Assembly (NCBI GenBank): GCA_003313425.1
Contig: NHZP01000018.1
Coordinates: 186,001 to 250,000 of the forward strand
Direction: 5' to 3'
Source of the DNA: Pseudopyrenochaeta lycopersici
Lineage: Eukaryota; Ascomycota; Dothideomycetes; Pleosporales; Pseudopyrenochaetaceae
DNA: 64,000 nt
In this document: positions 1-64,000 of the stretch, in pieces
Position numbering within the stretch: the stretch's first letter is position 1
How the letters are laid out: every line of letters starts with the position of its first letter
Notes under the pieces: generated by a model
Databases searched by the model: none
The model's input: only the letters and a program-made list of their open reading frames with translations
What the model was told of the DNA's origin: nothing
Position numbers and translations under genes: made by a program

Positions 1-1038
1 GAGATGGCGGCTTGATGACACTTCCTGTAGAGATGACTGTACACCGACCGATACTGATACTTGTTGGTGTGACTTCTTTGCCTGATTGTGATGGAACTGA
101 TCGTGTTGGATGTAGGTCGCCCCGTAATTGCACATCTGCCATGATGACAGTCCGACCACCAAGCGTAATGTTTGCTGTACCTGTGATAGCCGAGCGTCGT
201 GAGACCTTATTACCCGAGTCCTAAACGGGTGTTAGATTGAAGATGAGCTGAAAAATTGGTGAATTAAAAGCAACCCGATCTATCTCAAGAGGCATGCAAA
301 GCCGGACGATGTATGAATAGGAACAGTAACGAGGGACAGCAAAAGACAGACTTCAGAGTCAATGTGAATGAAGCCTAGACAGCTTTAGGGACCCGCTCTA
401 AGAAACTGAAGATCGAGATGGAAACAGAGAATATAAAGCGGCAAGAAGAATGCAAGCGCTCTTGAAAGGATTCATGAAGAGGTACCCACCGTCTCAATAT
501 ATTCGCCTTTTGGCGCAGCTTTCCTCGCTGCGGGTCGCGACATTCTCCTTAGATCCTTCTCTTGCTTGTTTGACTGAGAACAGTAATGGTACAAGATTGT
601 TGAGCATAAATACTGTCAACGCTGACCGAAGATAGGGTGATGGCTAGTTGAGGAAAGGTGAAGTTAGGTGATGGCCCAAGCGCCAGACGCGACGTTTGTG
701 CCGATTCAACTTCAACGCGTCGTGCACGTGCTCACGACACTCAGTAAGAAGTGAGGAAGACCTTTCTCGCTTTTACGCAAATTGCTTTGTATCAGCATGT
801 AAAGGGCAATGGAATTCTGATGTCTCGTGGCCCTCTATGGCCTCATCAGTTGTAGACATTTCTCAGAACTCCCTGACACCTTCACGCCTCAAGCAACATT
901 CCCCATCCGCTGGCGGCGGCAAACTGGGTATGATTCAATAACTTCCTTGGGTCTATTATTTATTGTTCTATAGACTACCTGCGAAAGACATGCATCCTCC
1001 ATCCATTAGTATAGCAAGTCTTCTGCTTCAATGCCATT
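1..1038. other. No gene recognised (left edge)
   Basis: Only short open frames without recognisable domains. The right part (about 960-1038) is probably the 3' flank of the minus-strand membrane-protein gene that ends at 1039. Nothing else can be supported. Confidence 0.5.
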
Positions 1039-2007
1039 TTATCCGGTGCCTCCCGATACCACGTTTCTTCTTCTTCTTTCCAAAGCCCCAGCAAAATCGT
1101 CCCACGTTCTCTTCTCCCGGTAAACCTCCCATCGCTCCCCTACGAACCACAGCAGACCATCACCAACTGCCCATATCCACCAATTGAAGCGAGGTATGAC
1201 AAATTTCCTGATCAAATAACCACACAGGATCGAAGCATATACAGCGCTGTGAATAGCCGGGTCCAACAAGAATCCTGCTGGAAATTTGAATAGTGTTGCC
1301 AAACGTTCAAACGTCTCGAGGATCACCATAGCCGTCAAAATGCTTACAGCAAAAGCATAGGGGAGTACTAGCAAAGTCATTCCAGCCTCATAGACACACA
1401 CTTCGACATCCTTGATGCGTGATTTGGAGAACGTGATACTCAAAATCTGGCTAATGGCCGCCGCAATGAGAAGACAACAATGCACTGAAATCGCACAGCT
1501 CAAAGCACCGTTCCTCCACTTCTCGATTCCATCCTTCGGAGAATCGTGGAACCACTCCAGGGCATGGACTCTTTTTGATTCTACGCTGCTTCTTAGATCA
1601 CGGGCGGACACCCTCGCGAATAGCTGAGCAATCATGACAAGCGCAGCGAAGATGTTGACCATGAAGATTAGTCTCTCAGCGAAGGAGCCAAATCGAAACC
1701 AGGGGAATGTTGACACGCTTTCGGCATTGTTTATGAGAAGTTCTGTTGTCCAGAAGGCGGAGCAGAACAGACGTTTTCGCGCCAAATTGTTGCCGCTGCG
1801 GCCATCGCGGAAAGAACAAAATGCTTCCAAAGCGATGAGAGGCGGTACTCCTAAGCCGCATGCTCCGGCTGGCAAGGTAATGGTATCAATGAGATGAACA
1901 ACAGATAGGAACGGGGAACTGCGGAGGTATCTTTGGAGTGGATGTGGGAGATTTGGCAAAACTTCAGCAGAATGAATGAAGGGATTTAGAGCGAATATGA
2001 AGCACAT
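1039..2007 (-). CDS. Hypothetical multi-pass membrane protein
   Basis: A single open frame of 322 residues that I do not recognise. Several hydrophobic stretches look membrane-spanning: around residues 110-130 (ERLIFMVNIFAALVMIAQLF), 170-190 (a Cys/Leu/Ile/Ala-rich stretch), 205-230 (GMTLLVLPYAFAVSILTAMV) and 250-268. A Trp-rich segment (RFNWWIWAVGDGLLWFVG, about 272-290) precedes a basic C-terminal tail, which suggests a cytosolic end. The first ATG lies directly behind a possible splice acceptor (tgtcag), so an upstream exon may be missing; I could not identify one. No catalytic or transport motif is visible. It is probably an orphan fungal integral membrane protein. Confidence 0.55.
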   Translation of the reverse strand: MCFIFALNPFIHSAEVLPNLPHPLQRYLRSSPFLSVVHLIDTITLPAGACGLGVPPLIALEAFCSFRDGRSGNNLARKRLFCSAFWTTELLINNAESVSTFPWFRFGSFAERLIFMVNIFAALVMIAQLFARVSARDLRSSVESKRVHALEWFHDSPKDGIEKWRNGALSCAISVHCCLLIAAAISQILSITFSKSRIKDVEVCVYEAGMTLLVLPYAFAVSILTAMVILETFERLATLFKFPAGFLLDPAIHSAVYASILCGYLIRKFVIPRFNWWIWAVGDGLLWFVGERWEVYREKRTWDDFAGALERRRRNVVSGGTG

Positions 2008-4024
2008 ACTGACATGTAAATTAGATATTAAATGCAGTGAAAAGCAAAAACAATGGTACTATTTTCTGTCTTTGATGTTATATAATTCTACATATTGAGT
2101 CAGATCAACGTATGCCCAGCGCTGGCACTGTGCCGTTGAGCCGTTCAAATATCTTGAAATCTATCCTACTTCGAAAAATCTCCACTCCTGCTTAAGTCTC
2201 CTTGAGGCTACAACAGAACAGATGCCAGTCAAATTGGCCAAAAAATGTGTTAATGGTTCTTTCATATCGGTGGTGTCATAGTACCAAGCCTACCAACTTG
2301 CCGTGCGTCATGGGCATACACCAAGAGGTCAGATTCTCTGCATATACACTTGTACATACCATCGGCCTATTACGATCGACTCAGAAAACTAGCCCTGGCA
2401 CTCCGCGGAGGTCCAAAGTGCTCTGGCCCAGAGACAGATCCCTTAGCAAGCCGTCTCTACACCGCTTTCGCAGTCCACATTCCCCGTTTTGAATTCCTCG
2501 CCTCGCCACCGAAACCTTGAAAATCCGGGGAAAACCGAGACCCTGTGACAGCTCCTGAAGCGGAGTATGCTCCGACTGGCTGAAGTTACACTTCCGACCG
2601 ATCCTTCAGGCTGATAATGCGGCCGTACCTTTCCATCGGAAGCAAGTAGGCTGGATCGGAGGGTGTGAAATTGGGCTTGAAAATGTTCTCGCCGCGCAAC
2701 GTCAAGCCCGCACATTGGCTCACGTGAGGATATGCAAAACTAGCAAGAATCAGTTGTTGGCATGCGCAGTTCAGCGTGGTTGTTTGCCGATACGATGTTT
2801 CCGATAGCAGTTACTTGCATGTGCATACAGATACAAAGTACCAGAACTCATATGCAGCGCTCATCGTTGGCCATTTATTCACTGTTCAATACGGCAATGC
2901 CAACAAAATGAACTCGCCGAAGCCGTTATTACACAACACAGTAGCTTACTCATACACGCCTGGGCTTCATTTCATGAATGGCTTAGCGCCGAAAGCGTAA
3001 TTGAGCAATTCAAGCCTTTGTTAGGATTCTGGCCGTTACAACCTGTTTAATGTAACCGACAAACTCATTCGGATTCACCAAAAGACTGGTTCGAGATGCT
3101 GTAAGCCACCCGTTAGTGGGTCGTGGGGCAACGGTAGCGTGAACGTGGCGTTGAAACTTAGTACACATATGGAATGGACAACGGAGTCTCCGAGGAGGCT
3201 CTGACCGAGAGGCGATCTGGATGCAACTAAGGATGGTCTGGAAAGCATGTCTGACGAGTTATCGCAGAAAATGTTTGAGCCGCCATTTCGAGCAATACGT
3301 CAAGAGTCGAAAGACGGATCATAATATTAAGACGATGTACGAAGTGAGGAAATTGAACTTCTTCATTCATTCGCGTGCACCTGTCGATCTTGAGTATCAA
3401 TCGACTTTTGGAGACCTTTCACACCATACTCCGTTGTTACCTAGTTCCATTCCCAAGTCATAGAGATCATTCGTTGCATCATTCCGTTCGGATGATCAAT
3501 ATCAGCCAAGGCCACAAAGAAATCCCTCGTTGCTGCGATTTGCTTCGCCATCGTTGTTACAAGTTTCCGGAATGTCGCCGGAATTGATCGAGCCCAAAAA
3601 AGGAAGATTTTGAAGACCCTCAAAACGCCGATACGTAAGAGAATTGACTGGAGCCGAGAAATGTAGTTGAACCAGTATGGAAGCCAAACATTGTCCACCA
3701 GTGATAAGAAATAAAGTCCCCTTCGAAGAATTGCATGAGCAGAGCAATGAGAGCGTCATTCGTTTGCGTCAGCTGTGTCATTACCCGGTCCAGCGGTGAA
3801 AGTAGATTTGGAGAAAAACGTCGATGAAAAAAGGCGGTCGTTGGTGATTATTCCATGTAAATCATCTGTGGCGCAACAAAGTTGCAATCATGGCAGGAGT
3901 AGTTCGTTTCGTTCGCCGAGCATGATCTCAGATGCGCAACCGGATCGGTCTGATCATCAACTATTGTAGAAAATAAGTCGATTATGTGGCGAGAATTTTA
4001 TACAAAACCCAGGAAGGTGAATAT
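2008..4024. other. Intergenic, no gene recognised
   Basis: Contains only short overlapping frames on both strands (60-96 codons), none with a domain or convincing intron signals. The right end is the 3' flank of the zinc-finger gene ending at 4025. The left end may hold the promoter or a missed first exon of the membrane-protein gene. Confidence 0.5.
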
Positions 4025-7000
4025 TTACGAAGCATTGACTGAGTTCTCGGCGCGTTGGTTGATATGATTGGCGTGTGACTCCAGAGCGCGAGCCTGAACA
4101 TGCGTGACTACAAAGTTGTCAGAAAGTTTTCAGATTGAAAACAAACAAATAAATGCATGCAAACTCACCTGGCCAAACGGCAGCCTTTGACAGCATGTAA
4201 GCTGTCACCATGAGCAGCTTAGTGCCATAGCCGCAATGTCCAAGGTTGGAAAGACCACCAAGCATTGGTAGCGAATTGGAGGATATGTCGTAGGCTAGCT
4301 TCATGTCGGCATGATGAAGAATATCTGCGACTTTTTGCAAAAGTTTGACGTCCTCCTCTTCTAGAAGCATTATTGCAGGTACCGCAGTGTAGTCAATCTC
4401 GTCTTTGCCTAGAACACCCAAGAAGCGCCCTACTCGATCCTGAACAGTCGCTACCCACTCAGCAAGGACTTGCGCACAATCGAAAGTGCATAATGCTGAT
4501 GAATTGGGTAGTTCTCGGGCAGTGAAGTCGGCATACGTGGCGCCCAGCTTGTCTGCCATAGAAAGAGAGTCGGCAGCGTAAAATGCGGCTTTGCGAAGAT
4601 GTCTTTCACGCTTCGAGGATTGATTGGGTTGGAAAGCATTGGCGTGTCCTGGGCTGATGTGACCCATAGCGTCGAGGTTTTGCGGAACCATGTGTCCAGG
4701 AGACGCTGACTTGCGAGCATCCATAGGCGAGGATCTTTCAGGAGTATCGTCAGCTTGGGCAACAATATCAATGCCCCTGGCCAATTCATTAGCCATTCCA
4801 TCGAAATCTCGCTGCCATAGAAGCTCCTTAGCACGACTGAGATTCACGAAGAGCCTGACATAGGCCAGATCAAGTAAAGGTATACAGTCGGCAGATAGCG
4901 GACCAAATGGGCTGGGCCGCTCGATGCTATGGTTCGGGTTGGCTCTCCAGGCAGCTTGCCAGGCCTTCAGCGCTGGCTCTACCTGTGCATGCATTGCCTC
5001 AGTTTCCTGGGTCTTCCACAATCGTCCAGTGTGTCGCTGTCTAGTTTCCCAAATGTAGACATGGAGTGCATTGATCAGGACGTAGCACCCAAATGTGCTA
5101 GGTCGAATTTCGCTCTCGCCTGAATCGTTGACTGGCTGGCTGGCTCCAAATGCCTGAGCATATGAGTTGTGCATACGCGAGCTCGACTGTCGCGTGCTAG
5201 CTTCGAGTAGGTAAGTCATGGCAGCGTTGAAAGACAGCCCTCGCGTCTGTGCAATCATTGGACCTCCCATTGCCATCCATGCTTGAGGATTATCGACAGA
5301 CCAAAGATCTTCTTCGCAGGGAAGGTCAAGACGAATCTCCGAGTTCAGGATTCGTGGAGCGTGTGCGTACGCAGAAACGAGTAAGCTCGACATCGAAAAG
5401 ACGGCGAAGTAGGTTCTTTTACGTTCTTCGATCTTCTTCCACTGAATCCATTGGGTATGCTCGTCAACAGTGTCAACTTGCGGATCCTGGTGCGAACCTG
5501 ACTCATCAGACATTTGCACATCGTCGCCATTCGCGTGATTGAGTGGGCTCTGCGTCATGAGGTCCGGTGTTGCTGGTTTATCCAAGCCGGCCGCCCTGGC
5601 AAGACTCACAAGTGCAGCGCAATGAGTGCTCGCAACCTCAGCTGCCTGTCGATCACCACAATTGTGGCCAAAGATAAGATTCAGTAACATCGCTTGGACC
5701 AACCACAAGGGGGGCTTGTTGATCGAATCACTCGCAGCACTAGGCCCGTTCACTGCAGCGGAAAGACCAGCTCTGCGGCGCTCATCAAGGTAGTAGAGGA
5801 TCATCTTCTTCGCAGCCTCGAATAGCTCCTTTGCGATGTTGTGTTCGAATTCATAGAGAGCTCCAATTGCCGCCATGGCGAGGATGAGGCAGCCGCCGCC
5901 ACCAACCATGCCGTCCTGGTTGAAGCCGCCAGAGGTGCGAAGGTGGTAGGTATAGGCCGGAGTGTCAAATGACAATGTTGGTATGTGTAGGAACGGCATG
6001 TGAGGATGGAAGTACTGAATGTACGCGTTGACATAGCGCTGTATATCGGTGGTGCTCGGGAGTGAGGCAACTTGGCCCTGGCCTTTACCATTCACCGACA
6101 CGGACAATGGTGAACTGATTTGAGGCTGGGAGTACTTTCGCTGAGGGTGACCATATCCCATAGCTTGGGACAGATTGTAAATCAAAGCTTGTCTTGTAGA
6201 TTCTGTAATAGATTCTGTAGACACAGATGTCACGGAGCTGTGCCTTGCACTTCCATTAATGGATGACGAAGATATGCTACCAGTATCAGAGTTAAAGGTC
6301 ATAGGTGCCTGGAAGTATTGATTTGGCATGCCCGGAATGCCTGCTGAGGGGCTCATCGCCGACAGTGGAGGAGGTGAGGAAATATAGAAATCACTCTGAA
6401 CGCCATGATCCCCGAGCTCCTGTGTAGCAACAGTGTTCATCATTAGCTCAGGGAAGACTGGCGCCATGGCATCGAGCGTGAAAGCTGTGGCATTTATGTT
6501 GGTATGAGTGACCAAAGGGTTATGCCACATAGCTGTAGAGGTTGGCTGACCCGATCCGTCCAGCATCACCTCGCTGAATCCACCTTGGCTCGCCGTGCTT
6601 ATCGCCGATGGCGAAGAGCCGTCCACAGCGATCTCGTTTGCGCCGGGAAAGATCATTGAGTTGTCCAAACCTGCGCTCCATGTGAAGTCGTCCTCCTCGA
6701 TTGGGTTGTTCCCAGCAAATGGATTGGCGAACTGCCGGAACGGCGATTGTGGGTTACCAATGCCACTGTTAAAGTGATGCAGCTGGTTGGGGTTGATGGT
6801 TGAGCCTGACGACGATCCAAAGAACTTCTCCAGCTCCAGGTCATCCGGTCCAACTCCTTGAATAGGTGCTGTGCGGAGCCCTCCACCGAGACTCATATTG
6901 AGGTGAGTGTCCAGTCTCGGCAGCCCGTGATGCTGCCCGTGGTTGCCCACTGATGTGGACATGCCTCGGTAGTCAAACTGACTGGGCCCGTTGACTCCAG

Positions 7001-7661
7001 AGAGGCTCGCATGATGTGAATGACCTGGGTGACCTCCAGGGCCTCTGGCTAATGATGCGCTGTGTGACGCTAAAAAGGTGTTCAGAGCACTTGGGTCGAT
7101 ATGGCTGATGGTGTTTGCCCGCGGCCGCATGCTCGGATTACCCGCACCACCAGGGCCGCCCACATTGGTCGAAACGGAGTTCTTGCGCACACGGGCAGAC
7201 GAGTTGGGGGGCAGGCCGGTCGTGCTTTCCCTCCGCGCATTGCGGGGTCGGGAGGAAGTCGCGCCCTGCTGGTGTAGCTTCTGCTGGTGCCGTAACAGCA
7301 AGTCGCGGCGCGCAAAACATCTTGTGCATTGTGGGCACTCGAAGGGCTTCTCTTTTGTGTGGGATCGCTCGTGTCGCTTCAGATGTTCCAGTCGCGCGAA
7401 CGATCGCTGACATGTCGCGCAGACGTGCGGTCTGGGCTTGTCGGTCTTTGGTGGGGGGAAAGGCGTAGCGGGCTGGGTCGTTTCGGGCTTCGCAGTCTGT
7501 ACTGAGGCTGGCGTTGACGAGCGTGGTCAGCATGGCGCAGCTTGCTGCCCAATACTCCATGGATACTTACTGTTACTGCTGCCGCCAGAGCTAACCGAGT
7601 CGTCGCTCGGGATGCCTGTTGAGCTCGTGAGGCTCGTGCTCGTAAGTTGAGACATGGCCAT
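4025..7661 (-). CDS. C2H2 zinc-finger transcription factor with fungal TF domain
   Basis: Three exons: 7661-7571, 7501-4169 and 4107-4025, joined by GT-AG introns of 69 and 61 bp; the frame closes at 1168 residues. Near the N-terminus are two adjacent classical C2H2 fingers. Finger 1 uses C58, C61, H74, H78; finger 2 uses C86, C89, H102, H107. They are joined by a TKEKPF linker, as in ADR1/AmdX-type regulators. A long Ser/Gly/His/Asn-rich disordered part follows. A region from about residue 470 to 1000 resembles the fungal-specific transcription factor domain (for example [14 protein letters not shown], then [18 protein letters not shown]). The role is nuclear DNA binding; the target pathway cannot be read from sequence. 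The AmdX/ADR1-like assignment is by architecture only. A second ATG two codons downstream (7655) could also serve. Confidence 0.85.
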
Positions 7662-10600
7662 CTATGATGCTGCTGCTGATGCTGCCACGAATCTAGTCTG
7701 CCGCAACGCAATTGCCTGGGAAGAGCTCACAGACAAGCAGGTCGCTGGCTTGGCAGGATTGACTCGCTGGAGGTTCCCAACGTGTGGGGTGTTGGTGCTA
7801 CGACACTTGTTGTAGCAGATGGGCCGAGCTGGCTGTAGCTCGCTGAGTCAACAAAGGATATATGAAGACGAGCACGCTACGATGAGGCACATGCGTCAGT
7901 GGACATTGAAGCTTTGGCAATGCGTACAAGGGGCAGTACCTTCCGCGAACCTCTACAACGGAACGGGTGTTCGTGGGGTATCTTCAACGCCGTGCAGAGA
8001 CTCCGATCACCGGCGGCGAAATCAGGGTCTCCAGCACGAGGCTCGTGGTCAATTGCTGGTGAGGAGTAGTGGTGCTCTGGAGGGCAATGGGGCTGCGCGA
8101 AAGACGCCAATGGTCGGTCGCTGCGGTGCTTGGTCGAAGGAGGAGCGAGTTGGAAGGGACAACTGTGCCAGGCAAGAGCCCGAGCGAGGAAAGGAACTAC
8201 AGGGACGGCGGGATGAAGTCTGAGCTAGTTCGGTCCGTCCATATGCTGGCGGGCGTACGTGTTCTACGGATGGGCCCGGTATGCGCAGGGCCGCTGTGGT
8301 CGACGCCTGCTGTAAGCAATTGCAGGTTGCTAAAGCTGGGTGACTTTGGACGGCGGAGTCCAGCCTTGGTGTAAGCGTTTGTTCGCAGCAGCGCTGTTGG
8401 ACGCCGGCGGATTTCGCTGGTCGGCCCAGAGGGCTAGATTACAGCGCAGACACAACGTTCGGTCCCGACAGAGCAATTGGCAAACTGTCGGTGATTGGTT
8501 GGAGGCGCAGGGAGTTGACCACCGAGTCTGGGGAAACACGCTCGGGCCAACGAATTTTCCTCCGCAGAACGCAAGATAGAACGAGGGTAAGAAGTACAAG
8601 CAGCAAGTCGTGATTGCACGAGCTGTCGCGATGGGAAGTAGAGGCGAGTGCTTGGAGACGGCCTTGGAGAAAAGGTAAGCAGATCCCCAAGGCTCAGGGC
8701 TCGCTCGTACTTTCTGGGGCCTAGCTTGGTGTGTGTCATGCAACTGGCCAGCTCCACGTTCGCCGGGTTGTCAAGCACCAGGGCTCTTTAGGAGTGGAGC
8801 ATCGTTCATAAAACGGCATTTTTACAACAGGGGTCTGCTCCGGCGTGCATCCGCTACCTGCGAACAACAGGGTCTCGCTTTGCCTCCGCGAGCTAGACGC
8901 ATTCTTTTTCTAGAGACAAACGATGAACACTCGCGATCAGCACTGCGGCCCTGTTGGACTCTTCGCCTCTTGGCTGCACCGACACGCAGGGCGCCCACTG
9001 GTGCAAAACCTCGGCTCAAGTGTTTGCGGACGCTCGTTCGATAGCTCCCTCGGTGCAGCGAAGCATGCAATTCACGTACCAACCGTCTCTGTTAGTAGCA
9101 TCTATTTACTCTCGAGCCGCTGTCTCAATAATGCGCTCTGGACAACGACTAACTCATTTCGCCTGGCTGGGATAGATTGACAGCCTCCAATGGACGGCAG
9201 GCCCCAAATTAACTAGCGGCGGACATCACCATCAACAGTTGTCCCAGGATAGTACCCAGAGGATGCTCCCAGGGCATACGCAGTCCTATGGAGAGGCGGA
9301 TAATGGCACGGCTCGAACTATACTTTGTTCCCGAGATCGAGTTTCATGGGCCAGTCACAGAACAAAGTAATGGTATGTAAAGTGTGCACAATGGGACCGC
9401 AGACCAGTACCCATGTCACTGCGGCCACCAGGCGCCTAACCAAAGGAACGGGCACAGCTTGACAGCACGCTACGCGAAGTCAGCACTGCGGACCACGACA
9501 GAAGCGGGCAAGAGAGGTGACCTGGCACGCTGTACTTTCCCGCGGTTCTGCGGGATTGAAGCTTTCACCGATGTCAGCCCAGGCAGGCGGCCGAGTGCGA
9601 AAACCTGGGGAAGCTGGAGATGAAGGTCGAGCTTGGTCTTCCAGCGGATCAAAGGGCTAGGCTGTTTGCAGATTCTGGGGTAAGGTGCACACTAGCGCCT
9701 GGCGCCGTTGCATTAGCGCACGCCCCTGACTGGCTCGCTTCCAGGACGCCTGGGCCGCCTGGCGATCCACCCACCGGCCGCCGCATGACCTGAGCTCCAC
9801 GGCGCGCACCCATCCCATCGTCGCCCGGCTGGCCCTGTCCGATGCAGCTCCAGCCCACCACTCATCGGTGCCAATTGCTGATCGAGACCGTTTGCGCAGT
9901 CGTCGTGTTGTCGGCTCCGTGAACAGGTGCGGTGGCTGTCGAGCAATGCGAGTGCGAACTGCCTCGACCGCTTGAGCGAACTCGTCATAGCTTCGGCAGC
10001 AATTTGTCAGAGGACGAAACGATGCACCACCGCCGGATCAATCGCGAGTGTGCGATGCGCCCGTGAGACGGACGACGAATCCCTCTTGCACCCTTCGTAC
10101 CCACCCCCCGACGTGCCAATAGGTCACTGTGGGTATCGTGCTGCACCTGACCCTCTGCAGCGCAAGGCAGGCCCTGACAGACTTTCCGTCCTTCGTGCCT
10201 TCCGAGCACAGCCATACAGCGTTCGCCGCACGTGTCCTTCTACGCGCATTGGGGCACCCATTACGTATGGCGGCATATGCTCAGATTGCTATCGCGCGTT
10301 TGTCTAGCAAGCTATTCCTGCTTCGGCATAAACGCATCCTACACAAAGCTGTCTACCTTTGCATTGCCACAATGAACGCTTGGTTACCCGCCCTGCGGAT
10401 TCCCATCTTCTTGTGAGTCTCCACAACCTTCTATGGCATGACGTCGCGCCTTGTGGCAAAGGAAGATCTGTTGCTGTCATGCGTGCGCGCCGTCAAACTC
10501 GTGGCAGATCTCCATCCGACTCTCGTGCTTGCGCTGGAAGCAAGCACTCGCCTTGAAAAGCCATTTACGTCAATAGAAGCATAGTAGAAGAACATTCGAA

Positions 10601-13600
10601 CTTGAGACGAGACTGCTCTCCTTGCAGCCCTGTCAATCGGCATCAAAATTTGCTAGCTGTGGCTAATAGCAGAGCCGCTATCTCTTTCTTTGACACTCTT
10701 ATTGTTTAACCCACCGCAATACAATATATTTGGATTGCAACCATGTATTTAAACTCGTCTGCACAGCCACCTATTTTCATAGCTGGGCATTGAGAGATCG
10801 CTCACTCAAGGCCTGAAGTACGCTGATCAAAAAATTTCCGCGAGGCACAGATCTGATTAGCCTACGGTCGATCATCCTAGACAGCGGATTCGTGCGAAGA
10901 CCAACATAGGATCGACGCCACAGCGTCTATCATGACTGGACGTGCAAAAGGGTTCCGGACGATCTTTCGGTATGGCTGTGCAAAATAGTACAGGTGTAGC
11001 CAGCATTGGGTGTCGCACACTCTGAACCCACAATGTACCATTTGCAAGGTGGTTGCATCAAGCACCGTCCCGTTTCTTCCTGTAACAGTGCATGACGTGT
11101 TCCCACACCACAAATAGTCGAGGCGATGTCGACACGAAAGCCCACAAACAGAGCACCAATCGAGCTAAGAGCTTCTGCAGAAACTCGATGACGAGCGTCT
11201 GCTTCTTCCCGTTCGCTTCAAGAAACAGCCCGCCCAAGCCGATGTTGGCGCTAGCCTAAACTGGCGTCCCAGCGCCTTGCCCTTAGATGGCCCCCAGACT
11301 CTATCTGAATGCCTGCCCTTGAACTGTCACTGTCTCGCCCTGCAGCTTAGCCTATCAACCTACCATGTGCTTGAATTTGAGGCATTTCAGTTGACCGTTC
11401 CGACAGGGTCCCACTGGGAGCAACAAAGAGCGAGACTCTGGAAACACGGCAACTACAATCCACAGCGTACCGTCTTGCATCATGCATGTGTTGCAGCCTT
11501 TGGCAGGGTACGACGTACTCAACAATACAATATTGCTTCTGTTCCCTGCGGTGTCTTGCAGCAGGCATAATTACGCTGAATGCGGACTGCATGAGGATCT
11601 CTTGGTTTGACACCCGTTGCTTCCCCGGACTCGAACCAAGCCTGGATTGCTACCCGGGATTGCAAATGACTTGAGCATACTATCCTGATATTATAACATA
11701 TACCCGAGGCTTCTGGCCAACGCTCCAATATAATGGAACGATGCTGACACCTGATCTCAGAATGAATTGAAAACCAAGACTGCTAAGCCTGACTGGCATT
11801 AGCTCGTGCCTGACTTAAAGCGAGCTTTGCAGTTTGCGTCTCACGTGTACCTAGGTACATCACAGCATCCTCCAATCCACTGCGGCTTTTATTACGGGGT
11901 GTTGGTACAGACGACTGCATCCAAATGCACGAGAAGAGTCAGGCATCGACCTATTCGCTCCACAACCGTATCCACCGAGTCAGGAGCAAGCTTTTTGTCG
12001 AATATTTCGCGTCAACTATGCGCGCAAAACCGTCGCCTTGAGCATATACTTCGAGCACGTACAAGCCCATCCCGTTTCTGTGGGCTACGCCGCTAGGCGG
12101 CTTCTCTAGCAACCACTCCGCGGGTGCCGAACACTATGGCTTAAATCCGACCGTTTGCTGTAGCATTCTTACCTCCAGCAGCTCTACAGGTATCGGTTCA
12201 TCATCGGTGCGCTCTCGGGCTGTCACTGCTCCACTTCCGACAACTTCCTGCACTGCATTTCTAATGTCTGCCGCGAAGTCACTAGGTGGCCACACTCGCC
12301 TCTCAATCCCTTGTACGGATCAAGCGACCACCCTTCGCTATCCGGACAGACGGGTGGCTGTTTTCACTCCTTCACACTCGCTGCTGCCTTTGGATGAGCC
12401 ACGATGAACCTGCTGAGCGTTGTGCCTATCCGTTTCCTTCTTCTCACCAGGCTATTTGTTGTGGACTTACAAGGGAACATCCCTGTCCACTCGAGTCGAT
12501 CCCTCGGCTTGTCAGGTCTCGTCTTTTTGCCTCTCTTGGACCCTCAATCCTTCTTTATTTCTGTGCCTCTCATTCGCTGAACATGGCGGCCCAGTTTTTT
12601 TCACTCTAACTGACGTCGTCTTATCTATCAGCATAACGTTCCTGTAAGGCGACAATCTGCGAACTCCAGGTACATATCACTTGTAAAACCCGGGTATCGC
12701 ACCTTTGTCGGAGAAAGTATACCCCACGCCTCGGGAAAGTCCTTTCATCTCCGTGCCCCAGAATTCCCCACTATGGTATCCACTCCCCTATACCGGTAAA
12801 GGAACACCACGAATTCAACAGCAGCAAGTGGCCACGCCGAAGCCTGTTGAGATGCTAGCTAGCAACATGTTCACAACAGATGCTCGCTGGGTCTTCAATC
12901 ATTTGACTAAAGTCCTTTTATGACTCCACTTTTAGGAACCCGGAGTTACTCTTTTCAACCCATTTTTAGAGATCGTCTACGAAAATGCGATGAGAACAAT
13001 CTCCGATTGAGGCTCACCGTTCAGTACCACCCACGGTATGACTTGCTTACAGTTACGCAGCTGCTTACGCATCACAAAACTTTCTGTTGATAAAAGTGTT
13101 CCACGACCTTAAGACGCATGCGAGAAGCCGCAGTTTGTCACCGATATCGGTTTAGCAGGTTCGAAGGCGGGTACACATGGTCTTGCCTCCAGCTATCACC
13201 CGATCGTGACGACATACCTCACAAAGCTTACTTGCAAACAACGCTGATCAGATACTCAATGCGAGGCTCCCTTCACATGCCTGCACAGGGTTGCTTTGTC
13301 GTTGAAACCACCTTGACAGACATTTTTTACAGGTTCCATTTGGTGAACTCATGAGGTCACGAAGACTTGTGTAATTTTGGTAACCCGGCTAATGGCCTGA
13401 CAACTCGCTATAACTTGCCATTGATTTGGAAACCTTCGGAAAAGCTCTGCCGCAGCTGAACAGGGGGCAGGCTCCACGGAATTGAATATTCACTGCCGAA
13501 CGGTCGGGTACTCTACACGATCTGAATGGGATAGCGATCTAGGCAATGGGAAGAGAGGCAGGATAAACTCGTTAGTCGCCACATTGATGGATCGACGCTG

Positions 13601-16600
13601 AGGCTCGATGGCTCGATTGCTCGATTGCTCGATTGCTCGATTGCTCGATTGCTCGATTCGAAGGTGATTGTTGGGACCATACATTATGGCTGACATCTCC
13701 AAAGTTAAAATAAAGTTGTTACGTTTGCGCCTGCCAAAAGAAAACATCGATTCGAGCATGCTTGTGTAATTCTTGCGCAGCCGATTCAGCTCAAGTACAT
13801 TTGTCACTCTGCTTCACAGCTCTGTGGCCAAGCAGAGTGTTTCCCGAAAACCGGATTGCAAACCCCAGCAGCTCAACGATGACCTCGTAAGCTTGTCGGC
13901 AGTTTGCTTCGGTGCTCAATACTAGGAGAGTGCCGCTATCAAAAGCAAGAATGGCCAAAAGATCACCCTATGGTTTGCGAGTGGCGCGTTGAAGTTACTG
14001 GTAACCAAGCAATGCCACAGGATCTGCATCCATGCACAGACGTGTTGAATGGATGCCATTCTTCAGCTCACTGCCAAGCTCAACCATTCATTCAATGGGC
14101 ACTTGAAATAGCCTCTAATGGATCGAAGATGCCTTTTATGATGACGACAAAGTTCAGTGCACTCACCGCGACCCCTAGCGCTTCTCACATCTCAGCAATC
14201 ACATCCTCTTTCCATTACTTGAACTGTTCTCTAACAGCACTACTCGCATGGTGTATGGGTGGCGGCCGTGATGGAGGGGTGTCGAGATCTGGGCATCACT
14301 CGATGAGGCGTTTTTGAGGCTGGGTTGAGACAAAGGAATCAGGGGAATGTGGCGTTCTGCCTATCATTATTGCTATTCCTTGTAATAAGAACAGCTGCAG
14401 TGATTGTTTTTTTCAGATCAGGGATCGAAGTATCAGGGTCGTTAGTTGGCCTAAGCGTAGGGGTCTTTCCCGTCGGATGCTAGAACAATTGATTTGGTGC
14501 TGTCATTCAATAGTGCCATGATACTTGGTAGCTGTCACGAATTTTTACCTTGTCAAAGGAATGAATTAGAGTCTTGCGTGAACGACGGATTTGAAAGTAT
14601 AATTCAGTGCGACGTTCGGTTTGGCGAGCAAATAGCAAAATCTGATCCCCATCTGAGTAAACTTTTCCTCAAGATGGAGAGTTGCTAGCCTAGAGGTACA
14701 GTGAATGTTTAGTGCGTTTTGCTGCAACACATTGGATCTATTCATAATGCACTTCCAAGATACCGATTGCCCTCCACTAGAACAAAGCGAAGGTTAAAAC
14801 AGCGAACCGAAAATATCGAACCAATTCCACCGGCGTCTGATATATGCTATGAATTGAATGTTGAACTGAAATAAGCATGTGTACCTGAAATATTTGCGTT
14901 CTATTGATGGCTGATCAGTCTATGGCACTCCTACCAGACGAACACGTCTTCGTAATCCTTACACTGTCCATAATGATTTAGACAGAAAGGGAAAGACGAG
15001 ACGTGAGCAATATTAGACTTTCAGTTCGTATCTCGTAAACCCGCTCCCGCTGCATTTTGGCCGTTTGATGCTCGCTCCAGCGCAGCTCATGGCTGAACAC
15101 AGCATACACGCGCAGCACATTCCACGCCTTCAGTCTTTCCTGTCACGCATGATCACCGTTCATTCCCAGCCACTTCATACAACCAGCCCTCTTTGTTTCC
15201 AAAACTAAGGGCATGTACATGCACCCCACGCTTTCTCATCTTGCCCCTAACTATAAATGATCTGGCACTTCAACGAAATATGCACCGAATACGCCCAGAT
15301 TATAGATTACAAAGCATAGACGCACTCGAACTAGCTCAATTAGTTCGGTACAATACTGTAAAGCAAAAAAGCAAGTTGTATTGAAACGCTTATCCATCCA
15401 GCATCTCTCCCTCCGAGCACTTAAGCCTTCGGTTGTACTTGAAAAGGATATCTGCTTTCTCGGCGCTCACGAAGATTTGCAGTATTAATGTTTTTGACCT
15501 TGTTAGCTCTTGCATGCTTCTTGTTGGCACTGAAGCCTTCGTAGCTGATAACTGTAGTGTTGTATGAGGTTTAAACACATCATAGATTCACTGCGTCATT
15601 GCGCAAGCTCCAGTGGGCATTATTAAAGTTTTTGCTGCTGACATGATCGTAATTGAATGATGCCAATTGCGCCCTGACTTAATCGGTATCTCCCCCAAAA
15701 TTAGGGGCTTGTAAGATTATTGTTTAAAAGCAAGCTGTGGTTACTTTACCGTACCCGCTCTAACCATCAGTCAGAAATCTGTTCATTAGACTTGTGTGCA
15801 GGAGAAAAAAGATTGGAATTTTCTAGTATTTCAAAGCACTCATCTGCAATAACAATTACGCTGTAGAATTAGGAAACATGCATCTTTAAGCATATGGAAA
15901 TTGGGCGTATACACACCATGAATTCTGAATGTCAGGGTTATTCATTGCTACGAAGCGCCCCGAATATCCACAAGAGGATATTATGGAGTGTAACACTCTT
16001 CAGTAAACCCGCCTTTGAAGTAAAGCTTTGTGAACTGCATATTGTGAAATAATGATTGTACGCATGCCAGCCCAGGATCTATCCACGCTATACGAGCATG
16101 CATATACATATCCCACTTCTCTTCCATCCTATTTGCGTCTTAGAACACCCCTAAGTGAAGAGTCGTGTACCCGCACACTAAGCACAAATCGTTTGAGAAT
16201 ACATGTGTCAGCCCACGGGATTGCATGTTAGAAGGCGCCAGCCCAATACCACAACGTGTAGTATAATATCAAGAGCCTGTGGAGCAAGCACACGGAGAGA
16301 GAGGATCCGTAAAGTCTAGGCCCTCGCCATATCCGGAGGGAAGTTTAGATGGCAAGAGCAAAAAAAGACAGTGTTAGTGAGGGGGATTGAGATGTAGGAG
16401 ATGTGGGAAATGCTTGTAGTTGCAATTTTGAGAGCCACGGGTTGGTTTATAGGGAGTGCAGAGTTGTGGGGGATTGTTGGACTGCAAGGAGAGTTGCATA
16501 CTTGCATGTGTATTAGGGAGATGAGAAATTGAAGACTAGGATGGAGTTAGGGGTAGGCCCAAAAAAAAAACACCGTCAAACGGGGTAAAGACCAGACAGC

Positions 16601-16679
16601 TAATTTAAGCATGTTGAATGTTTGCATTGAAGGTATCTTATTGTAAAAGGCTCATGATCGTTATGCAAGTTCCCCGCAA
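7662..16679. other. 9-kb gene-poor region
   Basis: No open frame with a recognisable domain on either strand. The first 1.5 kb is probably promoter and 5' leader of the zinc-finger gene. Features noted are an 8-bp tandem repeat at 13603-13658, a T-arm-like stretch near 11626-11650 that does not fold into a tRNA, and a run of ten A at 16561-16570 downstream of the GCLM gene. The part from about 14.3 to 16.6 kb looks more AT-rich by eye. I found no transposase, reverse transcriptase or terminal repeats. Confidence 0.5.
13603..13658. repeat. 8-bp tandem repeat (gctcgatt) x7
   Basis: Seven head-to-tail copies of gctcgatt; the first copy ends in g instead of t. The repeat lies in a gene-poor stretch. 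The minus-strand frame crossing it gives a repeated IEQSSNRA peptide only because of the repeat, which is not evidence for coding. Confidence 0.95.
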
Positions 16680-17685
16680 CTAGCCTCTTAACTCTGCAAC
16701 CGCGAAATAGCCTTTGTTCTCTACCACACCCCTATCTTTGACCACCGCGGTATATTTGACGACCCACTGCGGCTCTACGTCACCCTTCAGTCCATCTGTA
16801 CTACCCTCTCCAGCCAAAACGCCTGATCCATTCTCCCCGGAACCCAGAATCTGCCTCAATGTTCCCCGTGGTAAAATATTTGTGCAGTCATTATGCGTAA
16901 GAAGTTCGATTTGTTGCTGCTTTGCGTAGAGAATGAGGGGTTTTGGTACAACGCAGCAATCGCGTACATTGATTTGATTGACACTGGGTTTGATCTTGGT
17001 GTGCTCCAAGAATTTGGCCAATCTTGTGACACCAAACTCTGCTATCCCCAGTTTCGCAACCAAGCCTTCTGATTGTAATTTCTCGAGCGTCCGCCACGTT
17101 GTGATCATGGTCTCGATATCTTCGGGGGGGACTTCTGAATCGATGCAGCCGCCTTCTGTGGTCTCGGATGTTGACTGTGGTGCCGAGGGGGGGTCGTCGA
17201 AGTCAGAGTCCTCGTCGTCTGCGTCGAAAGACAACCCCGGAAAGCTCACAATCAATAGATCTATCGAGGATGTACCCAACTCTTTTAGGACCAATTCAAT
17301 AGCTTCTCGTGTCTGGGCGCATCGCCTGTCGGCGGGTATATTTGGTAGATAGAACAGCTTGACTGTGATGTCGTACGACTCTCGGGGTTCGGTGAGCGGA
17401 GAGGGCGCGTGTGAAGGTGTGTATAGGGCGGATCCGGTGCGTGTGGTCCATGACTTGTAAGATGGACTTGTGGAGGTGGTGCCGTTGGTGGTGGGCGTTT
17501 GTAAGGACTGGTGGGCGGTGAAGTTTGCGCGGAGGGAAGAGGTGAGTTCTGTGTTTGACTTTTCGAAGAAGGGGCGTCTGGTCACGGAAGGCCCACCAGA
17601 CATTATGTTCCTGGGGCTGTTAGACATCACGCGAGAGGACTGACTTCGGTTGGTTGACGTACGACGTAGATAGTATGAGCTTCAT
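16680..17685 (-). CDS. Glutamate-cysteine ligase modifier (regulatory) subunit, GCLM
   Basis: Two exons: 17685-17663 (23 nt) and 17616-16680. Splicing gives an N-terminus MKLILSTSPRNIMSGG and 319 residues. The family is the aldo/keto-reductase-like light subunit of glutamate-cysteine ligase. It binds the catalytic subunit and relieves feedback inhibition in the first step of cytosolic glutathione synthesis. Recognisable pieces are TRRPFFEKSNTEL near the start, a core helix and strand (IELVLKELGTSSIDLLIVSF), the segment WRTLEKLQSEGLVAKLGIAE with its AKR-type TWRTLEKL...G pattern, and PSVNQINVRDC followed by LLTHNDCTNILP. An acidic low-complexity insert (DADDEDSDFDDP) sits in the middle. The start codon in a tiny first exon would be missed by a single-exon prediction. 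The gene is divergent from the AP-1 sigma gene, with about 415 bp between start codons. Confidence 0.87.
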
Positions 17686-18100
17686 GGCGGCGGTTATCAG
17701 GCCTACGGGCCACAGATTAGTCGGTATAGATATTCGAAAGTCCAAGTCACAGTGTTATAGTACACGTTGTGGGAGAAGTTGCGACCGAGAAGTGGAAAGA
17801 ATGAGTGAATGTTTGTCAGCGGGTGGGGGGCGCCCGTGGAAAGAGGTTACGAGATTACGTTTGACTTGCAGTTCTCTCAGCAATCAGGGTCGCAAAGGTT
17901 GACTAAGTGTACGAGTATTCCTAATCAAATGAATAGAGGCCGGCGCATCACCAGAGAGCGTCTCCAAGTTGGAATTATCGCGGGGTGTTGGATGAGGGCG
18001 CATTGACGTCTCACAAAGTCGCGGGGCTGAACGCAAGACCGCCGATCGCCCAACTTCCTTCCAGAGAAGCTCCACGCCGACCCTTCGCTCCCCAAACACC
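17686..18100. promoter_or_regulatory. Divergent promoter region between GCLM and AP-1 sigma genes
   Basis: A 415-bp spacer between two divergent start codons (17685 minus, 18101 plus), so it must hold both promoters and 5' leaders. I could not assign a specific transcription-factor site with confidence. Confidence 0.5.
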
Positions 18101-18809
18101 ATGACAATAAAGTGAGTGCACATTGCTCCCGACGCCTGTAGGCACGTGATAGATACTGACTGACAGCAGATACCTCATCCTGCTCTCGCGGCAGGGCAAA
18201 GTGGTTGGTCCCTCACCCTGAAAGACCAAAAGTCGTCTACTGAAGCTCGCAGCGCCTGGCCAAGTGGTTCACCACGCTCGCCCCCAAAGACAAGGCCAAA
18301 ATCGTCAAAGACGTCTCCCAGCTCGTGCTCGCCCGCCGCACGCGCATGTGCAATTTCTTGGAGTACAAAGGTCGGTGGGTCCAGCAGGGGTCCTGCGTCG
18401 CTAGGCTCACACATTCTTCCAGACACCAAGATTGTCTATCGCCGATATGCCTCGCTTTTCTTCATCGCCGGCTGCGACTCGACCGACAATGAGCTGATCA
18501 CTCTCGAAATCGTCCATCGCTACGTCGAGCAGATGGACAAGTACTACGGCAACGTGTGCGAGCTCGACATCATCTTCAACTTCCAAAAGGCGTACTTCAT
18601 CCTGGACGAGCTGCTGCTCGCAGGAGAGATGCAGGAGAGCAGCAAGAAGAACGTGTTGAGGTGCATAGGACAGCAAGACAGTCTCGAAGACATGGAGGTG
18701 AGTGAAGCTTGATCAACTTCATCTCCTCTTCGACGCCACCCCAGCGCGATATGGCTGACGCGCGCCTTCTCGTCAGGCTGAGGACGATATCGTTACCAAG
18801 ATCATGTAA
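18101..18809 (+). CDS. APS1: AP-1 clathrin adaptor complex small subunit sigma
   Basis: Five exons: 18101-18111, 18170-18203, 18253-18370, 18423-18697 and 18777-18809, all with GT-AG introns; 156 residues. This is the sigma chain of the heterotetrameric AP-1 adaptor, which sorts cargo into clathrin vesicles between the trans-Golgi network and endosomes. Family hallmarks in order are the longin-like start ([11 protein letters not shown]), RLAKWF, the stretch [32 protein letters not shown], and the C-terminal half [20 protein letters not shown] followed by [17 protein letters not shown]. Length matches the family. The first coding exon is only 11 nt (MTIK with a split codon). AP-1 is preferred over AP-2 sigma because of the [20 protein letters not shown] segment and the LLLAGE...SSKKNVL tail. 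Confidence 0.92.
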
Positions 18810-20132
18810 CGTGCGTGTGAGAAAGGCACAGTTACAAACATCACACTTCCTTGCTTCTCGCGTCGACCGCCGGCAAGCATGTTCTGGAATTGTCACTGAC
18901 TGTGCCTTGCGACCTCCAGGACGCCGAGGATTTCAAAGGTCGGCTTCGAGAAAGCGGTATTGTCTGACCGCCAGGCACGGAAATCATCGGATATAGGTTG
19001 CATTGCACGGCGTCGTATGGCTACGGAGAGGAGGTTTCAGGTCGGCAATGCGGTATACCACAATTGTTGCCTTCTGCGGCACCTTCTACGCTAAACACTT
19101 TCATGAAGACAGGGGCCGCGTAGCAGAACGGAATTACACTGCGCAGAGAGACGTCTATGGGAGAACGCACTATCTGCCATCCTGCCTTGTAGAGCGGATG
19201 GCGATAGCTGTACTCTATCTACTACAAATCAATCACCTCGGACTGGCGGGCTTCGCTCGACTCAGCTAGGTTTGACACAAGCGGTTCATGGGCTCGAACG
19301 TGATCTACACATCATGCCATCGAGACTTTCACCCTTGATATCATTTTGATCGCTCTTTCTCGTTCATCTGTCAGGGACTAACCAGCTCATGCATTCTAGC
19401 TACAGGGGCCCCCTCTTCATCTACCAAATCTAGCACACGCTGTGACAGCCATCAGGTTCGGATCACTTATGATCCTCTTTCCAGAACCTTTGCATGCATA
19501 TCTTATATTGAGACGTTGCCGAATCTCTTGAGGGTTCATTATCAGGCAACTTTGTTCCTCGTTCTTTTTCATGTGCTCGGGCAAGCTCGGATATGACACT
19601 CCAACGCGCACATGGTATATTCATAGTCGCATACCACTAACGCCAGGGACAATACCACTCACCTCTCGATAGCATCCCATTCGGTCCACTTCACAGATAC
19701 CGTTGGTGGAGGAGACATGTCACGCCGGCTTTGTTTCGACCAATCAGGAAGGAGGACCCGACACACGCATACCACCGTCTTCTTAGCTCAGCGAACATCG
19801 CCAAGCGGATACGGTCACCGTCTCCGCAATCGCGACCACGTCGTGGCAGCCGGCATCTCACACCACTACCGAACCAGCGTCATCTATATGTCCCCTGCCT
19901 GCTAGACGACTGTCTAGCCGTGCAACAGTATCCTCTTCTCTCTGCAGCCAGCCTAGAGGAGTTGTTTATCTCGTTGTATCGGCTCGCGCAGGCCAACCCC
20001 TCACGAACAAAGGAGCACCTACTGCTAGCAGCTTCGGCACGCTGACTCCAATACCGTCTCCTCGGACGCGGACGCCAGACGCGATTAGCTTATTACAACG
20101 TATTCAACCCGAAACAGTCCCAATCCGACACG
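18810..20132. other. Intergenic: 3' flank of AP-1 sigma, promoter of Maf1
   Basis: No supported gene. A 104-codon plus-strand frame at 19731-20045 has no domain and lies where the Maf1 5' leader is expected; I treat it as non-coding. No other structure was recognised. Confidence 0.5.
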
Positions 20133-21221
20133 ATGAAGGTGTGTACTTGATGCCATAAGGCTCAAAGTGATGATGTCGCTAACCGGGCGGGACCGCAGTA
20201 CCTCGATCTATGCGCCCTCCACGAGGTCAACCTCGCCCTCAACTTCGACACGCAAGACACAGCAATCATCGGCGGATGCGATCTATGGACTGTAAAAGCA
20301 GCCGGAAGCGATAAGAAACTCTACAAGCGCATCGAGAAGACACTCGAGGAACGATACCAAGACCTGCTGGCGGCCGTTGCAGGCCTGTCTGAGCAATCCG
20401 CCGCGCAGTTCGCAGACCAGCTCAACATCGCGAGAGACACGCCCTTTGGCACATTCAATGAAGCCGCCCACCGACATACATTTGCTTATCTCATTGCAAC
20501 TCTGAATGCGACACACATCGATTACGATTTCGCAAACACGCTCAATCCCGACGAGTTCCGCCGCGAATCGCAGAAGAGTTTCATGCACAAAATCGACACC
20601 ACAATGTACTACCTTCGTCCGCAAGTCTATTCGGCCGGCCTTCCCGCAGGCGCTGTCACACCGCTCGGTTCACCGATATGGAGCCCACGGAGTTGGCACC
20701 TGGTTGATAGCGAGATGGATATGTCGAACTGTGAATACTATGCTTGGGAGCCGTCAGACGACCCCTTTGCTGATGACGGCGCGATATGGAGCCACCACTT
20801 CTTTCTTTACAACAAGGACCGTAAACGCGTGGCTTACTTCTACCTTCGCGGCGTATCTGCGCTCTCCAATAGCCCAAGCGTTGCAATGAGCCTCATGTCA
20901 AAATTCAAGGCCTCCAAATTTGAAAGCTCGGCCAACGCGGGCAGTAGGAAACGCGCAGAGTATTGGCTAGGCGATAAAGCACGTAAAGGGTTGGAGGTAT
21001 GGGGAGAAAGCGATGAGTTGGACAACATGGTCATCGATCATCCTGGCGATATCGTCGACGCTGAGCAGGAAAGGTACTTGCCTGCAAGGGAAATGAGTAC
21101 CGACGCCGATTACTACGAGAGTGATGGCGACAGCGACGTTGAAATTCTCGTAAGCAGAGACAGACGTAAGAGCACTGTGCGTACCATGAGCGAGGGGCTC
21201 ATGGATCGCATGGAGCTATGA
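20133..21221 (+). CDS. MAF1: Maf1, repressor of RNA polymerase III
   Basis: Two exons, 20133-20138 (only ATGAAG) and 20199-21221; 342 residues. Maf1 binds RNA polymerase III and shuts down tRNA and 5S rRNA transcription when nutrients fall, downstream of TOR/PKA signalling. The N-terminal box is MKYLDLCALHEVNLALNF followed by GCDLWTVKAAGSDKKLYKRI. The second conserved block is FAYLIATLNATHIDYDF. The third is IWSHHFFLYNKDRKRVAYFY, the polymerase-binding core. The linker between the first two blocks is much shorter than in budding yeast. The acidic C-terminal tail (ESDGDSDVEI) is typical. The two-codon first exon is confirmed by the conserved MK-Y-L-D start after splicing. Confidence 0.94.
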
Positions 21222-21861
21222 ACGGTTCAGTCTTATGACCGAAGTTGGTGTCATTCAACTTGACAGCTCAACATGATTCTACATCCATTCACGGCGATGT
21301 GGATTCTTTCCTTCAGTCTCGGCATCTGGGAGGCGTTTTCGGAGTCTTTTGTCTTTTGTCTTGAATTGTTAACATCTCCTTTATCGGCTCTTGAGCATGA
21401 CGGGGCATGGCAGGGCGTTACGGTCGGTGGGAGCGACGCGTTTCAACGCCCCTGTTTTACGTCTTCGCTCGAGATACCCTTTCTTTTCCTTGTTTGTCTA
21501 TTCATCTTCTGTACACTTGTGCTTAGTGCTGAGTTATGGTGGTGATGATGGGTGACGTGCTAGTAATACAGAGCTATGAGCGATGCGGCAATGAGTAATG
21601 ACCGACGACACTAAAATGTCATGACTTGAGATGAGATGAATTGTGGGTTGAAGGGATGACCTATGCTTCAATACTACATTTGTCTGTCTTCATGTCATAT
21701 ACGATAGGAAGTAATATGGCTGAGTCGATGTATCAATGGCTTGTACCTCTACAGTGTGATAATTCATATCAACTATCTATCGTACGGATATCTTCATCAC
21801 TACAAGTGAACCGACATTCATGCTCAACGACGAGGCAGTCCCATTCAGATCGGAGTAGCGC
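21222..21861. other. Intergenic between convergent MAF1 and golgin-like genes
   Basis: Shared 3' flank of two convergent genes. Short plus-strand frames (for example 21273-21545) show no domain. Nothing else seen. Confidence 0.5.
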
Positions 21862-23833
21862 TCATATCTCAAACACACCGCCCATGCCAACCCTAGTATC
21901 CACAAAGTCGGCCCTCCAACCCTTGAAGTTGGCCAGGCCCCTCTTGACTTCCTTGACCCTCTCGATCCTGTTCTTCGCCTCCTGCTCCTGCGCCAATCTG
22001 AAAGCATCCTCGTCAATCTCAAACTCATCCAAACTACCAAGGCTTTCTTGTCTGGGCTTGGGTTTGGAGCCGGCGTCGGAGCGGCGGTGCGAGGTTTGGC
22101 CCGTGAAGGCCGAGATGCCGCTGTTGATGACGTCTTGGAAGGACGAGTGGGTGCGGTTTGCGTGAAGGTTTTGGCGAGAGGGTGCGTGGCCGGAGAGGTC
22201 TACTTCATCGAAGCCAGAGTTGTTGCGGGAAGAAGAGAACGGTTGTGAGCCATCGTGTCCATCGTCAATGTTTGGCTGCATGTCACGGCGACGATCGCGC
22301 CACACGCCTCGTCGCAGCTCGAAGTTCTCTTCTTCGAGCTCGCGGACCTTGGCAAGTAGCCTGTCTCTTTCTTCATCGAGGAGTTCTTGTACGCTGGAGT
22401 CTTCGATAGAGCCCAAATCTGCTTTGCGGCGCCGCTGCTCGGCTTCACGGAGTCGGGCGTTCTCATTGCTGAGGCCAGTTATGCGAGTCCGCAACTCTGT
22501 TGCTTCGCGCTCGACCTTCTTGTGTTCCTGAAGGCGAGTCTGGTTCCGGGCATCATTATCGCGATGTAGTTGCGTGAGAGTCTCAATCTTCTTCTCCAGT
22601 AGCTCCGCACGAGATATCGAGTCCGAAGCCTTGCGGTTCGCAGCACCAAGTTCTGCCTCAAGTTGCGCAACACGCGTCTGCGCCGAATCGCGGTCTGAGC
22701 CTTCCTTTTCTGCTTGCTCGCCCGCTTTTTCCAAGTTGGCCTTGAGATCTGAGAGTTCTGTTCTTGTCGAGCTCGCCTCTTGCTCTGCCTTTTGTACGGC
22801 GCTCTCAAGACTGGATACTTTAGATTGAAGTTCGTTGTTTTTGCTTGTCTGCTCTGACAACTGCCTATTGACGTTGGATATTTCAAGCTCCAGAGACTCG
22901 ATTGTTGCAGACTTTGAAGCCACTTGAGCATTGAGGTCGTCAATTGACGCGCTCTGGCTAGGGGTCGAGGTTCGGCGTGTGGACTTTGTGCTTTGTGATT
23001 GGGCCTGTGATAATTGTCGTTTGAGCGACTCCACTTCTGATTTCTATTTGACGCGTCAGAATATCTTGTATAAGGGGTTGTGACTTCATCGTCAACGAAC
23101 ATACCAACTTATCAGCTTCCTTGCCCTTCTCAACCGCAAGCGCAACATCTCCCTTCCCCTCCCTGAGCACCTCCAGCTCTTCCTCACCCTTCGTCCATCG
23201 GCCCTGGTACTCCTCCACCTCACTCGCGAGCCTCTTGTTTTCCTTCTCCAGCTCCTCAATTCGCTGGGCTTGCTCTCTGTACACTTCGCTCGTGACCCCA
23301 CCTCCTGGCGACAGAGGACCAGGCGATATTGATGTGCCAGCAGTGCCCGAGCGATAGAAAGATTCGGATCTTTGCCGCGACTCGACTGCTATGGAGGGCT
23401 TGCGACCGTGCGACTGCTTTGGCACCGGAAGATCTGACGGCTCGTCATCGTCTTCAACGGGTCCTGGCGACGCGCTTGTAGCTTCAACAGGTTCGGGCGC
23501 AACAGTTTCGGGCTCTTCCTCGGCCTTTGCAAGCGTGGTAGAGGCTTCAGCTTCAACCGGGGCGTCTGCCTTGTCCTCCTTCTTCTTGGCTCCACCTGCT
23601 TTCTTCGCTCTCTGTTTCTTCAATTGCTCGACCTAACACATTTGCGTCAACACTTGATTGGCAGTCGAGGGTTCAAATTCGGCCATCATCAGAGAATTTA
23701 TAACAACACGTCGAATTGCACAGGAGCTGTGGTGGACGCCCCCACATGGTTTTGTGAGACGTTCCAAAGGGCTACCTACCCGCTTCTTGGCCGCAGCAAC
23801 CTTCTCTGCCTTTTCTTTATCTTCGTCTGCCAT
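21862..23833 (-). CDS. Golgin-like long coiled-coil protein
   Basis: Three exons: 23833-23780, 23632-23105 and 23043-21862, all phase 0; 587 residues. The N-terminus MADEDKEKAEKVAAAKKR, running into VEQLKKQRAKKAGG, resembles the basic N-terminal segment of golgins such as GM130. A Pro/Glu-rich disordered part follows (about residues 40-125). Then comes heptad-rich coiled coil from about 130 to 440 (for example RIEELEKENKRLASEVEEYQ and ARLREAEQRRRKADL). The C-terminal part contains DEFEIDEDAFRLAQEQEAKN, IERVKEVKRGLANFKGWRAD and ends GMGGVFEI. Fungal homologues are often labelled 'M protein repeat protein'. A tethering role at the Golgi is inferred from architecture only. No GRIP domain is evident. 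Confidence 0.75.
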
Positions 23834-26073
23834 GTCTTCGGAGTTCGTGGCGAGTGATATGTGGCTGGGAAGTGTGCGCAGCGCCTCGAGTTGTTGGACC
23901 TGAGGCTGGAAAGCTTGAGACTCGGTGATGCCAGATGCTCCGCAAAAGCGCGCTAGTGGCCGCTAGTCCATTCCCCTCGATTTGAACTCAGAGCCCTTCC
24001 ATCTACAATGACGTATCATCCTTACCTTGACAACGGCTTGAATGCTATCCTAAAATTCCAAAGGGACTTTTTCTTATCGAATCTTCAGTGTGACACGTGA
24101 AGAGCGAATAGAACCTCTCAAGTCCAGGAACTAAGGGTCATTTCCGGAAAAAAGTACGTCTTGCGACACCATAAGCTTGACGGCATTTAAATGCGAAGGA
24201 ACAGAATTGACCGGCCATCATGTTGGATATCCACACTCCTACATCACATGTGCCTTGAGAGAGAGCTATTCTTTCTGAACCAACGAGTACTGTGGGATTC
24301 CTCCAAACGTCCAATACATACAGCACAACATAAATAGCAGACAGAGCTTCGTGAACTTACCACTCTAGCGGTAAAGATTACGCCTCAATAGATATGGTTT
24401 CGACAAAACTCGCTTGCCGTATTTGCGCAATAATAACGTTCGATGTGCATGTTCGCTTCAAGCATCACGAGCATCCATCGTACACGTACCCCAAATAACG
24501 ATCTCCATCTTTGCACAAACTATGAATAACCAACAACCAACAACATCACAAGGAACTGTACATCCCCATCTCCCCTAGCAACGCAAGACACTTACGCAGC
24601 CACATTATTACGCAGCCTCGTGTTCGTCTCACGAATCGCGCTCCATCTCCACAATCGCCCACGCTCCTGCCCAACGCTCACTAGCCTCACCCTCCCGCCA
24701 GATCTGAAACCCCCCATCGTGACTCGCACTCCTATACCCGCACGCAGCCGGCGCGCGAACCCACGTTTGAGCAAGCAAGCGCAACCGAGACATCTGCAGC
24801 CGCAGCTTGTCACGAGAGCGTCGGCCAAGGGGGCCCACCGGGTCGGAGCGCAGCACCAAACGACTCAGGGGTAAAGGTAAAAAAAGGATGGGACAAAAGG
24901 GAACGAACGGGGGACGCAGGCATGAATGAACGGGGCCCTTGCGACTCGTCCCTAGCCGGGCGGGACGGATAGATATTCATGGGCAAGAACACTCGGATCA
25001 AAAAACCGTTATCGTGACACGCTTACAGGTGCATTATTTGTTATGAACTACAGCACTGCAATTTTCCACCCCCGGTTTCAGGCTTATCGTCGCCTGAAGC
25101 GTGAGGCTACGACCAGGCACCGGGTAAGGCGACTATTGCAAGACAGGCATCGCGATGGTGGGGAGCGCTGCGGCATGGGAAATTTGTCTGGCCGTTATAT
25201 GAACATGTCTGCGGACCGATGGTGATCATTCATATACAATAGCTACGAAGCCAAAGCGCGTGGACACTTTCGTTTCACGTACAAATCACACAAGCGAGAT
25301 TTGGGATATCGTGCACCTAGCAATTCTCTATGCTTGATCCTTGGTCAGCTTGTTCAATCCTGTGAAGACGGAGGTGATGCCGAGTAGTTTATGTGAAATC
25401 AAATATGAAGAAGGGTTTGATTGATCAAGATTGTAGAGCCCCTTCAGCTCAATTGACTATCTAGTTCGCAAGCTCTTGGCTAGATACCAAAGAGATTGTG
25501 CATTTCAAACATACAGCTTTCCTCCAAAGCAAATCATGCAGTATGTGGGTGTTCAGACGCAATTCTGCGCCACCCAAAGAGAGTAAAGAAGAGAAGTTTT
25601 GTCATACAGCGCTTGCAAGTGCAAGCAAAATGACATGTCTTGGAATCCGCAGTGGAGGTAGCCAAGTACTATGCCGTCGATAGATGTGATAATGAAACGA
25701 GAGGCAGCGAATGCTGTGTATGTGTGGACCGGTCAAAGTATTCCAGATAAATGTCCCGCTCCCTGCAAAATGCAAAGCAAATCAGGATCCCTAGATACCC
25801 ATCCTCCCAGTGCCGACAGAAGATGATAGGAAAAATGCTCAGTCAATGAAAATAAGAAAAATCCGGTTCGCGTATGCATCGCAGGTGTTTTGCGCCATTA
25901 AACATTCATTCGCTGATTAACTCCAAGTCATGCGAGAGGTAAGGTGGTGTGTACTGAAGCCATAATGTCGTGGCATGAACATGTAGTCGCGCGAGAGCAA
26001 GCTACGAGGCGTTGAATTAGGGAGGCGTAAGATGTGCGCGAGACGTGTCAGTGCCGAGGGGCAGAGTGTGCAA
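23834..26073. other. Intergenic, no gene recognised
   Basis: Contains the promoter of the golgin-like gene on the left and the 3' flank of the disordered-protein gene on the right. Short frames near 24.6-24.9 kb overlap on both strands without domains. No RNA gene could be recognised. Confidence 0.5.
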
Positions 26074-28752
26074 TTAAGTTCGTGAGGAGGACAGCTCTTT
26101 GGAAGACTTCCAGAACTTGAGCTTGCTAAGCCGGTTGTTCTTCTTCTTTTCTTTGGCAGGTTCCAAATGCTCCGATTGAGGACGCTGCTCGATGGACAAT
26201 TTGCTTCGCTCACCATATGAGGAGCTATTGATCAGCCGAGACAAACTCGCGATGCTGGAGCGCTTGCGGCGCCTGGACTCGATTTCGCTCGGGTCTGAGC
26301 ACAAAGATGCCGTCCGATCACCTGGCCTTCGAGGACTGACGAGTGGGTAAGCATTTTGCATAGCACTCGTCATGGTCGATCTGGACGAGGTTAATGAAGG
26401 AACATCGTCCACCGAGATGCGGAGTTCAGGCCCAGGTTCACCGAAACGGGGAGACGGCATGACAGGGTAGTCGCTCATTGAAGAAGCTGCCGTACCAACG
26501 CGAGGAGTATCGAATGAGACCTGGCTCGAACGGTAATCTGGCGAAGAGAAAGACGATGTGACGGTGTCAGGTGTCATGAGATTCTGCTGAGTGAGTGGAA
26601 GTGACAGATTCATAAGAGGCTGTTGCTCCTTCAACTCATCCGCTGGCGGCTGTGGTGTGACGGTAGAGTCAGACGAATGGGTCAGCGATGAAGTTCGAGG
26701 TTCCTCATAATCCTCGACAACCTCGACAAGATTGGGCTCCTGTAATTGCTGAAGATTGTCATCGCTCGGCGCGTCCTGGGGTACCGCACGGGGAGACAAA
26801 GGCTCTGAATGTCTCGTCTCGGATCCTCTTTCAGAACGCTTAATACCGAGGCCATCGTTGAAAGTCCAGTTAATGGCAGGCCCTTCCTGCTTCGCATCTG
26901 CTTCCACTACAGATATTTTAGGCTCCTCAGCCTCCTCAGCAATGGATGTAGGTTCTGATTCTCTCCTTGAAATGGTCGTCTCCTCTTCTGGCTCCTCTTC
27001 CTCAAAGACGTCAGCCATAGGCGATGCCGTAGTGACTGTGGACGATCTGAGTTCAAAGGGCACCAGCTCAGGTGCACTTTCTGTCCTCCGGTGATTTGGA
27101 GCAAGACCATTGGCGCTGTGCATAGCTCGCCTATGCGCCGAGAATCCGCGCTGTTGATTTCGCGGGCTGGAGCCATTTGGTGTATTAAAAGGGCCGAGTG
27201 CTGCGTCCAGGTCAATGATTGGGCTCATGACGTCGGAGTCCACGCGCTTCAATGGCCGGGGTTGCCATGAGGCATAGTTGGTGTCAACCTTTGGTTCAGA
27301 AGCTGAGCTCCCTGTTGGAGAAACGATCGTAACAGTGGTATCTTCGTCGAAATTTGGCTCGAAGTCCAGATCTTCCGATGCATCCGTGTCTTCAGCATCA
27401 AGAGCCGAATCTGGAGGAGGTGATGACGGCCTTGCCTTTAACTTTTTCGAGTGCTTCCCTTTCCTTGGAATGATTGAGTTCGCCCATGACTTCACTTTGC
27501 GAGGCTTACGATGAGCCTTCCGCGATGATTTTGACTTGTCGTTGTCTTCTGTGGATTCATCGTCATCGGGAGTTGGCGATGCAAGAGGCGGCGATTCAAG
27601 CGATTTCGAAAGAGCGGGATCCGACGCACTGGTAGGAAGTGTGGGGACTGGATTGTCGTGGCGTCGTGACTCCAAGCGGAAAAAGCCTCGTCGCTTGGCT
27701 GGGACTCGAGCGGCTGGAACGGTTGGCGAGATCGGGGAAACCGCAGACATGGGTCGCTTTCGGTCAGAAGGCTCTCCTCGGAGCGAGCTGCTCATGAAAC
27801 TGTCGAGAACAGCCCCAGCGGTACTTGGTCGCCTTTCATCCTCGACTGTGGTCAGGGAGGAACGACCAGCCCGCGCAGTCTGGGGGCTGCTGCCTCCGAC
27901 AATGGACGAGAGACTGTTAGTCGCCGAATGACCGCGAAACGTGGACAGCGATGTTTCCGTTTCGGAGGAGATGGTTGAGAGAGGGCGGATGTACTCGATT
28001 CTATCGGAGAATCCAACGCGAGCTCTCGATGGCGGCCGTGCAGCCGAGTCATCCTCAGTACTGGTATTCCGTAGCGATGGTTGCGAAATGGATCTGTTGA
28101 AGGAATGGCCGAATGTGAACTGGTTGCCTTCAGAAGGTGTACTGGGTGCACTGCCTGATCGTGCGGGTGTGGGTGGGTTCATAATTGAGGACAAGTCATG
28201 AGACGAAATGGCACCCGAGCGGCGATGGGCATGGCCACGACGACCTGCTGGAGGGCCAGGGTGCAGCGTAGTATTCGGAGGAGGCAAGATACCGTCGCCC
28301 TTGGTAGGACTGCTGCTCATTAGCGCAGGGCCACCAGGTCGAACGTCGCCACCTATGAACTCGCTTCCACCTCGCCTGTGCCCGTGGATGGGTTTCGGGA
28401 GAGTGGGCGAAAGTGTCGACGGTGAATGTGGTGGAGAGGTGCCAGTGCTTGGGACGGCAGTGCCTGCAGGATTGAAGGAGAACTCTGGCAGTGCACTGAC
28501 AGACTTTTGTCTCTGGTGCGGCATAGAGCCTCGCCGACCGGCTGGATATGCCTGGAGCGACATGGGACGTGGGTTCGAGGGCGCCAGATGCGAGGAAGCA
28601 GATTCTGGCTCGCGCATGGGGAAGGAGAATTCAGGGTTGGGAATGAGTTCGACCTGGCCGGCATTGGACTGTTGTCGGCGCTGGTAGAGCGGCGAGCCAA
28701 CACCAGACTGCGACTGTGTAGCCTGGTGTCGTGGCAGCGCGATCTGAGCCAT
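26074..28752 (-). CDS. Large intrinsically disordered Ser/Pro-rich protein
   Basis: A single uninterrupted frame of 892 residues that is very rich in Ser, Pro, Arg and Glu. Repeated basic boxes carry HRR or RR before Ser (GRRGSMPHQR, HGHRRGGSEFIGGD, RRGHAHRRSGAIS, HRRTESAPEL); these look like AGC-kinase type phosphorylation sites. A strongly basic patch (SRKAHRKPRKVKSW...PRKGKHSKKLKARP, about residues 405-440) precedes an acidic one. The C-terminus KNNRLSKLKFWKSSKELSS is basic and amphipathic, and could contact membrane or an acidic partner. Fungal homologues are sometimes named 'cell wall proline rich protein'; I see no signal peptide, so a wall location is not supported. The role is unknown; a phospho-regulated scaffold is inference. 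Confidence 0.72.
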   Translation of the reverse strand: MAQIALPRHQATQSQSGVGSPLYQRRQQSNAGQVELIPNPEFSFPMREPESASSHLAPSNPRPMSLQAYPAGRRGSMPHQRQKSVSALPEFSFNPAGTAVPSTGTSPPHSPSTLSPTLPKPIHGHRRGGSEFIGGDVRPGGPALMSSSPTKGDGILPPPNTTLHPGPPAGRRGHAHRRSGAISSHDLSSIMNPPTPARSGSAPSTPSEGNQFTFGHSFNRSISQPSLRNTSTEDDSAARPPSRARVGFSDRIEYIRPLSTISSETETSLSTFRGHSATNSLSSIVGGSSPQTARAGRSSLTTVEDERRPSTAGAVLDSFMSSSLRGEPSDRKRPMSAVSPISPTVPAARVPAKRRGFFRLESRRHDNPVPTLPTSASDPALSKSLESPPLASPTPDDDESTEDNDKSKSSRKAHRKPRKVKSWANSIIPRKGKHSKKLKARPSSPPPDSALDAEDTDASEDLDFEPNFDEDTTVTIVSPTGSSASEPKVDTNYASWQPRPLKRVDSDVMSPIIDLDAALGPFNTPNGSSPRNQQRGFSAHRRAMHSANGLAPNHRRTESAPELVPFELRSSTVTTASPMADVFEEEEPEEETTISRRESEPTSIAEEAEEPKISVVEADAKQEGPAINWTFNDGLGIKRSERGSETRHSEPLSPRAVPQDAPSDDNLQQLQEPNLVEVVEDYEEPRTSSLTHSSDSTVTPQPPADELKEQQPLMNLSLPLTQQNLMTPDTVTSSFSSPDYRSSQVSFDTPRVGTAASSMSDYPVMPSPRFGEPGPELRISVDDVPSLTSSRSTMTSAMQNAYPLVSPRRPGDRTASLCSDPSEIESRRRKRSSIASLSRLINSSSYGERSKLSIEQRPQSEHLEPAKEKKKNNRLSKLKFWKSSKELSSSRT

Positions 28753-31700
28753 TGTGAATTTATTAGTTGCCCTTGTCGTCGCAGCGAAGTGCGGCAGCCG
28801 GGCTTGACGAAATTAGGAATGGCACTGCCCAACGGACGCACAGCAAAGTGCTTGGCCTGCGAGGTGAGACGGGTTGTCTGCGATCCAGGGACAGCGCGCC
28901 GGATCCGGGTGGGCGCTGGCTGGTTGGATGGGTGGGTGGTTGCGGTGTTACGAGTGAGCACAGCGGGAGTGAGACGAAACAAGCGCTGTCGAAGTACAGA
29001 GTGCTGACGCGATTACTGGTACCGCGCAAAGCAGAGTCAGCACGCAGATTGCAGGGTCGCGGAGCGGGTGACGCGAGGCAGAGAGCGGTGCATACAGGAT
29101 ACGTAAAGTCACAGAGGCCGATGTGTTTTGCCAGTTGGGTAGGCAGTCGTGGACGCAGGATTGAGTGAAGCCAGTACACCCAGGATTAAGGAATGACGGT
29201 GGGGAAAGGAGCGGACAGATGCCGCACGCCGCCTCAGTGCAAGTGAGTGCGACGATGGGCTCCAGAGAGGTGTTGAAGAGGGAGGGGTCGCCGAGAGTGC
29301 TGGTGCAGATGGGCGGAGTGGGTAGGAGAAGAGGCACCTGGGCAACCCGTCGCTTTTGTCGGTCGTTCCTTCCCAGGATGCCGCACGCTAGCAGGGATGC
29401 AGCGACCCAAGCAGGGCTATCGCAGTCCGTGGCTGCCACCCCTGCCCGGTGGGTAATACTCGCTGCGGCCATGTTGTCTCCCTCGTCATTTCGTGCCTGA
29501 GCAAACGGCCATACGACAGTAGGCGCGCAATTTGGGCATGCTGTCTTTGCGACTGCCAGGACATGGCACCGCGCAACCGCAGGCTCCTGGTGCTGTCCGC
29601 AGGCCAATCTCGGCCACGGCTGCCCCCAGGCATCCCCCATCATCACGAGGCTGCAAATTTGCCTTGGTCCCTCGCCCGTCCGAGCCACGGTGCCAGGACA
29701 CAGCTGCGCAACCATGATGTAGCTTCAATTCCACTGCTCTTCAGCCTGGCCAATGCCTGCTCGCATCATGTTAGCATGGAGAGGCGGCATCTCTAGCTCC
29801 AAAGGAAGCTTTTTGCGCCTTTCAACAACCTCGACCGTACCGCACTTGCAACCGGCCCAGGCTCCGTTCAATGTGTCGCTGCATGCGGCTCTCTGGCGGC
29901 CTGCCCGTTGCTGCTATGCAGAGTCCACTCAAGCCCGCGAGGACCTGCATCGCCAGACAACCCATGGCTCCAGTAGCCAGCCCTTGCGCGCCCCGGCACC
30001 TTTTCACTCGCTCACGCCGTCCGGCTGCACGCGATATGCATCTTCCGCCCATCTCACAGATCTTCTTGGCTGCCTGCCGCAAGCCGGCTACCCCTCTCTC
30101 TGCTTCCTTGCAAACTGCAACCCTCAGTCCTCCTTGGGCATGGCGCCCATTAATCAAACCCACAGAGGCCGCAATCCCGCTGCACTGCAACTCGTCAACG
30201 CCACGCTCCCCTTGAAAACCTTTTGCCTCTGCGCACTCCGGCCCTCACCACATCCTGCCCGAGTCCTCGGCCTCGAGACTTGAAGATTGACGCGACTTGT
30301 TTCACCGAACCCATTCGAGGTGGGGCCAATCAGCCCCGGTTGGAATTTGGCCAAGCTTGGATTTGATATGCTTCCGCTGTTGGCGACCAATCGACTATCG
30401 ACGCCCGTTTGGGAATCTACTAGCTATGCAGGGGCAAGCCGACGCCTCTTTGCTCTCTGAGCTTTTCCCCTTTCATCACAGCCAGGACCTCGTCCTTGCC
30501 ACCCATAAATAGGATGTGATAGACGAAATGCGGAGAAGCGGGATGCAACAAGCAACTATTGTTTGTTGTCTGCCCTGATAGCACTGCTGCTGAACAGAGC
30601 ACCCGACCGGCCGAGCGTCAAGCGCGCTGTCTTGCAAGGTGTGAAGTTCATTAAGGCTCGGAAGAGATTCCAGTTCCATCACTTCTGGAGCAGAAATAAA
30701 TATTCGCTCTATTGGCTTGCATCATGTCGAGATAACAGTACATGCATACACTTGCTGTGCTGTGCGAACAAACGTCTACTTCATTATGGATAGGACCACG
30801 ATCTGGACCTCGAATGCGCATGAAGCTCCACGCCCTGTGTGTCTCAGAGCCGCCACAACGGGGCCTGCATTCTGGCCTCTGTACCACTCCTTCTACCTGC
30901 TTTGCTCCCCCAGAGTTTTGGGATTTGCTTTTGGGGCCCCTCAATTGTGATTGTGGTCATTCCAACCGATGCAATCGTCGGTTGCCTGATGATCGGCTCT
31001 CGCTTGCCTTGCGCCGTTGATGCAGGTCATTATTACGACTTCCAGGAGTTTGCACGCACCTGCAGTGGTAAATGAGCAAGTGTCCCTTCGAGCACACTGT
31101 GTGCCATCTGGACATGTTCGGCCCTTTCTCCCTACAACCCCGGCGACGTCATGAGCGTGGATGACCTTGTGTCCACTAAGGAGCAGACTCATGATCTTCA
31201 GGGTCCCTTCGGCACCTTTGTCCGACTTAGCAAAGTCTGTCAATCTTCATCTTTCGTGTCATAACTTTTCCTTGCCATGCTTTCAAGGACAATGCTAGGT
31301 CGTCCCAGGGAGCAGAGATTTCTGTGAAAAGACATGGAAGCACAACCATGGAACAAGGCCGCAAGTAACGCGGCCCAAAGCGAGCGTGGCCTAGCGATTG
31401 GTTGGTCAAGTGTAGTGTGGGCAACTGCTTCACTTGTGACGGTTCCTGTACTGGTTCCCCGGTAGTCTGCGCCGTCGAACTTTCAGGACCACAAGTTTTG
31501 TTTTTCGGCCGCAACGAGCGGTGAAGACAGAAAGTCTACCTATTAACAACATTTATTTCATGGCTCCACTATGGCATTCAATGGTGCGCGCTTGTGATGT
31601 ACAACGGTCAAGGTCGATTCTTTGTTCTGCTCTCAGCCTCGAGCAAGCACTACCATGGCTCATGAATATTAGCACGGTCACAACTACTGCGACTGGTACA

Positions 31701-34700
31701 CGTGTCGCAATCCTCTCCGCACCTAGCAATTCGTTGCCAGGCTCCAAAAAGCTGGCATTAAGCTATCGCGAGCGTTACTCGTCATTGTAAAAAGAAATCT
31801 GGTCTCACCGCACGGTCACTTCCAGGGGCAACCACAACGCCAGTCACAACGGCTGTGGCTAAGCCATCAGCCTTCCTCGGTTGCTACAATTATTGTTTAC
31901 GTCGCAATTGCAACAAAGGACGGGGGTCGAGATTCGCAATCTCGTTTCATAATCCGTTTTCGACATTCAGGGAACGTGAGATTGCCAATCTCCGTATTCC
32001 CACAATCTCCTGACGGCCAGAAATGGAACTGCAATGAGCCTTTTTCAAATATTGGCCAATGGCAGGCGCGCAGCCATAAGTCCACCTTCCTTGTTCGAAT
32101 GCTACCTCTCCATCACTCTCCACCTTACAAGCGGGCCTCATATCCGAACAATGTGTGCTGTTGCTTTTCATGTTCGTCATCAAGGCCTTTACAAACCCTA
32201 CTGGCTTGACGTGGCCTCGACACGACTGCGTAGAGCGTGTCTGGCAGATTGCGCAGCAAGGTGGGCCTGTTAATCTGGTCTATCCGTGGCTTGTACACGA
32301 ATGCTTTCGCTGAGTCGTACCCAACACCATGGACTCGCGACGTCCACTCCGCAGAGCCTCAGACACCAGAGGTCGTCAGCCAACCATCCATCTTCCCAAC
32401 AAAGACAACTCATTCAGCCGAATACCACTCAAAATGCCTCTCAGAACGATGTGCTTCCATTTCTTCCCGTTGTATTCCGCTCGCTTGCCCAAATACCCGC
32501 TATTTTCCCGAGCGAACCAGATTCACCGTCTTCTCACTAAACCTACGCATCTGAAACGACGCGTATCTTTACCCAGCCGTTTGATGCAGGAGTACTCAAC
32601 ACAGCTGAACATTCTCCACAGGGCCAAATCCTGGGCGAATGGCTCTTCGTCCACCAAAATTTGCCGCCTCTGGGGAGCATACGGGCTGAGTCTTGCCATT
32701 AGTCTTAACAACAGGAGACAACAACGTCTGCTTATTGAGTGCAAAGCCACATGAAGCCTCCACTCCAGTCAAGCAACGCCTGTTCCTTTGAATCGCTAGA
32801 TCTCGGTTACTACGGCAGTGTCCATTGCGTGTTCATGGCTAACCGTTCGTCTGTCATCGCTCAATGTGTCTGAGCTGAACTGTCATGGGTCTAATGGCTG
32901 GCTAAGCAACGCCGGATAGAGCGCCACATCGTGATAACGTTCGCACACCACCATCCCGCGACGGAGTGCCCGTCCTCTCTCGAATCATGGATGTACGCTT
33001 TTCCGATTGGCCGGAAAACGACCTGTTTGGCTGACGGCTGCTTGAGCCACTCAGCACTAAAAGCCTTTGTTTCTCACAAGATGTCAAAGACTTGGCGCCA
33101 CGATACATCATTCCACACGCGATGGAGACAGAAGCGAGGAGTGACAGCTCAGCTAGGGCTTATGCAAGAAAGACTGCAAGCTGCGTTGATAGTCAGGCGT
33201 TCCTCACTCAGCACCACGTTTCTTGAAACTCACGTCAGAAGTGTATCTTGCATTTAGCGCGTACCATTCGTTACTGTACAACAATAACAAATATGCCATG
33301 CTTATAGGCCCCCAACGCAGTCCAGGAATATCTAATCAACTTTGTGTGCATTTGTTCAAGTCATGGGACAAAATGTCCCTGTCTCCCATTAGTGGTCGGT
33401 CTGCAAAGCCGACCCGTGCGCGATATCGCAAATGTGGTAGATAGATTCTGCACCTTACCTTAGTGCATGCGCAACACCGATCTTCAGGGCTCGCGATCAA
33501 TTCCTTGACTGGACATTTCTTTGTCCCTTGCATCCGCGTAGCTCGCGTATATACCCAATAACATCGAAAGTTCACTGTGGAGTATTTTTTGCGCCATCAT
33601 ACGCCTTGCACATTCAGACCCACCAGATGATGTGTGCATTCCCAGCGCGTATTGCGGCACTCCACACAGATGTTTGATTCCCCATGTCTTGGCTGTGAAG
33701 GGCACAGATACTATCGCGGCCATGTTAAACCTTACGTAGGTCCCACCTGTACCTGCACTCAAGCGCGCGCTCTTTGTGCTTTAGTTTTAAGACGCAAACT
33801 CAATTGACACCCGTCGACTTTTCTCGGGAAAATCCCCTTGCATCTAGATTTTCGGCTGCTCTGCGGCGTGGTGGGTTGGTGGTGTATGGCACCAGGCCAT
33901 TACTGGAAAGTTTTCCAGCTGCCGTAGCGCTGGGATTGCATGAAAGCGTGGCCCAGCTCCTCCCCAACATGTTGATCGGTCAAGTGAAGCGGCAGCCATG
34001 CGGCACAGCAAAACTCAAACGGTATCGATAAGCCGAACTTCTTACGTTTCCAGCTGGGGCCTGCCGTCCGGCCTCGCTTGTGTTACAATGTCTTTCGGTA
34101 GTTGTCCTCACTTGCCCACGACATCGGTGAGCCACCAACAAACCTGCAGATCGCAGATCACTCTGCAGCACGACAGGTGGCCTTACGGAGATTTTGGCGT
34201 GACGTTAACTAAATCTACCGGTCAACCTTGCGAGCGCTAGCGTGCTTGTCTGATGCCCATTCCCCGTCTTCAGCGGTAAGCCGCTCGTACTCTATGGAGG
34301 GGCCACCTGCTGGGTCGTGAGTCTGAGAACTAAACGGTACGACCCTTCACTTTGTATGTGGTCAGCCAGTATGCTTTGATACCAAGCCCGGCCCTTACCA
34401 TCCGACTGAGCCTTGAGCTCTGGAAATGCAACCCTTGTTGCCACCTCTGTTCACAGTCATTCAAGCGTTGCAGACTCATTTATTTCAGACTTGGCTGGAT
34501 TAGGTACATGAATTGCATGCGTGGTTGCCGTGAAAGCATGTTAAAACATTCCTGAGAATAACCTTCCCGTAAGAGCTGTCTGAGTACGCTCATTAACTTG
34601 ATCGTACGATGTTGAAGTCCTTAGTACAGACAACCAAATCAATCGTTAAAGCAGAGAGATGGGGGACGGTATCAATGTGCAGCTGCTGAGTAGTCATGCT

Positions 34701-35446
34701 GCCCTACACTCACGCCACACTATCAAGCCCTTCCCCTCATCAGATTTTACTTACTCATAGCTACTTGGAAGCGCTCCTCAGGCCTTTGCATTCTAGAAAC
34801 CCCCGCAAGCGTATGGAAATATTCTGGGCCTCGACCAACGTCTGACTAACCAAAGGCCAAAAGGAGGCTAGTCTGAACCAAAGATGGAAACTGGACAGCT
34901 CTCACAGCCGTAGTGTATGTCACATGTAAATAACGCAAGTTACATTACGTTTCATTGTCTGATGATTTTGATCTCGATTGCCGTGACTCTAGTACGCCAT
35001 GTAACATGATAGAAACAATTGGTTGGATTGATTGGTATCTTTGTTTTGACACTGTTGAATTCAGACCTACCAAGAGATTCGACAAGTACTGTAGTCGAGG
35101 TAGGCCGTGAGGGGAGATTCCTACATTTGTAACCCACGTAGAGAGCTGGTCAGAGGACGCGTCACATAAATCGTCGAGGAAAACGGCAGCACGTTTGAGA
35201 TGTAGACCGACGCGATAGCTAGACAATACAATCCTGGTCTCTCCTCATACATGCCTTTACTAATCAAAACGACCGATACTTTCTCCGAAGATCAATCGCA
35301 GTCTCCCCTAATCAGTGCCTCCACATTAGACAGCACAGATAAACCTACCATTGGAAAGTGTAAGGTTCCTTTTTCGGTTCTCATGTGACGAAAGCATTGA
35401 TGAAAATTGCCAGTCTTAACAAAGTTAACGAAAAGCAGTCTTGCAC
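28753..35446. other. 6.7-kb gene-poor region
   Basis: The first 1-1.5 kb is GC-rich, with many overlapping frames on both strands, as expected for a promoter and 5' leader region. The longest frames (29753-30283 plus, 28948-29715 minus) have no domains and no consistent splice structure. From about 30.5 to 35.4 kb no frame stands out. No transposon end, tRNA or other RNA gene was recognised. Confidence 0.45.
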
Positions 35447-36816
35447 ATGGACAACGCAAACGACCTCGCCAATGACTTGGAGAATGCCACTGCCAGGCTT
35501 TCCAAGGTCACTCTTGGCCCACAAGCTCAAAGTTATGAGAGAGCTTTCGATAATATTGTCCGGTTCGTCCAAAAGATGCGGGGCCATTATATTGCACCCG
35601 ATGAGCTTAAAGTCACTAAACGGCTTGCTGAACCGTTCACCCAAGGAGGCCTTCTCATCATGTTACTGGAACCGCTCTCAGAACATCCGTGGTCACGTGG
35701 AATCGAATGCGTAGTCAAAGACTGCAACAGTCTTCAAGTCTTACAAGAAGGGCTACGAATCTGTTCGAATGGAACGTTGAGCTTATTCGAGAATGTATCG
35801 TTAATCGACCTACGTCCATTTTTCCCTAAGAAAGACTTCTCTGGACTTCCCGAGGAGCAGAGGGAGAAACTGTACCGGCTCGTTTTCTTGGCAGTTAAAG
35901 CTAAGCAGCCGGACGTTTTTTTGTGTATGTCAAATGCATGTAACATCCTTTCCAAGAGCACATAGAACTTCCAGCTAATTACGGATAGGATGCGGTAAAT
36001 GCACTTTATAGACATCGTGATCAGATGCAGGCAGAATTTTGGCAACGCACACAGATCTTCCCAGGTTTTCATCCATCATATTCGGTCAACTATAACGATA
36101 CAAATACACATCTACGTAATGGATTGTTGAAATCAATCTGTAAAGCATGCCATGGACTAAATGGTGGTTGGAATGAGGAGTCATGGACAGAACTTTGTTT
36201 ACGTGGGCATCTCTACAAACAATCACACAGAAAGACACCGGGGCTCCATTCAGAGCAAGCCCTGGATGTAGAAAGTCTCAGACGCTGTCTTATCCTGATA
36301 ATGAAATTGATATTCACAAAGACGAATACCCGACCCAACCCAAGCCTAGGGCCTGGACCATACTATCACCTGGAATACGAGCATGCGAATTGGTTCTTCT
36401 GCATTCAAAAATCTAGTACAACTACTGAAAACCCCAAATATCACGCCAGAGCACTTCTCATACCCCTCTTCCGGAAATTGAACAAGTGCTTCCAAAAGAC
36501 TTCGTGGTTCTTGCCTATCTACAAGATAAGGCGGTCAAAAATAACAACGGCGCTCAAAGAGTGTACACCGGAGTTTGAACGTGCATGCTATTTCTTAGCT
36601 GGTGGGGACCAGAGCAGTGTTGATGCAGAAACCGAGAAGACGTTGGGAGATATAGATGACGACAGCGAATTGGCTTCGTTGATGGAAAGAATGAACAATA
36701 TCACGTTGCACGCCACGAACTTGAGGAGAAGCAGGCTTAAGACCAGAGAAAAGGTGCTTGATCACTCTTCTTTACGTGATGGAGAGTTGACGAAATCAGA
36801 AGTGGAAGCTCTTTAG
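35447..36816 (+). CDS. Hypothetical protein, apparent frameshift at exon junction
   Basis: Two long frames, 35447-35924 and 35989-36816, look like exons of one gene (about 434 residues), but I do not recognise the family. The first part is helical with FVQKMRGHYIAPDELKVTKR and ends AVKAKQPDVF. The second begins DAVNALYRHRDQMQAEFWQR, contains two nearby cysteines (CKACHGL) and ends in a charged helix. The only canonical donor (gtatgt, 35925-35930) and acceptor (ggatag, ending 35988) do not join the frames: they differ by one base. A run of seven T (35916-35922) sits just before the donor; six T would restore the join. This is either a sequence error or a real inactivating indel. No signal peptide or membrane segment is seen. 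Confidence 0.45.
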
Positions 36817-37513
36817 CTAGTTATTGCTAAATTTAATTTCATCTTCTATGCTCAACTTGCTTCTATTTGCTTGTGCATCGGGACTATGAAGGATATTCAA
36901 TTCATATTCACATTATTGGCTGGTGTATGAAGTAAGTCAATGTCTGAAAGCCTTACCACTGGTTCAAATGGCACTAGAAATAAAGAAATCGTAGTACTGT
37001 ATGCAGTTCTAGGGCCAAGCTCTTTTCACTGGATTTGATCCCGAAGGACAACAAGCTTACTTGAGACCAGGAATAAACCAATAACCCAAATCCTGGTCTC
37101 ATAAAGGAGGGAGTGGCCTATCAACAGTGAATTCAACTCTTCAAGTTTGTAAATGATGCCTGGAATGTGATACTTGCCCCAAATGCTTCGAGTACCGACT
37201 GAAACATCCCCGATATACCACCCATGCAGACAGGGATAAGGACATTAGAGCAATATTTATTCAATATGTCCAACTAATTCCAGCATAATCTTACTATATT
37301 CACTCCGAGTGTGTCTGAAGAATCTCACTGGTGTGTAAATTGGTCTTGGTTAAGATATCCTGGTATGGATGATGCGTATTCTCCTGCAGACAATCAATGC
37401 ATTTCAACGTTTCGCAATGCGCAGTGAAGTCATAATGAAACAATTATAAAGTAAAGTTCAGAGTGCTAAACAGTACCAGAAACACTGGGAAACTAATATT
37501 CCAACTGTAATGA
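36817..37513. other. Intergenic between convergent genes
   Basis: AT-leaning 3' flanks of the orphan gene and the rhamnosidase gene. Nothing recognised. Confidence 0.5.
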
Positions 37514-39535
37514 CTACTGACATGAAACTGCTTTGAGATACTTCGTTCCTCCTCCTCGAACCTCTGCGCCACGCAGCTGCTTCCCGTCCAAAAATACTTT
37601 TTCGCACGACCAGGGTAGTTCCACTGTTCCTTTTGTGTTCGTAGCCGTTGTAAAATCCGCAAGGAAGTCAAACTTCCTGCTTTTTCCTACTACCCTCCAC
37701 GACACAGCAAATTTTCCCAAGGGACTCAAAAAACCACTCTTCGCACTTTTCAAACCCGAAGGGGCTGGCTTGAACCTCCATCTTCGCCATCCTACAATCT
37801 CCAATCCTGCGACATTGTGGCTAAGTGCAATTGTTGGCCCCGAACTCCACCCATGGCTGAGGCTTGTATAACTAGCGTCATTTCTATACCCTGCGTTGCC
37901 TCTGTAGTACAGGCTTCCGTTCGCAGTGATACCCTCTGCAAGTGTGGATCCTGTCATGAGCGGTGAGTCGAGAAGATAAGACCAGAGTGTATGTGTTAGG
38001 TTGATTGCGCGGGAGGGTTCGTTAGCGGCGAAGTGGGCGAGGACTTCTATAGATGTCACTAGTGGAGAGATTGTGTCCGGCAACTCTGGTGTTAGGGGAC
38101 CGATAGGTGTCCAAAATTTAGTAAGGCTAGCACTGAGAGCAGTAGCTTGTGCGGAAGAGGTGGTGAGATTGTACAGCAACGCCATTGCATTTCCGTCTTG
38201 AGGGGCAAGGGTCGTGGTTTGGTTGTCGTGGTAGAGTGAAAGTTCTTCAGACCAGAGGAGCGAATTGTAGGATAATTTGAGGCGCGAAGCGGCTGCGAAC
38301 CATTGCGTGGCTTGCGAGAGTATGGTGCTGTCTTTGGACCAAGAGAGTGCAAGGCTGGCAAAGGAAAATAAAGCGTGGTAATCTAAAGCATTAAGAGCGC
38401 TGTTGTAACCACCGCCTCCCTGCCTAGCCCAGTCGTTCGATCGTGTTTGGTTGTGTAGGCCATACTCATTGCCATTGAGACCGGTCAGAATGAAGTCAAT
38501 ACCGCGGGTGATATTCGCCCAGTGGTGCTCCAGCCATTGCCCATCGCCTGTGAAAATAGCATAGTTATGCATCGCAATCAAACTCCAGGCATGATACGTA
38601 TCACTCTGCGCCCCGTTGCGGAAAGACCCAGTAGCCGGCCCTGCGAAAGGAAAGCGCCCCGTGGTCGCGTTTTGATAGTAGAACAATGTTGCGAGCGCGT
38701 TCTGAACTGATATCAACCCATCTGTACCAAGCGCGAGAGAGGCTGTCACTGCTTGGATACCCAGATCTCCTGGCCAGACTGCTCGGTCACGTTTTGCCCC
38801 ATCCACAAGAATGGATTTGCCGACGCCAATAGAGTTGTTGTAAGCCCATCCAGGTCTTACTTGAGGCAACCAGCGGCCAGTGTTCTGTGGTGCAATATTG
38901 GTCTGCACCGTATATGCGCCTGCATACCAAGTCCGTACCAGCAGATCATCATCAGGTGTGTAAAAGTAGCCGCCGTAGTCACGTAGATCCTCCGTCTCCG
39001 GGGCAAATCCAATCTCACAGGTGATATTCGATATCTCAACATCCTCGAATGCGTGAATCATCAAGAATCGAAAGCCTCCGCGGAACCTTTCTTCTGGAAT
39101 CCTGTAGAAATTAGAGCCCAAGGGAATACTGCCATTGAGTGCTCGATCCCAATCCTGTGTTGCCGTTGAGCCGGTATCATCTGAGATAGATCGATTTGCA
39201 AAAGCAGGAGACTCAGCAAAGCCCAGGGAGAATTGAGGTGTGCTAGCATTGGTGCTACTGTTCACGTTGGCATTGAGACTAACCCAACCACCAACCTCCA
39301 CACCAAAATCAAGACTGACCAGGCTGCCAGCTTTGAACGACAGATATTGCGGCCCAGCGTTCTCTGGCCTTACCGTCACTGGGCCTGAACGATAATGGAT
39401 TGAGACTGGTCGTACATTTCGAGATGCTGGGCTGTATATGTAGGAATCCCATGGGCTTGCAGAAGAAGCAATGGCAGTTGTGTCAGGGAGTATTTGTAGG
39501 AACCACGTAGCGAAGACAAGTGCTGCGCGCCTCAT
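37514..39535 (-). CDS. Secreted GH78-type alpha-L-rhamnosidase
   Basis: An intronless frame of 673 residues with an N-terminal secretion signal (MRRAALVFATWFLQILPDTT, about 1-24). It contains a beta-rich N-terminal part and an (alpha/alpha)6-type catalytic part typical of fungal GH78 proteins. The strongest match is GAKRDRAVWPGDLGIQA (about 240-256), where acidic residues of the WPGD segment are expected to act in catalysis. Further family-like pieces are WAYNNSIG, DTYHAWSLIAMHNYAIFTGD and YTSLSHGWSSGPTIALSHNVAG near the C-terminus. Many N-x-S/T sequons fit an extracellular glycoprotein. The expected role is removing terminal L-rhamnose from plant glycosides or pectin side chains. Exact substrate is unknown. 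The ATG at 39535 is chosen because it gives the signal peptide. Confidence 0.85.
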   Translation of the reverse strand: MRRAALVFATWFLQILPDTTAIASSASPWDSYIYSPASRNVRPVSIHYRSGPVTVRPENAGPQYLSFKAGSLVSLDFGVEVGGWVSLNANVNSSTNASTPQFSLGFAESPAFANRSISDDTGSTATQDWDRALNGSIPLGSNFYRIPEERFRGGFRFLMIHAFEDVEISNITCEIGFAPETEDLRDYGGYFYTPDDDLLVRTWYAGAYTVQTNIAPQNTGRWLPQVRPGWAYNNSIGVGKSILVDGAKRDRAVWPGDLGIQAVTASLALGTDGLISVQNALATLFYYQNATTGRFPFAGPATGSFRNGAQSDTYHAWSLIAMHNYAIFTGDGQWLEHHWANITRGIDFILTGLNGNEYGLHNQTRSNDWARQGGGGYNSALNALDYHALFSFASLALSWSKDSTILSQATQWFAAASRLKLSYNSLLWSEELSLYHDNQTTTLAPQDGNAMALLYNLTTSSAQATALSASLTKFWTPIGPLTPELPDTISPLVTSIEVLAHFAANEPSRAINLTHTLWSYLLDSPLMTGSTLAEGITANGSLYYRGNAGYRNDASYTSLSHGWSSGPTIALSHNVAGLEIVGWRRWRFKPAPSGLKSAKSGFLSPLGKFAVSWRVVGKSRKFDFLADFTTATNTKGTVELPWSCEKVFLDGKQLRGAEVRGGGTKYLKAVSCQ

Positions 39536-42325
39536 GGCGTAAATCGATGTAAATCCCGAAAATTTATGTAGGCCCAGGATCTGCTTTCCAGGTACACCAT
39601 CTTTTAATATACAACGTGGAAACGTTCGCTATATGTGTACCGAGAGGATATGCACAGCAAGTACAGGATCCGGGGATGGCAGCGCGGGGTTGGACAAGGG
39701 GTAAGATCCTCGTCGATTGTAAAAGTCTAGCGCAAGCGAGAGCCGACCCGGGGGAACTCTGCGGAGAAATGAGCTCGTTCATTGAGTGTGACATACCTGC
39801 TGTATTAGCTGGGAGATTGTCGAGTTCAACCGAAATACCCTGAGCATGGCGTCATCGTCATGGGTGGTTACGGTTGCATTCAACTACGATTAACCTTAAC
39901 GGTACAGTTCCATCCGAGAATGGGCTTGGTACGGAAAAATATACTTCCAAATAATATTCTTCCCAGGCTCAGTCCACCAACTTCCAGTTCAGCCTAGCAC
40001 TACTAGATCTAGACAGGTGGCTGGATAATTAACAACAACTAGCGATGCTTTGTTCAACTGAATTTCGAGTAAAATGTGATACCCCTTGTCTAGTCACTTT
40101 CTAGGGACGGATCAAGAAAAAATTGAAACTCCAAAAAAAATGCAACGTTGCAATTGAAATGGAGATTATTAGGGCGGAGATTTGCATTAGGTCCCTTTGC
40201 CTATTCAAGATGCAAAACCAAAAAACAAAACAACAGAGAGTCATATAAAAACGCTAGAATCTATGACACGCTTAAAATAAATTTAAATTAAGACCGTAGA
40301 GTTCTCTTGATAGGAATGCCGGAATCCGACGCTAGACATGCTCAAGAAGCTACAGCGAAAAGGATTTATACAGATTAATCTTGAGCTGGAGGCGATGAAG
40401 GATTGGCTGTAAGATAATTGACTATGTTTCTCTTAGCAAGCGCTTGAGCGATAGCCATAATCATACCCAGTACATTTCTAGTACGATGCCCGCTTCCAGT
40501 TCACTTGGAAATCTGGTACAATGTCGTTTCAAATAGTCGTCAATTGCCATTGAACCTGAGTACCAAACAATATTGTGTATACCTTAACTGGGTCAAATCC
40601 CTGCCATCGCCAAATAAAATTACCATTTCCAGGAGCTACATTAATACTCTCCCACAAGCTGATTGCATGTGCAAGTATAATACTGTAACTGTCAAGAAGC
40701 AAGGTTCGACAAATTTCCATCCACTGCCACCGCGATTTCGATGTAGTCCTGGGTTGGAATCCATAGCTAATTTCACATTCTATACCCATGTCATCGTTCT
40801 CCTAAGCTATTTCATCGGCCAATTTCACTTGCTTGCTAGTTAAGATGTCAGATATGTGAATTTCCGAATGACAATAGCCCATGTGTTAAAGGTATCATAT
40901 TCTTGGGAATCGCTATGTAGACTTCGATACTTGCGGCCTGGCTCTCGACACCTGGTTTCAGTCTCAACAATCCACGCTTGTAAAACCAAATGGAATAGAG
41001 TGCGTCACCGAGTCTGGTATTGGTAATTCACGGGACAAGCCCAGGTCGTTGGCACTTCGCTCGAGTACAGCTTAATATCCTTCAGAATACCGAGGCAGGC
41101 GCGTCGCATGTGTACTCAAAAGCGGCTTGTTCTTATGTAATACTAAACTCATACATGATCTTTCATCATGGTTTTCGTAGCTCATAGGCTCCCTATGGAT
41201 GAATTTTGCATTTGGTCACGCATGAATTTAGCGCCATAGGACACAGTTCCGGAACGACAAGATTGCTATTGCGGTAGCTCGATTCGTGTCCTCCATCGTC
41301 CCCAGTGAGATGATTTATTCATAATATTGCGGCAACTCTTCGGTAAGGGCAACCTGCAATATACTCCGAGAGGGAACTACAGTATTTGCCATCGAGAGTA
41401 CATTGAGACGCGGCTGATCTGCCATGCTCTTTAGACGACACCTCTTTCAATCACCTGAGCCAACGCAGACATCAACTGCAGTGCCTTTCGGATAATGGTA
41501 TTCAGATTTCTAGACGAGTACGAATCGAGTGATAAAACAAACGAAGTTTCTTAAAATAAGATGTGGGGGTCCCAGGATGAGTCAAGAGTGCATTGTGCCT
41601 GATCTGCTCAACGAACCCCTGGCCTTCTTCGTGTTCTTTGCTTCAAAATCGTACGAATGTATATCGATAGTCTAATCCACCTTGTGCTGTGAACCGAAAA
41701 ATCGCACCTTCTGGTTCTAATTCGCGGTACAGGCTTCAGGTGGGCGTTCATGCCGAGCCTGTCCTAGCCTCAGCTCGCGTAGAGACTGCATAGCCAAGGA
41801 GTTCATAGGAGCTGAGCAACCACATCCCAAAGTCCTAGCCGAAGTAAGGACTAGATCATTTCTCTACCAAGATTCCCCTGATTCGTTACCAAGATAATAC
41901 AAGCGCTATACTCATGACTACTTTCTGTGCCAACTTTGATAGAAGCGATGAATTTATCAAGTCTAACTTTAGATAGCGCGTTAGTAAGGTATAATGAGGT
42001 GCACAATAGAACTCAACTACCACTGCCATTGGACATTTGACTAACATCGAAAACAGAGCCCAAGAAGTAATCCTAGACCGCGTCGCTAGCTAAGGAACAA
42101 TGATACGAATGTTTGCAGTACCATTCCTTCAATTTGGCCATTGATTTGTCCATTAGTGCAAGAGTACATTGGGACAAAGCTGGAGACGGGTAATACTGCT
42201 CAGACGGCCACCTTGAAATCAACCCAGGATTTTGCATAAGAACTTCGCCTTTACAGTGCTGCCATGAAGTATCCCGAATACTTCACTGAAAAGCCGAACA
42301 CAACTGAAACTATACTTCTCCTATC
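39536..42325. other. AT-rich gene-free region
   Basis: About 2.8 kb with no supported gene. The stretch around 39.9-40.4 kb is conspicuously AT-rich with A-runs. Overlapping frames at 40505-40843 (plus) and 40529-40789 (minus) have no domain. Decayed repeat DNA is possible but I see no element structure. Confidence 0.45.
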
Positions 42326-43027
42326 ATGAAGATGTTGAAAAGCCTCCTTATTGTATGCCTGTTCTCAGGCTCAGCCTTCACGGCTGCTCTTCCAACAATC
42401 TCGGAGACAGAGGAAATTGCTACCTCGACCTTGCCCCCCCCGTCTGAGACACCTAGTCCGGACAACACTCTTCCGATGCCAGCCCAACAAACTGCCATAG
42501 GCAGTTTTATTCCAATGTGCGATAATTGTACGGGGCTTGCCGCTTTGGATTCCATATGGTGGAATGAGATGGCCTGGTAGTTTGCCTTTCTAATCTCACG
42601 AAGTATGTTGTTGTTAACCCCTCTCAGGAATCTTTCTCCAGTGAGAGGAACCTCTTTCCAAGCCATCTATTCCAACGGTGATGTACGCTTCAAGACTTGG
42701 TTTCGAAACTCTAACAGATGGGTCACTTATCGCTACGCTATTGCATGTGTGTTCCGCGATGCGCTGGCGGGCCAACCTGCTCATGTATTTGAGACTTTTC
42801 GCACCCGGCAGCTCGGAGGCACCGCGGTCGGTGGACCGGGCAGTACGCATGACGTCGATGTGACTTGGAACAGTCCCCTGATTGCGACTCACTGGGACGC
42901 TATTCAAGCTGGTGATAGAATCTTGCATTGCACGGCGAGCAGGAGTTTTGATGTTGCTGATCTGATCGGCCAGCTAATAGAGACGGCGAAGAAGTATGGC
43001 CCGATTATTGCTGCTTTTATAGTGTAA
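42326..43027 (+). CDS. Small secreted four-cysteine protein (candidate effector)
   Basis: Two exons, 42326-42576 and 42628-43027, joined across a 51-bp GT-AG intron; 216 residues. The N-terminus MKMLKSLLIVCLFSGSAFTA is a clear secretion signal. A Ser/Thr/Pro-rich linker (about 25-52) follows. The globular part holds four cysteines: C65 and C68 (CDNC), C124 and C185, enough for two disulfides. It looks beta-rich (FKTWFRNSNRWVTYRYAIAC) with the Gly-rich segment LGGTAVGGPGSTHDVDVTWN. The end is a short hydrophobic helix (YGPIIAAFIV). I know no family for it. Small size, secretion, an even cysteine number and an AT-rich gene-poor flank fit a fungal effector-like protein; function is not claimed. 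Confidence 0.7.
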
Positions 43028-44026
43028 TTCGCTCTGCCAAGAGAATGGGAGGGCGCTTCTGGAGTGGAGTGCGATTTTTTTTGGTTATCGTGCGCGCTGG
43101 CGTGCAGCCACACACTCATTACGCGAGAGATCCGTGAACGATGAAGGCGGGAAGTCAAAGAATAGAAATCGCTAGTTATTTGCTTTCTTTTTTCCTTACG
43201 TTCTTCCCCCTTCACAGCTCTTCAATTATGATAAATAGTACATCTTGTTCTGCCTTCGATTCATTCAGGCCATTGAGCAACGCCTCCCATTCTACTTTAT
43301 TGATGCTCGAGTACTATAACTTTGGTGTCACATGCGGTCCACGGCTGCAGTCGCGATTAGAGATTTTCTAGTCAATGATCGAACATAACTGTAAACAGAA
43401 ATTGAAAGCATAGGGATTGGAAGAGTAAAGACTGGAAGAGAGGTCCTAGTATGCGCTTCTTGAGAATCACCAACCCCCACGGCAGGCGTATTCGCCGATA
43501 ATCAAATGCAAACGAAAACCAGATACAACAGCAGAGATTCGCTAGTGGTCACCCACCAAACTATATATCTGCTTGCACTTTGCTTGAAGAGGATTGAGCA
43601 AATGAGAAGCCCTTCGTTAACCTTACCCAAGCATCATATGTTCTTTTAATTGTACTGAAGGCATCTCCATTAGCGCCAGAAATTGGGTCGTAAAAGGGGC
43701 GTTATATGTGAAGATTGAATGCAGAACGCTGTGGGGAGCAACAACAAACCTCCGAACAGAACCCGCGACAAATGGTGGACGAACGAGGAGAATCATCCTT
43801 TCTGGTTTGAGCGCCATACGAGAATTCGTGAGCTTGTCATGTGCAAGCCAAACATAGCACAACCTTCAGCGCTCGTTTGCGGCCTTTTCTACTGCTATTT
43901 CATTATCATCTTTTAGAACCCGTGTCACTCTCTTCGCCTTCACTTTCAGCCTCCCCTCTCTATGAATAGCGTAATCCGCTTGAACTGCGTTTCATCAATT
44001 TGAGCCAAACTTGATCATCAGCGACT
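43028..44026. other. Intergenic, no gene recognised
   Basis: 3' flank of the secreted-protein gene and 5' flank of the kinase gene. The kinase's true first exon, if it lies upstream, should be here; I could not define it. Confidence 0.45.
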
Positions 44027-45103
44027 ATGTCCAGCCCTACGTTCATACGAGCTGCTGCGCTCACATGAGTTTTGGGTCAGTCAGGCCGTCGTTATATCGT
44101 CGAACGAATCCTTCAGGACAAACCTGGGAATCAGGGACGCGTGTATCTTGCCACGTGAGTATACTCTGTCTAGGGGCAACAACATTGACTGTACCAAGAC
44201 TAACTCTGTGCCTAGATCTGGATACCAGAAATACGTCTTGAAAAGTGCTGCGCCACGAGACTTTGAGTACTTCCAGAAGATGTTCGAGGACCTTCGGAGC
44301 TCATCCTACATACGTGTGTCCGACGACGCCATTCCGGAGGAGTCTATATTCGCCTATAAATACCTTCGGGAGGACCTTCTATCATTCGCCCAAAAGGACA
44401 TCCCGCTTCCTATGACGAAGCGAATTCTCCGGGATGCCCTGCGCGGGATTGCCGCAATGCACGACAAGGGCATCGTCCACACTGATATCAAGCCAAACAA
44501 CGTATTGGTTGAGTGGAAAGAGCAGGGCGATGAGGTTAAACTCGAACAGGTGCAGGTGGCTGACATCGAGGATGCGGCCTATGTACCGGAGAACTGTGTC
44601 ATCAAGGGGAGGCAGGTTGGGAATTGGATGTGGCGAAGTCCAGAGGCACACGCATCTGCTCAAGTGCATACACCATCGGATATGTTCTCCTTTGGTCTTG
44701 TGGTAAGTCTCACTCCACTTTGAGACGTCCAGTAGTCTAATCAGTGAACTTGCAGTGCATCTATGCCATCACCAAGCGAGTGATATTTGTAGTCGACGAG
44801 GAAAAGGTCCCAGAGGGAGTTGAAGTCTTGGACATCGTTCTTGAACGCCAGCTTTCTTACTTCTCTGATTTGAAGGGCATAGAAGGTTTGATTCGGTACC
44901 TTGGCGATAGTCCTTGGGTTCAATTGATCGCTATGATAGCTGCGGACTTCAACGCAGACAACCCTAGGCGACCGTTCGAGCTATGGCAAGATCTTGACCC
45001 AGACTTTAAGGATCTTATTGTACGAATGATGAATATAGACCCCACAAGGCGACTCACAGCCAATGAAGCACTAGCGCATACTTGGTTCGCAGATGTTCTG
45101 TAA
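44027..45103 (+). CDS. Degenerate CAMK-like fungal protein kinase, possibly broken at 5' end
   Basis: Three exons (up to 44154, 44216-44702, 44756-45103); about 306-320 residues. Kinase landmarks are a Gly-rich loop (GNQGRVYLATSG), the ATP lysine (KYVLKS), the catalytic loop HTDIKPNNVLV (HRD changed to HTD, catalytic Asp kept), a DFG position reading ADIEDAA (Phe-Gly lost), WRSPEA for APE, SDMFSFGLV, and a C-lobe with RMMNIDPTRRLTANEALAHTWF. Fungal relatives of this CAMK-like group often lack DFG, so weak or absent activity is likely. The ATG at 44027 is in frame with the kinase domain but is followed by an in-frame TGA at 44066-44068. Either an upstream exon is unrecognised or the gene is a pseudogene. 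Confidence 0.6.
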
Positions 45104-45645
45104 TAAATTTTGGCAGAATAATCGGTTGTCATCCATGCCTTGAGATTCGGCAGCAGAGCCACGTTCTAATGCGAAAACCACTCTTCCAGTATCATGGCCC
45201 TCAGCAAAATATGGCTACCGCTGATCGTTTCTCGACTTAAGCATATGCCTTAGCCAAATCACGCCACTAGCCCCTCATTGAAACACAATGACATACTCTA
45301 CCTTTGAAACGCACGGCTACAGCATATGAGAGGTTCAGCGCTGGAAGATTATGACGCAATGTGGGAAGGATAACGCAGGTGAAATGTATGTCGATGTCAT
45401 CTAACAGCAAATTCCTTCTTTTATAAACAGACTCATATAACTGCATGTGCACAAAGCAAGTAAGAGTGAATGGAGGTACCCGTTCGGCAGAACTTCGGCC
45501 CAGTGTGCGGCCCATGCTCTAAAAGTTCATCATCGCATCCATCTCCTGGCAGCTTCGACATCGCCATCACCGCCTACACATCCCGCCTCTCGCGCAATCC
45601 ATACCCACATATCGCCCATCAAGTACCCGCTTTCGCACCGCCAAA
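45104..45645. other. Intergenic: promoter of TOM22
   Basis: About 540 bp between the kinase stop codon and the TOM22 start codon, same strand. Pyrimidine-rich stretches (about 45535-45600) precede the start. No specific site assigned. Confidence 0.5.
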
Positions 45646-46246
45646 ATGGTCAAGCTTGAGGAGGTCATCGACGAGGAGTTCATCCGTGAACAAGAGGGAC
45701 CCCATGACGATGATGAGTGGGACACCGACTCTGGTACGCCCTCACTGTTTTCCATACTGCCATGTCAGCAATAGGCAATGGGTCTAACAAGCTATACAGA
45801 ATCCGACACATCCTCAATCCACTCGCTGCAACCTGATGAAACCCTCTACGAGCGTATCGTTGCTTTACAAGACATGATCCCAGCCTCCACGCGACGCTCC
45901 GTCAGCTCAAAAATATCCACTACCAGCTCATGGATCAAGTCGGGCTTATTGTTTGGCGGCAAGACTTTGTGGGTAGTTAGTACGAGTGCGCTGCTTTTGG
46001 GTGTACCGTGGGCGCTGGCATACAGCGAGGAGCAGTTGATCATAGAGCAGGAGCGGGCAGAGCTCATGCAACAGAGGGCACAGAATGAGGTACGTGCAGA
46101 AGCTTTCCATTGAAGTCGCCAAGATAGACTATGATAAAATAAAGCGACAGAAGGTGTTCGTTGGACATGTGATTATTATGCTAACTTCTCGATAGTTCAT
46201 GGCTCCCGGCACGCCAACTCCGCAAGGCGCGAAGCCAGCTTTGTAG
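45646..46246 (+). CDS. TOM22: Mitochondrial import receptor subunit Tom22
   Basis: Three exons, 45646-45733, 45800-46089 and 46196-46246; 142 residues. Tom22 is the central receptor and organiser of the outer-membrane TOM complex and docks preproteins to the Tom40 pore. The cytosolic N-terminus is strongly acidic (EEVIDEEFIREQEGPHDDDE). The conserved segment LYERIVALQDMIPASTRRSV leads to a basic stretch and the single membrane span (TLWVVSTSALLLGVPWALAY, about 94-113). A short intermembrane-space tail ends in a Pro/Gly-rich peptide (MAPGTPTPQGAKPAL) from the last 51-nt exon. Length is slightly below the Neurospora protein. TOM40 lies tail to tail about 600 bp away. Confidence 0.93.
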
Positions 46247-46849
46247 ACGGGGAAGATTTCAGTATGGCGCATTTGAGCGATGGCTGTTCCGATACTGGCG
46301 CACAAATCTTCACACATGTTTTATTATAGACGGCGGAAAGGGATGCATAGGAGAGGAATGAGCATGCCGCACATAACGCAATGATCTGTACTATATTTCT
46401 CGACTCTTCGATAATGTATCGCTTCACGATATGATCAGGCAGATTGGCTATGCTGCACACATAGCCCGCCAAGGCATTTTTGAGTTATGCGTCGTGCGCT
46501 CGATTTTTTTCACCCACATGCTATGCTACTATATTTACAGGTATGCATCCATCAAACCGCACTCATCTGGCGACAAATGTACTCTGCCGTGTCCCATCTA
46601 CCAGTCGTAGTCCATTAGATGTCAACAAACAATACTCCTTTTGCAAACGTCCAAACGTAGTGGGGAAATGGTCTAGACAGCCGCGCTCATGCGATACCTT
46701 TAACCAACCGCCCGGATATCGTGGGATCGAAGACAGGAGAAGTGGGCGTTTGCACGTTCGTTACTCGCTCGCTCCGGAAATGGTGGTAATACAGCGAAGA
46801 GAAGATTTATGGGATTATAGTCGATACAAGGGTGTGCGTGATAAGAGAT
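46247..46849. other. Intergenic between convergent TOM22 and TOM40
   Basis: Shared 3' region. A plus-strand frame (46480-46908, 142 codons) runs into the end of TOM40 on the opposite strand; it has no domain and is taken as fortuitous. Confidence 0.5.
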
Positions 46850-48049
46850 TTAAAATGGGATTGCGCCTGCTGACATTGCAGCTCCGGACTGCTCTTGCTG
46901 CTCCATGACAGCCTCGTCTGCAGCTTCTATCGCAACGGCCAAACCAAGCTTGGCGGCGCTCTGTGGAAAGTTAGATTTGTTCAACGCTGCATATTCGCAT
47001 ATGAAGCTTACCTGCTTGTGGTCGATCTCGCCCGAGAAAGTTACCCTGATCGGCGGGGCAATCATCTTCTCCAACAGACAAGACACTTTACCCTGGTTGT
47101 CGATTTGCGCCCGGAATGATGACTGACGGAAGTCGTACTTGGCACCAATTGTGACGTTGCCCTCCTTCTGTGGGCCGGCCATTGGGCCTCCAGGGCCGAT
47201 TCCAGCAAAGGCGAGGTTGCAGTTGATACCCGTCTCAACCTTGTCGGTGAGCCTGCGCCAGTAGGATGCCTCCAATACGCCGCGGTCAGGGATAATCTGA
47301 CCGCATGCCATCCACTCTGCAGCCCTGTATCGTGCCGCATACGAGACGTTCAACTCAGGTGGATAGGCCATGGCGGGGCGACTCCAGAAGGCATCGATGC
47401 CGAGGGACAGCTTTGGAGTGACAGCTTGAAGGTAGCTTGCCATAAGCATGCCAGTTATGCCACCATCAAGGACCGAAGGGTTGACAGCCTTTAGCGATGC
47501 CGAGAAGTCGGCGCCAGTGTAGTCGTTCTCGAGAGAGACCATGTTGCCCTGCGACGTAAGCTGTACGGCGGTCTTGGTAACGAAGGCCGATGTCCAGCGC
47601 CAGTTGAAGCGGCCTGAGAATTGAAGATCATTATCGAGATTGCCTTGCATGAATACCTACGGAAGTCAGTGTGGGAAGGCAAGTATGCAAGCTGGACAAC
47701 AAACCCTAGGTGAGCCATAGAGGACCATGTACGAGTATGGCGGCTGTAGCTGTGATCCCATGGACAGCGAGTGGGCAACCTGGAAGAGAGGTGCGGCACT
47801 GAAGGCCTTGGTGAGCTCGGCACGCAGGCCTGAGAAGCTCGAGTTGTTCAGGAAGACATCACGCTGGACTTCCCTTGCAATATTCTCGACGGTGCCGGGG
47901 TTGCTCAGCCCCAATGCCTCTCTTCGCTCCTGGAACGCCGCATATACATCTTGTAACCGTCCAAAGGGGCCCGTGTGAGCAATGTGAGGATGGGCGAGCA
48001 CGTCGGCGACAGCTTGCTCCTTGGTCGGGTTGATCTCCACGGCTGACAT
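46850..48049 (-). CDS. TOM40: Mitochondrial outer-membrane translocase pore Tom40
   Basis: Three exons, 48049-47705, 47656-47012 and 46960-46850; 366 residues. Tom40 is the beta-barrel pore through which nearly all nuclear-encoded mitochondrial proteins enter. Family stretches include [113 protein letters not shown] and the C-terminal beta-signal region ending IPF. The intron at 46961-47011 is 51 bp, keeps the frame and has no stop, so an unspliced reading adds 17 residues between DHKQ and SAAKLGLA. Splicing restores the spacing seen in the Neurospora protein. The first intron starts gtttgt. Gene is convergent with TOM22. Confidence 0.95.
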
Positions 48050-48610
48050 GGCGGCAGAGGGGCTGGTGATGGATCGGAACGGGTGATGGTAAGCTGCCCG
48101 CAGGATGAGCGCAGCTGCACGGGATGAGATGGAAATGCAGCGGATTGGGAGAGTGACGTGCGTGCGATGCGCGGTGGGCTCAGTGGTGATGCTACAGTGA
48201 ACATTTTCTCCAGGAGCGTGATGACATAATACACGCTAAACCACGACACCGACAATCTTCCGTTATCAATCGGCATAGGAACATGACGCCTGTCGAGACT
48301 TGCTTTTTGGGCCATTGACTGCGAAACCCCTCAAGGCCCTACCTCAAAGTCCTCAGACTGACTTGCGACACGATCCACTTTGTCGAGGACGCTGCATTTG
48401 CCCGTCACAGATTGCCGCACCTTGTTCGCTGACAGCGCTCGGCAAACGTTTATCTCGACCGGGTCCCTGGTTCTGGCAGAGTGACGCCTCTTAAGCCGCT
48501 CAAACGCACCTCGAGTTTATTTTCGCTTTCCTCAGTCCTTCTTATTTCTTCTCGTGTCCTATCTTTCTCGTCATCTCTTCTTCCTACAGAACTTTCACTA
48601 ATTCGCAACA
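48050..48610. promoter_or_regulatory. Divergent promoter region between TOM40 and PFK2 genes
   Basis: 561 bp between two divergent start codons. The part near 48500-48600 is a pyrimidine-rich leader (ttttcgctttcctcagtcct and similar) typical of fungal promoters. An open frame read back into this stretch from the PFK2 gene is leader and intron, not protein. Confidence 0.5.
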
Positions 48611-50390
48611 ATGAGCGACACGCTACTGTAAGTGCACCAACCCCACATCAGCACCCGCGTGAAAGCCCCGGCATTGTATCCTCCTGGTGGCTCAACAACT
48701 ACAGAAATGCAGAAATATACGCAAACTCCCCGCGCGTCCGGCGGCGGTCGAGCACGTATGTCGATGCAATCCATGATCTTCCCGAGAAAGAGAATATGGC
48801 CCCGGCCCAACTGTACAGTACCGAATCTGGCCGACTCTTCCATTCCGGACGTATTGTGATTGCAACTGTTGGCCTGCCAGCTCGAGGCAAAACTCACACT
48901 TCCGTTGCCGTAGCTCGTTACTTGCGATGGCTTGGTGTCAAGACGCACGTGTTTCATCTCGGCGACTACAGACGTGCAACCCTCGGTCCAGAGCAAGATG
49001 TTCCGGATGACTACTTTTTCTTGAACGCTTCACCCCAGTCTGTCTTATTGAGAAACAAGATCCTGAAAAAGTGTCGTGATGATATCTACCACTTCCTTGA
49101 GAACGACAAAGGCCAGGTGGCTATCTATGATGCGGTCAATGCGATTACCCATGGCCGCAGGCAGTTGGCCAAAGAGTTTGCCAGTAAGGGTATTCAAACA
49201 GTCTTTATAGAGTCGCATTGCACAGATGAACGTATCATCCAGGAAAATGTTCGTCGTGTCAAGATCTCTTCACCAGATTACAAGGGCTGGAAAGATGAGG
49301 ACGCGGTTCAGGATTACTTGGCACGAATCAACTCACGAATACCACATTACGAAACCATGGAAGAGGCTGACCTGCATTGGATCAAGATGATCAATGCTGG
49401 CGAGCGAGTTGTTGTCAACAATTGTGCCTTTGGATATTTGTCCCAACGCATCGTCTTCTACTTGCTCAACTTGCACATCAAATCACGACAGACCTACTTT
49501 GCCCGCGCTGGCACTACTCGAGAAGAAGATTCGTACAAGGCTGATGCAAATCTTTCTCCAGAGGGTCATGATTATGCCAAGAAAATGAGTGAAGTGCTCC
49601 TGAAGTATCGTGAGGAAGAGAAGGAAAAGTTGATTGAATCCGGAGCATTAGATGTTGCGTTGAAGCCTTTAACTATCTGGACCTCAACCCGTCGACGTAC
49701 TGTGCAGACCTCGGAGTATTTAGCTTCAATGGGATATCGAGTGAGGCAACGATCCCAGATGAGCCAAATGAATCCTGGCGTCTGCGAGAAGATGTCAGAA
49801 AAGAAGATCAGGCAGGAGTTTCCAGAGGAAGTGGCAAAGCATGAGGCGGATCCCTATCACCACCGCTATCCCCGAGCAGAGGTGAGCAGCAAGATGTGTT
49901 TTCATTAAGATTGCACTAACAGTGTGCCAGTCATATCACGACCTGGCGGTACGCATGGAGCCGATCATCCTTGAGCTTGAGCGCGAAGAAAATGATTTAC
50001 TTATCATTGCACACGAGTCCGTCCTACGCGTGCTGTATGGATATTTGATGGCATGTAATGCCGCCGATATTCCAAAGCTCGAGTTTCCTCGCGATGAGAT
50101 TATCGAGGTGAGCAGGCCCGTCATGTATACCTCTTTCATCACATTAATATTCTCCGTAGATCATCCCTTCATCCTACAATAATGTCGCAAAACGCATCAA
50201 GATCCCTGACCTCCCTGAATTTATGGTCCCTGGTAGCCCAGAGGATATTAAGATTCCTGTTCCACCAAGTGGTGCCGTGAGTCCTTTCTCCGGCATTGGT
50301 ACACCACAAGCTGCATCAGGCACGGCAACTCCGCAACACGTTCCTCAGCTCTTGAACGTGAAGAAGACTCACATTAACCCGTTTGAGTGA
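48611..50390 (+). CDS. 6-phosphofructo-2-kinase, bisphosphatase site inactive
   Basis: Four exons, 48611-48627, 48705-49881, 49931-50107 and 50160-50390; 533 residues. It makes fructose 2,6-bisphosphate, the cytosolic activator of glycolysis and inhibitor of gluconeogenesis. The kinase part has the P-loop GLPARGKT (62-69), the segment VFHLGDYRR and the Walker-B-like VAIYDAVNAITHGRR. The bisphosphatase half is present (TSTRRRTVQTSEYL, AHESVLRVLYGYL), but the catalytic RHG triplet reads R273-A274-G275. Without the phosphohistidine, phosphatase activity should be lost, as in yeast Pfk26-type kinase-only enzymes. The C-terminal tail (GTPQAASGTATPQ) is Ser/Thr/Pro-rich and probably phosphorylated. 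The 17-nt first exon puts the start ahead of an intron that is itself open. Confidence 0.92.
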
Positions 50391-51009
50391 GTAGATTTGG
50401 TACCGCTGCCGGTATGGCTCCACGTTTGACAACGAAAGGGCGAGCCAGCAAACAGATAGGGATTCGGATGCGGATGGCTGATATTTTTGTCTCTGTTTGT
50501 AATGAGCACTCTATTCAAAATGGGAGGGGCTTCATTTGGTCTCGATACACGGGGCGGTACTTTGCTCAGATATCAGGCATGTGGAATTCTCGGATACTCC
50601 AGGAGCAATTATAGATTGTTCCTATGGATCAGATGATGACTTGGGAATGTCTTCACGAGTATGCGTGCACGTGTTTACAACCTCTCCATGTATGGCTTTT
50701 CGCTGTTCGTCACTTTTACGCCCGATAGAGCCAGGTAGGCTCCGCAAACCGAAATCGAGATTGAGCAATTGCGCTTTGCGTTCGAAGCACCTGTACCATT
50801 TGCGGTTGTATTGTATTTGTTGCCTTTAACAAATATTTCCGTTCTGAACAATGCGCTGCTATATTTCATTTGCGTACTGTGGAATTTTCGCGCAACGTAG
50901 TCAAGTCAATTACATTCAATTTGGGGCACAATTCTTCTAAGCTGCAAGTGTCATTCTCTCCAAAGCAAAAGTAAATTTCATATTCGTTGATTGCCCGTTC
51001 GTAAAGTAT
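50391..51009. other. Intergenic between convergent PFK2 and HELL-domain genes
   Basis: Shared 3' flanks of two convergent genes. No gene or repeat recognised. Confidence 0.5.
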
Positions 51010-51889
51010 TCAGCCACTCTTCCATCCCGACCCAAAGTTCATCCCACTCACCGATCCATTGATAACGCCAGATTGGAATCCCTGATTGTTTGCACCAAAA
51101 GTTACGTTGGTGGTCCCCATTTGAGCTTTGCGTGTGGCCTCTGCCACTGCTTCTGCGCTGGCCTTTTGGCGTAGCTCCTCGAGTAGTTTCCGTGAACAGT
51201 CAAGTGCAAGTCGTTCCTCTTGCAATTGCCTGAGAGCTCTCGCAGCATACTCATCGGGTTCATCAGTGCCGTCGCTGCTCAGCTGGTCCAGGTCATCTTC
51301 AATCACTGTGAGTTGCCTGTTCGTTGAAGTTATGGCATCTGAGACCGTCGATTCCGTGCTACGTCTCCAATCTTCACTGATTTGGGTGTGCCGGAGGCTA
51401 CTGTATCTGGATGCTATTAGTATTTGTATGTCAAAGTAGATGTGAAATAGCGCCTTACAGGGTTGCTAGGCTAATTGCAGAATTAAGAGATATCTTGCAA
51501 CTCTGGAGCTGCGCAGACATGGCTTTTATCTGACGATCCTTGAAGAATCCCACTGTAGTCTTATCCCTCAACGATAGAATATTATCCTTCGAATGCCTCG
51601 TCCATTTCTGGAGGTCGGTTCGAAACTCTTCACAAGCCTTGTCACAGAGCTGAATTGACGTTTTGGCTTGGTCTGCCACGATCTGACCTAGGAGTTGCCA
51701 CTCGCGTTCCCCAACCCGTTCGAGAGCATCACGGACTCCTAGAGTCGACGTAATGTCTTCATCAAGTGTTCGAACTGTGCGCGGAGCGTCGATGATATTG
51801 CGTATATCGTCTAGGAGCAGACGCGCACCGTGCAAAGCGGGTACTGTCACGCTAACTGCACTAGCGGCAACGCTAAAGGGGTCTGGCAT
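51010..51889 (-). CDS. hellp: HELLP-like cell-death effector: HeLo-like domain plus C-terminal PP amyloid motif
   Basis: Two exons, 51889-51459 and 51406-51010; 275 residues. The N-terminal domain (about 1-150) begins MPDPFSVAASAVSVTVPALH and continues ALHGARLLLDDIRNI, EEFRTDLQKWTRHSKDN and LQSCKISLNSAISLATLYSS. This is the fungal HeLo-like (HELL / PigL_N-type) helical bundle, related to the pore-forming domain of HET-S and the 4HB domain of MLKL. A charged coiled segment follows (about 185-238). The Gly/Asn-rich C-terminus carries N251-QGFQSGVIN-G261, an exact N-x-G-x-Q-x-G-x-x-x-G pseudo-palindromic motif, then a 14-residue Gly/Ser tail. In the known HELLP system, templated amyloid folding of this motif activates the HELL domain at membranes. 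The partner NLR is divergent, 238 bp away. The first ATG of the frame (51889) is the start. Confidence 0.85.
51055..51087 (-). other. PP (pseudo-palindromic) amyloid signalling motif in the HELL-domain protein
   Basis: Encodes NQGFQSGVING, residues 251-261, matching N-x-G-x-Q-x-G-x-x-x-G. It shares 9 of 11 residues with the motif at the N-terminus of the neighbouring NLR. The FQSG/VING core recalls the animal RHIM core (hydrophobic-Q-x-G). Confidence 0.85.
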
Positions 51890-52127
51890 CGCGAGATTTC
51901 GATCAAATGTTGAAGTAGCAAAAGGCGCAGAGGACTTGTCAGAAGAATTGAGAAAAGTGGATTGATACAAGGCTAAGTTGGAATGGAAGTACGAGGATGA
52001 TCTGGCAAGGAACGAGTGGCTGAGCTACTGGCGCAGGTTCTACAAGGTCTTGGGCGTCAGCTTTCAGCCTTGCAACATAAAGGTTTGCCTCATCTCCAGG
52101 ACGCTGATCCGGTAAAGCGTATGCCGA
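51890..52127. promoter_or_regulatory. Bidirectional promoter of the HELL-domain / NLR pair
   Basis: Only 238 bp separate the two divergent start codons, so both genes probably share control elements. A short out-of-frame ATG at 52121 opens a nine-codon frame (52121-52147) that overlaps the NLR start codon and ends in TAA. It could lower NLR translation if it lies in the leader. No specific factor site assigned. Confidence 0.6.
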
Positions 52128-54003
52128 ATGTATTTCCAATCCGGTAATATGGGTTTCCAGGCGGGTGTCATCAATGGCCCAGTGCATCCGACAGTTCATA
52201 ACGCTGAAAGTGAGTCGCATGGAACAAGGCGATCTCATAAGCGCTTAGCATTGCTAATGATCTATAGGACATTCAGAGGTGCCTCTCAGCACATATTGTG
52301 ATATACCGTTTCGGCGCGATCCTGTCTTTGTCAATCGACTCTCTCTACTTGAAGATATCAAGAAAAAATGCTACCATCCAGCATCACGGGTAGCGCTGGT
52401 TGGCTTGGGCGGCGTTGGGTATGCGGGCACAAACTTCATCTAGTCTTCATACCTAACATCAGCAAGGAAGTCACAGCTTGCCATCGAGCATTGTTATCGG
52501 ACCTTAGATCAGTCACTTAAGACATGCGTATTCTGGGTGCCGGCCGGCAATCCCGAAGACATAGAACAAAAATTCAAGGACATCGCCAAAAGCCTTCATC
52601 TTCATAGGAGAGGCCAGTCACAAACATGTGTTTTCCAGCTTGTTGGCAACTGGCTGCGGAATTTCAAGAATGGGAAGTGGATTTTGGTCCTTGATAATCT
52701 CAACTCAGCTGCAGTGCCGATGGCTTCATCGAGCTCCACCTCAGATAGCGGGTCCACGAATGCGTTTGGCCTCCTTCTCAAATACCTACCCCAGAGTAGT
52801 AATGGGTCACTTTTGATTACTACTCGATATAAGCATATCGCTTCAGATTTCGTCGAAGATAGCGATATCATAATCGTTGAGCCGATGTCAATTGATGAGG
52901 GGCAGCAACTTCTGTTTCATAAGCTAGCGAAGCACGTCGATGCAGATGACATTATGGAGCTAGCATTGCATCTCGAATGTTTCCCTCTTGCACTCGTTCA
53001 AGTAGCAGCTTACATCAACAGAAGAATGCCGGGGTTTCCGGTACCGAAATATCTGAGTGAACTTAAGCAAAGCCAAGCGAAATTGATGGATCTGATGGGT
53101 CTCGATAGAAAAGACCAACGGCGAGATCCAGAGGGCAGCAATGCTATTTTATTGGTTTGGAAAGAATCTTTTGAGCAATTACGACGTAACCACCCTCCAG
53201 CGGTGGGCCTCCTCGCACTTGCATGTGTCTCGGATCCCCAATGCACATGCCGCTTTGAGGACGACCTATTGATACTAAGGGATTATTGTATAGCCCTCCC
53301 AAATATGAACTTCAACACTTTGTCAATGAACCGACTTGTTGCAATTGCCGCGCAGGAGTGGTTCCGAGAAAATGGACAATTAGCCCAGTGGGAAAACTTT
53401 TCAATTACAAGCACCTATCTGTCGTTCGGCCTTTCACCAATGGAGCTTGGTGTCAACGAAGATGCTTTGAGGTATTTATCAGGTACAGAGATGTTTAGGA
53501 AAGCACTTCGGTTCATCGGAGATCAATTTCCGCCCGATGGAAATCATTCTCCAGCTATAGAGTACAGGATTTGTAACATCCTGATAACTTTCGCTCTAGC
53601 ACATCTGGCACTGGGGCAGCTCATGGATGTGAAAGAACTCTCGACACGGGCGCGACAGGGCCAAGCCCGGATACTGGGGGAGCGCATTCTAGCGAAGCTT
53701 GAGTCTGGAATTTTTGTCTGTAGGTGTAACGTAGTTGGCAAGAGGAGTGAAGCTTCCAGGAGAACGCTATTGCAACTCGCATGTATCCAACTACGGCTGA
53801 GAAGCGGAGATACCCCGACTTCAGATTCACCTGCTCGTCCAATGCGGATACTGTGCTGCGAAGAACGACACCCTAGAATCGATGCCGTCTCCGATCAAAT
53901 ATTTGATGAGCAAGAGCTGGCACGAGGTACAACACTAGAGGATGCTATACGGCTATACCGCAACACCATTTTCCGACCAGCTGGCGAAGGGACGTCGAAG
54001 TAG
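52128..54003 (+). CDS. pnt1: PNT1-like NLR: N-terminal PP motif, NB-ARC, short degenerate TPR
   Basis: Three exons, 52128-52209, 52268-52418 and 52467-54003, giving 589 residues with the frame closed. Residues 7-17 (NMGFQAGVING) form an exact PP motif right at the N-terminus. Then comes the pre-NB segment DIPFRRDPVFVNRLSLLEDI, the P-loop GLGGVGKS (73-80, split by intron 2), Walker B WILVLDNL (149-156), LLITTR (193-198) and the GLPLA-type CFPLAL. A winged-helix-like part follows (FEDDLLILRDYCIALPNM, MNRLVAIAAQEWF). The expected TPR sensor array is reduced to one TPR-like hairpin (about ELSTRARQGQARILGERIL) and a divergent tail. In the known system such NLRs sense a ligand, oligomerise and seed amyloid folding of the HELL-domain partner. 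The start ATG is the first after an in-frame TAA (52113-52115). Confidence 0.85.
52146..52178 (+). other. PP amyloid signalling motif at the NLR N-terminus
   Basis: Encodes NMGFQAGVING (residues 7-17), matching N-x-G-x-Q-x-G-x-x-x-G. Five of the nine codons for residues shared with the partner motif differ synonymously (GGT/GGA, CAG/CAA, GGT/GGC, GTC/GTT, GGC/GGA). That points to conservation at the protein level rather than a fresh DNA copy. Confidence 0.85.
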
Positions 54004-54410
54004 GCAGAACCAATCCAGTAAAGTGAGCATTGGAACAGACAGCAGCAACGCGTCCCAACGCTATCGTCCATATGACGCCTACCGACGACGATTCGTGGAA
54101 AGCATCCTGGGCAACCACAAAACGGACATGGTTCTAAGAGGGGTTTGATATGTTATAAGTTAATACGCGTACTTTCCACATAGACATCTATTGCCTGAAC
54201 TGTTGTTATATAGGTAGCCAAAATCCATAGCAAAGCATCACAGTCAATTCAATAATCCAAGAGCACGAACAAACATGTCCCGGTAATCTGTCAACTGTCA
54301 AGTAGCATGTACCCGCAACGATTGCGCCCACAAAATTTCTTCATCCACTTCCCTTCTCACATCGAAATCCCTTTTCTAATCACTCCAGCTGATTACTCAA
54401 ACTCCCACCG

Positions 54411-54421
54411 CCCCCCCCCCC
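54411..54421. repeat. Homopolymer C11
   Basis: Eleven consecutive C in non-coding DNA; prone to length error. Confidence 0.95.
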
Positions 54422-54919
54422 AATCTCTCTACTAAACCAAAAAAAGAACAAAGCTCTGTTCCCGCCGGAACAAACCTAAATCTACGCCCAACTCATCCTC
54501 GAGCACAACGCCAACGCACATCCCTCCAGCTGAACCGCAACCACCCGCCCCGCCCAACAACCACTTCCCCACACAACAGCCCGGAGACTGCCCGGGGAAG
54601 TCCTCGCCAGAAGGTTAATTCGTACGCATAAAAGCTGAAACTTACATCGCAAGCAGAGTGTGCGCCCCCCACTTTGGCCCCCAACGTTTCCCTTTCCTCC
54701 AGGGGTTTGGCGGGCAGGCGGGCGGACGGTCGGAGGGATGAGAAAAAAAGAATTCCCATTCTGTCGTTCGCCACGTACGATGCTGGGGGGGCGGTTAGAA
54801 AAGAAAACACAGATGCTGTGATTACAGGGGAGAAGAATGCATCCTTGTGTATACCCCTACCAAAGGAACCCCGGACTATATGTCTGGCCGGTTAATCTCA
54901 CAAGCTTGAGGAATGACTG

Positions 54920-54920
<1 letters not shown>

Positions 54921-54958
<38 letters not shown>
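54921..54958. repeat. Dinucleotide microsatellite (CA)19
   Basis: Nineteen uninterrupted CA units in the 3' flank of the SREBP gene; likely length-polymorphic between strains. Confidence 0.97.
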
Positions 54959-54960
<2 letters not shown>

Positions 54961-55405
54961 TGTAGGACCAAGAGGACGAAGCATAATAGGACAAAGCATA
55001 ATAACGTCTAGATTTGGAAGCAAAAAAATATAACTAGTGGGTATTCAGAATGCTGACGAGAATACAACGAAAAGTTTGCTCTGGAGCGTGAGTATGTGAG
55101 TTAAGCACCAACCAATGAGACAAAAACATCTACGAGAAAGGAAAGTCAAGGTCTGAGTACAGAGGAGAAAGAAAAAATGCCCAGTGACGTGGGTGTCGTC
55201 GCCCTTATTCTCGTGAGCCAGTATATGAACATGTGGCGCCATGATGATGATGAGGATGGAAGCCGTACACCTTGGTAACCCACCGAATAATCAAGCGCCC
55301 CCATACAAAAACGCCTAAAGTGGGGGAGTATGTCTCCCAGAGTATGATACCTACCTTGGCCGTAGTCAAAGCAAAACAAACCCGGACCGAAAAGTAGCTG
55401 CACAT

Positions 55406-57988
55406 TCAATCATCCTTTACGCTAGCACTCACATAACCGTCATCCACGTCGGCTTCCACCTTTTTCACAGCAAGGCCGACGAGCGTTCTGGTCGCATCCA
55501 GGCAGTTTTCGACAATCTTTCCCCTCACCTTGTCGCCCAGTCCGCTTCGTTTACCTGTCTCATGACCGACCCACATGCGCAGCGAGTGCGCAATGCGCTC
55601 AAGGCCGGAGTTTGTCTCAGTTTGAAGCGAAGACTCTTGCATGAAACGTGTGAGAATCTTGTAGCCAGCAACAAAGCTGAGAAGTGTGGTGGTGATCTCG
55701 GGGAGATGTGTATTATTAACAACGAATATGGCGCGTTCTCGTGCTTGTGGAGTCGACGATTCGATCAGCGAGAGGCACTTGGCCAATGTGAGAGCTTTGC
55801 GGACGTCTGTTGCAACGAAGCCATTGCCTACTAGATTAATGAAGCCTGCGTCGGCAGGTTGTGGGGTAGAAGGTAGTGCAGTAAGCGCTTTGGTGATACG
55901 CGAGCTGCGGTCGTCGTCAAGCACGACAGCTTGTGCAACCAGGGCGCGAAGTTGAGCCTGCGAGTTTGGCGGGGCAGATCGAACGGCGAGGTCCAGGTCA
56001 GCGATGACACTTTCCTTGCGCGAGCTGTTCTTTGTCGCCAGGGTGCTTGCAAGGCCCTTTGTGAGTATGAGACTTGAATACCAAGCAGCAAGTGCATCCA
56101 GAGGGGAGCAGATGGCGAAATCTTCGACAACACCGTCCATGGAAGTATCACAGACCGTCTTCTCGGCGCTTGGCCTGTTCCAAGCAAGATTGTAGGCACG
56201 CTGCACGATGGCCGGAACCAGGACCTCATCGCATTCCCTCTCGATGAGGGCAGCCAGATGCTCCGGTAACGGTTCTGGTTTATTGCCTTGCTTTGACGCC
56301 ATGTTTGAAGCGATCCGATGCTCGCTCCGTGCCATGTTCCAGTAGCTGCGGGCCAACTTGGCACTCAAATCGTCCATCATCCACCATGAACCATGACCAG
56401 TGTTGGCAATCTCCCAAAGAAGTACTCTGATGTGCAATGCCTTGAGCATGAGTCGAACTGGAGTGTCGGGTAGAGTGCCCGACGCCATCAACGTCAGAAC
56501 CAAACGACTCTTGCTGATCTCTGCGTCGCCTCCCGTAAGTTGCGCGTCAAGCGCAATTTCCCAAGCCTTGACACGGGCAGCTTCTTGTTCTTTGGTCAGA
56601 CCAGTGAGGTATGCGTATCCTGGCCAGCCGATAACCTTTCGCGTGCTGAGCTTGAGAGTCTTCAAGCCCAAAGCGGCAACCTCAAGGATAAAGTTGTGTT
56701 GAGGAACCCATACAGTCTGAATGGCAGTGAGCCATGCCTTCCTGCGTACTTCGACTGGCGACGCCAGTGATGGTGCAGGTGACAGAAGAAACGGCGGTGG
56801 ACCTTTCCTCTTTGGCTTGGCTTTGAAATCGAGCAGCGGCGCAATAAGATAAAAGAAGGCACAAAAGACGAGGAGAAGTTTGGCGAGTGGGATTTGAGCG
56901 GTCGAGCCAGCGAAGGAAGCTCGTGGTGCAAGAATGCTAGCAAGACGGACGGGTGGAGCAAACAAACCACGATCAGCGGACGCTTCTTGTGACTGCTCGC
57001 GCTCGACGAGTCCCTCCAGGATCATGAGGCCGGCGAGGGAACCAACCATTAGCTTGCCCATCATTGCGCCGCTGCGTCGTGCGTTGACCATCGGCGGGCC
57101 AACGGGTGGACGGGTATTGTTCGGGTACTGTGGGTACGCATGTGCGTAGTGTTGTTGTGGTGGTAGCCCACGCTGGAGGGCGGCGATGTTTTCGGGGACG
57201 GGGATCATTCCTTGCGGCGGTATGTTCATTGGCATGCCGTGTGTTGTCGCAAATGGATCCTCTTGGTACCTTGAGCCATCAGGAGTGCCGACATGAGTGC
57301 CATGAAGCGTCATTGGGCCTGATATGGCCATCTTCTCATAGCTGTCAATGCGTCCCTTGAGAGTGTCGAGCTCATCTTGGATCCGCTTGTTGCGTTTCTC
57401 AAGATGCCGGATGTACTCGGTCGCCTTGGATAGGACAGTGGCTTTGTTCAGCTTATGTGCTGGAGTAAGTCCCTCGAGATCTTCGGGGTCATCGTCCTCT
57501 TCCGTTCCGTTGGGACGAGACATGACGCGAAGACTGGGTACACCTAGAGAGAGTGTGGAATTAGCAAATGTGCTTGACGATACTGAGGTGAAGCGACGTA
57601 CTGTCACGAAGAGCTGCAATTTTGTCATTAAGGTTTGTTCGATAGCGCTTCTCGATCATGTTGTGAGCGGTTTTCTTGGGTGGCTGTCCCTTCTCTCGCT
57701 TGCCGGACGGCGCTGACTCGGTGTCCTCATCGTCTGAAGGCGTCTTCCTCTTTTTGGAGGTTGTGACAGGCTCTGGAGATGAATGCGAAGACGACGAACT
57801 GGCTCGGCCGTTGTTGAGCGACCCGGGACTGTGGTGAAGACTAGGTGTTGAGACAGGGACAGAGGGAGCGACAAAGCCTTGCTGCTCGTATCTCGACGGC
57901 GAGAAGAGATTATTGTCTGTGAGTTGCTGCTGTTGCTGCTGTTGCTGTTGTTGTTGTTGTTGTGGCTGTGGCTGCGGCTGCGGCGGCG

Positions 57989-58046
<58 letters not shown>

Positions 58047-58736
58047 TTGCTGCGGCTGCTGTTGTGGCTGCCACATGGGCGGCGAGTAAAAGCCATTCTG
58101 CTGGGGAACGTCTCCGGGAAGCGGTGAGCTCAGCGTGTTGCCGTTGAAGTCGAATGCCGGGGGCACGTCGGCGGGCTGTCCAAAGGAAAATGGAACACCA
58201 CCTGCGTGGGAATACATTGGGGCGGTGGTGGGTACAGTGGTGGATTGCAGCGACTGCGATTGCTGATGGCGGGTAAAGAGAGGTGGTTGCTGTTGGTCGG
58301 GCTTGAGATAGGATGCAGGCCCCTGGAGGTTCGCGGGCTTGGAAACGACCGTCTGGGAGGGCTGAGACGCGGCAGCGGGGTCGTAGTGCATCCACTCGTT
58401 CCAGTTTGACATGTCGTCGGCGGGCGCAGCAAGCGTCATGTCGTCGGCGGCGGTAGTGAGCCATGGGGTGCGCATGCTGCTGAAGGGGAAGTCACTGGAC
58501 ATGACGGGGTCCTCCATCTTGCTCGTGTTTCTGGCCGGGTCTTGGGCCGGCGGGTGGGCGGGCTTGGGGCTCGGGGGCAGTCGAAAGTCGTCGAAGACGC
58601 AATAGGGACCAACCTGGAGCAGCGCGCCCTGTTAGCGATACGAACAAAGAAGGCCGAGTGCTCTGCAGCGGCCACGCACGGCGATTCTCTCCAACTCGAG
58701 CCCGTCGTCGAGGGCGCCATAGGCGTCTGAAGCCAT
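55406..58736 (-). CDS. srbA: SrbA-type sterol regulatory element-binding protein (SREBP)
   Basis: Three exons, 58736-58680, 58613-57602 and 57543-55406, close on 1068 residues. It is an ER membrane-bound bHLH transcription factor controlling ergosterol synthesis and hypoxia adaptation; its N-terminal part is released by proteolysis. A glutamine-rich tract lies at about 205-255. The basic region HNMIEKRYRTNLNDKIAALR carries the Tyr that marks SREBPs, followed by SVPSLR and helix 2 with leucine zipper (LNKATVLSKATEYIRHLEKR). Two hydrophobic segments follow: GKLMVGSLAGLMILEGLV (about 520-540) and LAKLLLVFCAFFYLIAPLLD (about 575-595). The C-terminal half matches DUF2014 (RRKAWLTAIQTVWVPQHNFI, GHGSWWMMDDLSAKLARSYW). 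The first exon (MASDAYGALDDGLELERIA) is inferred from GT-AG and frame. A start at 58517 is the fallback. Confidence 0.92.
57924..58071 (-). repeat. CAG/CAA tract encoding polyglutamine in the SREBP
   Basis: Two nearly pure runs of CAA/CAG codons on the coding strand, separated by a short Pro-Gln stretch. The second is a regular alternation of CAG and CAA. The frames in other phases here (Leu, Ala or Ser/Asn runs) are by-products of the repeat. Confidence 0.95.
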
Positions 58737-61700
58737 TGAGACGGGGTGTCAGTCGGCTGGCCGCGCGCGAGAAGGGCAGCGTCGACAATGACGGCAGGGA
58801 CGACGGCAGCGTGGACAGCAGTGAAAGAAAGGGTGCGAGGCAAAGAGGAGCGCGGTCTTACCAGCTGCAACTTTGGCCCTCTCGAAATCAGGTCATGCCA
58901 TTCACCCACTGATGCTCCTCAGGAAGCGGGCCTGACTCTGGCGCGCAGATCCGGGGCCTTGCGTCGACAATTCTCCTCAGTCAGCTCCAGGGTTACTGCA
59001 CGAACGGAAAGTAACTGCACTGCGAGACTGGTGCTACGGGCCGGGGGGCTTTCTGCTGCGCGTATGGGAGAGGGCTGGTGCAAGAACGATCGTACGATTG
59101 TGGACTGATGAGCCAAAACCGACCGGGGCCAGCCGCAGCTACGCAGATTGGGCAGGGGCCGAGACTCTATCGACTGCTACATGCGATCCTGTGCGACGAA
59201 AGCGATGCGAGATGGCGGCATGGAGGGCCGCGCTGTGTCAAATCTGGGGTATCGTGGCTATCCAAAGGTGTGAGGTCGGAACGGGGCCTGCTCTGTCTGC
59301 ACCATGTGTTCGAGCCGTGTCCTCGGCCGTTTGCCCCTGCCCCAACCTGCCTCCCTATTGGCCCGGGCCGCATCGCCAGCCCTATGCAGATGCAGCATCC
59401 ATCGCGCTCGATCGCTTTGTTTGTCGACATCTATCAATCTTGCTCGTCTCCAGCATCATTTCAGCGCTCACGACGTCGCCTACAACCGCGGTTCGCCCAT
59501 CGACGATCTCCCGTCGCATGGTTGCTCCTCGCGTGTCTGGCATTTAACGGCTGCGCTACCGTGGGTAGGGCCGATTCCAGATCTGATTACGACGCAGCCC
59601 TACCATGTACCACGTCTTCACCAGTTGAATCCAATACACAGTAAATGATACAGTAGAACAATTTCACTGGCAGCCCATTCTTGTTCATCATGATAGTTTG
59701 TCCACTATCGGAGACCTACCATACATCCTGTAGCCATTATTTGAAATGCCACTCTGTCCTTGTCACCCAAATTCTATACCACGATATCATGAAGAGAGTG
59801 ATGATGGAAAACAAGGTAATAAATACACAGAAATCACTCACACATATCCGCGAGATGATATATACCATACGGTACTTACTAGGACTTGTCGTTCCCCGAG
59901 CTTAACTTCAGTCAGTAATAATCCAGTACCTCTACTAGTCTTATAATTTGCAAAGACACACTCTCCAGTCCCACCACTCCTTCCCTTTCCACCATCAAAC
60001 CCATCGCCTCATAGGCTCAATTCGCTCAGCACGCATCTCGAACAGCCTCACCGCCCAGAACAAGAAGGTACAGCCCATGTTACAAAACCCACCAGAAGGC
60101 GAACTAGAAACACAAATAAACGCTTCGTACTACCTTCAATACCTCTTTCGTGTACCATCGCCGCTCCTCCCTATAGCTAGAAATTCTCACGCTCCTGCTT
60201 TCCCAAGCCCCCGCAGACAAACTATTGCAGACTCAGCCACTGCCTTTTCGACAAGCGAAGGATTGTATGGCATTTAGATGAAGACGGCCGCTGACTTTGA
60301 GGCTCATGTATCAATATCACACGAATAGACTGTTTGGGGGTGGCGGTGGTGGTGGTGGTGCTGAGCAAAACAGGGCGTGTTGCACAGGTCACTGTTTGCA
60401 AATTGTTCACAACTCGATACAGCAGGCAAGTTCGTTTGCGGGAAGGAAGGTTCAGTATCATACAACAGCGCAGCAGGTTCGTCTCGTGATAGACATGCAT
60501 TGACAAGCTGCAAGGTGTTCAAACACTGGTTGTCTCTTCAACATTTCATCTTTCATACCACAAGCGAAGCTATCGATTTGCAAGAACGTGTATGTTGAGA
60601 TTGCAATGATTGTTCGAACCCATACTGCTGTGAAACGGATCATATGTTTCTTTGGAGGTTCACTTCATTTCAGGGGGGATTGACAATTGTCATTATTCAA
60701 CAGCAATATTGCTTCGTGCGACTAGGGCTCAACATTTCCACGACCAACGCGCCAACGCTCTGAGCCCGTATTCCTCTCTGTCGTAGAGCCCTCGTCACTC
60801 CACCTTGCGCATATTCACAATATTGCTGTCCACAAATTTTGTGCTCAACCGAGTGAAGCGCTCCCAGATTGCATTCAATCCAACTAACCCCAGGAGCGGT
60901 GAAGTCGTGTAACCTAAGCCTCTAGCAGCCCGACAATCGTCTGATTGCCGTAGCACCCGAGTTCAGATCCTTCCCAGTACCACACACGACGATCACCTAG
61001 CCCAGACCCTTGTCGACACTAAACTATGCCCTCTGGTTTCTGAGGTCAACCAACCATCATCTTATCTCAGCCGGCAATCACCACATCGGATCAATACTTC
61101 CCCTTAAGTGCGCCACCAGCATGATCAGCAGCCCCGCTGATGCAGGGCATCCAGGGACATCCTCATAGTGCAAAACCTTGATGCGCCTTCTCGTTACGAG
61201 TGGCGGCTAAATAGAATCGAAAAAGCAGTGCGAACGACGAGCGCCTTCCCGTGGTACAGCGCTCGAGCTCATGTGCGTGTTCTACGGTAGCGGTTTAGCG
61301 GAGTGGCTGAATGGCGAGAGACTTCGTGCATCTGTCAAAGCCGCGGGGCTTGAAGAAGGGAATCAATGATGTATGTGTCTAATCTCCTGGTATCACAAGG
61401 CGTTCCCTTGCAAGCCACTGCTCATCACATCGTATCACCCTAGCTGCTGATCCGATGGTGCCGGTGACGAAATTTCCTTCTTTTTTCTTGTGTACCGAGG
61501 CCCATTTCCCTCACACGGACGATCACAGGCTGGTGAATGAAAGTCCGGCAGATCAAATTCCCGGGAAGGTGGAACATCGTAAACTTAATTCTACTATTTG
61601 CCAGAGGTTCGCGCTATACAAAGAGGCATGGTGTAGTAATGCAGAAATCTGCCCATCATAAACAAATGTGGCTGGCTCACAACAGACAGGGCTGAACTTT

Positions 61701-64000
61701 CTTCACGAAAAGGACTGTAACGACGTTTGAGCGCCACCCGCACCGGATTCGCAGATCTAGCTTAGGTAGATCTCTAATACGAGTTGGGTAACCAGAAAGG
61801 GGATTTCCCAAGCGAGAGACCACGCAATCGTACAATTCCTGTGTTAGGGCGGAGTTTTCTCCGCAATCCTGAATGTGATGGAGGAAGGTTCCGCCGGTCC
61901 CCGATGCGGGACGAGCCTCCAAGATCTTCATCGTGTTCGGGTTCGGGTCCATTGCAGCAACTCCGCATAGGCTGAGTCAGCATTCAGAAGCCGAACACTT
62001 GCCGTTGAATTCCCGTGGAGATCGGCCTAAGTACCGCCTGTCTGGGACGATCGCAGTGTGAGCAGATCAAGTTGACCGTTGAAACTATTGTTCGCGGCTG
62101 ATGCGTTGTTGTGCGAAGAGACACTGCGCGTATAACCCAATCTAGTACTATAGCAACGTGGCTATTAATTCTGTAATGCAGAACTTAGCGTTCGCGACCG
62201 GAACAGAATTCGTCCAGCGCGCAAAGTCTAGGATTTAATGTCTTCTTTGCGTTCGTGGGAGAGCCAAAGTTAGCGCGTGGACCCTTACCACACTGTCGGA
62301 AACATCCGTAAGAGCTCGGCAATGGCGCTTAGAACGATACTCGTCGTGTCCCATCCTCCATTGGCAGGACTTCGCTGCTGCAAATTACGAAAGTTAATCC
62401 TATCCGGGAGGTACCGCTCGCCGCCCCGTGTTAGACTGACCGATGGGGAAACTGCGGGTGCTGCATTGTGGCGGTTAGGCGCCATATCGGACGATATGGG
62501 AACATCTCAGCCTAGCTAATTTTAAAGAACCGTATCTGACAAAGAAGCAATGTAAAATGCGAATGGGTGTAGGAGAACCACGACGATGGAAGGAAGGCTT
62601 ACCCTTTAGATTATTCCCGGTCCAGTCGCTTCTTCCAGAAAAAGCAAGACGTTGCCCGTGACCAGTGATAAAATTTCGAGAACCGGGTTGTCGATAGAGG
62701 CATGTAGTACTCGACATGGTTTTCTGCAATTGAGTTTCGGTATGCAAAAGGTTTCTCATGGTAGCCCGGGGACCCTGAGCCCAATCATTATTGCTTGGTT
62801 TCGTCTCATGATAGTTGTGTGGCTCTTCAACGTAAACATTCCTTGGCTCTTTTGTTGCAAATAGTTGCAAAAGGAAGGCACTAGAGCATTCCTTTCCAAT
62901 TCGCAGTAGAAATCAATAGTTAGAGTTCTACGAGCGTGTGCATTCGTGATTGAGTCGTTGCGCGGCTCCGGAGCCGATATGGGTTACCCTCCGATTGGCT
63001 TTACCTAGAACTCATGATAAACCTTCCGCAAAGTAATGTTTCCTACACGGAGTAAAGGCCAGCGAAGCAGGGTGGCTCACAGGCACACCACGTATACATT
63101 TGTTGTAGTAGTGTCAATGCGCGCTAAACGAAGTCCGGTCCGCGGCGTTACTCGAAATAGTCTCGTATGCAGTTCGTATGGTGGGAACATAGTAGTTGGA
63201 CTATGAAGTCAGCTACTGTACGTTGCTCTCGCCGCTTTTGCTGTGCCTGCATGTCAAAGGGGTCAAAATTCTCAGTGCCGGTCTGAAGTGCCGTTTGCTG
63301 TTCACAGGCAATGAATCAGGAAAGCGACAAACCAGAGAAATCCTTTTCTCTGCCAAGGTGTCATCCAAATGCTCTTCTCATCATTACGTAGCAATCTCTT
63401 AAGTCCCCTTGCTGCATGATCGAACAGAAGACACTCATGCACGTACCCGTCCGCGAAACCTAACATCGACCGAAAGGGGACAGCAATTTCGACGAGTCAC
63501 AGATTGGACGACTTCTTAGGCTGTCACGGCACCGTTACTGGCAACATCAATGCACCCGCTAGGCCACAAACTGTTCGACCAGAACGAAAAAGGAGGCGTG
63601 CGAATGGCGATCGACAAGGTCAGATGCGAGTCGACGGAAGAGGGTCACAGTCATGCGTGCCTTGGCGAGTTTTCTGTGGGACCTGCGAAGCCGGTACTTG
63701 CAATGTTCCTTTTTTCTGCGTTGAGCCGGGCCGCGAACGAAAATCATTTGTGCCGCGAACAGGCGGTCCAAGATAATAGCGGGTAAGACGATCTTGTCCT
63801 AAATGAAGCAAATGGTGGGTCAGAATAAGCGCCTGACCTACACAAAGGTTGTGAATCTTGAGACAGAGACACCTATGGGCCAACGGCTCGCTTCGAGGCT
63901 CGTACGATACAATATTGAGCTGAACCAGCCTACTGGGCAACGTACCATGTCGCTTACGCAGGAGGCCGCATTTGCGGCAACCAGGGTAGACCTATCAAAG
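58737..64000. other. 5.3-kb right-end region without recognised genes
   Basis: The first 0.8 kb is probably promoter and leader of the SREBP gene. Plus-strand frames at 59078-59644 and 59098-59547 are long for chance but have no domain and overlap each other in different phases. From 59.7 kb to the end I find no frame with a domain, no convincing splice structure and no RNA gene. A gene cut by the right edge cannot be excluded. Confidence 0.45.
60336..60360. repeat. Short GGT-rich microsatellite
   Basis: Interrupted TGG/GGT triplet run in non-coding DNA. Confidence 0.85.

Follow-up and report, generated by a model that had tools for sequence, protein, structure and literature searches.

Among known systems, those closest to the gene pair analyzed here are from Podospora anserina and Chaetomium globosum. 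According to PMC7885112, HELLP and PNT1 of P. anserina form a two-gene cluster, in which the HELL protein has a C-terminal PP-type motif and the NLR combines an N-terminal motif with NB-ARC; C. globosum has CgPNT1, CgHELLP and CgSBP, with an NLR and a HELL executor that carry a common PP-family motif (PMC7885112, PMC5485727). In the wider PP family, as represented by NLR07/NLR39 (PMC9815663) and Ses_B (PMC8086366), the motif stands at the NLR N-terminus and the executor C-terminus in the frame N-x-G-x-Q-x-G-x-x-x-G, and its core is given as NxGxQxGxN (PMC9815663). We analyzed a stretch of 64,000 nucleotides from Pseudopyrenochaeta lycopersici (the window), in which a HELL gene on the minus strand and an NLR gene on the plus strand diverge at 51010-54003 and share these features (Table 1). 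An earlier sequence-only reading had reported a divergent HELL/NB-ARC pair here; when both spliced models were rebuilt the pair was recovered, with introns backed by homologs, and re-measuring the distance between the two start codons again gave 238 bp. Sequence comparison yielded the gene pair, its domains, matching motifs, their conservation, and relatedness to a probable Podospora HELLP. By these comparisons the pair is of the known HELLP/PNT1 type and its motif is a shifted variant; from them we infer that the 238-bp region may be a promoter common to both genes, and that amyloid templating and cell death may follow.

Table 1. Features of the divergent HELL/NLR gene pair, in window positions
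Feature	Position	Strand	Basis
HELL exon 2, helical linker + C-terminal motif + stop	51010..51406	-	spliced model, P0001 alignment
HELL C-terminal motif core NQGFQSGVINGSV, PP-like in the +5 register	51049..51087	-	genome pattern, homolog C-termini, Ses_B below cut-off
HELL intron, GTAAGG..ATCCAG	51407..51458	-	junction collinear with P0001
HELL exon 1, HeLo-like domain (PF17111)	51459..51889	-	Pfam match, homologs, predicted helix bundle
Divergent intergenic region, 238 bp	51890..52127	.	read between ATG 51889 and ATG 52128
NLR exon 1, N-terminal motif MYFQSGNMGFQAGVINGPV	52128..52209	+	collinear with P0070
NLR N-terminal motif core NMGFQAGVINGPV, PP-like in the +5 register	52146..52184	+	Ses_B 15 bits, E=0.023
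NLR intron 1	52210..52267	+	spliced model
NLR exon 2, linker + P-loop start	52268..52418	+	spliced model
NLR intron 2, within P-loop codons	52419..52466	+	splicing gives GLGGVGKSQLAIE as in P0070
NLR exon 3, NB-ARC + short C-terminal region + stop	52467..54003	+	PF00931; P0070 31-592 aligned

The HELL gene runs from the ATG at 51889 to the stop at 51010, has one GT..AG intron, and encodes 275 aa; its Pyrenochaeta homolog P0001 aligned without a break across the exon junction. A profile search of the N-terminal domain against PigL_N/HeLo-like models, suggested by the sequence-only reading, returned PF17111 at E=1.4e-21 (77.3 bits, cut-off 27.2), the domain expected of HELLP-type proteins and named HeLo-like in PMC9815663. 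The structure model of exon 1 gave a predicted helix bundle (mean pLDDT 85.1). Foldseek with the full-length model (pLDDT 68.6) returned no match at E<=0.001 and no MLKL among the rows listed, and a HELL-family profile gave three matches among PDB sequences, all at E >=0.33 and none of them MLKL. P0215, a 271-aa protein of a Podospora pseudocomata cluster that by genus and length is probably HELLP, was 41% identical to the window protein over 272 columns, end to end. The motif NQGFQSGVING, with which the protein had been said to end, was present near the C-terminus, but SVSGMNFGSGWKSG follows V-I-N-G, so that the motif does not form the last residues. In a 33-row alignment of HELL proteins mean pairwise identity was 0.62 in the motif, 0.60 in the domain, and 0.45 in the linker. 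The C-terminal motif of the family was kept in homologs from many genera and was counted in 36/69 by the loose rule TFG..N.G, which takes in +4 and mutated cores and missed at least two proteins, P0011 and P0017, that clearly carry it.

The NLR gene extends from the ATG at 52128 to the stop at 54003 and, with two introns, encodes 589 aa in frame with a complete P-loop; removal of intron 2 restored GLGGVGKS, and P0070 aligned without a break across the exon junctions. NMGFQAGVING in exon 1 bore out the claim of a motif at the start of the NB-ARC protein. With PF00931 at E=1.9e-7 (31.1 bits, cut-off 23.5), the protein thus has the N-terminal motif and the NB-ARC domain with P-loop of a PNT1-type receptor. 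A Pfam search detected no TPR in it at E<=10, and the C-terminal TPR array of the PNT1 type was therefore not recognized; P0070 carries TPR_12 (8.5e-20), and in the P0070 alignment the last 255 aa of that protein were absent from the window NLR, with no trace elsewhere near the gene. Of the proposed "complete receptor-executor pair", the HELLP/PNT1-like pair with a common PP-family motif was upheld; because the NLR has no recognizable TPRs and lacks these 255 aa, completeness of the pair is doubtful. Motif searches next to the pair found no third motif-bearing gene. The best matches of both genes were from Pyrenochaeta, with 74% identity for HELL (P0001) and 47% for the NLR (P0070); both homologs came from one strain, on contigs of equal size (748,530), and by these matches the HELL/NLR pair recurs in Pyrenochaeta, a genus of Pleosporales.

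Both window motifs fit the frame N-x-G-x-Q-x-G-x-x-x-G, for which they had been called exact; their ninth residue is I and their tenth N, however, and so they depart from the published PP core. Asn stands at +5 from Gln rather than at +4, a small residue directly follows Gln, and an aliphatic residue occupies +4. The proposed comparison with the PP model failed at the cut-off of 23.2 bits, as Ses_B (PF17046) gave 15 bits with the NLR and 11.4 (protein) or 14.9 (genome scan) with HELL. We defined a +5 subclass by the pattern F-x3-N-x-G-[FL]-Q-[AGST]-G-x-[IV]-N-G at the NLR N-terminus and HELL C-terminus; both window genes carry it, and by sequence their motif is a shifted PP subclass. The back-translated string G-F-Q-x-G-x-I-N-G matched five times in the 62.7-Mb genome, at the two window motifs and at three further starts, each of which shortly precedes another NB-ARC match; the reversed control matched 0 times, and the match therefore exceeds chance. 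A separate loose pattern gave 14 matches, against 16 in controls, which is background and adds no evidence; a motif match at C19:157862 had no gene-like frame around it and was taken as chance. Exact PP or RHIM identity was rejected, since the published core and the RHIM tetrad are both lacking. A sigma or HET-s (HRAM) motif was rejected as well: no such Pfam family appeared among matches at E<=10, and inspection by eye found neither of the sigma submotifs GxGxQFN and GGTQNINT (PMC3321046) in the window motifs. A motif profile gave three matches among PDB sequences (E >=1.3), none a solved RHIM structure. Searching literature text for GFQAG with amyloid returned no match; such a search covers neither logos nor supplements, where the variant may be published.

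The two registers recurred among homologs. Among 120 NLRs, 33 had Asn at +5, 28 at +4, 3 at both, and 10 at neither, and 46 had no strict core; the corresponding numbers for 153 HELL-family proteins were 46, 18, 3, 10, and 76. Most strict-core PP motifs sampled, on receptor and executor alike, are by sequence in one of these two registers. The residue at +1 followed the register: it was small in 30/33 NLRs of the +5 class and 0/28 of the +4 class, and in 39/46 and 1/18 of the respective HELL proteins, although Fisher tests on these counts overstate independence because the sequences are related. A single origin of +5 NLRs was rejected on NB-ARC, where one clade of 21 variant rows gave p-AU 2.7e-57 with a quick tree of 43 rows (P0142 was missing from the 44 chosen) and a variant group that was set by motif, though after an earlier 132-tip FastTree had been seen. 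For change counting on that FastTree, four rows first scored as "none" had been relabelled variant-like under a wider rule. In the NB-ARC trees the window NLR and P0070 formed a long branch (1.4) of uncertain placement.

The genome contains five +5 NLRs, in the window (C18) and at C15:298.9k, C26, C49, and C52, and two HELL proteins of the shifted type, that of the window and one at C76, whose motif has T instead of N at +5 and is otherwise close to the window register. The genome also has two HeLo executors of the +4 class, at C15:246.6k and C96, and these come with three NLRs. No clear matching executor was seen in the flanks of about 1.7-5.0 kb read beside the four other +5 NLRs, which suggests that few executors serve several receptors in this channel. 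The gene upstream of the NLR at C49, however, encodes a HET-domain protein (E=1.1e-24) whose C-terminus, GYQAGINDG, is weakly PP-like; it is a possible local executor and counts slightly against a shared executor, although in 69 kb sampled from other loci GxQxG likewise occurred three times near the end of a frame. The HELL motif scored 53 BLOSUM points against that of its neighbor NLR and 54, 52, and 54 against those at C15:298.9k, C26, and C49 (C52 matched less well than these three), showing that the motif does not single out the neighbor as partner. When adjacent motif pairs from four other species were ranked by match, they came 34, 36, 1 (Tricladium), and 25 of 37; private pairing was therefore not seen in these four, and with three of them ranking so low we rejected private co-adaptation of neighbor motifs. 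Two more pairs on contigs of equal length, in Lepidopterella and Paraphaeosphaeria, came up outside this ranking.

We consider it likely, by sequence and by analogy, that the window pair is an amyloid signalosome of the HELLP/PNT1 type, with amyloid formation and cell death as in that system. The NB-ARC protein would be the receptor, which senses a cue and then oligomerizes; its N-terminal motif would fold into an amyloid seed, and this would template the C-terminal motif of HELL, the executor, so freeing an N-terminal helix bundle. By attacking the plasma membrane, this bundle would bring about the death of the cell or of the hyphal segment. Oligomerization, templating, and membrane attack are steps that we infer from the Podospora and Chaetomium systems. 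Since the +5 register is common to five NLRs and the window HELL, unlike the +4 HeLo executors, we propose that HELL may be an executor shared by several dispersed NLRs and insulated from the +4 channel. More tentatively, and with the balance somewhat against it, ascomycete PP signaling could use at least two registers as separate addresses within a cell, one with N at +4 and an aliphatic +1, the other with N at +5, a small +1, and an aliphatic +4, of which +5 would here be a shared bus. Its inputs would be five or more NLRs, drawn from two or more NB-ARC lineages and mostly with no clear neighboring executor, and its outputs one or two HELL executors; the +4 address would lead to the HeLo executors, and receptors could switch channel by altering or swapping their short protein start.

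The absence of recognized TPRs and of the 255 aa found in P0070 could also mean that HELL works while its neighbor is a degenerate receptor without sensor repeats, activation coming in trans from +5 NLRs with TPRs that lie on other contigs. The NLRs at C15:298.9k and C26 have 9-15 TPR stretches (TPR_10, TPR_12), the motifs at C15:298.9k, C26, and C49 equal that of the neighbor in their match to HELL, and a parallel exists at C76, where no motif was seen at the start of the adjacent NLR while HELL retains a related one. We nevertheless think this rather unlikely, as the window NLR has an unbroken reading frame and a full P-loop, its lineage is found with HELL in Pyrenochaeta as well, and repeat number varies in PNT1 (PMC7885112).

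A little less likely still is a single PP channel, in which +5 and +4 motifs cross-seed freely, all executors answer all PP-type NLRs, and register is neutral drift. Podospora and Chaetomium PP motifs do cross-seed, with partial cross-seeding between PP motifs and human RHIMs (PMC7885112), and the sequences with N at both positions or at neither are intermediates; the residues are nevertheless bimodal and internally correlated on receptor and executor, and motif-core scores within this genome were 35-55 within a register class and 22-35 across classes, ranges that touch at 35. That the common peptide serves as a docking tag with no amyloid role, or has merely been conserved as a remnant, as the failure of its profile to match a solved RHIM structure might suggest, we regard as improbable. 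The whole HELL protein is homologous to P0215, the probable HELLP; HELLP forms a prion through its C-terminal region (PMC7885112), and the motif is kept across many genera. Hardly any weight falls on a pigment-cluster protein placed beside the NLR by accident, for which only the Pfam name PigL_N speaks; the common motif, the recurrence of the pair in Pyrenochaeta, and the HeLo-like identity of PF17111 argue against it.

If the signalosome reading holds, the genome would offer a natural test of how parallel amyloid signals stay apart within one cell, with two closely related registers that differ at few positions and lie on different executors. The dispersed +5 NLRs would be a concrete example of what PMC9815663 puts forward as speculation, namely that one effector may be under the control of several NLRs. 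Ses_B, the standard Pfam model, misses part of the PP family: among the 120 NLRs listed it was annotated in 0/36 variant and 14/32 canonical members, and surveys based on it may therefore under-count amyloid-linked NLRs.

Compared with the described systems, the window pair differs from CgPNT1/CgHELLP/CgSBP in its shifted motif and in the number of motif-bearing genes found, two rather than three. In wild isolates the TPRs of PNT1 number 4-10 (PMC7885112), as against none recognized in the window NLR. The motif of the probable Podospora HELLP, NSGQQVGVNSG, has N at +4, whereas that of the window HELL has it at +5; relative to the PP family as described, the window motifs have neither the pseudopalindromic N at +4 nor a hydrophobic residue at +1, and NLR07 may include such a variant. 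By the RHIM tetrad (V/I)-Q-(V/I/L/C)-G given in PMC9444067, FQSG and FQAG are not RHIMs; the likeness to RIPK1/RIPK3 lies in the G-x-Q-x-G center and perhaps in the predicted helix bundle of the executor, which may be comparable with that of MLKL (PMC9444067).

The pair in the window is real and of a known kind, and it carries a motif variant that standard annotation scored below its cut-off. On the minus strand lies a one-intron gene for a 275-aa HELL protein, which matched PF17111 (PigL_N; Pfam E=1.4e-21) in the profile search of its N-terminal domain and has the C-terminal sequence TNVTFGANNQGFQSGVINGSVSGMNFGSGWKSG; in PMC9815663 this domain goes by the name HeLo-like. The plus-strand gene is interrupted by two introns, and its 589-aa NLR product runs from MYFQSGNMGFQAGVINGPV through a linker to an NB-ARC domain (Pfam E=1.9e-7) with the P-loop GLGGVGKS. 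Homologs aligned across the splice junctions of both genes, confirming the gene models of the sequence-only reading, and its spacing of 238 bp was indeed the distance between the two start codons. That reading had also called the genes a complete receptor-executor pair. The type of pair was borne out, but completeness is doubtful: no TPR was recognised in the NLR by Pfam, and the protein ends where its best match, P0070, continues for 255 more residues with TPRs, a region of which there was no trace near the gene. The genes on either side are of ordinary appearance; from their translations, we take one to encode a 6-phosphofructo-2-kinase-like protein and the other a bHLH (SREBP-like) protein with a long poly-Q.

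Features of the pair and of related loci in its source assembly, a fungal genome of 62.7 Mb (C, contigs; L, loci; the window is G000:C18:186001-250000)
Feature	Location	Locus	Content
Divergent gene pair	window 51010-54003		minus (HELL) and plus (NLR); start codons 238 bp apart
Flanking gene	window 48433-50390
Flanking gene	window 55406-58631
+5 motif NLRs	C18 (window), C15:298.9k, C26, C49, C52
+5 motif executor	C18 (window)		HELL
Near-+5 motif	G000:C76:152987-155337	L002, L038	HELL; T replaces N at +5
+4 motifs above Ses_B cut-off	C15:246.6-247.8k		HeLo executor and NLR
+4 motifs above Ses_B cut-off	C96:20.9-22.5k (G000:C96:20860-22457)	L035	HeLo executor flanked by two NLRs
Relic +5 motif	G000:C14:448441-448548	L055	in-frame stop
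Relic +5 motif	G000:C3:2301774-2301857	L056	frame-broken NLR start
HET-domain gene	G000:C49:225935-227695	L057	PF06985
Two HELL-domain genes	G000:C46:289220-300313	L004, L005	adjoining NLR sequence
HELL-domain gene	G000:C25:306109-309468	L007	NACHT-like frame adjoining on opposite strand

The pattern G-F-Q-x-G-x-I-N-G matched the genome five times, versus none for the reversed control; two of these matches were the motifs of the window pair, and the other three were starts of genes with NB-ARC matches directly downstream. A broader pattern added one NLR start (C52) and one match on C19, which looks like chance. Under a loose rule that also admitted +4 and mutated cores and missed some carriers, 36 of 69 HELL homologs had a C-terminal motif of this family, many of the non-carriers being short fragments. 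In an alignment of 33 rows (the window HELL and 32 selected homologs), the motif matched the HELL domain in conservation (mean pairwise identity 0.62 versus 0.60), and the intervening linker fell to 0.45. Three HELL homologs (P0007, P0013 and P0020) kept the flanks of the motif with GFAA or GFAG where GFQxG was expected; judged by sequence, these would perhaps form a third motif class or have lost templating.

The PP motif was defined as FxGx(x)NxGLQLxGxNxGxL (PMC3321046), with the core NxGxQxGxN (PMC9815663), and its Pfam model is Ses_B (PMC8086366). Counted from the Gln, published PP has N at +4; the window motifs, in contrast, have I at +4 and N at +5. Scored with Ses_B, the NLR motif reached 15 bits and the HELL motif 11.4-14.9, under the cut-off of 23.2. 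Thus, the earlier claim of a PP motif pair held for a shared motif of the PP family but not for the published core. A tally brought out two registers: among 120 NLRs listed, 33 were +5 only, 28 +4 only, 3 both and 10 neither, with 46 lacking a strict core; the corresponding numbers for 153 HELL-family proteins collected were 46, 18, 3, 10 and 76. Register was coupled to the residue after the Gln on two unrelated proteins, this residue being small in 30/33 NLRs and 39/46 HELL proteins with +5 and aliphatic in 28/28 and 17/18 with +4, a coupling whose significance is inflated by relatedness of the sequences. Precomputed Pfam motif annotation was present on 0/36 variant NLRs versus 14/32 canonical ones (the remaining 52 of 120, outside both classes, included 4 annotated). 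The literature texts searched gave no account of the split, which motif models already published may nevertheless contain implicitly.

Motif-core scores followed register, +5 NLRs giving 35-54 against HELL versus 22-28 against HeLo, and +4 NLRs 44-55 against HeLo versus 24-35 against HELL. Against the window HELL, the neighbouring NLR scored 53, and those at C15:298.9k, C26, C49 and C52 scored 54, 52, 54 and 42. As three NLRs on other contigs score like the neighbour, we concluded that the motif marks a channel and not a private couple. Adjacent motif pairs in four species were not specially matched either (ranks 34, 36, 1 and 25 of 37). Around the four +5 NLRs outside the window, the ~1.7-5.0 kb read per side showed no clear-motif executor. 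Three of ten flanking frames had no family; the others were gamma-tubulin complex domain, DUF6536, Sir2, UBA and arrestin, together with an F-box-like domain and a membrane segment, both below cut-off. Upstream of the C49 NLR, at a distance of ~3.3 kb, is a protein with a HET domain (E=1.1e-24) that ends in SGYQAGINDGHNGITIRII, with a weak PP-like GYQAGINDG that lacks the flanking F and N; from its sequence, the protein could be a different kind of local executor. Other loci, 69 kb in all, had three cases of GxQxG within 30 residues of a frame end, however, so this tail may be chance. The +4 cluster on C96 holds two canonical-motif NLRs for one canonical-motif HeLo executor.

A genome search with the HELL tail returned C18, C76, the stop-bearing relic on C14 and the C15:298.9k NLR. 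HELL C76 is a paralog of the window HELL (53% over exon 1), and the NLR beside it had no motif at its start in any of three frames, although HELL C76 retains its own. Decayed TPR sequence precedes the C14 relic, and no receptor followed the C3 relic in the stretch read; these +5 relics suggest birth and death of channel members. On an NB-ARC tree of 43 of 44 chosen rows, +5 NLRs were clustered (7 label changes versus a shuffled mean of 14.6), with at least 5 changes between motif classes forced by starred branches. A single clade of +5 NLRs was rejected by the AU test; P0079 (+5) nested deep among +4 receptors, and P0072 (+5) grouped with P0075 and P0094, both +4. Because the +5 class is not one clade on NB-ARC, receptors have altered or exchanged the motif at least twice. 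P0070 and the window NLR formed a long, well-supported pair of unsure wider placement.

The best HELL match, P0001 (74%), and P0070 (47% over the whole query) are both from Pyrenochaeta sp. MPI-SDFR-AT-0127, on contigs of the same listed size, 748,530. HELL and NLR matches also lay on equal-sized contigs in Bimuria, Tricladium, Pyrenophora seminiperda, Ophiobolus (whose HELL annotation, P0040, lacks the motif), Lepidopterella and Paraphaeosphaeria. We infer co-location in these genomes, Pyrenochaeta included, from the equal contig sizes.

Two other loci may be amyloid-linked. The HELL-domain genes on C46 have C-termini with a two-fold repeat, which by eye we take to be HET-s/HRAM-like, beside presumably NACHT-type NLR sequence. 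A nearby frame (L004, near 2428-2550) has a VGxFxGN-like stretch in common with the HELL tail, and a Pfam search of the L004 tail gave no match; the locus may represent a HELLF-type channel alongside PP. The C25 gene has a repeated FGxTxxG-type tail, its NACHT-like neighbour being recognised by eye; together they are a possible further amyloid-linked pair.

PP NLRs are known to outnumber neighbouring effectors: Table 1 of PMC9815663 gives 296 such NLRs, of which 37 have a motif next to them. Control of one effector by many NLRs appears in that paper as the authors' speculation (section 45), so that the shared-executor idea is itself not new. To it, the present analysis adds a concrete case and the register split, and the receptor-to-executor ratio in this genome leads to a testable network hypothesis.
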